From Flavobacteriales bacterium (lineage in GTDB: Bacteria; Bacteroidota; Bacteroidia; Flavobacteriales_E; Vicingaceae): a DNA stretch of 64,000 bases. Below, in pieces: positions 1-64,000 of the stretch. Position numbers and translations under genes: made by a program. The notes under the pieces were generated by a model. The model made no database searches. It was given only the letters and a program-made list of their open reading frames with translations, and was not told the origin of the DNA. Each line of letters opens with the position of its first letter. Within the stretch, counting starts at the first letter, position 1. The DNA lies in assembly GCA_013359255.1 (NCBI GenBank), contig JABWCF010000014.1, positions 1-64,000 on the forward strand. Direction: 5' to 3'.

Positions 1-4
1 TCTA

Positions 5-100
5 TCGGTCAGGGCTTCTCGTTCCGAATATCCGCAACCCTGCGGGATGCGTCTATCAATGGCTTGTCGCCATTGAAACGGAACGACAAGCCCTGACCGA
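5..100. repeat. nested inverted-repeat element (cloverleaf-like)
   Basis: Outer arms 5-26 and 79-100 are complementary at 21 of 22 positions, with a single C.C mismatch (18 against 87). Inside lie two further hairpins: 32-36 with 41-45 (ACCC loop) and 57-62 with 70-75. Together they would fold as a three-way junction. The loop of the second hairpin (61-69) is also complementary to 84-92, so an alternative pairing exists. An 11-bp core of the right arm (82-92) recurs at 673-683 in a second structured element. It is GC-richer than its surroundings. It may be an attC-like recombination site of a cassette array, a REP-type element, or a strong terminator for a gene left of the window; the sequence alone does not decide. 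Confidence 0.6.
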
Positions 101-138
101 TATGGGTAAGTACTTAAAGACGATAGAATAAATAATAT

Positions 139-567
139 ATGCAACAACTGACTCCAGAGAAAAAACTTGATATAGCCCTTGAATTCTTATCGACTCATGG
201 TGCAAAAGGTGGCAGTTACGACTGGTATGACGACCGTGCAAAAGAAAGAGGATATGACGAATGGCTTTTTAAATATCTTTTGACGCAAAATATTTCAGAA
301 AATGAACATCTACCAATTATCTATAAACTGCATCGGGACAAATTTTTAGACACCTTTTATGATAAAACGAATGGTGAGCAATTAGGGGAACGACCGACAC
401 AAATAAGAATATCATTTGAAGGGATTATGCTCATATCCAATGGTGGTTACGAACAGACAAAAAAAGCCAACGAGACAAATCAGGCAAGAATAAAACGTAA
501 TGAATTAATAATAATGATTGGTACTGGTTTTGCCGGACTATATGCATTAGTACAATTTTTCCAATGA
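139..567 (+). CDS. small tail-anchored hypothetical protein, cassette-like
   Basis: This 142-aa protein is not one I recognise. The N-terminal ~115 residues are soluble and charged and start with a helix-rich segment that could be winged-helix-like (weak impression only). Residues about 122-141 form one hydrophobic segment at the very C-terminus, so it looks tail-anchored with the bulk in the cytoplasm. It starts at an ATG 38 nt after one structured inverted repeat (5-100) and ends about 57 nt before another (625-684). A single ORF bracketed by two related palindromic elements is the layout of a mobile gene cassette. No function is assigned. Confidence 0.6.
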   Translation: MQQLTPEKKLDIALEFLSTHGAKGGSYDWYDDRAKERGYDEWLFKYLLTQNISENEHLPIIYKLHRDKFLDTFYDKTNGEQLGERPTQIRISFEGIMLISNGGYEQTKKANETNQARIKRNELIIMIGTGFAGLYALVQFFQ

Positions 568-624
568 CTAGGAACATTCTTTTGTTGCAATCATCATTAA
601 AACAAAAGTACCTACCCATAACAA

Positions 625-684
625 CGGCTTGGCGTTATGCCGCGATACAATAATAAAAGAGAATGCGGCACAAACGACAAGCCG
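625..684. repeat. imperfect inverted-repeat element, attC-like
   Basis: Arms 625-643 and 665-684 are complementary apart from one mismatch and a short bulge, and flank a ~21-nt AT-rich loop. The right arm contains the same 11-mer (673-683) as the right arm of the first element (82-92). Imperfect arms with unpaired bases and a variable loop between small ORFs resemble the folded strand of integron attC sites. However, the canonical core sites (RYYYAAC and GTTRRRY) are not clearly present, so this remains a resemblance. No integrase gene lies in the window. Confidence 0.5.
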
Positions 685-726
685 CAAAACGTCAACAAGA
701 TAGGGCATTTTAAGACGACTTAAACA

Positions 727-882
727 ATGAAAAGAACAATTACAATTTTGACATTATTGCTGCTGATGTTGTTACAATTGGAGTGCGACTGTAATAATTG
801 TCTTGTTCAAAATTCAGAATGTTCAATAAGCGTAAGCAAAATAAAAAAACAGAAAAATCAAATAGGGAAAATGAAACAATAA
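727..882 (+). CDS. 51-aa exported Cys-containing small protein (hypothetical)
   Basis: An ATG at 727 opens a 51-codon frame ending with TAA at 880-882. The first ~18 residues are a basic start (MKRT) followed by a leucine-rich hydrophobic stretch, as in a signal peptide or membrane anchor. Four cysteines follow within residues 20-32 (C20, C22, C25, C32). The C-terminal third is lysine-rich. It lies 43 nt after the second structured inverted repeat, so it may be the ORF of a second cassette. It could be a lipoprotein if C20 is the lipidated residue, but the lipobox is poor. It could also be non-coding; the short length limits confidence. Confidence 0.4.
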   Translation: MKRTITILTLLLLMLLQLECDCNNCLVQNSECSISVSKIKKQKNQIGKMKQ

Positions 883-940
883 TTCACACACACGTAGTTG
901 AAAAATATTTCTATTGTATTAGTTGAGAATGTAGTGATTC

Positions 941-972
941 AAAATAAGCAGCTGCTTCAATCGGCTTATTTT
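941..972 (-). terminator. possible terminator of the leftward coiled-coil gene
   Basis: Read leftward, a perfect 12-bp palindrome (946-957) is followed by ATTTT. A longer repeat pair (941-948 with 965-972) brackets it and overlaps the stop codon of the gene ending at 966. The U-run is short, so termination strength is uncertain. Confidence 0.35.
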
Positions 973-1892
973 AGCGTAAGCTTTGTACGGCCTATATCGG
1001 TAGCATCAGCATAAATTTCAATAATATATTCTCCTGCCGAAAACTCGTACGTATCATTGGGGGCAGCCCAATCCAAACAAAGTTCCATTTCCTGATTTTG
1101 ATAATCTATTTGTTTTTTAGAACTAAACAAGCCTTTTACTCCGTTAAATTCAAACATATTCGACTCATCACTTTTATCGGCCAATACTTTTCCATCAGGA
1201 GCAAGAATTCTAAGATAAACCCATTTTTTGCCCGAAGGAGTAATCTTGTTCTCGGCCAGTTTAAAGCAGCAGCGAATTTTGTCAATTCGTTTGGCTTTAT
1301 CAAGTTCTTTTCCTGTGTTATCGCCTTTTACCCTAACACCAAAAGCCCTCATGCCTGTGGCTTTTAATAAAGAAGCCACGGTAACTTTACTGCTCAAATC
1401 CTCATTCGATTTAGCAAGTTCTTCATTTTTTGTTTGCTGTTGTTTTAATTGTGTGGTTACTTGTGCTTTTTCTTCTGTTAAGGTTTGATTCAATATGTTT
1501 AACGAATCGATGGTTCGAACAAAACCCTTCATAATAGTACGCAGGGTTTCAGTTTCTTTTCTAAGTTTATGTATCACCCATGCGTCTCCCTTGTGTTTTT
1601 CGGCTTCTTTTAAAAGTTGTTCTATTTTTGCCTTTTGCTCTTCTACCTGAGCCTGCATTTCTTTATTATCTGTTTTTAGCGTTTCATATTGCTCCAGCAT
1701 AGAATTTAATTCTTGTTTTATGCTGTTCCGCTCGGTTTCTATATCTGTTTTTTCAATGGTTATATATTCTATTTGTTTTTTTTGATTTAAAAGAATCCAC
1801 CCTTCGGCAAGGCATATAATCAATAACAATATACAAAGGACAATCAGAACTGTGCTGTTGTTCTTTTTTTGAGGAGGTGTATTTTCAGACAT
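966..1892 (-). CDS. membrane-anchored coiled-coil protein (hypothetical)
   Basis: This 308-aa protein has one N-terminal membrane segment (about residues 14-36, rich in I/L/V), then a long heptad-like charged coiled coil (about 40-170, rich in E/K/Q). A C-terminal globular domain (about 175-308) is predicted to be mostly beta. The short N-terminus is polar and probably cytoplasmic, which would place the coiled coil in the periplasm. Similar Bacteroidota proteins are often auto-named chromosome-segregation ATPase because of the coiled coil, but there is no ATPase motif here. It stands alone, with a TAnnTTTG box 16 nt upstream of its ATG. Its role is unknown; an envelope-spanning scaffold is only a guess. 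Confidence 0.75.
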   Translation of the reverse strand: MSENTPPQKKNNSTVLIVLCILLLIICLAEGWILLNQKKQIEYITIEKTDIETERNSIKQELNSMLEQYETLKTDNKEMQAQVEEQKAKIEQLLKEAEKHKGDAWVIHKLRKETETLRTIMKGFVRTIDSLNILNQTLTEEKAQVTTQLKQQQTKNEELAKSNEDLSSKVTVASLLKATGMRAFGVRVKGDNTGKELDKAKRIDKIRCCFKLAENKITPSGKKWVYLRILAPDGKVLADKSDESNMFEFNGVKGLFSSKKQIDYQNQEMELCLDWAAPNDTYEFSAGEYIIEIYADATDIGRTKLTLK

Positions 1893-1908
1893 GTTTTTTT
1901 ATTTGCAA

Positions 1909-1916
1909 CAAAGTTA
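1909..1916 (-). promoter_or_regulatory. TAnnTTTG -7 box for the 966-1892 gene
   Basis: On the minus strand this reads TAACTTTG, an exact match to the Bacteroidota -7 consensus, 16 nt before the ATG at 1892. I see no good TTG -33 element at the usual spacing. Confidence 0.4.
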
Positions 1917-1961
1917 GAACGATTTTTAATGTAATACCTTTCCTTTTTTTACTTTTATTTT

Positions 1962-2639
1962 ATGATTCAGTATTTAATAGATTTAATTTACCCGAATATT
2001 TGTGTTGCTTGCAACAAAAATTTAAGTACAAATGAAAAGCAAATTTGCAGCCGATGTTACTTAAAACTGCCATATACCCGTTTTGCAGAAGAAAAAGACA
2101 ATGCCATAGAGAAAATATTTTGGGGTAGGGTGCCTATTGAAGCGGCTATGGCACTTTTTTATTTTAATAAAGGCAATAGGGTACAAAGTATATTACATCA
2201 ACTGAAATACAAAGGTAATTTTGAAATAGGAATAGACATGGGAATATTGGCCGGAAATGAACTAAAAACCAGTGTGCGTTTTGCTGATTTAAATTTAATT
2301 ACGGCCGTACCTTTACATAGCCAAAAGAAGAAACAAAGAGGGTATAACCAAAGTGAAATGTTTGCAAAAGGCATAGCAAAGGCAACTTGTATTTCAACCG
2401 ATTTTTCAGTTATTGAAAGAACAATATATACTCAAACTCAAACCCAAAAAAGCAGATTAGAAAGATTAAACAATGTAGAAAAGGCATTTTTTATACCGAA
2501 TCCCGAAAAAATTAAAAACAAACACATTTTATTGGTAGATGATGTTATTACCACCGGAGCCACCTTAGAGGCTTGTGCCGCTTGCTTGCAAAAAGTGAAC
2601 GGAGTTAAAATAAGTATTGCAGCAATTGCCTGTGCATAA
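1962..2639 (+). CDS. comF: ComF family phosphoribosyltransferase-like protein
   Basis: This 225-aa protein has the usual ComF length. An N-terminal zinc ribbon has two Cys pairs (C14/C17 and C29/C32). The C-terminal phosphoribosyltransferase fold ends in the PRPP-binding motif VDDVITTGAT near residue 192. ComF proteins support DNA uptake during natural transformation in several bacteria. In Bacteroidota the gene is nearly universal and its substrate is unclear. It starts at an ATG and is followed 23 nt later by the methionine-sulfoxide reductase gene, so the two and the lipoprotein after them probably form one transcript. Confidence 0.88.
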   Translation: MIQYLIDLIYPNICVACNKNLSTNEKQICSRCYLKLPYTRFAEEKDNAIEKIFWGRVPIEAAMALFYFNKGNRVQSILHQLKYKGNFEIGIDMGILAGNELKTSVRFADLNLITAVPLHSQKKKQRGYNQSEMFAKGIAKATCISTDFSVIERTIYTQTQTQKSRLERLNNVEKAFFIPNPEKIKNKHILLVDDVITTGATLEACAACLQKVNGVKISIAAIACA

Positions 2640-2662
2640 TATGTATTTTTGCAAATGAAAAA

Positions 2663-3148
2663 ATGACCGAATCTTTTTACATACCCCAAACACTTTCGAG
2701 AGAAGAGAAATACAAATCCTTTTTACCACAACTAAAATCGTTGGTAAAAGCGGAAACAGATTGTATTGCAAATCTTGCTAACATAACCTCCGCATTGAAA
2801 TACACCTTCCATTTTTTTTGGGTTGGTTTTTATTTTGTGAAGGGCAACGAACTAGTGTTGGGACCTTTTCAGGGTACGCTTGCCTGCACTAGAATACCTT
2901 TTGGAAAAGGGGTATGTGGTACTTGTTGGCAAAAACAAGAAGTAGTGGTAGTTCCCGATGTAGAAAAATTTCCGGGTCATATTGCTTGCAGTTCTTTTTC
3001 TAAATCGGAAATTGTGCTGCCTATTTTTAATAAAGAAAAACAAGTGGTAATGGTAATGGATATAGATAGTGATAAAAAGAATGATTTTGACGCAACCGAT
3101 TCATTTTACCTGCAACAAATAGCTTCTCTCATCGAAACTTTTATATGA
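2663..3148 (+). CDS. msrC: GAF-domain free methionine-(R)-sulfoxide reductase
   Basis: The 161-aa single GAF domain carries the fRMsr signature. It has a cysteine in ACTRI (C75), the GVCGTC motif (C85, C88) and a cysteine in HIACSS (C109), in the positions used for catalysis and disulfide recycling in the E. coli MsrC/yeast fRMsr family. The enzyme reduces free methionine-R-sulfoxide in the cytoplasm and so repairs oxidative damage to the methionine pool. The start at 2663 is an ATG preceded by a TATTTTTG sequence that resembles a -7 box. Its end overlaps the next ATG by 4 nt (ATGA), indicating translational coupling. Confidence 0.87.
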   Translation: MTESFYIPQTLSREEKYKSFLPQLKSLVKAETDCIANLANITSALKYTFHFFWVGFYFVKGNELVLGPFQGTLACTRIPFGKGVCGTCWQKQEVVVVPDVEKFPGHIACSSFSKSEIVLPIFNKEKQVVMVMDIDSDKKNDFDATDSFYLQQIASLIETFI

Positions 3149-4716
3149 AAAAAAGAATACCATATTTAGTTGTGCTGGGCGTTTTTTTTTCATGTGCACA
3201 AGTTTCTTCTCCCACAGGAGGGCCCAGAGACGAGACCCCACCTCGAGATTCGGTTTGCATCCCTAAAAACAACTCTACTTCCTTTAACGAAAAAGAAATC
3301 GAAATTCGTTTTACAGAATACATCAATCTGAAAGAATTAAATAACCAACTTATAATTTCTCCTTTTTCTAAAATATTGCCCGAGGTTACTGTTAAAGGCA
3401 AAACGCTGCGTATTATAATTAAAGATACTCTGCAAGAAAATACTACCTACGTATATCATTTCGGAAAATCTATTGTTGATATTACCGAAGGGAATGCTGC
3501 AGAAAATTTCAGATATGTTTTTTCTACCGGAAACACGATTGATACATCAAAAATTTCCGGACAGGTATTGAATAGTTTTACCTATCAACCCGAAGAAGAC
3601 TTTATGGTAATGTTATATTCTGTACACAATGATTCGGCACCTCTTACCCTTCTGCCTAATTACATAGCTAAAACTAATAAAGAAGGAAACTTTCTGTTTA
3701 CAAATCTAAAAAAGGACCAATACAAAATATTTGCAATTAAAGACAATAACAGAAATTATCTTTTCGATTTACCCGATGAAATCATTGCGTATACAATGAA
3801 TACCACTACACCAGATACTCATATAACCTTACTCAGCTTTAAAGAAGACAGCGAAAAACAATTTGTAAAAAAATCATCTGAACTACAATCCGGAAAGTTG
3901 GGAATATTTCTGAATAAGCCTTCAGAAAAAATAAAGGTAAAATCGTTAGACGCAAATGATTTAATGAAAGAAAATTACATTGGCTCCGATACCATTATCT
4001 ATTGGTTGAAAAATAAACCCTCAACCGAGAAATTAAGATTTGTAATTACCGATTTCGATTCAATAATCGATACCGTTGCCATTCGTATTTCAAACTTCGA
4101 AAAAACATCAAAAGAAAAAACAAGTCTTTCTTATAACCTGCAAAATGCAAATTTGAATCTGGGAGAAAACATAAAAATAACATTCAGCAGGCCAATAGAA
4201 ACGTTGAACGATTCTTTATTAAAATTATACTGCGATTCTACTCCTATTCCGTTTAAGTTAAATTTTGATGGTCTTCGGAAAGTGATTGTAGAAGCCAACT
4301 GGGAAGAAAATAAAAAGTATTCTTTACACTTTTTGCCCTCCTTTTTTACCGATGTGTACGCTTACAAAAACGACTCGCTAACGATAAAATTTAAAACGCA
4401 CGAAAAAAAGTTTTATGGAAGCTTGCAGTTAAAAATAAAAAGCAATAAAAATCAACCATATATATTCCAGTTGCTAAACGAAAAAGAGGAAGTGCAAAAA
4501 CAAGAAGTATTTACCCAAACATCTGCATTTAACTATAAACAAGTCATTCCGGGAAAATATAAGCTGCGAGTTATAGAAGATACTAATCAAAACGGGAATT
4601 GGGATACCGGAAAGTATATAAAAAACATTCAGCCCGAAAAAGTAATCGTTTATTCCGGAACTTTAAATATTCGTTCAAACTGGGAACAAGAAATTGAATG
4701 GTTGCTGGAAGAGTGA
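3145..4716 (+). CDS. Ig-like domain (Big_5-type) lipoprotein
   Basis: This 523-aa exported protein has an N-terminal signal ending in a lipobox-like FFSC (C17), followed by the SPTGGPRD segment that marks a very common Bacteroidota lipoprotein family. Residues ~30-130 form a Big_5-type Ig-like domain. The remainder is predicted to be a series of beta-sandwich domains, ending with a carboxypeptidase-regulatory-like DTNQNGNWD segment near residue 480. It is probably anchored in the outer membrane. It overlaps the upstream reductase by 4 nt, though nothing links their functions. The family has no established role. Confidence 0.8.
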   Translation: MKKRIPYLVVLGVFFSCAQVSSPTGGPRDETPPRDSVCIPKNNSTSFNEKEIEIRFTEYINLKELNNQLIISPFSKILPEVTVKGKTLRIIIKDTLQENTTYVYHFGKSIVDITEGNAAENFRYVFSTGNTIDTSKISGQVLNSFTYQPEEDFMVMLYSVHNDSAPLTLLPNYIAKTNKEGNFLFTNLKKDQYKIFAIKDNNRNYLFDLPDEIIAYTMNTTTPDTHITLLSFKEDSEKQFVKKSSELQSGKLGIFLNKPSEKIKVKSLDANDLMKENYIGSDTIIYWLKNKPSTEKLRFVITDFDSIIDTVAIRISNFEKTSKEKTSLSYNLQNANLNLGENIKITFSRPIETLNDSLLKLYCDSTPIPFKLNFDGLRKVIVEANWEENKKYSLHFLPSFFTDVYAYKNDSLTIKFKTHEKKFYGSLQLKIKSNKNQPYIFQLLNEKEEVQKQEVFTQTSAFNYKQVIPGKYKLRVIEDTNQNGNWDTGKYIKNIQPEKVIVYSGTLNIRSNWEQEIEWLLEE

Positions 4717-4760
4717 ACCAATGCTATTATTTTACAATGTTTACTGAACACAAATAAGTT

Positions 4761-4768
4761 TAAATTTG
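4761..4768 (+). promoter_or_regulatory. TAnnTTTG -7 box upstream of mrp
   Basis: TAAATTTG is an exact Bacteroidota -7 match, 18 nt before the preferred mrp ATG at 4787. A transcript starting here would have a leader of roughly a dozen nucleotides. No convincing -33 element is seen. Confidence 0.4.
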
Positions 4769-4786
4769 TTTTATACAACAAAAGCA

Positions 4787-5866
4787 ATGGAAATAAACAA
4801 AGAAAACGTATTACAAGCATTAAGTTTTGTAATAGAACCCGATTTAAAAAAAGATATTGTAGCCTTAAACCTTGTTAGCGAGATTGAGGTAAATGGGCAG
4901 CACCTTTCTTTCAAGGTACAAATCAGTAATCCTGCATTGCATAATCGTAAACGTATGGAAGAAGCTTGCCTACACCATTTACACCGATTTTTTGGAGAAG
5001 GGGTGCAGGCAAATATTTCCGTAGAAGCGTTGGCAAAAGACAGCGAACGCTCGCCCGAATTACGTAAATTATTGCCCGGAGTTAAAAACATTATAGCCAT
5101 TGCTTCCGGAAAAGGAGGCGTTGGAAAATCTACCGTTACCTCAAATTTGGCCGTAGCGTTAGCTGAACAAGGATATAAAGTGGGTTTGGTAGATGCCGAT
5201 ATTTACGGACCTTCTATTCCATTAATGTTCGATGTATATTCAGAAAAACCTGCTGTTATTGAAATAGACGGAAAACAATGGATAGAACCTGTTGTGAATC
5301 ACAATGTAAAAGTCTTATCTATTGGTTTTTTTGCCGATACCGATCAGGCCATCGTTTGGCGTGGTCCAATGGCGGCAAAAGCCTTAGTGCAATTATTTCG
5401 CGATGTAAACTGGGGAGAGTTAGATTATATGCTTATTGATTTACCCCCGGGTACAGGCGATATTCATTTATCTTTAGTGCAAACTGTTCCACTTACCGGA
5501 GTAGTAGTGGTAAGTACCCCTCAGGAAGTAGCTCTTATTGATGCAAGAAAAGCGGTGGGAATGTTTAAGCTAAACGAAATAAATGTGCCAATTCTTGGCT
5601 TTGTAGAAAACATGGCCTACTTTACTCCGGCCGAACTGCCTAACAACAAGTATTACATTTTCGGAAAAGAGGGGTTGAAAAATTTGGCTGAAACCATGCA
5701 AATCCCCTTACTAGGAGAAATTCCTCTTGTGCAAAGTATTCGTGAAGCGGGCGATGCCGGAAGACCTGCCGTTTTACAGCAAACTACTCCTCAAGCTATC
5801 GCTTTCTCTAATCTGGCAAAAAACGTGGTGAGGGCATGTACGCAAAGGCAAAAAGAACTAATCTGA
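4787..5866 (+). CDS. apbC: Mrp/NBP35 family iron-sulfur cluster carrier ATPase
   Basis: The N-terminal ~75 residues are a MIP18/DUF59 domain. They are followed by a deviant Walker A, GKGGVGKST (about residues 108-116), and a ParA/MinD-like ATPase fold with the LIDLPPGTGD switch motif. Mrp/ApbC proteins bind and transfer Fe-S clusters to apo-targets in the cytoplasm. I chose the ATG at 4787 (359 aa) over an upstream TTG at 4766 because family members begin at this methionine. A NifU-domain gene follows 34 nt downstream, which supports a shared Fe-S maturation role. The C-terminal CxxC of some Mrp proteins is not evident. Confidence 0.92.
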   Translation: MEINKENVLQALSFVIEPDLKKDIVALNLVSEIEVNGQHLSFKVQISNPALHNRKRMEEACLHHLHRFFGEGVQANISVEALAKDSERSPELRKLLPGVKNIIAIASGKGGVGKSTVTSNLAVALAEQGYKVGLVDADIYGPSIPLMFDVYSEKPAVIEIDGKQWIEPVVNHNVKVLSIGFFADTDQAIVWRGPMAAKALVQLFRDVNWGELDYMLIDLPPGTGDIHLSLVQTVPLTGVVVVSTPQEVALIDARKAVGMFKLNEINVPILGFVENMAYFTPAELPNNKYYIFGKEGLKNLAETMQIPLLGEIPLVQSIREAGDAGRPAVLQQTTPQAIAFSNLAKNVVRACTQRQKELI

Positions 5867-5900
5867 TACTTATTTGTTTAGTATATTCGCTTACATTCAA

Positions 5901-6146
5901 ATGAAAGGAAAAAAGGAAAAAATAAAAAAAATAAAAGAAGCTATTGCTCAGCTTCGACCTTTTTTCGTGGCTGACGGAGGCGATATCCGCTTTGTAGAAA
6001 TAACCGGAAATGTGGCAAAGGTTAAATTATATGGGGCATGCAAAACCTGTTCTATGAGTCATATGACGATTAAATCGGGAATAGAAGATGCCATAAAAAA
6101 AGTAGTTCCCGAAATTGTTGCCGTTGAAGCAATAGATTCCGAATAA
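5901..6146 (+). CDS. NifU C-terminal domain Fe-S scaffold protein
   Basis: This 81-aa protein consists of a single NifU C-terminal (Nfu) domain, with the GGDI motif and the cluster-binding CKTC pair (CxxC). Such proteins act as scaffold or carrier for [4Fe-4S] clusters. The ATG at 5901 is preferred over an upstream TTG because the family starts just before the helical lysine-rich segment. It sits 34 nt after the Mrp ATPase gene and is probably cotranscribed with it, giving a carrier pair. It converges with the Nudix gene ending at 6156. Confidence 0.9.
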   Translation: MKGKKEKIKKIKEAIAQLRPFFVADGGDIRFVEITGNVAKVKLYGACKTCSMSHMTIKSGIEDAIKKVVPEIVAVEAIDSE

Positions 6147-6155
6147 AAGAAACTA

Positions 6156-6794
6156 TTAATACCTCAAAATTTCTTTAAGCTCGCTTAGCATCATTGCGGT
6201 AGCTCCCCAAATTATTTCATTATTCATTACAAAGCATGGAGAATCAATAGTAGTTCCGTTACTTAACATAATTTGTTTTATGCTTAAACTTTTAGGAGAA
6301 AATAATTCGTTTAACGAAACTGTAATAATTTTATCTACCTCTTTTTTATCGGGCAAAAAAGTTAAATTGTTATACGAAATACCAATAAAAGGATACACTA
6401 TAAAACGACTGGGAGGAATATATAATTCCGTTATATTGCCAATTATTTCTATATTGTTTTTCGGCACTCCAATTTCTTCTTCCGTTTCACGCAATGCGGT
6501 TTGTTGCAGTGTAGTGTCAAATACTTCTTTTTTACCTCCCGGAAAACTTATTTGCCCGCTGTGAACTCCGTTGTACAAAGCACGTTTTATAAATACCGTA
6601 TGCCAGTTATTATTTTCATAGAAAAGTAAAATAAGTACGGAGCCTATTTTTGTATGTTGATTGGGTTGTATTTGAGAAACAGGTTTTCTATTAGTGGGCG
6701 ACATCTTTATGTGTGCTTCATGCCCCGGTAGTGGCAATTTTAATTTTTTGCTTAATTCTTTCGAGAAAGTACGTAAATATTCTTTATTGTCCAC
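6156..6794 (-). CDS. Nudix hydrolase, CoA pyrophosphatase type
   Basis: This 212-aa protein carries a full Nudix box (about residues 87-109, ending RETEEEIG). It is preceded by the NGVHSGQISFPGG segment, which is the NuCoA (UPF0035) signature of enzymes that split coenzyme A into 3',5'-ADP and phosphopantetheine. It would act in cytoplasmic CoA turnover. The start codon is GTG at 6794; no in-frame ATG exists upstream. The first codons overlap the end of the WG-repeat gene by 11 nt, so translation is probably coupled even though the two functions look unrelated. Confidence 0.85.
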   Translation of the reverse strand: MDNKEYLRTFSKELSKKLKLPLPGHEAHIKMSPTNRKPVSQIQPNQHTKIGSVLILLFYENNNWHTVFIKRALYNGVHSGQISFPGGKKEVFDTTLQQTALRETEEEIGVPKNNIEIIGNITELYIPPSRFIVYPFIGISYNNLTFLPDKKEVDKIITVSLNELFSPKSLSIKQIMLSNGTTIDSPCFVMNNEIIWGATAMMLSELKEILRY

Positions 6795-8901
6795 TAGAGT
6801 GAATAATTTTTTTGTTTTGTAAGTTGATATAAAAAAGAGAATCTTCTTTTTGTGCCACTACAACAGAAGGGTTTATACGTTCTATTTTTTCATACTCTAT
6901 TGGAATTAATTCTTCGGCATTTAGCGTATATAAACCCCATTTCCCTTTTAGTTGTACCTGTATAAAGTCCTCCCAAAATACAATTTTATCGAAACCTTGT
7001 AGGGTTAGCCATTCTGTTTTATCGTTTATTAAGTAATAGAGTTCTTTTTGTTTTACAATGGCCACCGAATAATGGTTAAAGAAAGAAGCATAATCAAATT
7101 TTCCGCTAGGGGCAGGCTTTTTAGAAAGGCTAACATAGACCCACTTATCCTTTTGCAAAACGGGAACCCATAGGTTTTTTCCAATATTTCCTACAGCATC
7201 GTATTTTGCTTCCAACACTTTTTTGCCCGTGCTATCTATTAGTCCGAATTTGTTTTTTTGCTTAAATATGGCATACCCATTAGTAAAATCGGCCCATTCT
7301 TTAGTTCCGGCATCAAATGAAAATTCGAGTGGAATACAAATCTTTCCGTTAGTGTTTACATATCCGTATTTGTCGTTAACAGCAACAATGGCTAAGTGGT
7401 TTTTAAAAGGGCCAATATAATCGTAGATGATAGAAAGAATAGTGTCGGCTTTTGTGTTGAGTATGCCAAACTTGTTTTCTTTTTTTACGCGAGCCAACCC
7501 ATTGGTAAAATTTTCAATCCAATCATATTCGCAGCGTAAAACATTGATGCCCTTTCGATTGATGATGCCCATTTTGTCGGCAATTTTTACATAGGCAAAA
7601 TTATTTTTAAAATCGCCTGCGGCATTGTAAATAAAAGGAATTGCGGTATTTCCTTTGGCATCAAGATACCCAAATTGTCCTTCTTTTTCAGCTAAGAAAA
7701 GGCTGTCAGAGAATTCGTCTAGATAAGAATATTCAATGGGAATAATTATTTTCCCTGTTTTATCAATAAGCCCGTATAAGCTGTCTCTGGCAATAATGGC
7801 GTACTCTTTATAAAAGTTTTCGGCATCATCAAAAACCGGTGCAATTACATATTCACCTCTTTTATTAATAAACCCTTTTTTATTATTTAGTTGTACTACG
7901 GCAAATCCTTCAGAAAACATAGAAGCCCATTGGTACTTGGGTTTTATTAATGTGTCGCCTTCATTGCTTATGTAGCCCCACTTATGTTGGAAGCGTACAG
8001 GCAAAAAGAATATTTCAGATAATTTCAAATCTTCTTCTAATTCGTTCATAAAAGGGTAAGAGGGATATTTTTTTCTGAAATCAATAATTTTTTCTTTGCT
8101 AAATTCTTTTGTATATAAGGTATAGATATTTCTCCATGCTGTATTTACATTCGGGTTGAAAGGGAATTTTGAAATAAAATCTTCATACGAGTTTAGTTTC
8201 CCATCTTTTGTGCTAAGGATAAAAATCTTTTCTTCGGCAATTATTTTATTTGAATTGAAGGGATGATTTTCGGTAAAGCGAATGTACTCGTCTAATGTGC
8301 CTGTTCGGGTTTCTTCGGCAAATAATAATTTATCGTAAAGAAGAAGTGCTTCTTCTACTTGTGGTGCATCGGGATAGCTTTCCGTAAAGCGGCATATTGC
8401 ATCGGAAGTATTTATTTTTTTTGCTTGTTGAAAAGCCAAAATGTTTCTGTTATTTATGGCTTCGCCCCATTGAGGGGCTTTGGTAAATAGTTGTATAAAC
8501 TGATTATAAAAATCTATATTGGCCGAATCGGCCACTTTGTTGTATTTTTTTTTACAAATAAGAAGGAATAAACTATCAATCTTGGCAGAATCTATTCCAA
8601 ACGCTTTTAATTTTTCTTTTTGCTTGTTTTTTAAAACAGCATAGTTAGACTGGCTCTTGAGAATGTATAAATAGGCTGAATCGAGTTGATGAAAAGGATT
8701 GTCGTTTCGATAAAAAATAGTGCTTAGCCCAAATGCGGCAGGCACAGGTTTTCTTTTCATTAGTTTTTCAAATCGGTGTTTGGCGGCAAAGTAGTTGTAA
8801 GCCGAGAGGTCGCGATGGGCTTTTTTCAGCCTACTGGCAAACGCTCCAATTTCTATGGTAAATAGAGCAAATAATACAAGGTATTTAATATAGCATTTCA
8901 T
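6784..8901 (-). CDS. exported WG-repeat protein
   Basis: This 705-aa protein starts with a signal peptide (about residues 1-22). A helical, TPR-like region follows (about 25-290). From about residue 300 to the end there are at least eight WG repeats, with units such as KWGYIS, KKGFIN, LYGLID, QFGYLD, KMGIIN, KFGILN, KYGYVN and KFGLID, each followed by a D/E-rich beta turn. WG repeats form beta-propeller-like surfaces whose ligands are mostly unknown. No sorting domain or lipobox is evident, so it is probably periplasmic or outer-membrane associated. It overlaps the Nudix gene downstream. Confidence 0.85.
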   Translation of the reverse strand: MKCYIKYLVLFALFTIEIGAFASRLKKAHRDLSAYNYFAAKHRFEKLMKRKPVPAAFGLSTIFYRNDNPFHQLDSAYLYILKSQSNYAVLKNKQKEKLKAFGIDSAKIDSLFLLICKKKYNKVADSANIDFYNQFIQLFTKAPQWGEAINNRNILAFQQAKKINTSDAICRFTESYPDAPQVEEALLLYDKLLFAEETRTGTLDEYIRFTENHPFNSNKIIAEEKIFILSTKDGKLNSYEDFISKFPFNPNVNTAWRNIYTLYTKEFSKEKIIDFRKKYPSYPFMNELEEDLKLSEIFFLPVRFQHKWGYISNEGDTLIKPKYQWASMFSEGFAVVQLNNKKGFINKRGEYVIAPVFDDAENFYKEYAIIARDSLYGLIDKTGKIIIPIEYSYLDEFSDSLFLAEKEGQFGYLDAKGNTAIPFIYNAAGDFKNNFAYVKIADKMGIINRKGINVLRCEYDWIENFTNGLARVKKENKFGILNTKADTILSIIYDYIGPFKNHLAIVAVNDKYGYVNTNGKICIPLEFSFDAGTKEWADFTNGYAIFKQKNKFGLIDSTGKKVLEAKYDAVGNIGKNLWVPVLQKDKWVYVSLSKKPAPSGKFDYASFFNHYSVAIVKQKELYYLINDKTEWLTLQGFDKIVFWEDFIQVQLKGKWGLYTLNAEELIPIEYEKIERINPSVVVAQKEDSLFYINLQNKKIIHSSGQ

Positions 8902-8957
8902 TAATCAAACAAATTTCTTAATTTGACGTAAGAAATGTACATTTATAACGTAGTATT

Positions 8958-10427
8958 TTGAACAAGTTTGCTCTCATATTATTTCAGCACCTTTTCCTAT
9001 TGTTTGTATGGGGTGTTCTGTGTTCTGTTGTTTTTTCGTGCCGCACGGTTTCGTCTGATACACAAACTCCTATTAAACATGATTTTTATGAGATGAAAAC
9101 ATCTCAAAAAATAAAAGTGCTATTAGATTATAGTTCAACAAACTATTTTGTATACAGAGGCGAGCCCATGGGATTTGAATACGATGTATTAAAACGTTTT
9201 GCCAGAAAACATAGTTTAACAATGGAAGTTGTGGTTGTAACTAATATGGATAGTGTATTTGATTGGTTGAATAAAGGAGATGGTGATATTGCTGCCGGCA
9301 ACCTAACCGTTACCCGAAGTAGAGAAAGAGAAGTAGAATTCTCGGAAGCTTTGTTGTACACACGACAAGTGTTGGTGCAAAGAAAACCGGAGAATTGGAA
9401 AAAAAGGAAACGCAAAGATTGGGAGAAGGAACTTATCAAAGAAAAAGAACAACTTTATGGGAAGGAAGTATATGTGCGAAAAAATTCTTCATATTACTCA
9501 CAATTAAGAAGTATTTCAACCGATAAAAATAATCCGATAAAAATAATTGAAACCCCAGGAAATGTGAGTACAGAGGAGTTAATAGAAAAAGTAGCCTTGG
9601 GCGAAATTTCATTTACCGTTACGGATTTCAATATTGCTTTAGCCAATCTTTTTTTATTTCCGGATATTGATATTAGTACCTTTATCAGCCCTCCTACCAA
9701 AATAGCATGGGCTGTACGAAGAAACTCTCCTGTGCTGCTAGATAGTTTAAACGCATGGTTAAACGAATATAAAAAAGGAAAGGAATTCAAATCAATAGAA
9801 AAAAAATATTTTGGAACAAAGCAAAAAAGGACGTTAAATGCAAGAGAAGATTTTTTATTGGAAGAGGGTGGCCTAATCTCTCCATTTGATGAAACCATAA
9901 AAAAGTATGCGGACAAAATACAATGGGATTGGAAGTTGCTTGCATCATTAATCTACCAAGAGTCAAAATTTAACCCGGGAGCTGAGTCTTGGGCGGGAGC
10001 AAAAGGCGTTATGCAACTCATGCCGGCTACTGCCGAAAAATATGGAATAAACGAAGAGTCGAGTATTGAGCAGCAAATTGCTGCCGGTGTAAAATTGCTC
10101 ACTAAAATGGATCAAATTTTAAAGGAAAGCGTTGCCGATTCTAGCGAGAGGATAAAATTTGTGTTGGCATCGTACAATGTGGGTTTAGGGCATGTGCAAG
10201 ATGCGCAACGATTAGCCAGCAAGTATGGTAAAAGAAGCGATGTGTGGGAAAATCAGGTAGATTATTTTTTGCTTCATAAATCGGAAACAAAATACTACAA
10301 AGACTATGTGGTACAATACGGTGTTTGCAGAGGAAAACAACCCTATTTTTTTGTATTGGAGGTGCTAGCCAGATACGAACATTATAAGAATATGGAATTT
10401 GCCGGAAAATTAAAACAGCCCGATTAA
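8958..10427 (+). CDS. mltF: MltF-like lytic transglycosylase with substrate-binding domain (lipoprotein)
   Basis: This 489-aa lipoprotein has a signal ending in VVFSC (C28). Residues ~50-290 form a periplasmic solute-binding domain (SBP_bac_3 type), and residues ~310-470 a soluble lytic transglycosylase domain. The latter has the catalytic Glu in YQESKFNP and the downstream GVMQLMP motif. This is the MltF architecture: peptidoglycan cleavage to 1,6-anhydro-muropeptides, regulated by ligand binding. The reading frame opens at a TTG at 8958, with an in-frame stop just upstream and no ATG before the domains, so a non-ATG start is required. Its tail overlaps the convergent PD40 gene by 4 nt. Confidence 0.87.
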   Translation: MNKFALILFQHLFLLFVWGVLCSVVFSCRTVSSDTQTPIKHDFYEMKTSQKIKVLLDYSSTNYFVYRGEPMGFEYDVLKRFARKHSLTMEVVVVTNMDSVFDWLNKGDGDIAAGNLTVTRSREREVEFSEALLYTRQVLVQRKPENWKKRKRKDWEKELIKEKEQLYGKEVYVRKNSSYYSQLRSISTDKNNPIKIIETPGNVSTEELIEKVALGEISFTVTDFNIALANLFLFPDIDISTFISPPTKIAWAVRRNSPVLLDSLNAWLNEYKKGKEFKSIEKKYFGTKQKRTLNAREDFLLEEGGLISPFDETIKKYADKIQWDWKLLASLIYQESKFNPGAESWAGAKGVMQLMPATAEKYGINEESSIEQQIAAGVKLLTKMDQILKESVADSSERIKFVLASYNVGLGHVQDAQRLASKYGKRSDVWENQVDYFLLHKSETKYYKDYVVQYGVCRGKQPYFFVLEVLARYEHYKNMEFAGKLKQPD

Positions 10428-12955
10428 TTAATTCTACGCCCGTAGAAATTTACCTTTATTAATTCTTCCATAAGCATTCGGTTTCCATTATAGAAAGGAG
10501 TAACCCATGCATCTTTTTGTCCGGCAGTAATAATTTTTTGACGTAATTCTTCGGCTTCGTTTAGGGTTACAAACTTACCTTGCGTAAAACGGGTAATTCC
10601 GTCTGGGTATTCTCGTATTATAGGTTGCCCGAATGAAATAAGGTGTTCGTATTTGTAATTTTTAGGGAAACGATAAGCCGCAATTTGCACTTCAAACACC
10701 AAGCCTTCGGCACAAAGCCCTCCGCCTTTTTGCAGTAGTAGATTATACCATTTTATATCGTTTAAATCTTTTCCCACTAACTCTGAAAAATCAACAAATT
10801 CTTGTCTTTCCGCACAGGGATTTTGTTGGTACTCAGGCAAAGTTTTTCTTTCGCCTAGTACAAATACGGTTACAAATGCATCGCTAGCTTCTTTTTCTTT
10901 TTCAATGAGCATCAATCTAAAACTTTCGGCTTCGGCAAGGGTTTTAAATGGTCCGAATGAATAGCGGGTCATTCCGTCAGAATATGTTTTGCTGTTAATT
11001 TTTCCGTATTTATCTAGATGTGCCAATTTAAAATCATCGGGGTTTGTTACGGCTCCAATTTCTACCTTAAAACTTACTCCTCCAATTTCTTTATCGCTAG
11101 CCTGAGCAAACGCATCTTGGTTTTTTGATTTATCAATAATGTTTTTATTTTCTAAATCGGTTAATTGGTCTTTAATATATTTTTCTTTATCGGTAAGCGA
11201 GTCTGCTACCGCCTTACCGGTAATTACTTCGTTTAAGTTTATGGCATTATTAATTATATTGTCTTTGTTTTTTTCGTCTGCCAACTCTCTGTATTTAGAA
11301 ATTTGCTCATCAACTCTTTGTTGCAATGTAGTATCTTGTTTTACTTCTAGTTTATCTTTATAGTCTTTAGAAAATACAGATAAATCGTGTTCTACTTGTA
11401 CGTAGGTGTCTAATGATTCAATATTTAAGTATTCTACTTTTGTTTCGTATCCCTCTACTTCAATGGCTATTTTGTATTTATTTCCTGGGGTAAGGGCAAG
11501 CATATATTTTCCGGTGGCCGAGTTTGATTTGAACCGGCCCATTTCTTCGTTCTGTGTTTCGTTGGTAACCGTTATATCGGCATCTACTACTTTGTTGTTA
11601 GCGGTAACAGTTCCTAATACCAACGCCAAAATGGGTTTTTTCCCAAAATGGCCTGGGGTTACAGTGTAAATATCATGCCCACCAATTCCGCCTTTTCTGG
11701 CAGAAGAATAATATCCCGTTTTGCCATCGGCTGAAAGTACGTAATAGCGGTCGTCATCAATGGTATTTACCGGATATCCTACGTTTGTTGGTTTTCCCCA
11801 ACCGCCTTTCTCGTTAATAACGTAAAAAATATCGTAACCTCCCATGCTGTTGTGGCCTTCGGAGCTAAAGTAAAGTGTTTGATTATCGGGATGAATGAAA
11901 GGAGCATCTTCATTAAATGGGGTATTGATGGTAGGCCCCATATTTTTTACATTTCCCCATTTATTGTTTGAGAGTTTGGTGGCTGTATATAAATCGCGTT
12001 TTCCAAATCCTCCGGGCCGGTCGCTTGCGAAATAAATTGTTTTTTCGTCCATGCTAATACTGGCACTTCCCTCCCAAAAGGTTGTATTAATATCGCCATC
12101 TAGAGGCTTTGGTTTCGACCAAGTATCTCCTTCTAAATTACTCATGTAAATGTCGCCCTTATCTTTTTTGGTGCTCTTGTAAATGAGCAATTTTTGTCCA
12201 TCAATAGAAAGTGCAATGGCAGCATCGTGCCCAATGGTGTTAATGTTGTCGCCAATGTTTTCGGGTTCATTCCATGTGCCGTTCTTTTTTGTGCTGATAA
12301 ATACATCTTCGTAATAATCGCCTGCTACATCTGGTTTTCCAGATTTATCCATCAACCCACCTTTGCTTCTTTCTCCCCGATAGGTAAAAATGAGAATAGA
12401 TTCATCGGGCGAAATAAGAGGTACATATTCACTCCACTTAGTGTTTATGGGTGTTCCTATAGGTGTAAATGTAATTTCTTTTAAACTGTCGGCCATTAAT
12501 TTTTTAGCATTGTTGCAGTAATCAATCATGCGGTTGGCATTGTCTATGTCTTCTTTTCCTAGATCTTCTCTTTTGTATTTATTGAAGTAAGAGATAGCCT
12601 CCTCTAATTCCCTATTTACCATATAGGCTCTTCCGAGATAATAGTTTATTTCGTTATAATCAGGGTTTAATTTTTTTACCTCCTTCATTTTTTCGAGAGC
12701 CTCTACACGTAAATCCGAATTATAGAGCATGCATATACCCGCCATAAGTTTGTAGTAAACATCTGTTGGGCTGTGTTTCTCCAATTTTTGAAAAAGCTCA
12801 AGTGCTTTGCCGTAATACTCTTCTCCGAAGTAATACTCTGCATTTTCAATTGTTTTCTTTTCTTCCGATTTACTTAAACTTTGCGAAAAGCTTGCAGATA
12901 CATGGAAAAACAGGAATAGAGAAAGCAAGAAGTGTAAAAAAAGTAAACGAAACAT
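10424..12955 (-). CDS. TPR - PD40 propeller - SPOR envelope protein, PorE-like layout
   Basis: The preferred ATG at 12955 gives 843 aa with a clean signal peptide; 31 further codons upstream lack one. Domain order: TPR repeats (about 25-140), WD40-like/PD40 beta-propeller (about 170-440), a carboxypeptidase-regulatory-like domain (about 440-520), a charged linker, then two SPOR-like modules (about 635-715 and 745-835) with the FKVEIGA and FEVQIAA starts and the DGxTRYSFGPF / DGITRFTQGKF cores. T9SS PorE has TPR-propeller-CRD followed by an OmpA-like peptidoglycan-binding domain. Here the SPOR modules, which bind denuded glycan strands in other bacteria, take that place. Function is inferred, not shown. 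Confidence 0.8.
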   Translation of the reverse strand: MFRLLFLHFLLSLFLFFHVSASFSQSLSKSEEKKTIENAEYYFGEEYYGKALELFQKLEKHSPTDVYYKLMAGICMLYNSDLRVEALEKMKEVKKLNPDYNEINYYLGRAYMVNRELEEAISYFNKYKREDLGKEDIDNANRMIDYCNNAKKLMADSLKEITFTPIGTPINTKWSEYVPLISPDESILIFTYRGERSKGGLMDKSGKPDVAGDYYEDVFISTKKNGTWNEPENIGDNINTIGHDAAIALSIDGQKLLIYKSTKKDKGDIYMSNLEGDTWSKPKPLDGDINTTFWEGSASISMDEKTIYFASDRPGGFGKRDLYTATKLSNNKWGNVKNMGPTINTPFNEDAPFIHPDNQTLYFSSEGHNSMGGYDIFYVINEKGGWGKPTNVGYPVNTIDDDRYYVLSADGKTGYYSSARKGGIGGHDIYTVTPGHFGKKPILALVLGTVTANNKVVDADITVTNETQNEEMGRFKSNSATGKYMLALTPGNKYKIAIEVEGYETKVEYLNIESLDTYVQVEHDLSVFSKDYKDKLEVKQDTTLQQRVDEQISKYRELADEKNKDNIINNAINLNEVITGKAVADSLTDKEKYIKDQLTDLENKNIIDKSKNQDAFAQASDKEIGGVSFKVEIGAVTNPDDFKLAHLDKYGKINSKTYSDGMTRYSFGPFKTLAEAESFRLMLIEKEKEASDAFVTVFVLGERKTLPEYQQNPCAERQEFVDFSELVGKDLNDIKWYNLLLQKGGGLCAEGLVFEVQIAAYRFPKNYKYEHLISFGQPIIREYPDGITRFTQGKFVTLNEAEELRQKIITAGQKDAWVTPFYNGNRMLMEELIKVNFYGRRIN

Positions 12956-13090
12956 AATAGATTGGTCGGCAAATTTTACGCAATTTATAAAAGACTGATT
13001 AGCATGAGGAATCAAGCCAATATCACTTATGAACGTATTTATTAACAAACAAACAGTGTATTTCTTTGTAGTTCTTTAATTTTGGGCATT

Positions 13091-14326
13091 ATGCCAAAAA
13101 AGGAGATTGAAATAATAAGGTTTAAAAATAGCTTAAAAGCGGTAATAGAAAAAAAAACAAACACCGAAAATGTTCATATTGGTTTAATTATTAATGTAGG
13201 GAGCAGAAATGAGAACAAGAGTATTTATGGTATTGCACATCTTATTGAACATTTAATTTTTAAAGGTACAAACAAACATCAGGCTCGTTATATTTTAAAC
13301 AGAATTGATTCCATAGGAGGAGAGTTAAATGCTTATACAACTAAAGAAAAAACGGTTATTCACGCTTCTGTAAATAAAAAATATTTTGAAAGGGCGCTTG
13401 ATTTAATAGCTGAAATTTTTCAATTTGCTTCCTTTCCGGAGGCACAAATATTAAAAGAAAAAGAGGTAGTAAAAGACGAAATCCAATCTTATAACGACAA
13501 TCCTTACGAGCAAATTTATGACGATTTTGAGGAACTGCTTTTTTCCGGTCATTCTCTAGCACACCCCATTTTGGGAAATGTAAAAAGTCTTGATAAAATA
13601 AATAGAAAACAAATTGTTTCATTTTATAAAAAACATTACAATACATATAATGCCGTAGTGAGTATATTAGGCCCTGTTAATACAGAATATACTAAAGAAA
13701 TAATAGAACAAAAATTTTCTGCAGATAATTTTATTTGTAAAAAAGTAAGTAGCTCTCAAAAGAAGTTGGCATACCAGCCTTTTCAAAAGGAAATTTTTAA
13801 AGATACTCATCAATCTCATTGTATCATGGGTAACCATGCATATGATATAAAAAGCAATCATCGTTTGCCTTTTATTTTGCTTACGAATATTCTTGGTGGC
13901 CCTGCCATGAATAATCGCTTAAACATGAATATAAGAGAAAAATATGGTTATACCTATGCCATCGAAGCTCAATATTCAGCGTACTGCGATGCGGGTATTT
14001 TTACGGTTTATTTTGGTGTAGATAAAAAATATTTACAAAAGACTATTTCGTTAGTAAAAAAAGAATTGCAGTATTTTAAAAAAAACACACTAAGCAAAAC
14101 AATGTTAACACAAGCTAAAGACCAATTGTGCGGGCAAATTTCATTGGCAAACGATAACTATGTCTCTACCATGCTAGCTAACGGAAAAAGCTTAATGTAT
14201 TTTGATAAAGTAATTACATACCAAGAACTTTTCTCAAAAATAAATTCCATTACTCCCAATCAAATCTATGAATGCGCACAAACGGTTTTTAACGAAAAAA
14301 AAATAAGTACACTCATTTATAACTGA
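13091..14326 (+). CDS. M16 family zinc peptidase
   Basis: This 411-aa protein carries the inverted zinc motif HxxEH (H50, E53, H54 in AHLIEHL). Its length is that of a single catalytic M16B half (about 420 aa), as in bacterial pitrilysin-type processing peptidases. No signal peptide is visible, so it probably acts in the cytoplasm, though some relatives are secreted. I prefer the ATG at 13091 over a TTG at 13082. It is followed after one nucleotide by the O-methyltransferase ATG, so the two form an operon. No non-catalytic M16 partner lies next to it. Confidence 0.88.
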   Translation: MPKKEIEIIRFKNSLKAVIEKKTNTENVHIGLIINVGSRNENKSIYGIAHLIEHLIFKGTNKHQARYILNRIDSIGGELNAYTTKEKTVIHASVNKKYFERALDLIAEIFQFASFPEAQILKEKEVVKDEIQSYNDNPYEQIYDDFEELLFSGHSLAHPILGNVKSLDKINRKQIVSFYKKHYNTYNAVVSILGPVNTEYTKEIIEQKFSADNFICKKVSSSQKKLAYQPFQKEIFKDTHQSHCIMGNHAYDIKSNHRLPFILLTNILGGPAMNNRLNMNIREKYGYTYAIEAQYSAYCDAGIFTVYFGVDKKYLQKTISLVKKELQYFKKNTLSKTMLTQAKDQLCGQISLANDNYVSTMLANGKSLMYFDKVITYQELFSKINSITPNQIYECAQTVFNEKKISTLIYN

Positions 14327-14327
14327 T

Positions 14328-14969
14328 ATGAATTTTTTAGACCCCAAGCTAGAAGAGTATGCCGATTGGCATACCTCGGAAGAAAACGAAGTATTAAAAA
14401 AACTGAATCGTGAAACATGGGCAAAAATGTTAATGCCCCGCATGTTGTCTGGCCATATACAAGGCAGAGTGCTTAGTATGTTTAGCCACATGATAAAACC
14501 AAAACATATTTTAGAGATAGGAACATTTACCGGTTATTCGGCTATTTGCATGGCTGAAGGCCTTGCCGATAAAGGAATTTTGCATACCATTGAGATAAAT
14601 GATGAACTCGAAGAATTCATAAAAAAATACTTTCAGGAAGCCGGAATGAAAGAAAAAATAGTTTTGCACATTGGTAATGCGTTAGAAATTATCCATAATC
14701 TAAATATAACTTTCGATTTGATTTTTATTGATGCCGATAAAGAAAATTACTCTGCTTATTATGATTTGGTGTTCGATAAATTGAGTGTGGGTGGATTTAT
14801 TATTGCCGACAATGTATTGTGGAGCGGAAAGGTGCTTTTAGATTACGAAATGTTAGATACAGAAACAAAAGCATTGGTTGATTTTAATACGAAAATACAA
14901 AACGACAATAGGGTAGAAAATGTATTACTTCCTATTCGCGATGGATTGATGATTGTGAGAAAAAAGTAA
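14328..14969 (+). CDS. O-methyltransferase (class I SAM, COMT-like)
   Basis: This 213-aa protein belongs to Methyltransf_3. The SAM-binding motif I is ILEIGTFTGYSA (about residues 60-71), and the metal-site IFIDADKENY lies near residue 135. A helical N-terminal segment is typical of cation-dependent catechol/caffeoyl-CoA-type O-methyltransferases. The acceptor is unknown in Bacteroidota. Its ATG lies one nucleotide after the stop of the M16 peptidase gene, and a hairpin at 15030-15060 closes the unit. Confidence 0.9.
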   Translation: MNFLDPKLEEYADWHTSEENEVLKKLNRETWAKMLMPRMLSGHIQGRVLSMFSHMIKPKHILEIGTFTGYSAICMAEGLADKGILHTIEINDELEEFIKKYFQEAGMKEKIVLHIGNALEIIHNLNITFDLIFIDADKENYSAYYDLVFDKLSVGGFIIADNVLWSGKVLLDYEMLDTETKALVDFNTKIQNDNRVENVLLPIRDGLMIVRKK

Positions 14970-15029
14970 AAAAGTAGTAACACGGTAGATGGCAATCTAT
15001 TAAAAAGTATATAATTTTGATTTTTCGAA

Positions 15030-15060
15030 CCGCCCCTATTCATTAAGAGGCGGAGTTTTT
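15030..15060 (+). terminator. rho-independent terminator after the O-methyltransferase
   Basis: Stem arms 15030-15037 and 15046-15053 pair with one mismatch around an 8-nt loop and are followed by AGTTTTT. It separates the M16/O-methyltransferase unit from mfd. Confidence 0.65.
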
Positions 15061-15065
15061 GTTTT

Positions 15066-18000
15066 ATGAATTTGCAGGAAATATTTCAAAAAGTAAAAGA
15101 GTTGAGTGCTTTTAAAACTCTGCTAAGTGCTTTGCAGGGTAAGCATTCTGCAAAAGTATTTATAAAAGGATTGGCGGGAGCATCTGATACACTTATTGCT
15201 TCGGTTGCTTATACTCTTTTAAAAGGCGAACATATTTTTATTTTAAATGATAAAGAAGAAGCGGCCTATTTTTTCAACGATTTACAACAATTACTTCCTG
15301 AACATTCTGTTGTTTTTTTTCCTTCATCTTTTAAAAGGCCATACCAAACGGAGGAAACAGAGAATGCGAACGTATTACAAAGAGCCGAAGTGCTGAATAC
15401 GCTGCAACACCATAGAAATACACTGGTAGTTTCATATCCTAAGGCTCTTTCCGAAAAAGTAGTTACACGAAAAACCATACAACAAAACACTCTAAAAATT
15501 AGCGTAAACGAAAAAATAAATATTTCATTTATTACCGAAATATTAAATGAGTACAGTTTTGAACGAACCGATTTCGTAATAGAGCCAGGTCAATTTTCTA
15601 TACGAGGAGGTATTGTAGATATTTTTTCATTTTCTAATGAAGAGCCTTACAGAATTGAGTTTTTTGGTGATGAAGTGGAGTCTATACGCACCTTTAATCC
15701 GCTCGACCAGCTTAGCATTAGCAAACTAGAAGAAGCCTACATACTTCCAAACATTCAACAAAAATTTTCTGAAGAACGTAGGCAATTATTCCTGGAATTT
15801 ATTTCTACTAATGCCTTTGTATGGATAAAAGATACAGAACTATCTGCCGATACAATACATACAGAATTTGAGAAGGTATGCAAATTATACGAAGAAGTAA
15901 AAAACAATACCGTTCGGCACTTAATTCCAAGCGAATTGTTTGCCAATAAAAACGAATTTTTAGAACAGTTGATTTCAAAAAAAACAATTGAAATTGGCTC
16001 TAGGAATTTTTTCAAAGATTCATTAGAAATTAATTTCTATACCGGTAGACAACCTGTTTTCAATAAAAATTTTGAATTGTTGGCAGAAAACTTGAAAATA
16101 AATTCTGAACAAAAAATTTATAATTTACTACTTACCCCCAACATTAAACAATACGAGAGATTAAACGCTATATTTGAAAGTACTGATCAGTCTGTTCAAC
16201 TTCATGCCCTAGAACTAAATTTAAGAGAGGGTTTCGTTTTTCACGATATCAAAACAGCATTTTATACCGACCATCAAATATTCAATCGTTTTCATAAATT
16301 CAATTTAAAAAGTACTGCTGGTGTTTCAAAAATAATTACACTGAAAGAACTAAATAACCTTAGTCCGGGCGATTTTATAACTCATATAGACCATGGAGTG
16401 GGCAAATTTTCAGGATTAGAAAAAATTGATTTTAATGGGAAACAACAGGAAAGCATTCGTATTCTATATAAAAATGGCGATATTTTATATGTAAGTATTC
16501 ATTCGCTTCATAAAATTTCAAAATATGTTGGAAAAGATGGAAGTGAGCCCACCCTCGATAAGTTAGGTTCCGGCAGTTGGAATAAGGTAAAACAAAAAAC
16601 CAAAAAGAAAGTAAAGGAAATTGCTTTTGATTTAATTTCTCTCTACGCCAAACGGAAAGCCACGAAAGGATTCTTCTTTTCGCCCGATAATTATTTGATG
16701 AAAGAGTTGGAAGCCTCTTTTATTTATGAAGACACTCCCGATCAACATAAGGCTACCCTCGATGTAAAAAAAGATATGGAAGCCGAATATCCTATGGATA
16801 GGCTTGTTTGCGGTGATGTGGGTTTTGGAAAAACAGAAATAGCCATTCGTTCTGCGTTTAAGGCAGTATGTGACAGTAAACAAGTGGCAATTCTTGTACC
16901 TACCACTATTTTAGCTCTTCAACATTTTAAAACATTTACCGATCGGCTTTCAGATTTCCCATGTACTGTTGATTATTTAAACCGTTTCAAAAGCACAAAA
17001 CAGCAAAAAGAAACGCTAAAAAAAGTGGCCGAAGGAAAAATAGATATTTTAATTGGAACGCATAGGCTGCTCGGAAACGATGTAAAATTTAAAGACTTGG
17101 GTTTATTAATTATTGATGAAGAACAAAAATTTGGTGTTGGAGCAAAAGATAAAATTAAAACACTAAAGGTAAATGTAGATACTCTTACTTTAACAGCAAC
17201 TCCCATTCCCCGTACACTCCAGTTTTCTTTAATGAATGCAAGAGATCTATCCGTAATTAATACTCCTCCACCCAATCGGCAGCCCATACAAACCGAAGTA
17301 CACGGGTTTAACGAAGAAATAATCAGAGATGCCATAGCCTACGAGATTTCGCGTGGAGGACAAGTGTTTTTTATCAATAACCGAATTCAAAATATTATAG
17401 AAATTACCGGAATGTTACAACGCTTGTGTCCAGATACTCGTATTTTATATGCACATGGACAAATGAATGGAGATGAGTTAGAAGAAAAAATGCTAGCTTT
17501 TGTAAACGGAGATTACGATGTATTGGTTAGCACAACAATTATTGAATCGGGACTAGATATACCCAATGCAAATACCATTATCATAAACGAAGCTCACATG
17601 TTCGGATTGAGCGATTTGCACCAGATGAGGGGAAGGGTAGGGCGTTCTAACAAAAAAGCTTTCTGTTTTTTATTGGCTCCTCCGCTTTCCGTTTTAACCA
17701 ATGAAGCACGAAAACGCCTACAGGCCATAGAGCAATTTTCCGATTTAGGCAGCGGATTTCAAATTTCTATGAGAGATTTAGACATTCGTGGAGCCGGCAA
17801 TATTTTAGGAGCCGAGCAAAGTGGCTTTATTTCTGAAATAGGTTTCGATATGTATCAAAAAATTATTCAGGAGGCTATAAAAGAATTAAAAGAAAACGAA
17901 TTTAAGGAGTTGTATGTCGAAGAATTAAAACAAACCAACTACGTTTCGGATTGTGCCATTGAATGTGATTTAGAAATTTTAATCCCAGATCAATATGTAT

Positions 18001-18419
18001 CTAATGTAACCGAAAGATTAACTTTATATACCGAATTAGATTCATTAAAAACTGAAGAAGAACTTCAAGTATTTTCTGCAAAATTGTGCGACAGATTTGG
18101 GCTACTCCCCAATGCTACTAAAGAACTTTTAGATACCATAAGGCTTAGGTGGATAGCTGAAAATATAGGTTTTGAAAAGGTTGTATTAAAACAAAGTAAA
18201 TTGCTCGGATATTTCATTTCAGATGCCCATTCAGGGTATTATCAATCTGAAAAGTTTGGTAAAATATTGCAACTTATTCAACGCAGCGATACCTGCCAAG
18301 TAAAAGAAAAAAATAACAAATTGTACTTGATATTCAACAATAAGATTGAATCTATTAATGAAGCACTAAATCACATTTCAGATTTAAATAGTCAATTACA
18401 ATTAGAAATGGTGGTGTAA
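15066..18419 (+). CDS. mfd: transcription-repair coupling factor Mfd
   Basis: This 1117-aa protein has the full Mfd length. The N-terminal UvrB-homology modules are followed by the RNA-polymerase-interaction domain (CarD-like, beginning near residue 430 at GDFITHIDHGVG). A RecG-like translocase comes next, with Walker A GDVGFGKTE (about 583-591), a DEEQ box and the TATPIPRTL motif, then the C-terminal TRCF domain. Mfd removes RNA polymerase stalled at DNA damage and recruits UvrA. The gene begins at an ATG a few nucleotides after the preceding terminator and ends 2 nt from a convergent lipoprotein gene. Confidence 0.97.
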   Translation: MNLQEIFQKVKELSAFKTLLSALQGKHSAKVFIKGLAGASDTLIASVAYTLLKGEHIFILNDKEEAAYFFNDLQQLLPEHSVVFFPSSFKRPYQTEETENANVLQRAEVLNTLQHHRNTLVVSYPKALSEKVVTRKTIQQNTLKISVNEKINISFITEILNEYSFERTDFVIEPGQFSIRGGIVDIFSFSNEEPYRIEFFGDEVESIRTFNPLDQLSISKLEEAYILPNIQQKFSEERRQLFLEFISTNAFVWIKDTELSADTIHTEFEKVCKLYEEVKNNTVRHLIPSELFANKNEFLEQLISKKTIEIGSRNFFKDSLEINFYTGRQPVFNKNFELLAENLKINSEQKIYNLLLTPNIKQYERLNAIFESTDQSVQLHALELNLREGFVFHDIKTAFYTDHQIFNRFHKFNLKSTAGVSKIITLKELNNLSPGDFITHIDHGVGKFSGLEKIDFNGKQQESIRILYKNGDILYVSIHSLHKISKYVGKDGSEPTLDKLGSGSWNKVKQKTKKKVKEIAFDLISLYAKRKATKGFFFSPDNYLMKELEASFIYEDTPDQHKATLDVKKDMEAEYPMDRLVCGDVGFGKTEIAIRSAFKAVCDSKQVAILVPTTILALQHFKTFTDRLSDFPCTVDYLNRFKSTKQQKETLKKVAEGKIDILIGTHRLLGNDVKFKDLGLLIIDEEQKFGVGAKDKIKTLKVNVDTLTLTATPIPRTLQFSLMNARDLSVINTPPPNRQPIQTEVHGFNEEIIRDAIAYEISRGGQVFFINNRIQNIIEITGMLQRLCPDTRILYAHGQMNGDELEEKMLAFVNGDYDVLVSTTIIESGLDIPNANTIIINEAHMFGLSDLHQMRGRVGRSNKKAFCFLLAPPLSVLTNEARKRLQAIEQFSDLGSGFQISMRDLDIRGAGNILGAEQSGFISEIGFDMYQKIIQEAIKELKENEFKELYVEELKQTNYVSDCAIECDLEILIPDQYVSNVTERLTLYTELDSLKTEEELQVFSAKLCDRFGLLPNATKELLDTIRLRWIAENIGFEKVVLKQSKLLGYFISDAHSGYYQSEKFGKILQLIQRSDTCQVKEKNNKLYLIFNNKIESINEALNHISDLNSQLQLEMVV

Positions 18420-18421
18420 AA

Positions 18422-19243
18422 TTATTGCGTATTCTTCTTCATATTGAATTCATACCTGTCATTTGCCACACCCTGTAGATCAAAAATATTTGTAATTTTT
18501 ATAACTCCATAATTCCCAGAACTTGTTTTCGCAATTATTATATCGTTGGGTTGAATATTATTTACAATTTGAAGTTTGGTTCCTGAGTTAAATGCATCAA
18601 CCGTAGAAATATTGGTAGCATTCGCATAATCAAATCCGTTAAACCGAACAAATTGAGTAGATGAACCGGAGTTCCATGAACGAGCTAATATAGAGTCGGT
18701 GGGAATAGTATCAAAATCTTGTATATCGCGTAAATTGGGTATCGCTGTAAGAATTAGTTGGGGAGTTCCTGTTTCAATATCAAAAGCGTCTAATTCGCCA
18801 GAGTGAGTAGAATAAAAATAATGCCCTGTTGTTTCTGTTAAAAGAATAGGTGTATTTTCTATAGGGTCAACTATAATGGTTCTTGCAGATGTTCCTACAT
18901 TGCCTTCTTGGTCGTAGGCATTGAATATAATAATAATGCTTTTTCCTGCCCAAGACTCGGGTACTTTAAATTCGAAGGTGTAATTGAATTTTTTTACAGC
19001 GGGAGAGATAAGGGTATCTTTTAAAAAGACCTGACTGGCCCCCGGTTCTTTATAATGTATTTTAAAATTTACAAGCGGAAATTCCGACTCTGCTTTTATT
19101 CCAAATGAAATGATTTTATCTACGGCTGTGTATATATGAATGGCAGCGGGGTCAATAAAAACCATTACGTCTTTGGTTTTATCTTTTTTACACCCCGAAA
19201 AAATAAAAAGTACAATAGTAAAAAGTAGGAATGTGTTTTTCAT
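18422..19243 (-). CDS. hypothetical lipoprotein with Ig-like fold
   Basis: This 273-aa protein has a short signal and the lipobox FSGC (C18), followed by KKDK. The first half (about 25-130) looks like a beta-sandwich describing ordered stimulus segments (GNVGTSARTI), as in Ig-like repeats of Bacteroidota surface lipoproteins. The second half is a separate beta-rich domain I do not recognise. It is convergent with mfd (2-nt gap) and monocistronic. Function unknown. Confidence 0.7.
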   Translation of the reverse strand: MKNTFLLFTIVLFIFSGCKKDKTKDVMVFIDPAAIHIYTAVDKIISFGIKAESEFPLVNFKIHYKEPGASQVFLKDTLISPAVKKFNYTFEFKVPESWAGKSIIIIFNAYDQEGNVGTSARTIIVDPIENTPILLTETTGHYFYSTHSGELDAFDIETGTPQLILTAIPNLRDIQDFDTIPTDSILARSWNSGSSTQFVRFNGFDYANATNISTVDAFNSGTKLQIVNNIQPNDIIIAKTSSGNYGVIKITNIFDLQGVANDRYEFNMKKNTQ

Positions 19244-19274
19244 ACAAAAATTTTAAGATGCATAAAATTACAAA

Positions 19275-19308
19275 TAAAAAACCCCCGCATAGCAGCGAGG
19301 GTTTTTTG
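19275..19308. terminator. bidirectional hairpin terminator
   Basis: Stem arms 19282-19288 and 19295-19301 enclose a 6-nt loop. An A-run precedes it and a T-run follows, so it can terminate in both directions. It closes the leftward barrel/lipoprotein pair ending at 19324, before the next leftward gene starts at 19243. Confidence 0.75.
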
Positions 19309-19323
19309 TTGAAAAATAAAAAT

Positions 19324-19743
19324 TTATTTAGTTTTTACTTTAAAGGCTTTTGCTCTCAAAGTAATGGTTTCTTGTTTGCCTAAAAACATTTGATCTGTTT
19401 TAGTTTCAAACGAAATAGGCAAAAGAAAATCTGCATCAGGTTTTGAGCTCAGTGCATCATACAACGCATTGTTGTAGCCTCTGTTATTACCAATAGGTAA
19501 AGCAAATCCGGTTTGAGATACAGCTGCACCCGCAGTGTATCTTCTGCCACCATAGGGCATGCCCATCACGTATGATTGGGTTGCCGTTCCCGTAACTTCT
19601 CCGATGTACTCAAGATCTTGCATTTGGAAAAGAACCTGCACATTGATAGGTGCTACAGGTACACTTTTCTTATACATAGTACATGAAGAAATGAACAGAA
19701 CAACTGCCCCTAAGATGGTTAGTTTTAAAATATGTTTCTTCAT
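19324..19743 (-). CDS. small hypothetical lipoprotein
   Basis: This 139-aa protein has a signal peptide and lipobox ISSC (C21). The C-terminal half contains NNALYDALSSKPDADFLLPI, a pattern seen in small Bacteroidota lipoproteins with a TRL-like or DUF6567-like fold; I am not certain of the family. It is encoded 22 nt downstream of the outer-membrane barrel gene and followed by a strong hairpin terminator, so the two probably form a dedicated pair. Confidence 0.65.
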   Translation of the reverse strand: MKKHILKLTILGAVVLFISSCTMYKKSVPVAPINVQVLFQMQDLEYIGEVTGTATQSYVMGMPYGGRRYTAGAAVSQTGFALPIGNNRGYNNALYDALSSKPDADFLLPISFETKTDQMFLGKQETITLRAKAFKVKTK

Positions 19744-19765
19744 TACCGTACAGTTTTAGGTTAAA

Positions 19766-20698
19766 TTAGTTTAATTGAGCAGAACTTCCACCATTGTTTT
19801 TAGTTCCGAAATAAATGTTTAGGCAAACTCTAACATTGTTGTTAGTGTCCATGTTAAACATTTTTCTTTTCAACTCTTTATACTGTCCGTTGTTTACTGT
19901 GGCATTACCACCTACACCAAAAGTAGAAGTAGGGTCGTTATCTGTTGTGTAATATTCAACATCCCAACTAACTGATGAAGGCGTGCTTCCTGGAGGAAGA
20001 TTTAAGTAGTATTCTTCGTTATGCTTGGTTTTGTTTCCAAGTTTCCATTTTGCATTCCATCCATATTCTAAACCAATAGAAATTGGAAGTTGAGCAACGA
20101 AAATGTTAAAACCAATGATACCACCTAGGCCAATAATTTTATTTTTGGTAGTAGCGGTATGGTCAAATAAATCACCGTTTGTAAACTCAGCTTTCTCATG
20201 CATTACATCTTTTCCGAAACCTAAGTATAAATCACTTCCTGCATATACATCAAAAATGTTTGATGTGCCAAAGTGATACTCGATACCCGGAACAATGATG
20301 TACTCTCTTTCGCTGTTTTTGTACTCGTAAGCAGCTCCCCATGGTTGAGTAGTACCGCCAGTGCTCCAACCGGAATTAAATGTGGTAGAGTCTAAAGTGG
20401 TTCCCGACATTTTATCTACAGTTTGATAAAGTCTTAAACCGCCTCTTACAGCTAAGTTGTCAGAAAGGAAATATTTGAAAGTTAATAAATCACCTCTGCC
20501 AAGTAAGTTAAATATCTTAAGCCCAGCGGCAGAGTCGGCTGGAGATTTAAGATCGATTCCAAACGTTAATGCCATGTCGCCCGCTTGTGGTCTTGCACTT
20601 AGGGGTACATTTACATCTTCGTTAGTCCTAGTGGAAATTTGGGCAAATGTGGATAAACCCATTCCAAAGGCTGTAACAATAAGTAGTAACTTCTTCAT
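19766..20698 (-). CDS. outer-membrane beta-barrel protein
   Basis: Starting at the ATG at 20698 (310 aa) gives a clean signal peptide (MKKLLLIVTAFGMGLSTFA). The mature protein has alternating hydrophobic and polar strands, aromatic girdles and loop segments rich in D/N/G/T, typical of a roughly 8-12-strand barrel. Phrases such as YHFGTSNIFDVYAGSDLYLGF are characteristic of porin-family proteins. Ligand unknown. It is followed 22 nt later by a lipoprotein gene, possibly its partner. Confidence 0.75.
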   Translation of the reverse strand: MKKLLLIVTAFGMGLSTFAQISTRTNEDVNVPLSARPQAGDMALTFGIDLKSPADSAAGLKIFNLLGRGDLLTFKYFLSDNLAVRGGLRLYQTVDKMSGTTLDSTTFNSGWSTGGTTQPWGAAYEYKNSEREYIIVPGIEYHFGTSNIFDVYAGSDLYLGFGKDVMHEKAEFTNGDLFDHTATTKNKIIGLGGIIGFNIFVAQLPISIGLEYGWNAKWKLGNKTKHNEEYYLNLPPGSTPSSVSWDVEYYTTDNDPTSTFGVGGNATVNNGQYKELKRKMFNMDTNNNVRVCLNIYFGTKNNGGSSAQLN

Positions 20699-20847
20699 AG
20701 TTTTTGTTTTGGTTAGACTAAAATTTTGCGACAAAAATATGAATACTTTTAATAAAACAAGCTAAATAGGTTTTTTTGCATAAAAATAATGCAAACATTA
20801 TAGTGTTGATAAAATATAGAAGATAAGTAATTATACGTAGGTCAAAA

Positions 20848-21462
20848 CTAAAATAAACCGTGTATCTCAGCATCTATTTTTTCAATAATTTTTCCTAAAT
20901 CTTCTTTTTTTTCAGGAAATTTATTTTCATCAATATCAATAATAAGAAGTTTTCCTCGGTCGTATGTAGAAATCCATGCTTCGTATCTTTCGTGCAGTCT
21001 TTTTAAATAATCTATTCTTATGCTTTCTTCGTAATCTCGTCCTCTTTTTTGAATTTGTTCTACAAGGGTTGGAACGGAAGCTCTTAGGTAAATTAGCAAA
21101 TCGGGTGGAGGAATAGAAGACTCTAACAATTTGAATAATGAAAAATAAGTTTCAAAATCGCGGGTAGTCATTAAACCCATAGCATGTAGGTTAGGAGCAA
21201 AAATGTATGCATCTTCGTAAATAGTACGGTCTTGAATGGCATTTTTGCCTTTTTCTCTGAACTCTTGAATTTTTCCGAAACGTGCATTTAAAAAGAATAC
21301 CTGAAGATTAAACGACCATCGCTGCATGTCGTTATAAAAATCATTTAAATAGGGGTTTTCGTCTGCATCTTCAAAGTGGGCCTCCCATTGGTAATGTTTT
21401 GATAAAAGAGTGGCGAGGGTCGTTTTTCCTGAGCCAATATTTCCGGCAATTGCAATGTGCAT
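20848..21462 (-). CDS. deoxynucleoside kinase
   Basis: This 204-aa protein has the dNK fold. The P-loop is GNIGSGKTT (about residues 7-15), a DRTIYED segment matches the ERS/DRS-type motif near residue 99, and RGRDYEE near residue 140 resembles the lid. It phosphorylates deoxynucleosides for salvage, in the dGK/dCK/dAK group; the preferred base cannot be read from sequence. It is a single gene upstream of the outer-membrane barrel unit, facing left, with no obvious partner. Confidence 0.88.
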   Translation of the reverse strand: MHIAIAGNIGSGKTTLATLLSKHYQWEAHFEDADENPYLNDFYNDMQRWSFNLQVFFLNARFGKIQEFREKGKNAIQDRTIYEDAYIFAPNLHAMGLMTTRDFETYFSLFKLLESSIPPPDLLIYLRASVPTLVEQIQKRGRDYEESIRIDYLKRLHERYEAWISTYDRGKLLIIDIDENKFPEKKEDLGKIIEKIDAEIHGLF

Positions 21463-21546
21463 AGTCTTTTTGTTTAGGTCGTCTAAATTACAAATTATGT
21501 TTGCTTATACAAGAAAGAGTAAATATTTTTGGTAAGTAATCTTAAT

Positions 21547-22338
21547 TTAGGGATTATCTGAGGTATCGAATAATAGAACACTTTGGGTAGTGAGCAAGTA
21601 CTTTCTTTGTTTTTCTAATCTGCAATCAATACTGTTTTTTTCAAGAGGTTCGGAAATAATATCGAGTGTTTTTAAGTGATAGCGATAAAATCGGTTTTCT
21701 TTTACGTAAAGTATTTCGTTTTCTATGGGTTGAAATTTTTTAATTTGCAAAATAGGAATAGTTTTAATGTATGCTCCAAAAATATCAAATACAAGAATTC
21801 CGGATTCAGGATTGTTTACAAATAAAAGATTGTTATACTCCTGCATAAAGGTAGGTTGCAAATTAATGCCTGTGGTTTGCACAAGATTTGGAGTGTTTAC
21901 GGTTACCGAAAGGTTTTCATTTAAACGTATCAGGCGAAACTGTAGTGCATCGTAAAGCCAAATGCCATTTTGATAAGAAGAGGCAACAAGAGTTGTCATT
22001 TCCATTCCCTGTTGTTGCATGTTTATGGGTTCCCCATTTAAGGATAAGGTATTGTCTAAAAAAAGAAGAGTAGAAAAATCACTAAAGAAAACGAGTATTT
22101 TGTATGGGTTTGAAACATCAAGACCTGTTACTTTTCCGTACTTGTTCGTGCTAAAGAAGTAAAGTTTTTCTCCGTTTTTGTTGTACTTTACGATATGGTT
22201 TTTTTCAATGGTGTATAGGTTGCCAAGGTGGTCGGTAGTAAAGCTTTCTGTTTGCACAGAAATTTCTTGTACGGATACGGGTTGTGCATAAAGGATGAGT
22301 GTGAAAAGAGTGGCAATAAGAAAACAGAAAAATCTCAT
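21547..22338 (-). CDS. exported beta-propeller-like hypothetical protein
   Basis: This 263-aa protein has a signal peptide (about residues 1-18, ending ILYAQ). It then has repeated 40-residue beta units with DHLGNLYTIEKNHIVKYNKNGE-like strands, of which only short pieces are regular, resembling an NHL/SMP-30-like propeller. Its ATG overlaps the stop of the upstream GH3-family gene by 4 nt (ATGA), so translation is coupled. Function unknown; periplasmic or outer-membrane location inferred. Confidence 0.7.
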   Translation of the reverse strand: MRFFCFLIATLFTLILYAQPVSVQEISVQTESFTTDHLGNLYTIEKNHIVKYNKNGEKLYFFSTNKYGKVTGLDVSNPYKILVFFSDFSTLLFLDNTLSLNGEPINMQQQGMEMTTLVASSYQNGIWLYDALQFRLIRLNENLSVTVNTPNLVQTTGINLQPTFMQEYNNLLFVNNPESGILVFDIFGAYIKTIPILQIKKFQPIENEILYVKENRFYRYHLKTLDIISEPLEKNSIDCRLEKQRKYLLTTQSVLLFDTSDNP

Positions 22339-23855
22339 GGGTTTATTTTCATAAAAGTTTGAATGGAATCTATGTATTTTCGGTCATTAGAAAGTTTAGG
22401 CACTTTATTTTGCCCTCCTAATTTTCCTCTTTGTTTCATCCATTCATAAAACGTGCCATTAGGTAACATTCTTACAATTGGTTTTTGCAGAATATAGTTG
22501 CCATATCGTTTCGCTTCGTAGTCAGAATTAATAGCTTTAAGGCTATTATCAAGTACTTCAATAAAGAAATGAATGTCATTTGGATTTTCCTTAAATTCTA
22601 TGAGCCACTCGTGAGCCCCCGCTTCTTTATTTTTTAAAAATACAGGAGCCACCGTATAATCGGTAACTATGGCATTTGTTTTTTGACAAGCTGCAAGGAG
22701 GGCTTTTTCAGCATTATCAATCATCACTTCTTCGCCAAAGACATTTAAAAAATGTTTGGTTCTTCCTGATATGGTAATTCGATAGGGATTTAACGAAGTA
22801 AATTGTACGGTGTCTCCAATTTTATATCTCCACAGGCCTCCGTTAGTTGAAATGAGCATGGCATAGTTTACATTTTTTTCTACCTCTTGTAATGAAATTA
22901 CTTTTGGATTTTCTGATGTGTATTCGCTAACCGGAATAAATTCGTAGAAAATTCCGTAGTCTAGCATTAGTAAAAGTTCTTTGGAGTGAACGGTGTCTTG
23001 TATTCCAAAAAAACCCTCCGAAGCATTGTAGGTTTCCAAAAAACTCATGTAGGGCGAAGAAATGATGTTTTTGAATTGTTCCAGGTAGGGCGTAAACGAA
23101 ACTCCCCCATGAAAAAACACTTCGAGGTTTGGCCATATTTCCGAAATATCGTTTTTGCCTTTTATTTCAAGTACCTTGTTAAGTATTACTAAAGCCCAAG
23201 AGGGCACTCCTGTAATGCTGGTTACATTTTCGTTGCTTGTAAAAGCGGCTATTTTTTCTATTTTTTCTTCCCAGTTTTCCATTAATGCGATGGATTGTTC
23301 CGGAGTGCTAAGCATATCTGCCCAAAAAGGCAGGTTTTTTATGATGATGGCTGATAAATCGCCATAATATGATTCTCGGTTGAACTGGTTTATTTGTCGG
23401 CTGCCACCTATGGCTAACGACTTTCCTTGAAAGATTTTTGTAGAAGGATTGTTGAAGCAATAAATTGAAAGCATGTCTTTTCCTGCTTTAAACTGGCATT
23501 CTTCTAGTGCTTCGCGGGTTACAGGAATAAACTTGCTTTTATCGTTTGTAGTTCCCGATGATTTGGCAAACCATTTTACTTCTCCTGGCCAAAGTAAATT
23601 TTTTTCACCTTGCTTTAATCGAACCACATATTGCTTTATATCTTCATAATCCTGAAGTGGAACGCGTGAAGAGAAGTGTGCGTAGTTTTTGATTTCGTGG
23701 TATTTATACTTGTTTCCCCATTCGGTATTTGAGGCGGTTGTAATTAATTTCTGAAATACTTCTTGCTGCACTTCATGAGGATATTTCATAAACAGTTCAA
23801 TCTGATGAATTCTTTTTTTCATCAGCCAAGAAATAAAAGAGTTTATGATGGGCAT
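22335..23855 (-). CDS. GH3-family acyl-adenylate-forming enzyme
   Basis: This 506-aa protein matches the GH3 family (named for plant auxin-responsive genes). It has the N-terminal helical segment, the nucleotide-binding KSSGTTNDKSKFIP motif (about residue 94), TGVPSWAL near residue 214, and the C-terminal NVFGEEVM segment. GH3 enzymes adenylate a carboxylate and usually conjugate it to an amino acid. In Bacteroidota the substrates are not known and no auxin role should be inferred. Downstream, a propeller-like gene overlaps by 4 nt. Confidence 0.88.
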   Translation of the reverse strand: MPIINSFISWLMKKRIHQIELFMKYPHEVQQEVFQKLITTASNTEWGNKYKYHEIKNYAHFSSRVPLQDYEDIKQYVVRLKQGEKNLLWPGEVKWFAKSSGTTNDKSKFIPVTREALEECQFKAGKDMLSIYCFNNPSTKIFQGKSLAIGGSRQINQFNRESYYGDLSAIIIKNLPFWADMLSTPEQSIALMENWEEKIEKIAAFTSNENVTSITGVPSWALVILNKVLEIKGKNDISEIWPNLEVFFHGGVSFTPYLEQFKNIISSPYMSFLETYNASEGFFGIQDTVHSKELLLMLDYGIFYEFIPVSEYTSENPKVISLQEVEKNVNYAMLISTNGGLWRYKIGDTVQFTSLNPYRITISGRTKHFLNVFGEEVMIDNAEKALLAACQKTNAIVTDYTVAPVFLKNKEAGAHEWLIEFKENPNDIHFFIEVLDNSLKAINSDYEAKRYGNYILQKPIVRMLPNGTFYEWMKQRGKLGGQNKVPKLSNDRKYIDSIQTFMKINP

Positions 23856-23895
23856 GTAATCTTAGTTATTGATTCCGTAAAGATACCGAATTTAC

Positions 23896-25518
23896 TTAAA
23901 TTTTATCGGATAATGCTTTTACTTTTTTATGTAAAAAAAAGAATTCGATTTCTTCGGCACTTTTTGTATTGAAGGTGAATTTTTTGGTAAGTCCTCCTTT
24001 TTGAGCCGAATAAATTCCGTATTGCACATCTTCCAATCCATCAATATGATGAGCATCCGGATTAATGGATATTAATACCTCTTTTTCCATAGCGTAATAA
24101 ATCCATTTCCAATCAATATCCAATCGGTAAGGATTTGCGTTTAGTTCAATTATCACATCGTTTGCAGCACATGCATCTATTATTTTTTTGTAATGCAGCG
24201 GATATCCTTCTCTTGATAAAAGCAGTCGGCCACTGGGATGGCCGAGAATATTCGTGAATGGGTTTTCTATGGCTTTTATGATGCGTTCGGTTGCTTTTGT
24301 TTCGTCCATTTTTAGTGCAGAGTGAACAGAGGCTATTATAAAATCGAACAATGAAAGTATTTCTGTGGGATAATCTAACTGGCCGTTTGGTAATATGTCA
24401 CTTTCTATTCCTTTAAAAATTTTAAAAGGAGAAAGTTGGTTGTTTAATTCTTCTATTTCTTTTAATTGTTTTAGTATGGCGTCAGGTTTTAATCCGTTAG
24501 CATACACCGCTGTTTGAGAGTGGTCGCTGATGCCAATGTAATGGTACCCTAATTCTCTGCACCGGTTTGCCATTTCTTTTATGGTATGTATGCCATCGCT
24601 GTATGTAGTATGGTTATGGAGTATTCCTTTTAGGTGTTGGGTTTCTACAATTTCTGAGGCAGAGTGTTTTTTTTGCCATTCAAATTCGTTTTCGCCTTCT
24701 CGCATTGGTGGTATAATGTATTCCAATCCGTTTTTGGCATATATTTCTGTTTCACTCAGTAATTCGCAATGCTTGGTGTTTATATGAGTGAGGTGTTTTG
24801 GATGTGCGGTAAGTTTAAGCAGGTAGTATTCAAATTCTTCAGGCTTGCAAAAGTGTAGTTTAAAATCAATATCAAAGGGAGGTTCTTCATTGTTAAATTC
24901 ATTGAATTTTTCGGCACCTATAAGAAATTCTGCTTTCTCTATTACATTGCACATTCTTCGTAGTTCACCAACGCTGGACACAAGTTGGATTTGGTGTTTT
25001 GTTTTAAGATGGGTAACAAATTCTTCGGCTATTTCCTTAATTGATGCAAAGAGGTATTTTCTTTGTACGGAGAGAAGAAATTTAATCTTTTCTAAAATTT
25101 CGTTTTGGGATTTTTCTCCGAATCCTTTTAGTGTAATAAGTCGATTTTCGTTACAAGCGTAAACCAGTTCTCCAATACTTTCTACTCCTAATGCTTTCCA
25201 AATTATGGCTACTTTTTTGGGGCCTAATCCTTTTATTTTTAAAATTTCTAATAAACCGGGAGGAGTGGTGTTTACCAAATGCTGAAGTTCGGAAAAAGTA
25301 TGGTGTAATTTAATTTCTTGTATAGTTTCTAAAATACCTTTTCCTATTCCTTCTATATTTAAAATTTCGTTTTCAGGAAGTGAAAGAATTTCTTTTGGAT
25401 ATTTATTGATTTTAAAAGCAGCATTTGCAAATGCTTTTGCTTTAAAGGGGTTTAAGTTGTGAAGTTCTATTAGTTTTGAAAAAAGAGATAGAAGTTCGGA
25501 AAGCTCTTTATTACTCAT
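23896..25518 (-). CDS. polX: PolX-type protein with degenerate polymerase palm and intact PHP domain
   Basis: This 540-aa protein follows the PolX layout: an 8-kDa HhH-containing domain (about 1-90), an HhH thumb/finger region (GLGPKK near residue 101), the palm (about 150-290) and a C-terminal PHP domain (about 299-535). In the palm, the family motif GSxRR...GDIDxL reads GELRRMCNVIEKAEFLI, so the two metal-binding aspartates are replaced by K and E. A later DID (about 217) may retain the third carboxylate. The PHP metal motifs (HNHTTYSDG, SDHS, NPDAH) are intact. It probably cannot polymerise DNA but could keep 3'-5' exonuclease or phosphoesterase activity. Confidence 0.85.
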   Translation of the reverse strand: MSNKELSELLSLFSKLIELHNLNPFKAKAFANAAFKINKYPKEILSLPENEILNIEGIGKGILETIQEIKLHHTFSELQHLVNTTPPGLLEILKIKGLGPKKVAIIWKALGVESIGELVYACNENRLITLKGFGEKSQNEILEKIKFLLSVQRKYLFASIKEIAEEFVTHLKTKHQIQLVSSVGELRRMCNVIEKAEFLIGAEKFNEFNNEEPPFDIDFKLHFCKPEEFEYYLLKLTAHPKHLTHINTKHCELLSETEIYAKNGLEYIIPPMREGENEFEWQKKHSASEIVETQHLKGILHNHTTYSDGIHTIKEMANRCRELGYHYIGISDHSQTAVYANGLKPDAILKQLKEIEELNNQLSPFKIFKGIESDILPNGQLDYPTEILSLFDFIIASVHSALKMDETKATERIIKAIENPFTNILGHPSGRLLLSREGYPLHYKKIIDACAANDVIIELNANPYRLDIDWKWIYYAMEKEVLISINPDAHHIDGLEDVQYGIYSAQKGGLTKKFTFNTKSAEEIEFFFLHKKVKALSDKI

Positions 25519-25522
25519 GTTT

Positions 25523-25909
25523 CTATTTTCTCTTAAGTGATTTGAGCCAGTTTATGGCTTCTTTTTCGTCAGTAAACATTTTAGTGGGCATAGAAGGTCT
25601 TTGAATATTAATAAAAAAGTTTACAATGATTTTGTGTGCTAAAGATTGCACTACAAAAGCCTGTGCAATTTTATTTTCTGAAATTTCCTTTTCAGTCGAT
25701 TTTTCTCTTGCTTCTTTTGAGATATGAGCGTCTTTCCCCGCAATAAAAAGTAAATAATAATTTTTGTCTTCGGCTAATTTTTTATTGAAATCTTTCATTT
25801 CTAAAAGATCTTCTTCTTCGATTGATGCAGAGTCTTTAATTTGAACTTTTATTATATCGTCCTCGAGTTTGTAAATAAGGGCTTTGTTGTTTTCAAAATC
25901 TGCTTTCAT
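25523..25909 (-). CDS. STAS/SpoIIAA-like small protein
   Basis: The ATG at 25909 gives 128 aa; a longer frame would run into the end of the sortase gene. The protein alternates beta strands and helices (YYLLFIAGKDAHIS) and ends in FTDEKEAINWLK, the tail typical of SpoIIAA/STAS-like folds with a final helix. Such domains bind partners in signalling or sit in the cytoplasm as single modules. It begins 4 nt after the PorU-type gene and ends 4 nt before polX, so all three may share a transcript. Function unknown. Confidence 0.65.
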   Translation of the reverse strand: MKADFENNKALIYKLEDDIIKVQIKDSASIEEEDLLEMKDFNKKLAEDKNYYLLFIAGKDAHISKEAREKSTEKEISENKIAQAFVVQSLAHKIIVNFFINIQRPSMPTKMFTDEKEAINWLKSLKRK

Positions 25910-25913
25910 GCGG

Positions 25914-28900
25914 TTATCTGAAAAGGTACATTTTGCCATATCCTTTATGGAAATAGGCATCGGCTTCGTTGCTTTTATGCTCAATGGAATTGTTTTCTAT
26001 TCTCGTAAAAACGCGGTAAAGGTATAGGCCGTTGGCAAGGCGGTCTCCAAACTGGTCGGTTCCGTCCCATACGTATTCAGTTATGTTTCGCCCAATGCGA
26101 ATGGGGCCTAACTCATCTTTTGAAATTTCTTTTACTACGGTTCCGGTAATGGTCATAATCTGAATATTGAAGACATCGGGTATTTTAGAGCCGGTAAGTG
26201 TAAAAACAAAGCGGGTAGAAGTGGTAAAGGGATTTGGATAATTTAAAATATGTGTAATGGTAGATTTATTGATTACTTCGAAACTAATGATATAATCAAT
26301 TTTGCCGGCTGCATTTTTACTTCGGTCAGTAGCTTGGATCCTTAATTGATACACTCCATCGAAAACAAAAGTAGGTTGGTAGGTAATGCGTGCTGAATTT
26401 TTGGGTAGCGAGGCGGGTTGGAAATGCAGCACATCGGCTCCCGAATAATTTTTAAACCAGATGCGTTCTTGTTGTCCTTTTGGGTTAATAATGTAAATAG
26501 AATAATCGGCCGTGTCGTTTAAGGCTAAAAATTTATTTTCATCGGTGAGCGAAATGATAATTTCCGGAGTGGGAGAAACAATGTCTCCGTCTAAAATATG
26601 TACTCCGTCAAAGGTTATGTTTAACAAGGGATTTTGCTTATCGCGTTTTACATAAAATGGATATTGTCCAATATTATTGAAATGGTATTGTTCGGGCTGG
26701 TCGTTGTTCGGATTTACTTCAACATAAATATTATTTAAAGCCGGAAATCCTATGGTGTTAAATTGCATAGTAGAAATCATTACGCTATCGGCTTTAAGCG
26801 GAGCTTGTTTCGGGTAGCTAACGGGGTGTGTATTTTTAAAACGGTCATAAATTTTATAAGCAATCAGCAAACTATCCATATCAAATTCGCTTACGTTTTT
26901 AACGGCTACCAAAAATTTAAGCGGGTCTCCTTCTTGCAAGGTATCGTTATGAATAGAAAAATAGATATTAGGAGCTAGTGCCGCTTCCGGAACAGGCTCG
27001 TAAGTAACTCTCCAATAATCTAACTGGGGAGCGGTGTAGAGCGAATCGTCCGATTTTTGTGCTAGCAGTTTAAGATATGGAAAAAGATTAGCATCTATGG
27101 TTTCGGTTAATCGGATTTTTGCTGAATCTTCGGGCAAATCAGAGTAAAGGGTGGTTTGTTGTCCGCTCCAGTTTATTCCAATTATGCTTATAAAGGTGCT
27201 GTCTTTGGTAGAAGAATTTTCTAGAGATTGAACTTTCCAAAACAGAGAATCCCAACTAAAGGCAGGACCAATGATTTCTGAAGTAATGAACCCATATTTA
27301 GAGTTGCTTTGCATTACAAGACTTTGTGTTATGGTAGAAAATTTATTTTGACCAAGAGTTTCTATCGTTGTAGAAGGATAGCCCTTTTTAGTCATAAAAA
27401 TATAGGGTAAACTATCGTTAGGGGTATTTATCAGAGAATCGGATCCCAAATTAATAAAGGCTTGTTTAATGCTAGGGTCGAAGCTATCCCATACGGAAAA
27501 TAAGGGGTTTATGGCAGAATAGGCAAGAATGTAATTGCCGTTTGGAATGGAGTTATTAAGCATATCGCGCATGGCAATCAGCTGGGTTTGGTCATTGGTT
27601 CTGAAAATAAAGTATTTTTCTACCCTAGAACGGCAGTTGCATCCATTGTTTACATTATTAAATTGGTGGTTTGCATTTACCATGTTGCAGTTTCCGCATC
27701 CTCCGCTACCTAGTTCGCACCCATAAGTGCCCCAACTTACAAGAGAAAGGGAATCTACTACCGCAATGTGCATGGAAGGGGTAAGGCCGCATACCTGATA
27801 GTCTTGTAGGTCTGTGTCGATATTGTAATGAATTTGCCCTAATTGAGAAGGAGGTGGATTGCCAATGTTTTGACAGAAAAGTTTTTTTTCGTTGTTTGCA
27901 AATTCAAATTTCAGGGTATTCCGATTGTGTTTTAAAAATAAATAGGAATCGTTTTTAAACTGAAAAAAATGGTCTTGGCTCCAGCCCCTTTTTCCGGAAA
28001 TGTGCTGAAAAGAACTTTCTCTCCAGTTGTATCCGGTAGCATCAACAGAGTCTTTGCTTACTCTCCAAAAATACACCATTGTGTCAGGCATATTGTTTAG
28101 CAGGGAGGGTTTCCATTCTAATACCCCTCCGGCAGAATAAACTGCATGCGTTTGTTTAAGTGGCGAATTAAACAAATCAGTAGTATCTAACTCAAAAATA
28201 TAGTTGCGTGATTTTTCAAAAGCAAATCCGGTAGAGGCCACTAGTTTTATTCCTTGTTGGGGCACTATGGCATATTGATAAGGATAGATAGGCCATACAT
28301 CGCCCGAGCGAATGGTTTTGGAAAGAAGTAAATCGTTGTTAAATTCGTTTAATTCAGCAATACTACTAGAAGCATCTACTTTTATTTCGAATTGGTTTAG
28401 CCCTATCCCGCTCACAATGTCTACGGGCATTTTAAAAATAATGGTGTCCTTGTAGTAGGTAGCATTTTTTATCTTAGTGTAAACGGTGTCCGATTTAGCG
28501 ATATCCGGAAAGGTTCTTCTTACTTCCATATCGAATGGGGCGTTAATGGCTTTTCCTAAATTAGTAACGATAATTTTTATTTCGAACGAATCGGTTTCAG
28601 TAGTAATATCTTCGGGCGAGAAAAATACGTTATCGGCATGCAGCATGTAATCGGGTTGTGGATGAGGATTGATACGTATGGAGGGGTCTCCGTGTAAAGT
28701 CATTTCAAGAGCCACCGATTTATAAAAATCGTTGAAACTACCTAAACTGTATAAATTTTCTATCGAATTATTCATAAAAAGTCCTACATGTTTTCCGTAG
28801 TTTACCTGTCCCAACTGTCTAAAAAATTCGTTAGAATAAGCATGAAGCAGCGAAGCAAAACCCAAATCAACCGAAGCCATAAATCCTATTACTCCTCTTT

Positions 28901-30941
28901 CGGCAATAAGGGTAAATTGCTCGCTAACGCTCGATTGATAGTTATGAATATCTCCGGCATAACAAGAATTGCCGAGTAAAAATGGGTATTTCCCTTTGTT
29001 GTTCCAACTGGCAGGATTATCTACACTTTGGTCGAAACCACCCGATGAAGAGGCATGTCCAAAAAAGGTCATAATAGAAACTCCGTTTGAAATAAACTGT
29101 TTAATAGAATCGGCTAAATTGGTTTGTACGGGAGCAGTAGTAAATTTTTTAAAGGTTTTTACATTGCCTCCAAAGCTGGTATCTTCCAAAATGGTTTTGT
29201 AGCTGTTTAGGTAAACGCCTTCAAAGAGGTTTACTTCGGATTGATTTGTGCCACCCGCAAAATGTAAAATTTGCTTCATCCATTCGGCTGTTGTGTTCGA
29301 TTCGTGCTCTATTACTTTATTTAAATACACCATTACATCATTTCCTATTTGGGCACTAATTCGGCCTGTGGCCACTATGGGGTTCCATGTAGGGTTTAAA
29401 AAAGAGGCAAGTCGTGTATCGGAAGCCGGATAACCAAAAGAAGGCACATGGCATAAATTATAACCGGAGGGATCTTTGCGGAAGATATTGTGTTTAGTAG
29501 ATTTTCCGATTAAAAGTAGGTTTTGGGGTGCATTCCACGAATTGATTATGTTTTTAATAAAATAGCTAATGGAAAGTGGGTGTTTAGAAATGCCGTAAGC
29601 ATACTGGTCATACAATTCTTCAATGTTTACAACGATAGTGTTTTGCCCCGAAATGCTGCGGTAGGTTGCGTAGGATTGGGCTTCGCTGTTAAACAAAGGG
29701 TGTGTAATGATTATGAAGGCCGAATCTATATTTTGTGCAGCATAATCAGTAAAAAATCCGTTACCGTTAACAGGAGTAAGGGAAGAAAGGTTTGTAACCG
29801 CAGCGGGTGATGTTATAAAACATTCTTTTAGGTTTGTGTTATTTGGAATAAGCGTTTGAAAAATGGGGCCTGATGGTACCACGATTATTCGTTTGTTGTT
29901 GGTTAAATCATACAGAATGGGATTGCCAACGGAATTAAAATTTGAAATATCGAGGCGGGTTTTTCCTTGCAAGTCATCGTCTACCCAAAATTTGTAAACC
30001 GAAGCATTGCTTAGAGAAGAGGTGTGTGGATATTCAATTTTTACAAAAGATACAGCACTTCTGTCTACATAATTGGGCGAGGGTAGGTCGGGAATACTTT
30101 GGGCTCTTATTAGTGTACTAGTGTTTAGTTGGTTTGCCGGAATGGAGAAAGGAAGGTCTAGTTTAAGGTATCCTTCGTAAGTGGTGTCGTATGCAGTGGT
30201 AAGTCCGGGTCCATAGTGTATTTGGAGGTGATGGTCTAAAAGTAAATCGTTAAAATTACTTTGTCCGGTAACTACTATTTTTGCCTTGGCGTTAGGACCC
30301 GCAGAGTATGCATTTAGGGTGGGTACATTAAAGTTTTGCAGATCGCCTTTGTTAAAGGCATTATTCATCCAGCCTTCGGTATCAATAAAATCTACATCGG
30401 TAGAACCGCCTGTACTTATTTTTCCTGGATAGTATACATTGTTGAACCATAAGGTACTTTCTTTCCAAAAAAAGGAAGAGGGTGTGTAGCTGTTAAAATT
30501 TACATCAGTTTCTAAACTTACTCTTTTGTTGTTAATAGAATTATTCCATGTAAGAAAGTAAGAGGCCGTGTCGGTATAAAGGCTGTAGTAAGGGTTTGGA
30601 TTGTTTATGCTTCCGTTGTACAAAACATGGTCAAGCCAACCATCGTTTTGCATGGCATAGAATTCTAAAAAATCGGAGGCATTAAATACTCCGTCATTTT
30701 CACCTTCTATGTAAAGGGCTATCTCATTTCCCCTTCCAAAAAGTTGTAGGTTTCTTGCGTCTATTAAGTTGAGTGGCACTCCCGCATTAGAAAGAGTGGC
30801 AGAGTCTAAGCGGTAAATACCTTCTTGAGTAATTTTTACTTTAAAATATTTTTGAGAATAGTTAATCCAGTTATTAGAGGTTTGTGCAAAACCGAAAAAG
30901 GGTAAAAACAACAGCCATATTTTATTCAAAACGTGTTGCAT
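25914..30941 (-). CDS. porU: T9SS sortase PorU, long form (C25 peptidase)
   Basis: This 1675-aa exported protein has a signal peptide at 1-20. The gingipain-like C25 domain (about 410-790) contains the catalytic pair H629 (FGHASSSGG) and C660 (GNSCYAG), spaced 31 residues apart as in gingipains. CARDB-like adhesion modules follow (about 800-920 and 1370-1470), then a Cys-rich insert (about 1075-1103), and finally a FlgD-type Ig domain (about 1590-1675) with YPNPF and YVWDGTDQFGD. PorU removes the sorting domain of T9SS cargo and attaches it to the surface. Typical PorU is about 1100-1300 aa, so this is the long form, possibly a PorU2-type paralogue. It overlaps the PorV-like gene by 20 nt. 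Confidence 0.85.
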   Translation of the reverse strand: MQHVLNKIWLLFLPFFGFAQTSNNWINYSQKYFKVKITQEGIYRLDSATLSNAGVPLNLIDARNLQLFGRGNEIALYIEGENDGVFNASDFLEFYAMQNDGWLDHVLYNGSINNPNPYYSLYTDTASYFLTWNNSINNKRVSLETDVNFNSYTPSSFFWKESTLWFNNVYYPGKISTGGSTDVDFIDTEGWMNNAFNKGDLQNFNVPTLNAYSAGPNAKAKIVVTGQSNFNDLLLDHHLQIHYGPGLTTAYDTTYEGYLKLDLPFSIPANQLNTSTLIRAQSIPDLPSPNYVDRSAVSFVKIEYPHTSSLSNASVYKFWVDDDLQGKTRLDISNFNSVGNPILYDLTNNKRIIVVPSGPIFQTLIPNNTNLKECFITSPAAVTNLSSLTPVNGNGFFTDYAAQNIDSAFIIITHPLFNSEAQSYATYRSISGQNTIVVNIEELYDQYAYGISKHPLSISYFIKNIINSWNAPQNLLLIGKSTKHNIFRKDPSGYNLCHVPSFGYPASDTRLASFLNPTWNPIVATGRISAQIGNDVMVYLNKVIEHESNTTAEWMKQILHFAGGTNQSEVNLFEGVYLNSYKTILEDTSFGGNVKTFKKFTTAPVQTNLADSIKQFISNGVSIMTFFGHASSSGGFDQSVDNPASWNNKGKYPFLLGNSCYAGDIHNYQSSVSEQFTLIAERGVIGFMASVDLGFASLLHAYSNEFFRQLGQVNYGKHVGLFMNNSIENLYSLGSFNDFYKSVALEMTLHGDPSIRINPHPQPDYMLHADNVFFSPEDITTETDSFEIKIIVTNLGKAINAPFDMEVRRTFPDIAKSDTVYTKIKNATYYKDTIIFKMPVDIVSGIGLNQFEIKVDASSSIAELNEFNNDLLLSKTIRSGDVWPIYPYQYAIVPQQGIKLVASTGFAFEKSRNYIFELDTTDLFNSPLKQTHAVYSAGGVLEWKPSLLNNMPDTMVYFWRVSKDSVDATGYNWRESSFQHISGKRGWSQDHFFQFKNDSYLFLKHNRNTLKFEFANNEKKLFCQNIGNPPPSQLGQIHYNIDTDLQDYQVCGLTPSMHIAVVDSLSLVSWGTYGCELGSGGCGNCNMVNANHQFNNVNNGCNCRSRVEKYFIFRTNDQTQLIAMRDMLNNSIPNGNYILAYSAINPLFSVWDSFDPSIKQAFINLGSDSLINTPNDSLPYIFMTKKGYPSTTIETLGQNKFSTITQSLVMQSNSKYGFITSEIIGPAFSWDSLFWKVQSLENSSTKDSTFISIIGINWSGQQTTLYSDLPEDSAKIRLTETIDANLFPYLKLLAQKSDDSLYTAPQLDYWRVTYEPVPEAALAPNIYFSIHNDTLQEGDPLKFLVAVKNVSEFDMDSLLIAYKIYDRFKNTHPVSYPKQAPLKADSVMISTMQFNTIGFPALNNIYVEVNPNNDQPEQYHFNNIGQYPFYVKRDKQNPLLNITFDGVHILDGDIVSPTPEIIISLTDENKFLALNDTADYSIYIINPKGQQERIWFKNYSGADVLHFQPASLPKNSARITYQPTFVFDGVYQLRIQATDRSKNAAGKIDYIISFEVINKSTITHILNYPNPFTTSTRFVFTLTGSKIPDVFNIQIMTITGTVVKEISKDELGPIRIGRNITEYVWDGTDQFGDRLANGLYLYRVFTRIENNSIEHKSNEADAYFHKGYGKMYLFR

Positions 30942-32028
30942 TTTTTTGAAAATGGTTTAAATCTATTCGTAGTGAAAAAATATTGGAATAGAGAGCAACG
31001 GAGCGATCGCCAATATCGGTTAAAGCATAATCTATGCTAACCATGTTTTTTATTTTAATACCTAAGCCAAGATTGGGCTGGTACGAAAGATTTTTAAAAT
31101 TATCTAAATCGGTTACAAACTGAAAATTCCCTACACCGGCTCTAAAAAAAATAATGTTTCTGTATCCCAATTCCAATCCTGCCAAAGGGTCTATGCTTAA
31201 GGGATTACTTTTAATGAGGGTGTTTCTTCTGCCATCAAGAGTAAGATGGGTGTTGGTTTCGGCCAGCAAATTGATTTTTTCGTTTAGCTTAAAATTTTTG
31301 GAAACGCCTAGTATAAAACGAGGCAATGTAATCTCCAATGAATTGCTGGGAATTTCGTTTCCTGTAGCAGTAAAAACTTCTAGTACCCTATCGCTCAGCG
31401 TGTATGTCCATGCGTTAAAAGTAGAGGTAACATCACGAGCCATTAATGCAAAATTCCATTTTTTGTAATTGTATTGAGCTCCCGCATCTATGCCAAAACC
31501 CCAGGCATGAGCAAACTCGCCCACATTGCGGTATATAATTTTTACACTGCCTCCAACGCGCAAGCCAGGAATGGGCAGCTTGCGGGCATACGATGTAATA
31601 AAAGCGTAGTCGGCAATAGAAAACGATTTAATACGATCGTAATTAATGTTCCCGCTAGGGTCCACTAAATCAATGGTATTCGGAATATTGTCTACCCCAA
31701 ATCGGATAAGGGAGATGCCTAACACACTACTTGTGTCGATACGTTTGGCAAAGGCTCCATAATCGTATTTTGCAATGCCGGCAAAATACTCGGCATGCAT
31801 TAAACTTACTTGTGCGTTGTTCTCAATGCCGTTTAAGCCGGCAGGATTCCAGTATCCCGAGGTAACATCGTTAGCCGAAACGATATGGGCATTGCTCATT
31901 CCCAAAGCTCTTGCACCTACGCCAATAGATAAAAACTCATTACTGTACTTTCTAACTGTTTGCGAATAAAGGGTATTCGAAAAAGCAACAAATAAAATAA
32001 AGAGGAATACAGTGGTTTTTTTTTTCAT
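30922..32028 (-). CDS. PorV/PorQ family outer-membrane protein
   Basis: This 368-aa protein has a signal peptide (1-22) followed by the family hallmark GVGARALGMSNAH...YWNPAGL near residues 37-62 and a FadL-like beta-barrel to the end (IDLNHF). PorV carries T9SS cargo from the translocon to the PorU sortase; PorQ/PorV-like paralogues are also common. Its coding region overlaps the downstream PorU-type gene by 20 nt, so the two are coexpressed and likely form a complex. Whether this is the housekeeping PorV or a paralogue dedicated to this sortase cannot be told here. Confidence 0.87.
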   Translation of the reverse strand: MKKKTTVFLFILFVAFSNTLYSQTVRKYSNEFLSIGVGARALGMSNAHIVSANDVTSGYWNPAGLNGIENNAQVSLMHAEYFAGIAKYDYGAFAKRIDTSSVLGISLIRFGVDNIPNTIDLVDPSGNINYDRIKSFSIADYAFITSYARKLPIPGLRVGGSVKIIYRNVGEFAHAWGFGIDAGAQYNYKKWNFALMARDVTSTFNAWTYTLSDRVLEVFTATGNEIPSNSLEITLPRFILGVSKNFKLNEKINLLAETNTHLTLDGRRNTLIKSNPLSIDPLAGLELGYRNIIFFRAGVGNFQFVTDLDNFKNLSYQPNLGLGIKIKNMVSIDYALTDIGDRSVALYSNIFSLRIDLNHFQKNATRFE

Positions 32029-32123
32029 ATCGAAGCAATAAAATTACACATTTTTAAAAAAAACTGCGAGAAGTAAACTTGTTTTTTTCTGATTAATTGC
32101 TTTGAAATTAATATTTTCGTGGC

Positions 32124-32966
32124 GTGAAGATAAAAAACAATATCCCCAATTTTGTTACTGTTTTAAATTTATTTTGTGGTTGCATGGCCATTCTCTTTGC
32201 TATGCGGGGGCAGTTTATGCAGGTGGGTATTTTGTTTTTGGCTTCTCTTTTGTTCGATTTTTTTGATGGATTTGTGGCCCGTTTACTAAACGCAAAATCT
32301 TCTATTGGCAAAGAGTTAGATTCGCTTGCCGATATGGTATCTTTCGGTGTATTGCCCGGTGTGATTTTTTTCATGTTCATCAGTATCTCGTTAAACGATA
32401 TGTTTAAACCTATAGAGAAAAGAAGTATGGTTAACCTTGCTGTAGAAAGTGCTGGGTTTGTAGTAACAATTTTTTCAGCCATACGCTTGGCAAAATTTAA
32501 TACCGACACAAGGCAGGAAGATTGTTTTATAGGATTGCCTACTCCGGCAAATGCATTGCTTGTATTGTCGTTCCCGCTTGCTCTTATCTACGATATTAAA
32601 ATAAATCCATTTGTAGATTTAAAAACGATTTCCTTACAAGATTTAACCAACTTACTTTTTATTACCCCTTTTCAAACACTGGTTACCGAAGTTTTTGGGA
32701 ATGTTTATCTATTGTTGATTCTAGTAATGTTACTTTCCTTTCTGTTAGTGAGTAATATTCGGTTATTTTCTTTAAAATTTAAAACTTTTTGTTGGAAAGA
32801 AAATAGCATTAAGTACACTTTTCTAATGGGCAGTGTATTCATTTATTTTTTGTTTGCATGGGTGTACGGGTATTTTTTTGTACCACTAACATTTATAATT
32901 ATTTTCTATGTTATTTTGTCGGTAATTTCAAATACAATTACAAAACGAAAAAATATACACTCATGA
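32124..32966 (+). CDS. pssA: CDP-diacylglycerol-serine O-phosphatidyltransferase
   Basis: This 280-aa integral membrane protein of the CDP-alcohol phosphatidyltransferase family carries the metal-binding pattern DGxxARxxxxxxxxGxxxDSxxD starting near residue 48. About seven to eight hydrophobic helices are visible. It makes phosphatidylserine, precursor of phosphatidylethanolamine. The start is a GTG at 32124, giving the family's usual N-terminus (KIKNNIPNFVTVLNL). Its stop overlaps the purS ATG by 4 nt. No psd (decarboxylase) gene is next to it. Confidence 0.93.
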   Translation: MKIKNNIPNFVTVLNLFCGCMAILFAMRGQFMQVGILFLASLLFDFFDGFVARLLNAKSSIGKELDSLADMVSFGVLPGVIFFMFISISLNDMFKPIEKRSMVNLAVESAGFVVTIFSAIRLAKFNTDTRQEDCFIGLPTPANALLVLSFPLALIYDIKINPFVDLKTISLQDLTNLLFITPFQTLVTEVFGNVYLLLILVMLLSFLLVSNIRLFSLKFKTFCWKENSIKYTFLMGSVFIYFLFAWVYGYFFVPLTFIIIFYVILSVISNTITKRKNIHS

Positions 32967-33214
32967 AATTTATTGCAGCTATTAATATAATGCCTCATAA
33001 AGCCCTTTTAGATCCGCAAGGTAAAGCAGTTACACAAGGTCTGCAAAATCTTGGTTTAAAAGAGGTAGACAATGTGCGGGTAGGCAAACACATTACATTG
33101 GAAATTGAGTCTCCTAGCGAAAAAGAAGCAAAATTGAAAGTGGAAGAAGCTTGCAAAAAATTACTAGCCAACCTGATTATGGAATCTTATGAATTTTCTT
33201 TAGAGAAAATTTAG
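32963..33214 (+). CDS. purS: phosphoribosylformylglycinamidine synthase subunit PurS
   Basis: This 83-aa protein has the PurS beta-alpha-beta pattern: MKFIAAINIMP, LLDPQGKAVTQGLQNLG and VDNVRVGKHI. PurS bridges PurL and PurQ in the fourth step of purine synthesis. The ATG at 32963 overlaps the pssA stop (ATGA), so translation depends on the phospholipid gene. Neither purL nor purQ is near, so the subunit is orphaned from its complex here. Its end overlaps the convergent barrel gene by 4 nt. Confidence 0.92.
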   Translation: MKFIAAINIMPHKALLDPQGKAVTQGLQNLGLKEVDNVRVGKHITLEIESPSEKEAKLKVEEACKKLLANLIMESYEFSLEKI

Positions 33215-33801
33215 TTTTTCAGATTCAATACATTCAAATTAAATCCAAGTCCAAAAGAAACCCTTAGTTCCTCTAAAGGTACAGGAGCAACATCGGAAAG
33301 GTGTTTGCCTAAAATATAGCGAGTCTGAATAAAAAGATGAAAATAGTTGGGTCCATAATAGTTAAAACCCACCATGCCGGAAAATAAGGGATTGAATGTG
33401 CTCTGATAAGTGCTAAACACAGGAGATGATTCGTTGGGAGCAGCCGATTGAGAAAGGGCAACTCCGGGCTGAATACCTGCGTAAGCATCGAAAGAGCCTT
33501 GAGAGAACAAATGAAAATTGCTTCCCACAAAAAGCGAATGATTTTGCTTTAGAGGCCTGTTATTGCCGGGCGAATTTACAAAGTAGTACACATCGGAGCG
33601 AATGGAAATTTTTTGGTCGGTGTAATATTCCATATCACCATGCAGCAAAACATTTTTTACGTTTTGTTGAAGCATTTTGCCGGCCGAAAGGGTACCCTGA
33701 AAACGTAAAAGCCCTTTTGAAATAAATACATTGTTTTGAGCAAAAAAAGGCAAAGAACTAAAGCCTAAAATCAATAAAAAAAAAGCTTTTAACTTTACCA
33801 T
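33211..33801 (-). CDS. small outer-membrane beta-barrel protein (hypothetical)
   Basis: This 196-aa protein has a signal peptide ending near FAQ (residue 21), then amphipathic strands with terminal hydrophobic/aromatic alternation (SFGLGFNLNVLNL), as in eight-stranded outer-membrane barrels. No family recognised. It starts within the last codons of a second barrel gene (7-nt overlap), so the two are likely coexpressed. Function unknown. Confidence 0.65.
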   Translation of the reverse strand: MVKLKAFFLLILGFSSLPFFAQNNVFISKGLLRFQGTLSAGKMLQQNVKNVLLHGDMEYYTDQKISIRSDVYYFVNSPGNNRPLKQNHSLFVGSNFHLFSQGSFDAYAGIQPGVALSQSAAPNESSPVFSTYQSTFNPLFSGMVGFNYYGPNYFHLFIQTRYILGKHLSDVAPVPLEELRVSFGLGFNLNVLNLKN

Positions 33802-34403
33802 AATTTACCAAGTTTTATATTTATAGAAAGAGTAAAAAGCAAATGCCCTTCTAGCGAGAACCCTTCTTCTTTATGTTCTTCAATGTGCAGTCTGTTATCG
33901 TGAATATGGGTATGCACATCGCTGCCTAAATGAACCATGTACTGAGAGGATAAAGAAAAATTAAATACCTGTGAAATGTGCCAATGTGAACCAATACCCA
34001 TTTGTGCAGCCGAACTCCAGCGGTCTATAAAACGATCCGATTGATCTATAATGCCGGTGTTATTGATGCGAACCTTTGTATAATCGAAGCAGTGTCCGGC
34101 TATAAAATAGGGTTCCATTTTTTTCTTTTGTATGGGATAAAAAAGCACCGACCACCCAATGTGTGCATCTGTTCTTCGGCCTAGTTTGGCAATATCGGTT
34201 GTAATCCAGTCGGCAAACCATTCTGTGTTTAATCGCTCTAGTATTCGCAAACGCATTTGCCCTCCAATTCCCATGCCCGGGTAGCCTGCTGCACTAAACG
34301 TGCTGTAAGTATTCCGAATTCCCATTTCCAATGAGCCTGCATTTCTTTCGGGTTGTGCACTTAAGAAAAAAGGGATTAAGAGCAGAAGAAAAGTACTTTT
34401 CAT
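33795..34403 (-). CDS. outer-membrane beta-barrel protein with His-rich loop (hypothetical)
   Basis: This 202-aa protein has a signal peptide (1-17, ending SAQ) and strands typical of a small barrel. Near residues 164-180 there is a histidine-dense stretch (DVHTHIHDNRLHIEEH) that would form an extracellular or periplasmic loop and could bind metal. It is divergent from ctaA, with a 56-nt gap, and overlaps its downstream barrel neighbour by 7 nt. No family recognised. Confidence 0.62.
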   Translation of the reverse strand: MKSTFLLLLIPFFLSAQPERNAGSLEMGIRNTYSTFSAAGYPGMGIGGQMRLRILERLNTEWFADWITTDIAKLGRRTDAHIGWSVLFYPIQKKKMEPYFIAGHCFDYTKVRINNTGIIDQSDRFIDRWSSAAQMGIGSHWHISQVFNFSLSSQYMVHLGSDVHTHIHDNRLHIEEHKEEGFSLEGHLLFTLSINIKLGKLW

Positions 34404-34459
34404 CTTTTTACTTTTACGGGTTTATAAACAAACGTAAAATCAATTTGTTTGTTGTTCAT

Positions 34460-35524
34460 ATGTTATTACACTTTATCCGTTTACTTTTGACAAAAATTAT
34501 AAGGGTGAAAAACAATAATAAAATAATATACTATTGGCTTCTATCGGGCTGCTTTCTTATTTTTTTGATGGTATTTCTTGGGGGAGCAACGCGGTTAACT
34601 CATTCCGGTTTGTCTATGGTAAACTGGTCGTTATTTGGTTCTGTTCCTCCTGGCAATGAGGCAGAATGGAACCATTTGTTTGAGCAGTATAAACAATACC
34701 CGGAATATAGGCATGTAAATTTTAATTTTTCGGTTGAAGAGTTTAAATCGATATTTTGGTGGGAATATATACATCGCCTAACAGGCCGTTTTATGGGCTT
34801 GTTGTTTATTATTCCCTTTCTGTTTTTTTGGATTACCAGAAAGTTATCGAGAAAACTATTTTTTCAACTTTTCATATTGTTACTGATGGGCGCTGCACAG
34901 GGTTTTATTGGTTGGTATATGGTAAAAAGCGGACTGGTAAACGACCCCGATGTGAGTCATTACCGGCTAGCGTTGCATTTAATAGCTGCATTTTTAACTT
35001 TCTCTTATACGTTTTGGATTGCTTTAAGCGTAAAGTTTTCAGGTTATCCGGAGCCTTTTTTTTCAAAAATAAATCGTTTGTTGTGGGTTTTATTTCCCGT
35101 GCTCATGCTTCAAATAATGTATGGAGCCTTTGTGGCGGGTACCGATGGAGGAATGGTTTTTAATACCTGGCCAAAAATGGACAACCAATGGGCCCCTGAA
35201 GCAGTAACTGCATTAAGCCCATGGTATTTGAATTTTATTGAGGGAATAGCGGGAATACAATTTATTCACAGGTATTTGGCCTATATGGTGTTTGGACTTG
35301 TTATTTATATTTGGTATGCTGCGAAACGATTAAAAATATCGGTTCTTCAGAAAAGAGGAATAAACGCATTAGTGACACTTGTTGTAATCCAATTTTTATT
35401 GGGTGTTTTCACTCTTTTGTATGCTGTGCCAATAAGTCTGGGTGTTTTACATCAGTTAGGTGCTTTTGTATTATTGGCAGCTAACATTTATTGTTTAAAT
35501 CGTTTTTATATTAAAGAGGAGTAG
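34460..35524 (+). CDS. ctaA: heme A synthase (COX15/CtaA family)
   Basis: This protein of about 354 aa has eight transmembrane helices. The heme-coordinating histidines are in TRLTHSGLS, EYIHRLTGR, LALHLIAAF, FIHRYLAY and VLHQLGAF, in two four-helix halves. It converts heme O to heme A for aa3/caa3-type cytochrome oxidase. I chose the ATG at 34460; a GTG at 34505 is also plausible and starts nearer the first helix. A longer frame from 34331 would overlap the divergent barrel gene. No ctaB or oxidase genes lie adjacent. Confidence 0.9.
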   Translation: MLLHFIRLLLTKIIRVKNNNKIIYYWLLSGCFLIFLMVFLGGATRLTHSGLSMVNWSLFGSVPPGNEAEWNHLFEQYKQYPEYRHVNFNFSVEEFKSIFWWEYIHRLTGRFMGLLFIIPFLFFWITRKLSRKLFFQLFILLLMGAAQGFIGWYMVKSGLVNDPDVSHYRLALHLIAAFLTFSYTFWIALSVKFSGYPEPFFSKINRLLWVLFPVLMLQIMYGAFVAGTDGGMVFNTWPKMDNQWAPEAVTALSPWYLNFIEGIAGIQFIHRYLAYMVFGLVIYIWYAAKRLKISVLQKRGINALVTLVVIQFLLGVFTLLYAVPISLGVLHQLGAFVLLAANIYCLNRFYIKEE

Positions 35525-36419
35525 TTTTTTCTTCCACTTTTTCCGAAAAAATTTCAACTGCATTTTTATGTATCTTACCGGCAAGCTCATCGGTAGGTAG
35601 GTCATTATTGTCGTTTCCAAATGGGTCTTCTATTTCTTCGGCCAGTAATTCTAAACTAACAAATACATAAAAAACAAAAATGGAAATGGGAATATTCCAA
35701 TAATGAAAGTCGGGAATAAGACCTATAGGAAGAGTCATTACGTAAAAAAAAATAAACTTTTTAATAAATAAATTGTACGAAAACGGAATGGGCGTATTTT
35801 TAATCCTTTCGCATGCTCCGGTAATGTCAGTAAGTGATTCTAATTGCTTGTCTAAAATTAAAAACTCTTCGCCCGATATTATTTTTTCAGTGTAAAGTTG
35901 TTTTACTTCTTTGTAAAAAATATCGGCAACAGCATTGGGTTTGTGTTGGCAGGAATTGTAAAAATCTTTTTCGGAGCCTGAAAGCGATAGTCTTTCGGCT
36001 GAAGTATTTTTATCTCTCAAGTGTTCTTTTAATACAAACGGATACGTGGTAATGAGTAGTAAAATTTTTTTCCGATAAGACGAGTTTAGAGGTAAAAGAG
36101 CATCAAATTTAAGGGCTAAATTTCTACTGCTGTTTACCAATTGTCCCCAAAGTTTTCTTCCTTCCCACCAGCGTTCGTATGCCGTATTAGTTCTAAAAAC
36201 CAATAATAAACCAATAACAAACCCAAGTAAAGAGTGAATAGAAACAGCATTTTTAAAGTAGGCAATTGTGGGTGGAGAAAAAAAATGTAAGGCTAAATAG
36301 GTGAGCCCCCAAGTATAAAACCCGATAATGATTATTTCGGGCCATAAAATGCGAAGGGTATCGCTTTTGTGAAATAAAAAAATATGTCTGAACCAAGTAC
36401 GAGGGTTGTATTGAATCAT
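35511..36419 (-). CDS. bestrophin family anion channel-like membrane protein
   Basis: This 302-aa protein matches the bacterial bestrophin (UPF0187) family. It has the N-terminal RTWFRHIFLFHKSD segment, four hydrophobic helices, and the FRTNTAYERWWEGRKLWG motif near residue 77. Bacterial bestrophins form pentameric ion channels. The gene starts 4 nt after the gldD stop, making it the last member of the mutY-ssb-gldE-gldD run, and its end overlaps ctaA by 14 nt on the opposite strand. Confidence 0.88.
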   Translation of the reverse strand: MIQYNPRTWFRHIFLFHKSDTLRILWPEIIIIGFYTWGLTYLALHFFSPPTIAYFKNAVSIHSLLGFVIGLLLVFRTNTAYERWWEGRKLWGQLVNSSRNLALKFDALLPLNSSYRKKILLLITTYPFVLKEHLRDKNTSAERLSLSGSEKDFYNSCQHKPNAVADIFYKEVKQLYTEKIISGEEFLILDKQLESLTDITGACERIKNTPIPFSYNLFIKKFIFFYVMTLPIGLIPDFHYWNIPISIFVFYVFVSLELLAEEIEDPFGNDNNDLPTDELAGKIHKNAVEIFSEKVEEKTTPL

Positions 36420-36423
36420 GAAA

Positions 36424-37005
36424 TTATTTCCAGTTAAATGTTTCTATAAAATGGTAAATATCTTCTTCTATAAATTGCAAAACAGGAGCAATACTATCGG
36501 CATTTGGAATAGTGTTGAAATAAAGGGAGCCTCTCAGAAAATGTTGGGAACTGTCGGTTATATGAAATTGAAGCGAAGATGCAACATTTCCCTTAATGGT
36601 GTAAAGGATTCCGAATTTTTTTTGTTCCGAATCGGAAATAGTTTGTTCTATAATGTCAGTGGCTTTATAGGTGTGTTTGTAGGCTAGCGTTCGCGAATCC
36701 TCGGTGCATTTTTCCAAATCGTTTTGGAGGTTTTTATAGCTTAAATGCAGGGTGGCGTTGCATTTTAAAAATTCTAGATTTATCCAACAAGGGTATTCTG
36801 CATTGTTTCTTTCTACCGGAGTGGCATATGTAGGATATTGAAATATAAACGGACAACCTGAATGGTATGTTTGGTACTTTTTTTCGGGTAGTTCTATTCT
36901 GAAATAGCCCTTGGGTTTAGGTATGTAATTTGTATCGTCTCCGCATGAAAAAAGAATTGCTACGGTAAAGAGAAACGGAATAAAATAGGGTATTTTAATT
37001 TTCAT
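36424..37005 (-). CDS. gldD: gliding motility lipoprotein GldD
   Basis: This 193-aa lipoprotein has the lipobox FSC (C21) and the GldD core: PKPKGYFRIELPEKKY, then the CPFIFQYP and YPCWINLEF segments. GldD is needed for gliding and T9SS function in Flavobacterium, and homologues occur in non-gliding Bacteroidota too. It overlaps gldE by 11 nt, the conserved arrangement of this locus, supporting both identifications. Confidence 0.93.
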   Translation of the reverse strand: MKIKIPYFIPFLFTVAILFSCGDDTNYIPKPKGYFRIELPEKKYQTYHSGCPFIFQYPTYATPVERNNAEYPCWINLEFLKCNATLHLSYKNLQNDLEKCTEDSRTLAYKHTYKATDIIEQTISDSEQKKFGILYTIKGNVASSLQFHITDSSQHFLRGSLYFNTIPNADSIAPVLQFIEEDIYHFIETFNWK

Positions 37006-38335
37006 TTATTTTAGAAACTTTAATTCTTTTTACTTTTCTTCTATCAGATGCTTCGATGATAAAAGTATATCCATTTAGTTTTATTTTTTCGTTTTTGTGC
37101 GGAATTTTTCCTGCTAGTTCTATGATAAGTCCTGCCAAGGTGTCCGATTCGCCTTTTCTTTCTTCGAAAAGATTCCTGTGTTCTTCTATTTCAAAAATTC
37201 TGTAAAAATCGTTTAGGGTTATTTTGCCTTCAAAAATAAAGGTGTTCTCATCTAGTTTTGAGTAAGAAATATCCTCGTCATCAAATTCATCGCTAATATC
37301 TCCTACAATTTCTTCCAGCACATCTTCTAGTGTAACAATACCCGAGGTTCCTCCATATTCATCAACAACAATAGCCATGTGCATTTTACGGCTTTGAAAA
37401 TCTTTCAGCAAGTCATCTAACTTTTTGTTTTCGGGTACAAAAAAAGCGTGGCGAATAAGCTTTTGCCAGTCGAAGTTGGCTTTTTCTTCTAAAAAAGGAA
37501 GAATGTCTTTTATATATAGAACACCTTTAATGGTATCTAAATTTTCCGAAAAAACGGGTAGTCTAGAATATCCGCAATCGAGAATGCACGATAGCACTTT
37601 ATCGAAAGTAGAATGGTATTCTATCGCTGATACATCGGTTCTGTACTTCATCACTTGCCGTACATTGGTATCACCGAATTTTACGATACCCTGTAAAATT
37701 TTGTGCTCGTCTTCCGATGAGGCAATTTCAGGGTTTAGTTCCAGTGCATGCGAAAGTTCATCTACCGAAATATTATGTCCTCTTTTTTTTATGCGTTTGT
37801 CTATCACATTTGTAGATTTTACCAAAATAAAACTAAAGGGATAAAACAAAATAATGAAGTATTGAAGGGGGTAAGCAAGCAGCTCTACAACTTTTTGGTT
37901 GTCTTTAGTTGCATATATTTTAGGAATAATTTCCCCGAATAGTAAAAGCAGTGAGGTAACGGCAAAAACCTGTATAATAAAATGAAGCGTTGTATGATGG
38001 CTAAAATCGGCAATTCCGTTTATTACGATGGTAGAAAGAATAATAATGGCAACATTTACAAAATTATTGGTTATTAAAATGGTAGCTAAAAGAGTTTTTG
38101 GCTTTTCCAGTAGTTTAAGAATGGCTTTATGAATATTGCTTTTACTTTCTGAAAAGAAGTTTTTTTGCGTAGGCGAAATAGAAAAAAACGCAACCTCAGA
38201 TGCAGATATCATGGCTGAAACGGCCAAAAGCAACAACATGACCACACATACAACATACCATGCAAGGGTGGGTTGTAAAAATGTAATTTGTAAAAGGGGG
38301 CTATTTATAAAGAAACTCGGTAAGGGATCGTCCAA
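36995..38335 (-). CDS. gldE: gliding motility-associated GldE (CNNM/CBS protein)
   Basis: This 446-aa membrane protein has a CNNM/DUF21 region with four hydrophobic segments (about 20-190), a CBS-domain pair (about 205-335) and a C-terminal transporter-associated CorC_HlyC domain (about 350-440). The start is a TTG (38335), with no in-frame ATG upstream; the first internal ATG would cut into the membrane segment. GldE is partly redundant with GldD in gliding. It lies 26 nt after ssb. Confidence 0.9.
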   Translation of the reverse strand: MDDPLPSFFINSPLLQITFLQPTLAWYVVCVVMLLLLAVSAMISASEVAFFSISPTQKNFFSESKSNIHKAILKLLEKPKTLLATILITNNFVNVAIIILSTIVINGIADFSHHTTLHFIIQVFAVTSLLLLFGEIIPKIYATKDNQKVVELLAYPLQYFIILFYPFSFILVKSTNVIDKRIKKRGHNISVDELSHALELNPEIASSEDEHKILQGIVKFGDTNVRQVMKYRTDVSAIEYHSTFDKVLSCILDCGYSRLPVFSENLDTIKGVLYIKDILPFLEEKANFDWQKLIRHAFFVPENKKLDDLLKDFQSRKMHMAIVVDEYGGTSGIVTLEDVLEEIVGDISDEFDDEDISYSKLDENTFIFEGKITLNDFYRIFEIEEHRNLFEERKGESDTLAGLIIELAGKIPHKNEKIKLNGYTFIIEASDRRKVKRIKVSKINEN

Positions 38336-38361
38336 CTTTGTATAATTTGGTTCAACTATAT

Positions 38362-38727
38362 TTAAGAATCGCTTTGTGTTTCTGACTCAGCATCTTCTTT
38401 TTTGCCGAGCATTATAAAATTATCTGCAATTATCTCGGTAATATATCGTGTATTGCCCTCTTTGTCTTCCCATGAGCGGCTTCTAATTTTTCCTTCAACA
38501 TAAATTTGTTTTCCTTTTTTCAATACTTTTTCTGCACGTTCTGCTAAATTTTTCCACATTACAATGTGGTGCCAGTCGGTATGTTCATTTTTTTGCCCGT
38601 TTTTATCAGTAAAAACTTCTTTTGTGGCCAAGGGGAATTTTGCAATAGCTGTTCCCCCTTCTAAATAACGAACTTCGGGGTCTTTTCCCAAATTGCCAAT
38701 TAACATTACTTTATTTAAGGTAGCCAT
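38362..38727 (-). CDS. ssb: single-stranded DNA-binding protein
   Basis: This 121-aa OB-fold protein begins MATLNKVMLIGNLGKDPEVRY and has the canonical SSB core. The C-terminal tail is short, acidic and ends in SETQSDS rather than the classical DDDIPF tip, as in other small Bacteroidota SSBs encoded at this locus. A TAnnTTTG box 14 nt upstream suggests its own promoter in addition to read-through from mutY. Confidence 0.93.
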   Translation of the reverse strand: MATLNKVMLIGNLGKDPEVRYLEGGTAIAKFPLATKEVFTDKNGQKNEHTDWHHIVMWKNLAERAEKVLKKGKQIYVEGKIRSRSWEDKEGNTRYITEIIADNFIMLGKKEDAESETQSDS

Positions 38728-38741
38728 GCTCTTTTTTTACA

Positions 38742-38749
38742 CAAATATA
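38742..38749 (-). promoter_or_regulatory. TAnnTTTG -7 box of ssb
   Basis: The minus strand reads TATATTTG, 14 nt before the ssb ATG, in the 59-nt gap after mutY. No clear -33 element. Confidence 0.4.
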
Positions 38750-38786
38750 ACCTTTAAAACCAATTTTAAAATTAAATAAGTTTCTT

Positions 38787-39839
38787 TTAACCGAAAATTG
38801 AAACAGAGTTTATGTATTTTCTTATTACAATTGGCAGAGCATACTCTTTTAACATATTTGTGTTAACCAATTCGTAGTTTTTTTTCATAAAAGAATAGTT
38901 GGATAATTGCACATGATAAAATTTAATTATTATTCGTTGGTGCGACAAAATATGTGTTATTTCAATTGGGTGGTTTAAAAGGGAAACGGTGTCGGTTTTA
39001 AAACGATGCTTTATTTTCCCTAGCAATTGTATTTCAGATGACCATTTGTTAGCGTCTTCAATAAGCGGAAACTCATAAAGGTTCTTCCAAATTCCTTTTC
39101 CGGTTCTTTTACGTATAAATACTCTGTTTTTATTTTTTATAATGATGTAGTTAAAGTATTTTGTTTTAAGCTCTTTTTTGTGTCTTTTCAGAGGAAGTTT
39201 TTCCACTTTATTGTTCTTTCTTGCATAACAAGTTTCATTTAAAATACATTGATGGCAGTTCGGATTTGCCGGTACACACTGTAAAGCTCCAAATTCCATA
39301 ATGGCTTGATTGTGTATGGCGGGTTTTGAATTATTTAGCAAAAGAGCGGCAGCTTTTTCAAATTCTTTTTTCCCTGTTGCCGAATAGAACGATTGGTTTA
39401 TGCCTAAATAGCGAGACAATACACGAATAACATTTCCATCTACAACAGCAAAAGGTTCATTAAAACAAAAGGAGGCTATAGCAGCCGCAGTATACGGGCC
39501 TATTCCTTTTAATTTTATTAGTTCATTGTGCTTTTTTGGAAACCTACCTTTAAAATGTTTTACAATATGTTTAGCCGTATGGTGCATGTTTCTTGCTCTC
39601 GAATAATAGCCTAAGCCTTCCCAGCATTTTAATATCCTATCTTCTTTAGCCGATGCAAACTTTTGAAGAGAAGGAAACTCCTTTTTAAATGCCAAATAAT
39701 AGTTTAATCCCTGGTTTACGCGAGTTTGCTGAAGAATAATTTCGGAAAGCCAAATAAAATAAGGGTTTGTAGTGTTTCTCCAAGGCAAATCCCTTTTATG
39801 TATTTTATACCAATCGATGATTTTAGCAGAGAAATCCAT
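38787..39839 (-). CDS. mutY: A/G-specific adenine glycosylase MutY
   Basis: This 350-aa protein has the HhH-GPD fold. The catalytic Glu is in SEIILQQTR (E33) and the catalytic Asp in VVDGNVIRV. The [4Fe-4S] loop has cysteine spacing C-x6-C-x2-C-x5-C, and a C-terminal Nudix-like domain recognises 8-oxoG. It removes adenine mispaired with 8-oxoguanine. It is the first gene of the leftward mutY-ssb-gldE-gldD cluster, divergent from hup. Confidence 0.95.
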   Translation of the reverse strand: MDFSAKIIDWYKIHKRDLPWRNTTNPYFIWLSEIILQQTRVNQGLNYYLAFKKEFPSLQKFASAKEDRILKCWEGLGYYSRARNMHHTAKHIVKHFKGRFPKKHNELIKLKGIGPYTAAAIASFCFNEPFAVVDGNVIRVLSRYLGINQSFYSATGKKEFEKAAALLLNNSKPAIHNQAIMEFGALQCVPANPNCHQCILNETCYARKNNKVEKLPLKRHKKELKTKYFNYIIIKNKNRVFIRKRTGKGIWKNLYEFPLIEDANKWSSEIQLLGKIKHRFKTDTVSLLNHPIEITHILSHQRIIIKFYHVQLSNYSFMKKNYELVNTNMLKEYALPIVIRKYINSVSIFG

Positions 39840-39886
39840 AATATTTAAGCATTCGGCAAAAATCAGCAGAAAATCCTTTCAAACGC

Positions 39887-39918
39887 TTGACTAATTGTAG
39901 TTTAAAATCATATATTTG
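39887..39918 (+). promoter_or_regulatory. hup promoter (TTG-N21-TAnnTTTG)
   Basis: A TTG at 39887-39889 and TATATTTG at 39911-39918, 21 nt apart, match the Bacteroidota -33/-7 consensus. The box is followed by CAGCC, the same continuation as both rRNA promoter boxes near 63330 and 63435. Confidence 0.6.
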
Positions 39919-39974
39919 CAGCCTTTACAAATTAATTTATTGAAATATAAACAGTTAAAACCATAAATCTAAAA

Positions 39975-39980
39975 AGGAGG
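39975..39980 (+). promoter_or_regulatory. strong Shine-Dalgarno of hup
   Basis: A perfect AGGAGG lies 8 nt before the hup ATG. This is unusual in a phylum where the anti-SD is sequestered on the ribosome and most genes lack an SD. Confidence 0.75.
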
Positions 39981-39988
39981 AAAACAAA

Positions 39989-40279
39989 ATGACTAAGGCA
40001 GACATTGTAAACGAAATTTCTGAAAGAACCGGTATTGAAAAGATTGCAGCTCAGGCCACTGTGGAAGAATTTATGAAGGTGGTTCGCCAATCGCTTGAAA
40101 AAGGCAATAATGTATATTTGAGAGGATTTGGTAGTTTTATTGTTAAGAAAAGAGCCCAAAAAACCGGCAGAAATATTTCTAAAAATACAACCATAATTAT
40201 TCCGGCACACTACATTCCTGCGTTTAAGCCAGCTAAAACTTTTATGGATAGGGTAAAAAGAAATGTGCCTGTTAAATAA
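39989..40279 (+). CDS. hup: HU family DNA-binding protein
   Basis: This 96-aa protein has the HU core: MTKADIVNEISERTG, helix-turn-helix dimerisation region, RGFGSF motif and beta-arm with the conserved PxF tip (IPAFKPAKTF). It compacts and bends DNA. The gene has a consensus promoter and a perfect Shine-Dalgarno, consistent with high expression. It is the first gene of the run hup-TPR-COX24-like-rng, each separated by about 6-90 nt. Confidence 0.95.
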   Translation: MTKADIVNEISERTGIEKIAAQATVEEFMKVVRQSLEKGNNVYLRGFGSFIVKKRAQKTGRNISKNTTIIIPAHYIPAFKPAKTFMDRVKRNVPVK

Positions 40280-40285
40280 TAAAAA

Positions 40286-41134
40286 ATGCTGAAGCTTACA
40301 AAGCCTCAGCTATTGGCTGTTTTGGCGGCCTTAGTGCTTATCGTTCTTATATTATTGTTACCTCGTAAAGCAAGTATTTCGCCAACAACCGTAGTGAATG
40401 GGAACGAAATGTCTTTTTCTTTCGAAAAATTTTATAACGATGCATATACTCAACTAAGTGAAAATAATAAACGCGTTATAGATAATTTAAAAGAAAGTAT
40501 AACGCATGAAAACACCGATTCGCTCCGTTCCTTGTTAAACGATTCGTTGGCAAACATATGGAAAGCATTCAATTGGCCTACCATTGCGGCCTATTACTTT
40601 GAGCAATCGGCCTCCATTCGCAACAACGAAAAATCGTGGTTTAAAGCAGGCGATGCTTATTTTGCGGCCTTTCGATTTGTAAATGAAAACAAAGAATATA
40701 CCTTGGATAAAGCAATTTATTGCTACCAAAAAATTCTTGAAATAGATTCAGCAAATCTAAGTGCAAAAACAAGCATAGGAGTGTGTTTTATTGAAGGAGC
40801 CTCTTACCTTGGAAAAGCCCCTATGGAAGGAGTGCTAATGTTACAACAGGTTCTTGATAAAGATCCCAAAAACATAAATGCTCTTTTTAATTTGGGTTAC
40901 TTTGCCATTCAATCTGCTCAATACGAAAAAGCATTAGAACGCTTTAAAACTATTTTGCAAATTGATAGCACCTATGCAGAAGCATATATTTATATGGCCG
41001 ATGCTTATTTAAGTTTGGCCGATACTTCTGCTACTATAAGCGCATTAAAAAATTACAGAGCATTTGTTACTGACGAAACAATAAAAGAACAAATTGAAAA
41101 TTATATAACGGAATTAACCGAACATAAACATTAA
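40286..41134 (+). CDS. membrane-anchored TPR protein
   Basis: This 282-aa protein has one N-terminal membrane helix (about residues 8-26), then at least three TPR units (YYFEQSASIRNNEKSWFKAGDAYF-like helices, YAEAYIYMADAYLSLA) up to residue ~270. It starts 6 nt after hup. The position between hup and rng is common in Bacteroidota, but its role is not established. A periplasmic scaffold is the simplest reading of the topology. Confidence 0.82.
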   Translation: MLKLTKPQLLAVLAALVLIVLILLLPRKASISPTTVVNGNEMSFSFEKFYNDAYTQLSENNKRVIDNLKESITHENTDSLRSLLNDSLANIWKAFNWPTIAAYYFEQSASIRNNEKSWFKAGDAYFAAFRFVNENKEYTLDKAIYCYQKILEIDSANLSAKTSIGVCFIEGASYLGKAPMEGVLMLQQVLDKDPKNINALFNLGYFAIQSAQYEKALERFKTILQIDSTYAEAYIYMADAYLSLADTSATISALKNYRAFVTDETIKEQIENYITELTEHKH

Positions 41135-41146
41135 AACTAAATAATT

Positions 41147-41242
41147 ATGCCCTGCGGAAAGAAAAGAAAAAGACATAAAATGGCTACGCACAAGCGCAAA
41201 AAACGTCTTAGAAAAAACAGACATAAGAAAAAGAACAAATAG
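41147..41242 (+). CDS. AURKAIP1/COX24-like highly basic micro-protein
   Basis: A 31-codon frame from ATG 41147 to TAG 41240-41242 encodes an almost entirely Lys/Arg/His protein beginning MPCGKKRKRHK and ending KNRHKKKNK. Identical-looking micro-proteins occur across Bacteroidota and are annotated with the COX24/AURKAIP1 domain, the family of mitochondrial mS38 and of bacterial bS22-like ribosomal proteins. A ribosome-associated role is therefore likely but not proven. It sits between the TPR gene and rng. Confidence 0.75.
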   Translation: MPCGKKRKRHKMATHKRKKRLRKNRHKKKNK

Positions 41243-41333
41243 CATTGTTCTTTAAAAATTCATCAACACATGGAAACCTCTCATTTTTCGTGTCGTTGTT
41301 TTTATCCTATTTTTTTAAAAGAAAGGCGTATGT

Positions 41334-42884
41334 ATGAGCGTAGATCTCATCATAGATTCTTCAGCTTCTGAGGTAGTTATTGGTTTATTGCACGATAAGC
41401 AACTGGTAGAGTTACACCGAGAAAGAACCAACAACAACTATACGGTTGGCGATATATACTTGGGTAAAGTAAAAAAAGTAATGCCCGGATTGAATGCTGT
41501 TTTTATTGATGTGGGTTATGAAAAAGATGCTTTTTTACACTATTTGGATTTGGGCCCTCAGTATAATTCTTTAGCTAAGTTTCTAAAAAATACTATTTCC
41601 TCTCAAACTCCAACATCTAATCTCACCAACTTTCAGTTAGAAGCGGATATTGAGAAAAATGGGAAAATAAATCAAATCGTTTCTTCCGGGCAACAAATAT
41701 TGGTGCAAATAGCCAAAGAGCCTATTTCTTCCAAAGGGCCAAGACTTACCTCAGAAATTTCTATTCCCGGAAGATACATAGTGTTAGTGCCATTTGCTTC
41801 AAGGGTTTCTGTTTCGCAGAAAATAAAATCGGGCGAAGAAAGAGACCGCTTAATTAAGTTACTTCAAGGAATAAAACCAAAAGGGTTTGGAGTAATTATT
41901 CGTACAGTGGCCGAAAACAAAAGTTTAACTGAGTTAGAATCTGATTTGGGTGATATTCTTTCTAAGTGGAAAGAAATGGTGAAGAACATTCCGGGCAACA
42001 AGCCTCCATTTAAAGTTTTAGGCGAATTAAACAGAGCCTCAGCAATTCTACGCGATTTATTAAGTCCTAAGTTTAATAGTATTGTAGTTAACGATGAAGC
42101 CATTTATAATGAGGTAAAAAATTACCTTAAAAATATTGCTCCCGATAAAGAGAATATAGCCAAAATATACAAAGGAAAAACGCCTGTATTTGACCAATAT
42201 GGGGTTGAAAAGCAAATCAAAGCCCTTTTCGGAAAAACAGTTACACTAAAAACCGGAGCCTATTTAATTATAGAGCATACCGAGGCATTGCATGTAATAG
42301 ATGTAAATAGTGGATACCGTTCTAAATCGGGGGCCGGGCAAGAGCAAAATGCTTTTGAGGTAAACATGGAGGCAGCAGAGGAAATTGCCCGTCAACTCCG
42401 CCTTAGAGACATGGGAGGGATTATTGTGGTTGATTTTATTGATATGAAAGAAGAGGCACATCGCGAACAACTTTTTCAGAAAATGAAAGAAGTAATGAAG
42501 AGCGATAGGGCAAAGCACTCCATTCTTCCGCCTAGCAAATTTGGTCTAATACAAATTACACGTCAGCGTGTGAGACCGGAAATGGAAGTAAATACCACAG
42601 AAAAATGCCCTTCTTGTGATGGAACTGGACAGTCTCAAGCTTCTATACTGTTAGAAAATGAAATAGAAAACCATTTACGTTACATAACATCGCAGTTAAA
42701 TCTTAAAAAAGTAGCATTGCATGTTCATCCTTTTATTGAAGCTTATCTCAGAAAGGGTATTTTTTCTATACGCTGGAAATGGCAAAAAAAATACAAGTGC
42801 AAAATAAATATTGTTTCTTCTGCATCTTACGGTATGCTTAAGTATTCTTTTTTTGATGTAAATGAAGAAGAAATAAAGTTTTAG
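41334..42884 (+). CDS. rng: ribonuclease E/G (RNase G)
   Basis: This 516-aa protein has an N-terminal S1-like RNA-binding domain (VGDIYLGKVKKVMPGLNAVFIDVG), the 5' sensor region, and the DNase I-like catalytic core with Asp residues in HVIDVNSG and VVDFIDM. The zinc-link motif CPSCDGTG is near residue 424. Length is that of RNase G without the RNase E scaffold tail. It processes rRNA and mRNA. Start at an ATG preceded by a purine-rich GAAAGGCG. Confidence 0.94.
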   Translation: MSVDLIIDSSASEVVIGLLHDKQLVELHRERTNNNYTVGDIYLGKVKKVMPGLNAVFIDVGYEKDAFLHYLDLGPQYNSLAKFLKNTISSQTPTSNLTNFQLEADIEKNGKINQIVSSGQQILVQIAKEPISSKGPRLTSEISIPGRYIVLVPFASRVSVSQKIKSGEERDRLIKLLQGIKPKGFGVIIRTVAENKSLTELESDLGDILSKWKEMVKNIPGNKPPFKVLGELNRASAILRDLLSPKFNSIVVNDEAIYNEVKNYLKNIAPDKENIAKIYKGKTPVFDQYGVEKQIKALFGKTVTLKTGAYLIIEHTEALHVIDVNSGYRSKSGAGQEQNAFEVNMEAAEEIARQLRLRDMGGIIVVDFIDMKEEAHREQLFQKMKEVMKSDRAKHSILPPSKFGLIQITRQRVRPEMEVNTTEKCPSCDGTGQSQASILLENEIENHLRYITSQLNLKKVALHVHPFIEAYLRKGIFSIRWKWQKKYKCKINIVSSASYGMLKYSFFDVNEEEIKF

Positions 42885-42955
42885 TTGATTATAAAAATGA
42901 CGATTGCCTAAACTAGGAAAACAAGTATTAAATTCGCAATGATAAGTCGAGTCCA

Positions 42956-44029
42956 TTGCTAAAAAGTAAAATTATCTTAGTTGCATCGCTGAATTGGGGC
43001 ATAGGTCACGCTTCGCGTTGTATTCCAATTATTCGTTACCTCCTGCGGCAAAACTGTAACATCCACCTTGCTTCTTCGGGAAAAGCAGCAGAATTACTTG
43101 AAACCGAATTTCCGGAGTTGCCGTTGCACATTACTCCTTCGTATAACGTAAAATATCCACATAATGGAAACATGATGTTTTCCATAATAGGGCAGATACC
43201 TAAAATTATAAAAGCAATTTATCAGGAACATAAGTGGCTAAAAAACTTTTTAAAAAAACATAATGTGGAGGCTGTTATTTCTGATAGTTGTTATGGCATG
43301 TGGAATAATAAAGTACCCTCGGTTTTTATTACCCATCAATTAAATATTCAAGCACCTTATGCCTCAGGAATTATAAATAGTCTAAATTCTTTCTTTATAA
43401 AAAAATATAATGAAACATGGGTGCCGGATGACCTTGATACAATTAAACTTTCGGGTACACTATCGCGTTTTTCAAAACCGATAACAAATGTAAAATACAT
43501 TGGCATACTTTCTCGTTTTGCAGAATTGCACAACCAAAAAAGAGAGTTAACATACGATATATGTGCTATTATTTCAGGGCCAGAACCTCAGCGAACCATT
43601 TTTGAATCAATAGTACTTAACCAAATAAACAACTTTCCTCATTTAAAATGTGTTATTGTTCGGGGAATGGAGGGTAAGCCTCTCGAAGTGCAAAATGGCA
43701 ATCACGTTGTTCTTTATTCGCACCTCTCTGTTCAGCCCTTTTTAGAGATTTTAAATTCATCTAAAATAGTGGTATGCCGTTCGGGTTATTCAACACTTAT
43801 GGATTTAGCTTGTATAGGAAATAAGGCGGTGCTGGTACCTACACCGGGCCAAACAGAACAAGAATATTTAGCAGCATACCATAAAGAAAAGGGACATTAC
43901 TTTTCTATGCCTCAAGCCGAGTTTAATTTGGCCGATGTATTAAAATACGGAGAGCATTACAAAGGCGTAAAAGCCAAAGATTACGAACAATACAAGCAGG
44001 TAATAAACGAATGGCTTAAAAGCATTTAG
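42956..44029 (+). CDS. MurG/UGT-like glycosyltransferase
   Basis: This 357-aa GT-B protein has the N-terminal acceptor half (SLNWGIGHASRCIPIIRYL) and the C-terminal donor-binding half with SGYSTLMDLACIGNKAVLVPTPGQTEQ, as in GT28/UGT enzymes. Acceptor and donor are unknown. No membrane helix is visible. There is no in-frame ATG before the first domain; the frame opens at TTG 42956, with a stop at 42929. A short ATG frame (42940-42963) overlaps in another phase. It converges with the GSCFA gene (4-nt overlap). Confidence 0.82.
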   Translation: MLKSKIILVASLNWGIGHASRCIPIIRYLLRQNCNIHLASSGKAAELLETEFPELPLHITPSYNVKYPHNGNMMFSIIGQIPKIIKAIYQEHKWLKNFLKKHNVEAVISDSCYGMWNNKVPSVFITHQLNIQAPYASGIINSLNSFFIKKYNETWVPDDLDTIKLSGTLSRFSKPITNVKYIGILSRFAELHNQKRELTYDICAIISGPEPQRTIFESIVLNQINNFPHLKCVIVRGMEGKPLEVQNGNHVVLYSHLSVQPFLEILNSSKIVVCRSGYSTLMDLACIGNKAVLVPTPGQTEQEYLAAYHKEKGHYFSMPQAEFNLADVLKYGEHYKGVKAKDYEQYKQVINEWLKSI

Positions 44030-45012
44030 CCTTTTAGTTTTTCTTCAAAAAAAGCGGTTTCATGTTCAAAACAAATTTCAGGAAAAGCTTTTTTTACAAG
44101 TTCAATTTTTTGCAAGGAGGTAAGTGCAAATTTTTTATACTCTTCACTACTTTGGAAAAAAGGGCGATGTTGTAAGGCTTTTCTTATTTCTTCAATTTTT
44201 GGAAGCATGGCTACAGATTTTTTTTCTACGGAAACCTGGCAAAATTTTTCCCAAATATATTGTATTGCGGTTTCATTTGGGTGTAGCATATCTTCTTTAT
44301 AGAAGCGGTAATCTCGCAAATCGTCCATCATTATTTCGTATGCCGGAAAATAATTGCAATTTTCTGCCCTACTAATTATTTGCTGAATAGCAAAATGTAG
44401 AACAGATTTGCTGAGTTGATTTTCTATAAAGCCATCATTAAGATGCCTTACTGGGCTGAGAGTAAAAATAATATTAATAGAGTTGTTTATTTTTCTGCAT
44501 TCATAAATAGCTTTCTGTAATTCACTTATAATTTCTTCTGAAGAGAGAATTGTTTTTTCGAATTCTTTTTGAGGAATCTTATGACAGTTAGCCGCAACTT
44601 TGTTTTGTTCAATATGCTTGTAAACCCATGCTGTTCCAAGAGTTATAAAAAGATGCGATGCGTTTTTTAAAGTAGTATGGGTTTTTAAAATAGCAGAATT
44701 AATTTTATCTAAACAATCGTTTTTATCTGCTGAAGAATATTCTCCATGATGATCTAAACTAATAAATTTATGGTTAAAATAGATTAATTCTTGTTCGTTG
44801 TAATATTGGCATTGGGTAGAACGAATGACAGCATTTGCAATAGATACAGGGTTGTAAATGATGCCGAAAGGGTTTATAAGGATGTTAAATTTTGAAGCAA
44901 GTAGTTTCTCGCCCATGTTGGTTGCAAAGCACGAGCCGATAGAAATACAAGGTTTTTGATAATTTATTTTGTGCTTTAATTCTTTGGGTAATATTTGAGT
45001 TCTAAATTCCAA
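44026..45012 (-). CDS. GSCFA-family protein
   Basis: This 328-aa protein carries the family motif GSCFAT (about residues 26-31), followed by INPFGIIYNP and LFITLGTAWV segments and the C-terminal DxLHPN (DMLHPNETA). The pattern resembles SGNH/GDSL-type hydrolases, with a possible catalytic Ser in the GSCF block and Asp-His near the end. The start is a TTG directly after the stop codon of the M43 protease gene, in the same frame and with no spacer. Cellular role is unknown; often linked to cell-surface polysaccharide modification by annotation only. Confidence 0.82.
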   Translation of the reverse strand: MEFRTQILPKELKHKINYQKPCISIGSCFATNMGEKLLASKFNILINPFGIIYNPVSIANAVIRSTQCQYYNEQELIYFNHKFISLDHHGEYSSADKNDCLDKINSAILKTHTTLKNASHLFITLGTAWVYKHIEQNKVAANCHKIPQKEFEKTILSSEEIISELQKAIYECRKINNSINIIFTLSPVRHLNDGFIENQLSKSVLHFAIQQIISRAENCNYFPAYEIMMDDLRDYRFYKEDMLHPNETAIQYIWEKFCQVSVEKKSVAMLPKIEEIRKALQHRPFFQSSEEYKKFALTSLQKIELVKKAFPEICFEHETAFFEEKLKG

Positions 45013-46284
45013 CTAGTGTTTGTTTACCGCTATTTTTTGAATAAAATTTTTGTTTTCACTTTTTACATTTATGGTATAAATTCCATTTTTCCAATGTTGG
45101 GTATCTATAACAGTGGATGATGAATTTATATTTTTAGAGAAAACCATTTCGCCTAATAAATTGTAAACGGTAAGCGATTGAATAAATTCTTCATTCAATG
45201 TAATTGTAAAATTGTTATCGGCAGGTATAGGAAAGATTTGAATTTCGTTAGAGGAGAATTCATGGAAATGGACACCTACAGTGTAACAACTTTTGTTATT
45301 CATTGTAGTAAGCAGAGTAGGGCGAAGTGTGTTAATGGCTGCCCACATACGATTTTTTTGTCCTTTTGTAAAAGCATTCATGCAAGCATCTTCTGAATAA
45401 TCCATAAAATTTTCTACCATATCCGGTGGATTAAAGTTTCCCCAAAAGGTACTATCATTTACGCAGGTGTTTTTGTTTAAATCGCAACCCGAAGAGGATG
45501 CATCTGCATTTGGGGTATCATCTACGTAATCAGTAGAATCGCATGGGCCATCTCCCCATATATGGCGTAATCCGAGCCAGTGCCCAATTTCGTGGGTGGC
45601 AGTGCGGCCCTTGGTTGATGGAGGCTGAACAGTACCTATTGTGCCAAAGGCATTTGTGGTAATTACTACGCCATCGGTTGCCGGGTTATCACCCGGAAAT
45701 TGGGCGTATCCCAATAATCCTGGAATTAGTGGACAAACCCAAATATTCAGATATTGGTCGGTAGGCCAGGGGTCGCTTCCTATGCCTCCGTTTGATGATT
45801 TTACGGCATCAAGCGGGGTAAATAATCCGAAAAATTCTCCGGGTGATTGTTTTCTGATAATACCGGTGGTAAAATTTCCGTTTGTATCGGTAGCAGCCAA
45901 ACAAAATTCTATTTCTATGTCGGCAGCAATTGTATCGAATACAGGGCGAGTGTTTACTTTATCGGTATTGAGTCTTCGATAATCGGCATTAAGTACATCA
46001 ATTTGCGATTGAATTTGTTCATCGCTTATGTTTTGGTTGTTGTTAACATATACTACATGCACCACAATAGGAATGGTGATTACGCTTTTATTTCTGCCTT
46101 TATTATTTTTAATCCAATGCTGAATGTTTTTTTCAGATTCAAGCATTTTTACTTGTAGTTGCAGATTGTTGTTTTGGTGCATTTCTAGTAGGTGCATGGT
46201 GCCGCATTTTTCCGAAAAGTTGTTTTGTTGTGCCTGAGTATACAGAAACATAAAATAGAATACGAATAGTAAAATATTTTTCAT
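45013..46284 (-). CDS. secreted M43 (pappalysin-type) metalloprotease with T9SS domain
   Basis: This 423-aa protein has a signal peptide (1-18), a propeptide-like region, and the M43 zinc motif HEIGHWLGLRH (about residue 231, HExxHxxGxxH). A Cys-containing Met-turn region (ENFMDYSEDACMNAFT) follows near residue 290, and a type A T9SS sorting domain lies at about 350-423 (IQIFPIPADNNFTI ... GIYTINV). It should be exported by T9SS and act outside the cell. A promoter-like TTG-N17-TAAATTTG precedes it. The GSCFA gene abuts its stop. Confidence 0.9.
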   Translation of the reverse strand: MKNILLFVFYFMFLYTQAQQNNFSEKCGTMHLLEMHQNNNLQLQVKMLESEKNIQHWIKNNKGRNKSVITIPIVVHVVYVNNNQNISDEQIQSQIDVLNADYRRLNTDKVNTRPVFDTIAADIEIEFCLAATDTNGNFTTGIIRKQSPGEFFGLFTPLDAVKSSNGGIGSDPWPTDQYLNIWVCPLIPGLLGYAQFPGDNPATDGVVITTNAFGTIGTVQPPSTKGRTATHEIGHWLGLRHIWGDGPCDSTDYVDDTPNADASSSGCDLNKNTCVNDSTFWGNFNPPDMVENFMDYSEDACMNAFTKGQKNRMWAAINTLRPTLLTTMNNKSCYTVGVHFHEFSSNEIQIFPIPADNNFTITLNEEFIQSLTVYNLLGEMVFSKNINSSSTVIDTQHWKNGIYTINVKSENKNFIQKIAVNKH

Positions 46285-46307
46285 GAATTAAGAATTTATT
46301 ATTTGTC

Positions 46308-46335
46308 CAAATTTACAAATAAAGAGGTTTATCAA
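46308..46335 (-). promoter_or_regulatory. TTG-N17-TAnnTTTG promoter of the M43 protease gene
   Basis: On the minus strand, TTG (46335-46333) and TAAATTTG (46315-46308) are 17 nt apart and lie 23 nt before the ATG at 46284. Confidence 0.55.
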
Positions 46336-46347
46336 AAATAAACGTGT

Positions 46348-47613
46348 TTATATTGGCATGTCAGTATAAATAGAATCGAGTTTGGGTAAAAGAGAATCCT
46401 TCAGCAGCATAAAAGTATTTTTATATTTCTCAGGAACTGGTTTTGTGTTTGGAAAATCTTCTTTTAAGTGATTAATTTGTTTTCCATTTTTCCAAAATCG
46501 GTAACATACATGAGGCCCTGAGGCTAAGCCTGTGCTGCCAACAAAGCCTATTACATCCCCTTGTTTAATAGTAACTCCTTGTTTTATGCCTTTTGCAATT
46601 TTACTCATGTGCAGATATTGGGTTGAATATGTCGAATTGTGTTTAATTTTTACATAATTGCCATTGTATTGTTTAAAGGCTGCCTCTTGCACAATGCCGT
46701 CTCCGGTAGCTAAAATTGGTGTGCCTTGCGGAGCTCCATAGTCGGTTCCTAAATGGGGTTTATTTCTTTTTTGTACCGGATGAAAACGACTCATACTAAA
46801 ACCGGAAGTAATTCTGCTAAATTTTAAGGGCGATTTTAAGAAAGCTTTACGTAAACTTTCGCCTTTTTCGTTATAAAATTCATTACTATTTTCAAATGAG
46901 AAATTAAATGCATAGAATGTTTTTCCGTAATGATAAAATTCGCAAGCGAGTATTTTATTGATACCAACGGGTTTGCCTTCAACAGTATTTTCCTCGAAAA
47001 CTATTTTAAACCAATCGTTTTTTTGCAGTCGATAAAAATCAATGGTCCATGCGTAGATATTGGCTAATTCAGCTGCCAGCATATTCCCTTGTGGGGTATT
47101 TGCTAATGCCTCGTAAAGAGAAGATGTAATTTTGCCATAGCTTGTTTTAATAATTTTTTCAACCGGTTTGCTGTTTTTATAAACGTGAAGAGAATCTCGC
47201 ATATCAAAAACCACATAATCTACCTCATTGGGTTCGTAAATAAAACATATTGCACGCTGTAATGAATCTCGCGTGCAGAAAACGGTATATTTTTTCCCGG
47301 AAGCAATTTTACGAACATCAAATATGCTTTCAGAGGTTTTGGTTAGTTTATCTATATTTGCATAGGGAACATTATATCGGGTAAGTATATGCGATAAAAA
47401 TTCGTTAGGTGAAACAACAGCCTTGTAAACAGCAAACGAATCGGTTTCTATTCCATATTCCATTAGTGGTTCAGAAAACAAGCTATCAGGAGGGTTTATT
47501 TCGTTTGCAGCATTTTTATTTTTAAAGAAACTGCTTAAAAAGTAAGCTGTCACTACAACAACACTCGCTACAATGTAAATAATAAAACGCTTATAGGTAT
47601 TTTTTACAGCCAA
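46348..47613 (-). CDS. membrane-anchored M23 family metallopeptidase
   Basis: This 421-aa protein has one N-terminal membrane segment (about 10-28), a middle region of OapA/NlpD-like folds, and an M23 domain (about 275-385). The HxxxD zinc site is in HLGTDYG (about 286), but the usual HxH pair reads GPHVCYRF, so the second His is Cys. It is predicted to cut peptidoglycan cross-links, or to act as a degenerate activator. The frame opens at TTG (47613); no in-frame ATG exists upstream and the TTG is needed to include the anchor. Confidence 0.87.
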   Translation of the reverse strand: MAVKNTYKRFIIYIVASVVVVTAYFLSSFFKNKNAANEINPPDSLFSEPLMEYGIETDSFAVYKAVVSPNEFLSHILTRYNVPYANIDKLTKTSESIFDVRKIASGKKYTVFCTRDSLQRAICFIYEPNEVDYVVFDMRDSLHVYKNSKPVEKIIKTSYGKITSSLYEALANTPQGNMLAAELANIYAWTIDFYRLQKNDWFKIVFEENTVEGKPVGINKILACEFYHYGKTFYAFNFSFENSNEFYNEKGESLRKAFLKSPLKFSRITSGFSMSRFHPVQKRNKPHLGTDYGAPQGTPILATGDGIVQEAAFKQYNGNYVKIKHNSTYSTQYLHMSKIAKGIKQGVTIKQGDVIGFVGSTGLASGPHVCYRFWKNGKQINHLKEDFPNTKPVPEKYKNTFMLLKDSLLPKLDSIYTDMPI

Positions 47614-47718
47614 ACTATTTTTTTTGGCAAGATAGAATTTGCTTTAGAAAAAGTGAATAAAACAATAGAAAACTATTAACAAAGAGTTCTTAAAAGTTCA
47701 AATCACAATGAACATTGA

Positions 47719-47758
47719 AAAGAAACAGGGAAATAAAATTTTATTTCCCTGTTTCTTT
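47719..47758 (-). terminator. perfect 40-bp palindrome, terminator of the DUF3108 gene
   Basis: Two 20-bp arms (47719-47738 and 47739-47758) are exact reverse complements with no spacer. It lies 20 nt beyond the stop at 47779. Read leftward, the hairpin has a GC core (CCCTG) and a T-rich run at the 3' side. It is the only perfect palindrome of this size seen in the window. Confidence 0.6.
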
Positions 47759-47778
47759 AATGGTTAATATGTAAGAAA

Positions 47779-48621
47779 TTATTTTTTAGAAACAATAGCC
47801 ATAGGGTTAGCTACGCCTTCGTATTTTGTAATTTCCATTTTAATGGAACCAACCAATACTTTAGCCTGAGCCAATACCGGAATTTTGTTTTTATCATTAG
47901 TGATCCATGCGGTTAAGTCATCTTCTTTAGAGAAGATACGGCCTTGTTGTACTACGGGGTGAAACTTCATACATTCAAAATATTCTTTACCCACTTTTAT
48001 TTTTTCAATTCCACTATACTTTATTTTTAGAGGAAACACTTCATCATCTACAAAGGCGGGTATGGTATAAATGTCGCCCACCTTGGCACTACTAAAATCA
48101 ATAGTACGTGCGTAATAAAATGCTGATAACATATCCTGAATACCTTCAGGAACTTCGAATGTGTCACCTTTTCCGTTATCAACCTTGTTTTGTGCCTGAA
48201 AAAACTTGTAATCCTGATTAATTTTATATCCACCTTCGTTTACACGTCTAACAAACAACCAAGGAAAAACACCTTTTGCGTCCATATAGGTTTCGTAGCG
48301 GTCTCTAACTTTATAGAACCAATCAAAAGCCCCTCTGCTTTGTCCGGTACCTACCACATGTAACACTTCTCTTCCGGAAACATTTAAGGTGCTGTTTTTT
48401 ACTTCCAAACGAGCTGTTCCGGCATCTACTACACCGTAGTGAAGGCGGTATTCTAATACCTCTCCGGGCTTAAATGCGGCATAGTTAATAGTTCTTAGTT
48501 TATTTACCTCATCGTTTTGCGGTGTTTGTGCAAATTCTAGGCGATTTTGCTGCTTAAAGGCACTAGTGCCAATTGCAACTATTACAACAGGCAAGCTAAT
48601 TAACAACCATTTAGTTTTCAT
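47779..48621 (-). CDS. DUF3108 domain protein
   Basis: This 280-aa exported protein has a signal-anchor start and a DUF3108 body (about 48-270), with FKPGEVLEYRLHYGVVDAGTARLEV and RDRYETYMDAKGVFPWLF. The fold is a lipocalin-like beta structure in the periplasm; it is common and of unknown function. It is monocistronic, divergent from folD, and followed by a perfect-palindrome terminator. Confidence 0.85.
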   Translation of the reverse strand: MKTKWLLISLPVVIVAIGTSAFKQQNRLEFAQTPQNDEVNKLRTINYAAFKPGEVLEYRLHYGVVDAGTARLEVKNSTLNVSGREVLHVVGTGQSRGAFDWFYKVRDRYETYMDAKGVFPWLFVRRVNEGGYKINQDYKFFQAQNKVDNGKGDTFEVPEGIQDMLSAFYYARTIDFSSAKVGDIYTIPAFVDDEVFPLKIKYSGIEKIKVGKEYFECMKFHPVVQQGRIFSKEDDLTAWITNDKNKIPVLAQAKVLVGSIKMEITKYEGVANPMAIVSKK

Positions 48622-48757
48622 TTTTTGGCGATTTTGTAATTTTAAATCAATAAATGTGCCAATTCTATAACGTGAAAGTAAGCCAATAGTTGCAAAAGAT
48701 TAATTCAAACTAAATTGATTAGTTTTGGATACTTTAGAAAAAATAAAAAAAACCAGT

Positions 48758-49633
48758 ATGAAAGTGATAGACGGTAAGGCTATGGCCGAAGAAATTAGAA
48801 ACGAACTAAAAAAAGAAGTAGAAATTCTAAAAAAAGAAGGTAAAAAAGTGCCCCATTTGGCTGCGGTGCTTGTAGGGAATAATCCGGCAAGTGAAACGTA
48901 TGTAAATGCAAAAGTAAAGGCTTGTGCCGAGGTAGGTTTTGGTTCTTCTTTAATTAAACTGCCAGAAACAATAACAGAAAGCGAACTGCTCGAAAAAGTA
49001 AAAGAAATAAACAATAATCCGGAAATTGACGGGTACATCGTGCAACTACCCTTACCCTCGCACATTAATGAGCAAAAAGTAACTATGGCTATTTCACCCA
49101 AAAAAGATGTAGATGGTTTTCACCCAGAAAATCTTGGCAGAATGGTGTTGAATTTGCCTTGTTTTTTGCCGGCTACACCCGCAGGTATGGTGGAAATGCT
49201 GAGAAGAAGCAATATCGACACTACGGGTAAACATTGCGTAGTTGTGGGTAGAAGCCATATCGTAGGTTCGCCCATTAGCATTTTAATGGCACGCAATTCT
49301 AATCCGGGAAATTGCACGGTAACAATTACTCATAGCCGTACTAAAAACTTAGAAGAATATACTAAAAGTGCCGATATTCTGATGGTTGCTATTGGTAAAC
49401 CCGAATTTATTACTGCTAAGCATGTAAAAGAGGGAGCGGTGGTAATAGATGTGGGAATTCATCGAATCGAAGATGCTTCAAAAAAGTCGGGTTTCCGTTT
49501 GGTAGGAGATGTAAAGTACGATGAGGTAGCTCCAAAATGTTCTTATATTTCTCCTGTTCCTGGAGGTGTAGGTCCAATGACCATCGCCACATTAATGTCT
49601 AATACCTTGAGTGCAGTTAAAATAAGTTTCTAA
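48758..49633 (+). CDS. folD: bifunctional methylene-THF dehydrogenase/cyclohydrolase FolD
   Basis: The ATG at 48758 gives 291 aa. The FolD signatures are clear: [18 protein letters not shown] (with the catalytic K after Y-V), [27 protein letters not shown], and the C-terminal [10 protein letters not shown]. It interconverts 5,10-methylene-THF, methenyl-THF and 10-formyl-THF, feeding purine synthesis. I rejected a TTG at 48725, which adds a poorly conserved leader. Confidence 0.95.
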
Positions 49634-49653
49634 AATTTAAAAAATAAAAAGTT

Positions 49654-51375
49654 ATGAAAACGAAATCATTATCTTCTTGCATTGCATTATCTTTTTTTCT
49701 ATTGGTTTTTATGGGTAATGTATTTTCTCAAACCTGTATGCCATGCAAAATGCCTTTCCCTTGGCAGTATGCCGATGCTATTATTATTGACAATTCAGCA
49801 AACCCAGTTACCTTAACCGATTATCAGGTTTTATTAACCTATAATACACAGGCTCCAATTGGGGCAGGAAAAATGAATGCAAATGGTGATGATATTCGTT
49901 TTACTTCTAATTGTTCCGATACAGTTTATTATTGGATTGAAAGTGGTATCAATACACCAACTACTCAGATATGGGTTAGAGTTCCGTTAATAAATGCTAA
50001 TAGTATAGATACGCTTTTATTATATTATGGAAATCCGAATGCAACCGCATTTTCTAATGGGGATAGCACCTTTATGTTTTTTGATGATTTTTCTTTACCC
50101 AATTTAAACTTATCTAAGTGGCAAGTGCAAGGAAATCCAACTTATAGCATTAATTCAGGAATTTTAACCTTTAGCGGAAATAGTAACTGGGAATATATCA
50201 GAAGCACAAAAGTATTTAACCAAAAGGTTGTAGTTGAGGAAAATCATGCAAACGGAGGGGTTTCTACGGGGCTTGTATTAGGATATATAGGAACACACCA
50301 AAGGTATTCTTTTAGAGCAAATGGATTAAACCTAAGTACCACTTACGATAATGACATTATAGGAGGAAACGCTTTTTTTAGTACGGGTTATCCGGCTGTT
50401 CCAGCTTCAAATAATCAGAATTTGTTTTATAAATACAAGGTAGTTAGCTCTATTAATTCAAATACCATAACAGTCGATTCCTATTGTAATGTAACAACAA
50501 GTAATTGTGATAATGCAGTAACCGCACTGAGTACATATACAGGAAGTTCGTTCTACGTGGGGTTTACATCTTATAACCCATCTTATACCGGATATTTAGA
50601 CTGGATTAGGGTGAGAAAATTTTCTGCAATAGAACCAGCCGCTACACAAGGCAGCACCTTTCTTGCCTTACCTGTTGTTAATTTAGGTAATGATACAACT
50701 GTTTGTGGAGAATTATTATTAGATGCCGGCCCAGGATTTACTACATACACATGGAGCCCCTCAGGGAATAATCAGGTTTTAATCGTTAATGCCACAGGAA
50801 CCTATTCTGTGGTTGTAACAGAAAATACCGGATGCAAAGGAACAGACACAATTAATATTATAGTAAATCCATTGCCCAATGCAGGAATTATTGCACCCTC
50901 ATCGTATTGCACCACTTCACCCTCCGATACGCTCGGTGCAATAACTCCAGGAGGCACATGGTCCGGCACAGGCATTATTGATAATATAAATGGTGTTTTT
51001 GACCCAGCTACAGCAGGTTTGGGTACACATACCATTTATTATTCTGTAACAGATATTAATAATTGTAGCAATACAGATAGTGTAGAAATTGATGTAATTA
51101 TTTGTACAGGAATAACAGAGAATAACATGGGTCGTTTACTCTCTGTTTATCCGAATCCAAGTAATGGCATTATTAATATATCTTTTACTGAAAACATAAA
51201 CAACACGATATTGATTCAATTATTTGATGTTACCGGAAAGGAAGTTTACAACAAGAGTGTTCTTAAGAATACAAAAATTTTAGAGTTAGATTTTTCCCAA
51301 ATTCAAAAGGGTTTGTATTCATTAAGAATCACTACTGCTGAGTTCAGTAAAACGGAAAAAATAAACCTGAAATAA
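49654..51375 (+). CDS. DUF2341 T9SS-secreted surface protein
   Basis: This 573-aa protein has a signal peptide (about 1-25). A DUF2341 domain (about 38-135, with YADAIIIDNS and LLYYGNPNA) is followed by a LamG-like lectin fold (about 150-325) and an Ig-like segment with GNDTTVCG (about 350-455). A T9SS sorting domain lies at about 495-573 (LSVYPNPSNGIINISF ... GLYSLRI). DUF2341 modules often bind glycans or ligands in secreted proteins. It is cotranscribed with folD only by proximity (20 nt). A strong terminator follows. Confidence 0.87.
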   Translation: MKTKSLSSCIALSFFLLVFMGNVFSQTCMPCKMPFPWQYADAIIIDNSANPVTLTDYQVLLTYNTQAPIGAGKMNANGDDIRFTSNCSDTVYYWIESGINTPTTQIWVRVPLINANSIDTLLLYYGNPNATAFSNGDSTFMFFDDFSLPNLNLSKWQVQGNPTYSINSGILTFSGNSNWEYIRSTKVFNQKVVVEENHANGGVSTGLVLGYIGTHQRYSFRANGLNLSTTYDNDIIGGNAFFSTGYPAVPASNNQNLFYKYKVVSSINSNTITVDSYCNVTTSNCDNAVTALSTYTGSSFYVGFTSYNPSYTGYLDWIRVRKFSAIEPAATQGSTFLALPVVNLGNDTTVCGELLLDAGPGFTTYTWSPSGNNQVLIVNATGTYSVVVTENTGCKGTDTINIIVNPLPNAGIIAPSSYCTTSPSDTLGAITPGGTWSGTGIIDNINGVFDPATAGLGTHTIYYSVTDINNCSNTDSVEIDVIICTGITENNMGRLLSVYPNPSNGIINISFTENINNTILIQLFDVTGKEVYNKSVLKNTKILELDFSQIQKGLYSLRITTAEFSKTEKINLK

Positions 51376-51395
51376 AATATATTGTATATTAAATT

Positions 51396-51420
51396 AAAAG
51401 GGCGATATCGCCCTTTTTTT
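51396..51420 (+). terminator. rho-independent terminator after the DUF2341 gene
   Basis: Perfect stem 51396-51406 paired with 51407-51417 around a GATATC core, followed by a run of seven T. Confidence 0.85.
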
Positions 51421-51432
51421 AAGATTTTTTTT

Positions 51433-51615
51433 GTGAATAACACCCGGAAAAAAATAATAGACAAATTAGGAAATGAAATTAAAGTTCCTATTGAGGGATC
51501 ATTGAGTTTGCTTGCTTTAGGAGCAGTTGGGTTAAAGGCATGGAGAGAAAAGAAAAAGCAGGAGGGGATAGAGCATTCCTTCAATAACTCTTCCACAAAT
51601 GAAAAAAAAGAATAA
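51433..51615 (+). CDS. conserved-looking 60-aa protein upstream of the phosphodiesterase fusion
   Basis: A GTG at 51433 starts 60 aa beginning NNTRKKIIDKLGNE. An upstream TTG-type frame would run through the terminator and is rejected. One hydrophobic segment (LSLLALGAVGLKAW) suggests membrane association; the tail is charged. Its last codons overlap the start of the phosphodiesterase-TPR-sulfotransferase gene by 17 nt. The tight overlap implies a joint function. I recall similar short proteins in front of such genes, but cannot name a family. Confidence 0.6.
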   Translation: MNNTRKKIIDKLGNEIKVPIEGSLSLLALGAVGLKAWREKKKQEGIEHSFNNSSTNEKKE

Positions 51616-54238
51616 AGTACTACTTGTTGGTTGGGATGCGGCCGACTGGAAGGTGATTACTCCTCTTATGGAAGCCGGAGAAATGCCTGCTTTAAAAAGT
51701 ATGGTAGAACAGGGTGTAATGGCAAATATTGCTACGCTGGAACCGGTTTTTTCGCCCATGCTTTGGACTTCTATTGCTACCGGAAAATATGCCGATAAAC
51801 ATGGAATACTAGGGTTTACCGAACCCGACACCAACACCATTGGAGTAAGACCAGTTTCCGTTACCTCTCGAAAAACAAAAGCTATTTGGAATATTCTATC
51901 TCAGCAAAATTTTAAAACAAATATTATTGGCTGGTGGCCAAGCCACCCGGCCGAACCTGTTAACGGAATTTGCGTCTCTAATTTTTACCAACGTGCTTCT
52001 AAGCCCATAGAAGAGTTTTGGCCTATGCTTCCGGGAACAGTACATCCTAAAGAACTTACTTCTGTTTTTAAAGAATTACGACTACATCCGGCTGAACTTA
52101 CCGAAGCTCATTTAATGCCTTTTATTCCTAATCTCGATAAAATTAATCAGGAAGAAGATAAACGATGGGAAGGAATTATGAAAATTTTAGCCGACACGGC
52201 TACTATACATAATGCTGCCACATGGTCTATGGAAAATTCCGAGTGGGATTTTATGGCTGTATATTTTGATGCCATAGACCATTTTTCGCACTTGTGTATG
52301 AAATTTCATCCACCTCAGTTGCCCGGTATTCCGAACGATTTGTTTTCTATTTACAAAGAGGTTGTAAACAGTTCATACAAGTTCCACGATATGATGTTGG
52401 AACGCCTAATAAAATTGGCAGGAAATGATTGTACTGTTATTCTGCTTTCCGACCATGGTTTTCATTCCGACCATAACCGACCGCTACTTCTTCCAAAGGT
52501 CCCTGCAGCTCCCGCATACGAACATCGCCCCTATGGTGTTTTTTGTGTAAAAGGCCCCGGCATTAAGAAAGATGAGAGGGTTTATGGAATTAATTTGCTA
52601 GATATAGCTCCCACCGTACTCCATCTTTTTAATTTGCCGGTAGGAGAAGATATGGATGGAAAAGTAATTCAACAAATTTTTGAAGAATATATTCCTATAA
52701 AACGTATCCCCAGTTGGGATTTAGTTCAAGGAGCTTCGGGTATGCACCCCGATGGTTTAAAACAAGATCCTCAATCGGCACAGGAAGCCCTTAAACAATT
52801 GGTAGAATTAGGATATATTGAACAACCCGATGAAAATGCTGAAAAAGCAGTAGAACGAACCCTTTTTGAACAAAATGTAAATCTTGCACGTGTTTACATG
52901 GGTTCGGGCCGTTATAAAAAAGCGGTTGAAATATTAGAAAAATTATTCGAAAAAAATAAAGAGATACGAATTGCAACTCGCCTTGCTCGATGCTATTACC
53001 AACTCTACGAAAACCAGAAGGCAGAAGAAGTAATTAAACAAACTCTGCTCCCCGATGAAAAGGAATCAATGGCGTTAAAACTTATAGAAGGGCAGCTCTT
53101 ACTGAGAAAAAATAAGCCAAAAGAAGCGATAAAGCTTTTTAAAGAAATGCAAAAGAAAATCGGGTTTTCTACTCATTTGCTCCAGGAAGTTGGAAGTGGC
53201 TTTTTACTATTAAAAAAGTGGAAAATGGCCGAAAAAATATTTTTACAAATACTTCAAAACGACCCTGATGTAGCTCCGGCATACAATGGGTTGGCGGTTG
53301 CTTATATAGAACAAAAACGATACGAAGAGGCTGCAGAAGCCTCACTCAACGCCATTGGTTTATTTTTCGAATTCCCTATGGCCCATTATCATTTGGGGCT
53401 TGCTCTTTTTCATTTAAACGAATTTGAACATGCAGCAAGGGCATTTGAAGTAGCACTAAAATTTTTACCCAATTTAGCAAAAGCAAGAAACTACTTAATC
53501 GAAATTTATTCTAACCATCTTAAAGATGCCGAAGCTTTGGTTAAAATTCAAGAAGTAAAAGATAGAGTGGATACCGACAGTAACGAAGAATTTTTATTGC
53601 AGCAAAATAGCTTAGACACACAGCACTTAATCGAAAAACATCAGAAAGAAAAAGAAAAATTTTACGAAGGTGAAATAATTATTGTATCAGGCCTTCCGAG
53701 GTCGGGAACAAGTATGCTTATGCAGATGTTACAACAAACGGAACTCGAAATATTTACCGATAATGAAAGACAGGCCGATGAAAACAATCCGAAAGGGTAT
53801 TTAGAACACGAAGCCGTTAAACGTCTTGCACGAGATAAAGCATGGCTCCCTTTGGCCAACGGAAAAGTAGTAAAAATTATTTCGCATTTACTGGTTCATC
53901 TTCCCTCAAGATTCAAGTATAAAATAATTTTTATTCACAGAAACCTAAATGAAATATTATCTTCTCAGCATAAAATGCTTGTTAGAGAAGGAAAAATAAA
54001 AGAAGGTGAGTTTAGAGCCGGACTGCAAATGGCGTACAAAGAAAATCTAAAACGTATAGCTATGTGGGAATCTTCCAACTCAAACGTGGAAATGCTACAC
54101 TTAAAATATGCTGAAATAATAGAAAATACAGAAGTAGAAGCGTTAAAAATAAAAACATTTTTAAAAATAAAAACTGATACAAAGAAAATGGCCGAAGTAG
54201 TTGAAAAAAAATTATATCGAAACAAAAATAATGATTAA
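51599..54238 (+). CDS. phosphodiesterase - TPR - sulfotransferase fusion
   Basis: This 879-aa protein has an N-terminal alkaline-phosphatase-superfamily phosphodiesterase (about 1-370), with metal and nucleophile motifs WDAADWK, FSPMLWTSIATGKYADKHG and LLSDHGFHSD. A TPR array spans about 430-640 and a C-terminal sulfotransferase about 690-879, with a 5'-PSB-like P-loop GLPRSGTSM and a 3'-PB-like FIHRN. The layout suggests hydrolysis of a phosphate ester or nucleotide pyrophosphate and PAPS-dependent sulfation by the same polypeptide, probably cytoplasmic as no signal peptide is seen. Its start overlaps a 60-aa gene. Confidence 0.85.
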   Translation: MKKKNKVLLVGWDAADWKVITPLMEAGEMPALKSMVEQGVMANIATLEPVFSPMLWTSIATGKYADKHGILGFTEPDTNTIGVRPVSVTSRKTKAIWNILSQQNFKTNIIGWWPSHPAEPVNGICVSNFYQRASKPIEEFWPMLPGTVHPKELTSVFKELRLHPAELTEAHLMPFIPNLDKINQEEDKRWEGIMKILADTATIHNAATWSMENSEWDFMAVYFDAIDHFSHLCMKFHPPQLPGIPNDLFSIYKEVVNSSYKFHDMMLERLIKLAGNDCTVILLSDHGFHSDHNRPLLLPKVPAAPAYEHRPYGVFCVKGPGIKKDERVYGINLLDIAPTVLHLFNLPVGEDMDGKVIQQIFEEYIPIKRIPSWDLVQGASGMHPDGLKQDPQSAQEALKQLVELGYIEQPDENAEKAVERTLFEQNVNLARVYMGSGRYKKAVEILEKLFEKNKEIRIATRLARCYYQLYENQKAEEVIKQTLLPDEKESMALKLIEGQLLLRKNKPKEAIKLFKEMQKKIGFSTHLLQEVGSGFLLLKKWKMAEKIFLQILQNDPDVAPAYNGLAVAYIEQKRYEEAAEASLNAIGLFFEFPMAHYHLGLALFHLNEFEHAARAFEVALKFLPNLAKARNYLIEIYSNHLKDAEALVKIQEVKDRVDTDSNEEFLLQQNSLDTQHLIEKHQKEKEKFYEGEIIIVSGLPRSGTSMLMQMLQQTELEIFTDNERQADENNPKGYLEHEAVKRLARDKAWLPLANGKVVKIISHLLVHLPSRFKYKIIFIHRNLNEILSSQHKMLVREGKIKEGEFRAGLQMAYKENLKRIAMWESSNSNVEMLHLKYAEIIENTEVEALKIKTFLKIKTDTKKMAEVVEKKLYRNKNND

Positions 54239-54263
54239 CTTGGGCAAACGATTATAAACCGCG

Positions 54264-55526
54264 ATGAACAATTCTTTACAATCAAAACTAAAAACATATT
54301 CTATTCTGGCAGGTTCTGCTATTGCAGCCACAACCGCTAAGGCAGATATTGTTTACACAGATATTAATGATGTTTCTTTTTCAAACAACGGGCAGTTCTA
54401 CGATTTAGATTTGAATAATGACGGCACCCCCGATTTTAAGTTAGAGATTACAAAAATTAACAACATAATTAGTTCTTATTACTATTCATCATACAGCTTT
54501 TATATAGTTGGAGTAAAATACAATGCGGTAGCTTTGCAGCCCTTAAATACAAACGAAGCAGTAGTTTCAGGTGGATTATACATAGATGCATTAAACCAAA
54601 ATACCCCAATAAATCAAGTTGCCAACTGGAATGCAAATCAAAATAACTTAGGTTATTTTTTATCGTACTACTATTCTAATTATTGGTCTAACAGCAATTC
54701 AGCCACAAGTAACGGCCCATGGAATAATACTCAAAATAAGTACATTGGCTTAAAGTTAAAAGTGAGCGGAAACACTTATTATGGTTGGGTAAGATTAGAT
54801 GTTGCTAATTTGTACGATAACTTTACAGTAAAAGATTATACGTTTCAAGATGCACCCAATATGCCTATTAAAGCAGGTGATCAAGGAAACATTAACGCAG
54901 ATATTGCCATTAACGTAAATGGGATAGATATAGCCAACAACGGAGATGCCAGCGACATGCAAGTGTCGTTTACCAAAGCGGCTGATGAAACAAAAATATC
55001 ATCATATCGCTTAATGATTGTGAAGGCTTCGCAGGCAGGAACATTTGGAATAAACGATGCAAAAAATATTTTACCAGTTTCATACATGGTACACCCCCCC
55101 AATGGAAGTAATTTCCAGGCAAACTTAGCAAGTAATTTTACCGATACCGATGGAGACCCAATTATACAAAATGTAGTATACAAGGTTTTTGTTCTTAGTG
55201 TTCCGGACGGAATAAATGCTACCGCGTATCAGCTAAGTTCACAACAAGGCACCGTAACGCTTACTATTCCTCAAGGAATAGATGAAACGAAACTCTTAGG
55301 ACTACATATTTATTCTTCCGGCAAAACAATTTTTATAGAAAATACAGGTAAAGAACTTAATGGCAAGCATGCAGATATTATCAATATACAAGGACAAATA
55401 GTAGAAACGATACTTTTACAATCGGGTTTAAATAGTGGTGATTTTTCACAATTAAGCAATGGTATCTATTGGATTAAGGTAAGAGGCATAAATGCACAGG
55501 CAACAAAGGTGTTTTTAAACGAATAG
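54264..55526 (+). CDS. T9SS surface protein, tandem paralogue A
   Basis: This 420-aa protein has an N-terminal signal (about 1-27, ending TAKA). An Asp-rich DLDLNNDGTPDF block (about 47-58) resembles a calcium-binding loop and leads into a beta-rich region. A C-terminal T9SS-like sorting domain lies at about 345-420 (SGLNSGDFSQLSNGIYWIKV). The next gene is a paralogue with matching N-terminal and middle regions. Function unknown; surface display by T9SS inferred. Starts 25 nt after the phosphodiesterase fusion. Confidence 0.8.
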   Translation: MNNSLQSKLKTYSILAGSAIAATTAKADIVYTDINDVSFSNNGQFYDLDLNNDGTPDFKLEITKINNIISSYYYSSYSFYIVGVKYNAVALQPLNTNEAVVSGGLYIDALNQNTPINQVANWNANQNNLGYFLSYYYSNYWSNSNSATSNGPWNNTQNKYIGLKLKVSGNTYYGWVRLDVANLYDNFTVKDYTFQDAPNMPIKAGDQGNINADIAINVNGIDIANNGDASDMQVSFTKAADETKISSYRLMIVKASQAGTFGINDAKNILPVSYMVHPPNGSNFQANLASNFTDTDGDPIIQNVVYKVFVLSVPDGINATAYQLSSQQGTVTLTIPQGIDETKLLGLHIYSSGKTIFIENTGKELNGKHADIINIQGQIVETILLQSGLNSGDFSQLSNGIYWIKVRGINAQATKVFLNE

Positions 55527-55600
55527 TTTCTTCCTGCATTTTTTATAGATTTTAAATTTTTTGGGTAAATTGGTGGTGAAAATTTTAAAAATCGACTTTT

Positions 55601-56854
55601 ATGAATATGAAGTTATCAAACCATCTTAAAGCCTATTCTGCATTAGCCGGAGCAGTTTTAACATCAAATTCAGCCAGTGCTGATATCGTTTATACAGATA
55701 TTAATGATGTTACTTTTGCAAACAACGGTCAGTTTTATGATTTGGATTTGAATAATGATGGTACACCAGATTTTCAGTTTACGATTTCAAAATCACAATT
55801 TGGCGGGACCTATACCACATACTATGGCGGAACCTCTAGTTACAATATACTTCTTAACAATATTAAAGTGCAGGCACTGAACAATAATGAAGTTATGATA
55901 TCGCAAGGATACTATAGTAATTTCGTAAAAGCTCTACCGTTAAATACACCCATTAATCAACTGGAAGTTTTTGTCAATGGAACAAATGCGATGGGTACAT
56001 TCTACTCATTTATGTTTAGTAATTCCTCGTTTGTCGGCTCTATCGGCTCTTGGGGTGCAAAAACAAATCATTATGCCGGGCTAAAACTGAATGTTAGCGG
56101 AAAAATATACTATGGTTGGGTAAGGTTAGATGTAGCTGCACAGTATAATAGTTTCACTGTAAAAGATTATGCATATCAAGATTGTGCCGGTCTTACCATT
56201 AAAGCAGGCGACCCGGGTAATGTTGCTGCCGATATAGCCATCAATGTAAATGCTTCTGATGTAGCCGACATAGGTAGTGCCAGTGATATGCAAATTAGCT
56301 TTACTAAAGCAGCCAATGAATCTACTATTTCAGAATACCGTGTTATGATTGTAAAAGCGGCACAAGCCGGAACCTTTACCATAAATACTGCAAAAAACAT
56401 TAGTTTTTCGAATTATATTGCTCACACACCTAATGGAAGTAATTTTCTTTTCAATCCTGCTTCAAACCAAAAAGATGTTGACGGAGATCCGATACAACAA
56501 AATGTACCCTATAAAATTTTTGTACTAAGTATGCCAAACGGAAACACCTCTACCTCTTTGGCAATGGCTCAGCAAGTAGGTACAACCACTTTAACTATGG
56601 GTGGTACTTCAGTTAAGGATTTAGATAGCAAAGGTTGGAATGTTTTTGCTTCTGATAAGAAAATGGTAATAGAATGTAATTTAGCAGATATGCAAAATAC
56701 AGAGTGGTTTCTTTATAATAATACAGGCCAACAAGTAATTTCTTCTAAAATGGAAATGGGTATTCAAACAATAGATTTACAAAATTACCCTGCCGGTATT
56801 TATTACTTTAAAACGAACGAAAATGTTCCTGCCATAAAGCTCCTAATTCAATAA
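55601..56854 (+). CDS. T9SS surface protein, tandem paralogue B
   Basis: This 417-aa protein is a paralogue of the preceding gene. It shares the IVYTDINDV segment after the signal peptide, the LDLNNDGTPDF calcium-like loop, GWVRLDVA, and the block ADIAINVNAxDVA. The C-terminal region ends in a T9SS-like domain (GIQTIDLQNYPAGIYYFKTN). The central insert (about 65-145) differs most between the two. An alternative ATG two codons downstream (55607) exists. Likely a recent tandem duplication. Confidence 0.8.
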   Translation: MNMKLSNHLKAYSALAGAVLTSNSASADIVYTDINDVTFANNGQFYDLDLNNDGTPDFQFTISKSQFGGTYTTYYGGTSSYNILLNNIKVQALNNNEVMISQGYYSNFVKALPLNTPINQLEVFVNGTNAMGTFYSFMFSNSSFVGSIGSWGAKTNHYAGLKLNVSGKIYYGWVRLDVAAQYNSFTVKDYAYQDCAGLTIKAGDPGNVAADIAINVNASDVADIGSASDMQISFTKAANESTISEYRVMIVKAAQAGTFTINTAKNISFSNYIAHTPNGSNFLFNPASNQKDVDGDPIQQNVPYKIFVLSMPNGNTSTSLAMAQQVGTTTLTMGGTSVKDLDSKGWNVFASDKKMVIECNLADMQNTEWFLYNNTGQQVISSKMEMGIQTIDLQNYPAGIYYFKTNENVPAIKLLIQ

Positions 56855-56945
56855 ATTTTTAAACAAATACGTTAAAAATGCCTCTGTAAGTTATGCAGGT
56901 TTTTTTATTTTGTATAAACCGCAAAAAATCTACAAAAACAAGATA

Positions 56946-56953
56946 TACATTTG
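56946..56953 (+). promoter_or_regulatory. TAnnTTTG -7 box of mtgA
   Basis: TACATTTG lies 12 nt before the mtgA ATG at 56966, implying a very short leader. No -33 TTG is found at the usual distance. Confidence 0.4.
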
Positions 56954-56965
56954 CATCTATTTTTT

Positions 56966-57691
56966 ATGAAAGAGTTTTTAAAAAAAGCGGCAAAGATTAT
57001 TTTCAAGATTGCAATATGTTTTGTTGTGGCAAGCATTGTTTGGGTTATATTATATCGCTTTGTTAATCCTCCTGTTACATATTTAATGATTAGCAAATGG
57101 GCAAACCAAGGCTATGGGATTGAAAAAGAATGGAAAAATTTAAACGAAATTTCACCTTATTTACAGTTGGGAGTGATTTGTGCCGAAGACCAAAATTTTG
57201 TTCGCCATTATGGTTTAGATTTTGGTGCCATAGAGAAAGCTCAAGAACACAATAAAAAAAGTAAACGAAAAAGAGGGGCAAGCACTATCTCTCAGCAGGT
57301 TGCAAAAAATGTTTTTTTATGGCCCGGTCGGTCGTGGATTCGCAAAGGATTCGAGGTGTACTTTACATTGCTTATAGAATTAATCTGGAATAAAAAACGC
57401 ATTCTCGAGATGTATTTAAATGTTGCCGAAATGGGAAAAGGAATCTATGGAGCTGAAGCCGCAGCAAGGCACCACTTCAAAAAAAGTGCAAAAAAACTTT
57501 CTAAACACGAAGCTGCACTTATCGTGGTTTGTATTCCAAATCCTGTTAAATTTAATGCATCAAGACCATCTTCTTATATCTACTCAAGGCAAGCGTGGTT
57601 AATTAACCAAATGCGATTATTTGGAGGCGTAAAATATCTTGAAAAATTAGATGGAGAGAAATTGAAGGAAGAAACAAAAAAGAAAAAATGA
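56966..57691 (+). CDS. mtgA: monofunctional peptidoglycan glycosyltransferase MtgA
   Basis: The ATG at 56966 gives 241 aa, with one N-terminal membrane helix (about 10-30) and a GT51 domain. Motifs are CAEDQNFVRHYG (catalytic Glu), RGASTISQQVAKN, WIRKGFEVYFTLLIE and RILEMYLNVAEMG with GIYGAEAAA. It polymerises lipid II into glycan strands without a transpeptidase domain. The next gene starts at an ATGA overlap. Confidence 0.93.
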   Translation: MKEFLKKAAKIIFKIAICFVVASIVWVILYRFVNPPVTYLMISKWANQGYGIEKEWKNLNEISPYLQLGVICAEDQNFVRHYGLDFGAIEKAQEHNKKSKRKRGASTISQQVAKNVFLWPGRSWIRKGFEVYFTLLIELIWNKKRILEMYLNVAEMGKGIYGAEAAARHHFKKSAKKLSKHEAALIVVCIPNPVKFNASRPSSYIYSRQAWLINQMRLFGGVKYLEKLDGEKLKEETKKKK

Positions 57692-58293
57692 GAATTCCCC
57701 TTCTTGCTATTCTAAGTTTTTTCAATTCCCTTTTTGCACAAGATTTAAAATCTTTTTTCAAATTAAGTCGTCCCGAAAAATGTTGGGTTATTTCTCATCC
57801 ATTTGCTGCTAAGAAGGCGTATAAAGTAACCAACCATGCATTACAAATTACACAAGAAATTAAAAAACAAAATCTGCTCGACACACTAGAAAATGGAGGT
57901 CAGCTAGATGCCTTCCGACATGCGTATTGGATGGCAGTTCTTACAAATAGTATAGGAGCAAAAAAAGCTTGGAAATTAGGCAAAGCACACGAAAAAGGAA
58001 ACTACATCGATTATAAAAAAAGAAAGTTAGAAGAAGGCTATATTCCCGATAGCGTATCATTAGCAATGGATTTTTTTAATAACAAAATAGGTATAGAGAT
58101 AGGGAAAAAATATGAATGCAATGAGCTAAAAAATACTGTTATTTCTGATATTTTAGAGGGGAAAATGAAAATGATTTACCGCGATCAAAAATTAAATTCG
58201 CTTGATTGTAATGGTGAAATTTTGCCATACGAACAATGGTCGGGTATTTGGAGAAATAATCGTTGCCTTGTAAACAGCAACGTAAAAAACTAA
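57688..58293 (+). CDS. DUF6973-like protein encoded with mtgA
   Basis: This 201-aa protein has an N-terminal signal-like segment and a DAFRHAYWMAVLT motif (about residue 74) of the DUF6973 family. It is a helical domain with conserved His/Arg/Asp that looks enzyme-like. The 4-nt overlap with mtgA suggests it works on peptidoglycan precursor or envelope assembly, but no activity is established. The downstream gene converges 6 nt away. Confidence 0.75.
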   Translation: MRIPLLAILSFFNSLFAQDLKSFFKLSRPEKCWVISHPFAAKKAYKVTNHALQITQEIKKQNLLDTLENGGQLDAFRHAYWMAVLTNSIGAKKAWKLGKAHEKGNYIDYKKRKLEEGYIPDSVSLAMDFFNNKIGIEIGKKYECNELKNTVISDILEGKMKMIYRDQKLNSLDCNGEILPYEQWSGIWRNNRCLVNSNVKN

Positions 58294-58298
58294 TTTTT

Positions 58299-61200
58299 CT
58301 ATTCGGTTTTTATAAGTTTAAAACGATAACTTTTTCCGACTTTATTTTTTACATCTAATAAATAAATCCCTCCTAAAATATTTTCGAAGTTTTCTTGCAT
58401 TGCAATATGATTTGTGCCGGCTACACAGCGATATGAGCTAATCCAAAGAATTTTGCCGGTAACATCTTTCAAAAAGAGTTCGATAGTAGTTTCTACAGAA
58501 GAGTTCAGGATTAAAAATACTTCATTAATAAAAGGATTAGGAAATATGCGTAAAGAATCTTTGGCGTTATTTTGGCCCACAGATAGTGGATAGTTTACAT
58601 TAATATAATCTGTTTTCAACAAATCTTTATTGGGGCAAACTCCGTTATTTGCGGTTAATTGAACGGTATACAATCCTGCTTGAGCATATTGGTGCCAGGG
58701 GTTTTTATCTGTAGAAGTGTTGCCATCACCAAAGTCCCAGTACCACGTACTTGCATTTTGTGTAGTGTTGTTAAAAACGGCAATGGCCGATGGTAGATAA
58801 AGAGTTGTGTCAATGGCATTAAATGAAACTTGCGGAGCATGAATTACATTAATAGAAAAGATTTGCACAAGAGTGTCATTTCCTCCGGGGCCGTAAGCAA
58901 TTAATTCAACAGCATAATTGCCGCTTTGAGTGTACAGAACACTCGGATTCGTGGCAGTACTGGTTAGGGGGTTTCCTCCCTGAAAATTCCACAGATAATT
59001 TGTGGCATATAAAGAGTTGTTATAGAAAATTATCGGATCTCCTTCGCAAACTTGTACGGTAGATGTTGAAAAATTAGCCATTGGAGGAAGAGTAGGTTGT
59101 ATAACGGTTTGGCCATTGCTACTGTTTAATACAGAAATTAAACCGGCTCCATTAACAGCTTTCACATTGTAGTAATAGGTTTGATTATAATTTAATGTTA
59201 GGCCGGTATCTGTGGTGCTGGTAAAGTTCCAATTATATTTCCATGCTACAATATCGCTATCTCCGGGGCTTGTTCCTACAGAGTAATAGTAGCTGCTTAT
59301 TCCGGAGTGCGTATCAAAAGAAGTGTTCCAATTTGCTGAAAGTTCATTGGTTACATAAGTAGTGTCTATGTCGTTTCCTATGCCATCATTAACAACAACA
59401 ATAGAAGGAGATGTCCAATCTACATTTACATCAATAAATGCAATGTTCGATAAGTTACTTGCACTGTCGGCAACAATAGATTTAATAAGGCCGGCAGGAG
59501 TGCTTGGATTAGGGTTTTGATATCGTAAATCATTCGTGTTTCCGGCTCCAACAGTTACCATAACATTAGGATATCTGGAACGATACACTTTTAAATTGTT
59601 TACGCTGTACTTACAGTTTCCGCTTCTGAATGAAATCTGATTTCCGGTAGTGTGAGGGTTAGGATCTGTCCAGTTGGCACTAAGCGTGTTATTGATGTAC
59701 ATGGATATCTTTCCTGTTATCCGGTCAAAAATTACTTTGAAATCGTACCATTGGTTTGGGTTAAAGGTGTAGGGAACGTCAAGAACCATAGAAAAAACAT
59801 CATTTACTACTTTATAAAATTGCAATTTATTGTCGTCTGCTCTAAACCAAACGAAGTAGGAATTACCACGATTGGTAAGCGATGCATTATCGCAAAAAAA
59901 GTGAAATCCGGCTCTTCGATTTGTTCCAGCTCCTTCAATTTTTCCCGCCCAATGATATAAATAGCGGTTCGAAAGTATTTGATTTAAGGAGGCAAAAATA
60001 TTTGTATTTCCGTTTCCTTCATCGCTCTGCATTAAGTGGCTGTTTTGAATACTCCAGTTACCTGAAACAGTGCTCCAGTCAGGGTGTATGTTTAAATCAA
60101 AATTGTCGCTAAAAAAACCGCGGGTTTCGTTGGCCCTCCATTCTGTTCCGTTAAATTCAAGTATCTGATAGTAGCTTTTTTCGAGTCCGCTTCCTCCAAT
60201 ATTATCTTGGTCTGTAAAAGCAACATTAAAATCTTGTGTAACCCAATTTGGAGTTGTGTTAATGCTGGTAGTGGGAGGAACACTATCTTGTTGTTGTTGA
60301 TTAAGATTGCTTGTCCAGGTAGCAGCCCACCCTGAAGCTGTAGTAGCACAGTCGGATCTGAATTCTACCAACAATGAATTTCCTGTTGAAGTGACTGTAC
60401 CCGGAGAGTTTGTTCCTGTGTATTTACCAATAAGAGGGGCAGAAAGGGTATTGCCATCGTAAATTCTCAAATAATCCCAGTTGGTTTCTAAGTTAAACTG
60501 ACTAAACGAGAGAGTAACAGAGTTGACACCGTTAGGGTGTATCAAATATAACTTTCTTTCATCGTTGCTGTAGTTTCCGTTGGGGCCTCCGCTATCGTAA
60601 AACGAGCCGGAGTTATTAGTGTAATTGGTTACACTCGGATTGTTATTAATCAACTGGTAATATTTTTCCCAATCCCAATATATGCCAGGGTCTGTGTGGT
60701 TTTGATTAGGGTAGTGCTGATGTCCTTTTATTCGAATACAACTTCCAAGTAAATTCAATCCTGAAGTGGCTGGCCCCTGAAAGGTTCTCAGCGGATTTAT
60801 TCCATAATTTTTATTGCAGATATGCTTTGTTAAATCAGCCGATGCATTATACATAAAATTTGTGTACCACCCGGGCTGATTCACATACCCTTCATGTTCG
60901 TAACCAATGGTGTATGGGTTTTCGGAACCCACATGCCATGCTTTATTTGATTCTAAAACCATTTGTGTAATTTGCCCGTCAATAGACCTTATTACGTAGT
61001 GGTACGAAACATTAGAGTTGCAGTTTTTTGCCCAACTGATTGCCCCGGCATAGCTTCCCTGAATGGTATGAATGGTAATGGCCGAAATAGCTATTCCATT
61101 TCTTGAGCTGTAGTTGCAACTTGGTGCAGGGTCCCAAATGGCCGATGGATAATCAGGAGAAATTTTGTCTTTTGAAACTTTGTATTTTTCTCCTTTTTCG

Positions 61201-61838
61201 TCCGTGATATTATCTTCTGTAATCAATATTTTCTCCGACTGGAAAAGAGAAAAATTTTCGCCAAAAATCTTTTTATAATCTATTGAGTATTCAGGAAATC
61301 CGTACTCTTTAGCACAGATAGGATTAGTTAAAAACCAGTAAATAGCGTAAAGATAAGAGTCCATTGCAAAATTTTTATGTAAATCGCCCATAGGAAGCTC
61401 CGATAATTGCCTTAAAATTTCAAAGTTGCTTTCTAATCCATTATTTTTTAGTTTGCTTTTTAGAATCGAAAAAGCTTTGGCGTACGCCAACAAAGATATT
61501 TCCGGATTATCTAATATAGATGTTTCCGAGATGCCGGAAAGAGAAGAAATATAAGTTAAATTATTCCGAAAATAGTTTTTCCCATCTAAAGTTAATCCCA
61601 TTAAAGTATAAGCCTTTGGCATATCTAAACAGCTTGAAGGTTGGTTTCCGGTAAAATGAACGAAACGAGTTTGGGTATATGAAACGGCCTCTAATAATCC
61701 TTTAGGAATATCAGGATATACTTTGTATGCACTTTCAAAAAATAAGGAATAATTGTTTTTAGGGTATAATTCGAAATTAATGCTAAATCCGTAAAAAGCT
61801 GAATAAATAAAAAAAATAAGTAGCAGAAAGCGTTTCAT
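58299..61838 (-). CDS. large T9SS amidase with CUB, PKD and lytic-transglycosylase-like N-domain
   Basis: The ATG at 61838 gives about 1179 aa. An N-terminal SLT-like helical domain (about 25-180, GLLEAVSYTQTRF with a candidate catalytic Glu) is followed by an Amidase_2 domain (about 240-400, ITIHTIQG, AWHVG, GHQHYP). A CUB-like domain comes next (about 400-500, SGGPNGNYSNDE), then LamG-like and beta-sandwich modules (about 545-900). Two PKD domains (about 905-1065, WDFGDGN) and a C-terminal T9SS sorting domain (about 1095-1179, IFPNPFINEVF) complete it. The CUB-PKD modules suit adhesion. It would cut peptidoglycan amide bonds, probably of other bacteria, from the cell surface or medium. Confidence 0.85.
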   Translation of the reverse strand: MKRFLLLIFFIYSAFYGFSINFELYPKNNYSLFFESAYKVYPDIPKGLLEAVSYTQTRFVHFTGNQPSSCLDMPKAYTLMGLTLDGKNYFRNNLTYISSLSGISETSILDNPEISLLAYAKAFSILKSKLKNNGLESNFEILRQLSELPMGDLHKNFAMDSYLYAIYWFLTNPICAKEYGFPEYSIDYKKIFGENFSLFQSEKILITEDNITDEKGEKYKVSKDKISPDYPSAIWDPAPSCNYSSRNGIAISAITIHTIQGSYAGAISWAKNCNSNVSYHYVIRSIDGQITQMVLESNKAWHVGSENPYTIGYEHEGYVNQPGWYTNFMYNASADLTKHICNKNYGINPLRTFQGPATSGLNLLGSCIRIKGHQHYPNQNHTDPGIYWDWEKYYQLINNNPSVTNYTNNSGSFYDSGGPNGNYSNDERKLYLIHPNGVNSVTLSFSQFNLETNWDYLRIYDGNTLSAPLIGKYTGTNSPGTVTSTGNSLLVEFRSDCATTASGWAATWTSNLNQQQQDSVPPTTSINTTPNWVTQDFNVAFTDQDNIGGSGLEKSYYQILEFNGTEWRANETRGFFSDNFDLNIHPDWSTVSGNWSIQNSHLMQSDEGNGNTNIFASLNQILSNRYLYHWAGKIEGAGTNRRAGFHFFCDNASLTNRGNSYFVWFRADDNKLQFYKVVNDVFSMVLDVPYTFNPNQWYDFKVIFDRITGKISMYINNTLSANWTDPNPHTTGNQISFRSGNCKYSVNNLKVYRSRYPNVMVTVGAGNTNDLRYQNPNPSTPAGLIKSIVADSASNLSNIAFIDVNVDWTSPSIVVVNDGIGNDIDTTYVTNELSANWNTSFDTHSGISSYYYSVGTSPGDSDIVAWKYNWNFTSTTDTGLTLNYNQTYYYNVKAVNGAGLISVLNSSNGQTVIQPTLPPMANFSTSTVQVCEGDPIIFYNNSLYATNYLWNFQGGNPLTSTATNPSVLYTQSGNYAVELIAYGPGGNDTLVQIFSINVIHAPQVSFNAIDTTLYLPSAIAVFNNTTQNASTWYWDFGDGNTSTDKNPWHQYAQAGLYTVQLTANNGVCPNKDLLKTDYINVNYPLSVGQNNAKDSLRIFPNPFINEVFLILNSSVETTIELFLKDVTGKILWISSYRCVAGTNHIAMQENFENILGGIYLLDVKNKVGKSYRFKLIKTE

Positions 61839-61851
61839 AAAAAGTAAATTT

Positions 61852-62421
61852 TTAAAATCCAATAGCTATACCCATTCTTATATCTGGGTTAGGCATCTGA
61901 AAAGAGTATTTGCTAATGTAATTTGTATCGTCAAGCACATTGAATAATATTAACAACATAAAGTAAGAATGGTCTCCTATGTTTTGTCTAATGCCTCCTC
62001 CAATTAAAAGTCTTGGATAATTCACTCGTTCAACCCTCCGATCTAAATTGTTATATAAATCCATGTTTAATATTTCATACTCCGTATGTAGCAAAAAACT
62101 GTTTAAAATTTTTTGCCTGGCAAATACCCTTCCTCCGAAAATATTGGTGCTGTAATTATAATACCGGTTACTAAAATACATATAAGTAATACCCAAACCG
62201 GCAGAAAAGGATTCTGTAATGTTGTAGCCCGCATTAGGCGATAAATCAATTAATGTTACATTTCCAAACATTAAACCAAAATTGCCGCCCACAAATGTTT
62301 TTTCCCAAAATGAAGACTTATACTTTTCTTTCGGTTTTCCCTTAGTGTTATCCTCTACATATTGAGAAAATCCATAAGAAACAAAACTCATTAACATCAA
62401 GAAAATAATAATTTTTCTCAC
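61852..62421 (-). CDS. outer-membrane beta-barrel protein (hypothetical)
   Basis: This 189-aa protein has a signal peptide (about 1-19, ending GFSQ), then barrel-like strands with aromatic ends and a terminal IRMGIAIGF. A TKGKPKEKYKSSFWEKTFVGGN segment near residue 25 precedes the barrel. The start is a GTG (62421), with an upstream stop in frame. It lies 13 nt before the large amidase gene and is probably cotranscribed. Function unknown. Confidence 0.7.
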   Translation of the reverse strand: MRKIIIFLMLMSFVSYGFSQYVEDNTKGKPKEKYKSSFWEKTFVGGNFGLMFGNVTLIDLSPNAGYNITESFSAGLGITYMYFSNRYYNYSTNIFGGRVFARQKILNSFLLHTEYEILNMDLYNNLDRRVERVNYPRLLIGGGIRQNIGDHSYFMLLILFNVLDDTNYISKYSFQMPNPDIRMGIAIGF

Positions 62422-62500
62422 CTTATTTTAATTAACATTAGCGAAATTACAAGATAATTTCGTGTATTTTGTTTCTGCGTATTGATTTAATCAAACATTT

Positions 62501-63205
62501 ATGAAGAATAAAAATACTGTATTAATAACCGGAGCATCAAAAGGTATTGGACTAGAATTAACAAAGCAATTTCTTGAATTAGACTATAGGGTAATTGCGG
62601 TTTCTAGAAGCGATATAAAAACAAAAAATTTAGGTAGAACAAAAAATCTAATTCCAGTAAAACATAATGTGTCTGAAATAAAAAAACATGAAAATATCTT
62701 CAGACTACTTGAAAAATATAAAGTAAACCAAATTGATATTTTAATAAATAATGCTGAAATCCTTATCAATAAGCCATTCGAAAAAACTAGTTATAACGAA
62801 GCATTGAGCATGTTTAATACAAATTTTTTTGCGGCTACTTTCTTAGCAAAATCATTATTGCCAAAAATGAGAAAATCGAACAAAAAGTCTCACATCGTAA
62901 ACATTTCAAGTATGGGCGGTTTTCAAGGCTCTTCTAAATTCTCTGGATTAGCCTACTATAGTGCTAGTAAAGCTGCATTAGCCGTGTTTACAGAGTGTTT
63001 GGCAGAAGAGCTGAAAAATGAAAATATTAGCTGCAATGCATTGGCAATAGGGGCAGTTCAAACAGAAATGCTTTCATTGGCCTTCCCTAATTATAAACCT
63101 TTAATAAAAGCAAACGAAATAGCTACATTCATTAGAGACTTTGCAATAAATGCACACACTTTTATAAACGGAAAAATCATTCCAGTAGCCCTTACAATCC
63201 CCTAA
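62501..63205 (+). CDS. short-chain dehydrogenase/reductase
   Basis: This 234-aa classical SDR has the cofactor motif TGASKGIG (about residues 10-17), the NNAE segment in place of NNAG, and the catalytic YxxxK in YYSASKAAL, with Ser in the ISSMGG strand. The substrate is unknown. It is monocistronic and the last protein gene before the rRNA operon; a short hairpin follows. Confidence 0.87.
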   Translation: MKNKNTVLITGASKGIGLELTKQFLELDYRVIAVSRSDIKTKNLGRTKNLIPVKHNVSEIKKHENIFRLLEKYKVNQIDILINNAEILINKPFEKTSYNEALSMFNTNFFAATFLAKSLLPKMRKSNKKSHIVNISSMGGFQGSSKFSGLAYYSASKAALAVFTECLAEELKNENISCNALAIGAVQTEMLSLAFPNYKPLIKANEIATFIRDFAINAHTFINGKIIPVALTIP

Positions 63206-63216
63206 ATCACATATCT

Positions 63217-63242
63217 TAAAAGAGTGTTACGCCTCTTTTTAA
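63217..63242 (+). terminator. possible terminator of the SDR gene
   Basis: Arms 63217-63224 and 63233-63240 pair around an 8-nt loop; the 3' arm is T-rich and continues into an A-run rather than a long T-run, so strength is uncertain. Confidence 0.5.
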
Positions 63243-63325
63243 AAATAAATCGTCTGATTTGCAGTAAAATAAATCAAAAGAAGAAAAATATTTCACAAGA
63301 AAATTAAATCATATCAAAACATTGT

Positions 63326-63333
63326 TACATTTG
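63326..63333 (+). promoter_or_regulatory. rRNA promoter P1 -7 box
   Basis: TACATTTG is an exact -7 consensus, followed by CAGCCCT. It lies about 250 nt before 16S rRNA. No -33 TTG is visible at 17-23 nt. Confidence 0.55.
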
Positions 63334-63430
63334 CAGCCCTCAAAAAAATAATTACGTTCATAAAGTGTAGGGGGCAAATAAATAGGCACAAAGTTTTTTT
63401 TAAAAAAAGATTTTTATTAGAAAAAAAGTC

Positions 63431-63438
63431 TACTTTTG
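63431..63438 (+). promoter_or_regulatory. rRNA promoter P2 -7 box
   Basis: TACTTTTG is an exact -7 consensus, followed by CAGCCCG, repeating the P1 context (TACnTTTGCAGCCC). The two boxes are 105 nt apart and form tandem promoters. A clear -33 is lacking and A/T-rich UP-like runs precede it. Confidence 0.6.
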
Positions 63439-63481
63439 CAGCCCGTTAAAAAAATGATTTCTTAGATTCAACATAAGAAAC

Positions 63482-63490
63482 GTTCTTTGA
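63482..63490 (+). promoter_or_regulatory. boxA-like antitermination sequence in the rRNA leader
   Basis: GTTCTTTGA resembles the boxA of rRNA leaders (TGCTCTTTA type) and lies about 95 nt before 16S rRNA. The leader may pair with downstream 16S-flanking sequence, outside the window, for RNase III cleavage. Confidence 0.4.
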
Positions 63491-63584
63491 AAATATTGGA
63501 GAAGAAGCAAAATAAAGGTAAGTATCCTGCGGTCATTCAATTGTCCGTGCTATTGAGAAACTTAAATAATTAAATTTCTTTTAT

Positions 63585-64000
<416 letters not shown>

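Follow-up and report, generated by a model that had tools for sequence, protein, structure and literature searches.

What is acted upon by a polypeptide in which a metal-dependent phosphodiesterase (PDE) is joined through a TPR array to a sulfotransferase (ST) of PAPS type, and what part is played by the 60-aa gene that overlaps its start? The locus lies in a 64,000-nt stretch of DNA from a Flavobacteriales bacterium, referred to here as the window, and its features are collected in Table 1. The domain combination and the 17-nt overlap had both been described in an earlier note on this DNA, and both are borne out: the three domains match Pfam families over their cut-offs, the architecture recurs in other genomes, and the coordinates of the overlap are exact. 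The best clues to function are two features absent from that note, the leader proteins encoded next door and the PEP-CTERM likeness of the 60-aa protein.

Table 1. Features of the enzyme locus (window coordinates).
Feature	Position	Strand	Basis or remark
60-aa partner gene	51433..51615	+	GTG start; conserved directly upstream of the enzyme
Core GSLSLLALGAVGLKAWREKK of the 60-aa protein, free-standing PEP-CTERM-like segment	about 51496-51555	+	Profile match
17-nt overlap of the 60-aa gene and the enzyme gene	51599..51615	+	Open reading frames
879-aa PDE-TPR-sulfotransferase	51599..54238	+	ATG start; Pfam domains, 20-member alignment
Phosphodiesterase (alkaline phosphatase superfamily) domain, residues 7-365	51617..52693	+	Pfam, alignment
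TPR array, residues about 424-655	52868..53563	+	Pfam, fold search
Sulfotransferase domain, residues 690-876	53666..54226	+	Pfam, alignment, profile against PDB
Exported protein, KLKxYSxLAGS leader; C-terminal T9SS-type sorting domain scoring just under cut-off	54264..55526	+	
Second tandem leader protein, HLKAYSALAGA; T9SS sorting domain	55601..56854	+	

A TTG at 51382 offers the small gene an alternative start that would give 77 aa; the 60-aa form is favoured because the same frame in a 95%-identical genus-mate (G001) permits a GTG start only. In most homologous loci the small gene and the enzyme overlap by 4-17 nt. A perfect inverted repeat, AAAAGGGCGATATCGCCCTTTT, followed by T's, occupies 51396-51420 between the gene of a DUF2341/T9SS protein (49654-51375) and the 60-aa gene, and is also found in G001; this terminator-like repeat suggests that the 60-aa gene and the enzyme are transcribed separately as a pair. 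Further along the window, 58299-61862 on the minus strand encodes a 1187-aa protein of amidase-CUB-PKD type, whose T9SS tail is weak.

The N-terminal part of the enzyme is matched by Phosphodiest (PF01663) at residues 7-289 (3e-26, 93.3 bits against a cut-off of 23), followed by TPR repeats at residues about 424-640 and by Sulfotransfer_1 at residues 694-872 (7e-9), the latter two over their gathering cut-offs. In an alignment of 20 full-length homologues, the PDE residues D13, S52, D227, H231, D285, H286 and H309 are invariant, so that the two-metal ligands (D, D-H, D-H, H) and the Ser/Thr nucleophile are all present; S52 occupies the nucleophile position, where phosphonoacetate hydrolase has the Thr of FTNP in the alignment. 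The 5'-phosphosulfate loop SGLPRSGTS (697-705) and the Arg-x7-Ser of the 3'-phosphate site (R781...S789) of the ST domain are likewise invariant, and the profile of this domain matches PAPS sulfotransferases (SULTs) in the PDB at 4.7e-7 and TPSTs more weakly. The earlier note had named missing catalytic residues as one finding that would overturn it, and key positions of both domains are intact. From these domains and conserved residues, the predicted activities are hydrolysis, of a phosphodiester or phosphonate, and sulfation. The further proposal that the PDE hydrolyses the PAP by-product finds no support, as the domain belongs to the NPP/alkaline phosphatase superfamily; PAP removal is normally the task of a 3'-phosphatase of another fold. 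The structure model of the full protein, which had been suggested as a check, was poor: the predicted structures of the whole enzyme and of a leader protein were of low confidence (mean pLDDT 65 and 62), and a fold search with the enzyme model returned TPR proteins only, which is uninformative on the PDE or the ST. The enzyme begins right at the first strand of the PDE domain and therefore carries no signal peptide. Its dN/dS against G001 is 0.09; the small-gene value of 0.42 rests on 12 changes and was not used.

Full-length proteins of this architecture are spread across Bacteroidota, at 44-57% identity, and are found in Acidobacteriota at about 40%; the fusion is therefore not a chance event. 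Independent evidence that PDE-TPR and ST work together comes from two loci (L038, L040) in which PDE-TPR and the ST are encoded side by side by two overlapping genes. The enzyme is split in a Desulfobacterium MAG. Among 151 relatives of one Bryobacteraceae genome in the Acidobacteriota, 26 have enzyme matches, some of them partial, with up to four copies per genome. Four relatives of G503 (G630, G520, G510 and G511) carry free-standing ST genes of ~200 aa that match the C-terminal domain of the enzyme. Neither the enzyme nor the small protein nor the leader protein has a match among the PADLOC anti-phage families. The window's own genome encodes an APS kinase (7.9e-68); of the 17 system genomes tested, 16 have one, the exception being an 84%-complete genome (G063) in which it was not found; as APS kinase is equally common in control genomes, this shows PAPS availability only. 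Such a supply, together with a weak similarity of the PDE to phosphonoacetate hydrolase, would suit a soluble enzyme of nucleotide or sulfur metabolism to which the leader proteins are genomic hitchhikers. We consider this unlikely, since the patchy distribution (18 of 120 relatives, and 2 of 392 genomes drawn across the phylum, one being the window's own) and the tight coupling to exported proteins are unlike core metabolism.

In 21 distinct Bacteroidota loci, one of them an N-terminal fusion, the small gene immediately precedes the enzyme (the 21 include G175, which was used for no model). Of the intact Bacteroidota loci examined, only one, of T9SS type (L038), lacks it, and its presence, like the fusion, goes beyond chance. 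Lack of conservation, the other finding named beforehand as fatal, is thus not what was observed. A profile search of 120 genomes placed the small protein in 18, the enzyme in 18 and both in 17; in the genomes with only one of the pair (G035, G039), contig ends intervene. G074 has an in-frame fusion of the small protein to the N-terminal phosphodiesterase of the enzyme, which may be a frameshift artefact because the region is A-rich. The earlier description of a 60-aa membrane-associated gene therefore holds as to a conserved gene, but membrane association is weakly supported: the hydropathy over 17 residues is 0.8-1.9, borderline for a membrane helix, and several small proteins have H, E or K within the hydrophobic segment.

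A 60-aa gene adjoining a sulfotransferase recalls RaxX, a 60-residue precursor that is sulfated on tyrosine by RaxST in Xanthomonas (PMC6637879), and the conserved core would also suit a product of this kind. By comparison, tyrosine is absent from the window's 60-aa protein and from 10 of 17 homologues, so a conserved acceptor is lacking; furthermore, the protein has no export leader, its core resembles a PEP-CTERM tail, and it can be fused to the enzyme, as in G074. That the 60-aa protein is itself the sulfated product is accordingly very improbable.

The core of the small proteins, with the consensus GSLGLLALGxVGLxAWRxKR, consists of a glycine-rich hydrophobic stretch followed by a basic patch, as in PEP-CTERM segments. 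In a profile-profile comparison, the small proteins match the PEP-CTERM tails of enzyme-linked Acidobacteriota proteins with 96.9% probability and a score of 47.4, against best scores of 17.5 for 200 other hydrophobic-plus-basic segment sets (drawn from a pool of only 30) and 17.7 for 200 column shuffles. By definition the 60-aa protein is not a PEP-CTERM protein, because it has lost the PEP motif (VPIEG in the window; VHKDG, VSEKG, ISAAG and others in homologues), is not the C-terminus of an exported protein and scores 12.8 bits with PF07589, under the gathering cut-off of 20.7. The window's protein continues for about 19 residues beyond AWREKK, and most members have a hydrophilic stretch after the core. 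As judged from these comparisons, the core is a free-standing PEP-CTERM-like tail.

Such a core raises the question of whether the small protein is a sorting substrate cleaved by an exosortase, with the enzyme as an accessory of a Bacteroidota exosortase. An exosortase-family gene is indeed present in 18 of 20 system genomes by TIGR04178; it was not found by this model in the complete genome G091 or in the incomplete G035. Exosortase genes are common outside the system genomes too, the PEP motif is unconserved, and most small proteins run on past the basic patch, all of which makes an exosortase substrate improbable. The converse, a system independent of exosortase, was considered and dropped, as PF09721 had missed the exosortase of G074 that the sensitive TIGR04178 found; exosortase is left as undetected in G091 and G035.

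In Acidobacteriota, whole PEP-CTERM proteins adjoin the enzyme, and their tails align with the 60-aa protein. In 5 of 20 loci (L163, L166, L167, L175 and L180, the last ending at a contig edge with its leader start out of view), the gene just before the enzyme on its strand encodes a PEP-CTERM protein with a leader-like start; one of these genes overlaps the enzyme by 4 nt. PEP-CTERM proteins lie nearby in four more loci. A linked PEP-CTERM/leader protein thus occurs at only about half of these loci, in counts that cover enzyme loci alone.

The two exported proteins downstream of the enzyme in the window belong to one family, which is found beside the enzyme in most loci. TIGR04183 (Por_Secre_tail) scores 27.1 bits for 55601-56854 and 21.5 for 54264-55526, against a cut-off of 23. 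Their leader follows the pattern K[LI]xxY[SA]xxAxA, also written KLxxYSxxAGA, in which the tyrosine is invariant. A leader-only model at E<=1e-3 matches, among 120 relatives, exactly the 19 genomes that have the enzyme and/or the small gene and none of the 101 others, where the best value is 0.006 (Fisher p 1.7e-22, shared ancestry ignored; the model was built from system genomes, and tree neighbours are non-independent). Ordinary signal peptides take the place of the leader in family members from non-system genomes and in a few from system genomes. The leader also occurs alongside the enzyme in L036-L040, whose sequences contributed to the model. The leader profile (A4) shows no similarity to the small-protein profile (A2).

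One genome, G175, has the enzyme and the small gene beside a neighbour without a recognisable leader. In this neighbour (L132, G175:C44, -1359..-157 of the enzyme) and in an Acidobacteriota protein (L167, 745-1491), the N-terminus is longer and has a Y[SC]-containing motif ahead of the hydrophobic signal segment, with several residues between. These two cases suggest, and no more, that the tyrosine motif of the leader may be separable from the signal peptide.

The enzyme, the small gene and the leader proteins are linked, and across 23 loci the small gene and the leader proteins are the only widely conserved neighbours. Sulfotransferase and phosphodiesterase domains often act on glycans and lipids, and the unit could accordingly make or edit a glycan or lipid of the cell surface, such as a sulfated or phosphorylated polysaccharide, with the leader and PEP-CTERM proteins as co-regulated binding cargo rather than substrates. 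PEP-CTERM/exosortase systems have been linked to exopolysaccharide loci (PMC1569441), which also fits. However, no conserved glycan-synthesis gene stands out among the neighbour clusters of the 23 loci; moreover, such a role leaves unexplained why the leader is restricted to enzyme-bearing genomes. We regard the glycan or lipid role as doubtful, if the most serious of the alternatives.

The reading we prefer, with a probability of roughly 0.45, is that a cytoplasmic or membrane-tethered unit modifies leader-bearing surface proteins, probably by sulfation, before their export. We infer a physical complex, its substrate, its chemistry and an order of steps from sequence. The 60-aa protein and the PDE-TPR-sulfotransferase would form one functional unit in the cytoplasm, and the PEP-CTERM-like small protein would probably hold this unit at the inner membrane or dock it, as anchor or adaptor; its N-terminal fusion and its PEP-CTERM likeness fit both roles. 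The targets would be a dedicated class of exported surface proteins with the KLxxYSxxAGA leader, encoded alongside and elsewhere in the same genomes. The leader, which within the sample of 120 occurs in system genomes only, is the likeliest recognition mark. The TPR array is the likeliest reader and would bind either the leader-bearing preprotein or a helix of the small protein. Modification most likely falls to the ST domain, which would move sulfate from PAPS onto the protein or onto something carried by it, and the PDE domain, whose role is the least certain, may act on a phosphoester, by cleavage or transfer, as part of this maturation. PAPS is cytoplasmic and the enzyme has no signal peptide, and action before export is therefore likeliest. 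Export would follow through Sec and T9SS in Bacteroidota, or through Sec and PEP-CTERM/exosortase in Acidobacteriota.

As in PEP-CTERM/exosortase sorting (EpsH/XrtA; described in 2006, PMC1569441), the 60-aa core has a glycine-rich hydrophobic stretch and a basic patch, TPR proteins are associated with the system, and the enzyme-linked Acidobacteriota proteins are true PEP-CTERM proteins. By contrast, the Bacteroidota segment is a separate gene, without the PEP motif and away from the C-terminus of an exported protein, the exported partners there have T9SS-type tails, and PDE-TPR-ST lies outside the described system. TPR-sulfotransferase proteins of the Sulfotransfer_3 family share the TPR array and a PAPS-type P-loop sulfotransferase, whereas the present enzyme has an additional N-terminal phosphodiesterase, a 60-aa partner and a short ST domain of about 187 aa. 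Phosphonoacetate hydrolase and NPP-type phosphodiesterases of the alkaline phosphatase superfamily have the fold family and the metal and nucleophile residues in common with it; here, the nucleophile position is a Ser, there is no export signal and the domain is fused to TPR-ST. Each domain and PEP-CTERM sorting are known already; a search of the open-access literature turned up no description of the enzyme in combination with leader-marked T9SS cargo and a detached PEP-CTERM-like partner. The earlier remark that no characterised pathway has such a combination agrees with this search.

In its broadest form, the preferred reading becomes an undescribed maturation system of several phyla, in which a tyrosine-containing leader marks surface proteins that a cytoplasmic PDE-TPR-sulfotransferase modifies, and in which, in Bacteroidota, the PEP-CTERM tail has become detached from the cargo as a separate cofactor of 60 aa, through which the enzyme is coupled to the membrane or to the cargo; in this form it is a tentative proposal. 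If true, the export of bacterial surface proteins would gain a modification step of its own, probably sulfation. PDE-TPR-sulfotransferase fusions would have a first functional lead, PEP-CTERM tails would be tied to T9SS cargo, and the leader motif would allow substrates to be listed and tested directly.

The number of leader matches per genome varies: two members of the same family (f32), G076 and G116, have 31 and 12, often clustered, and the other system genomes have 1-7.
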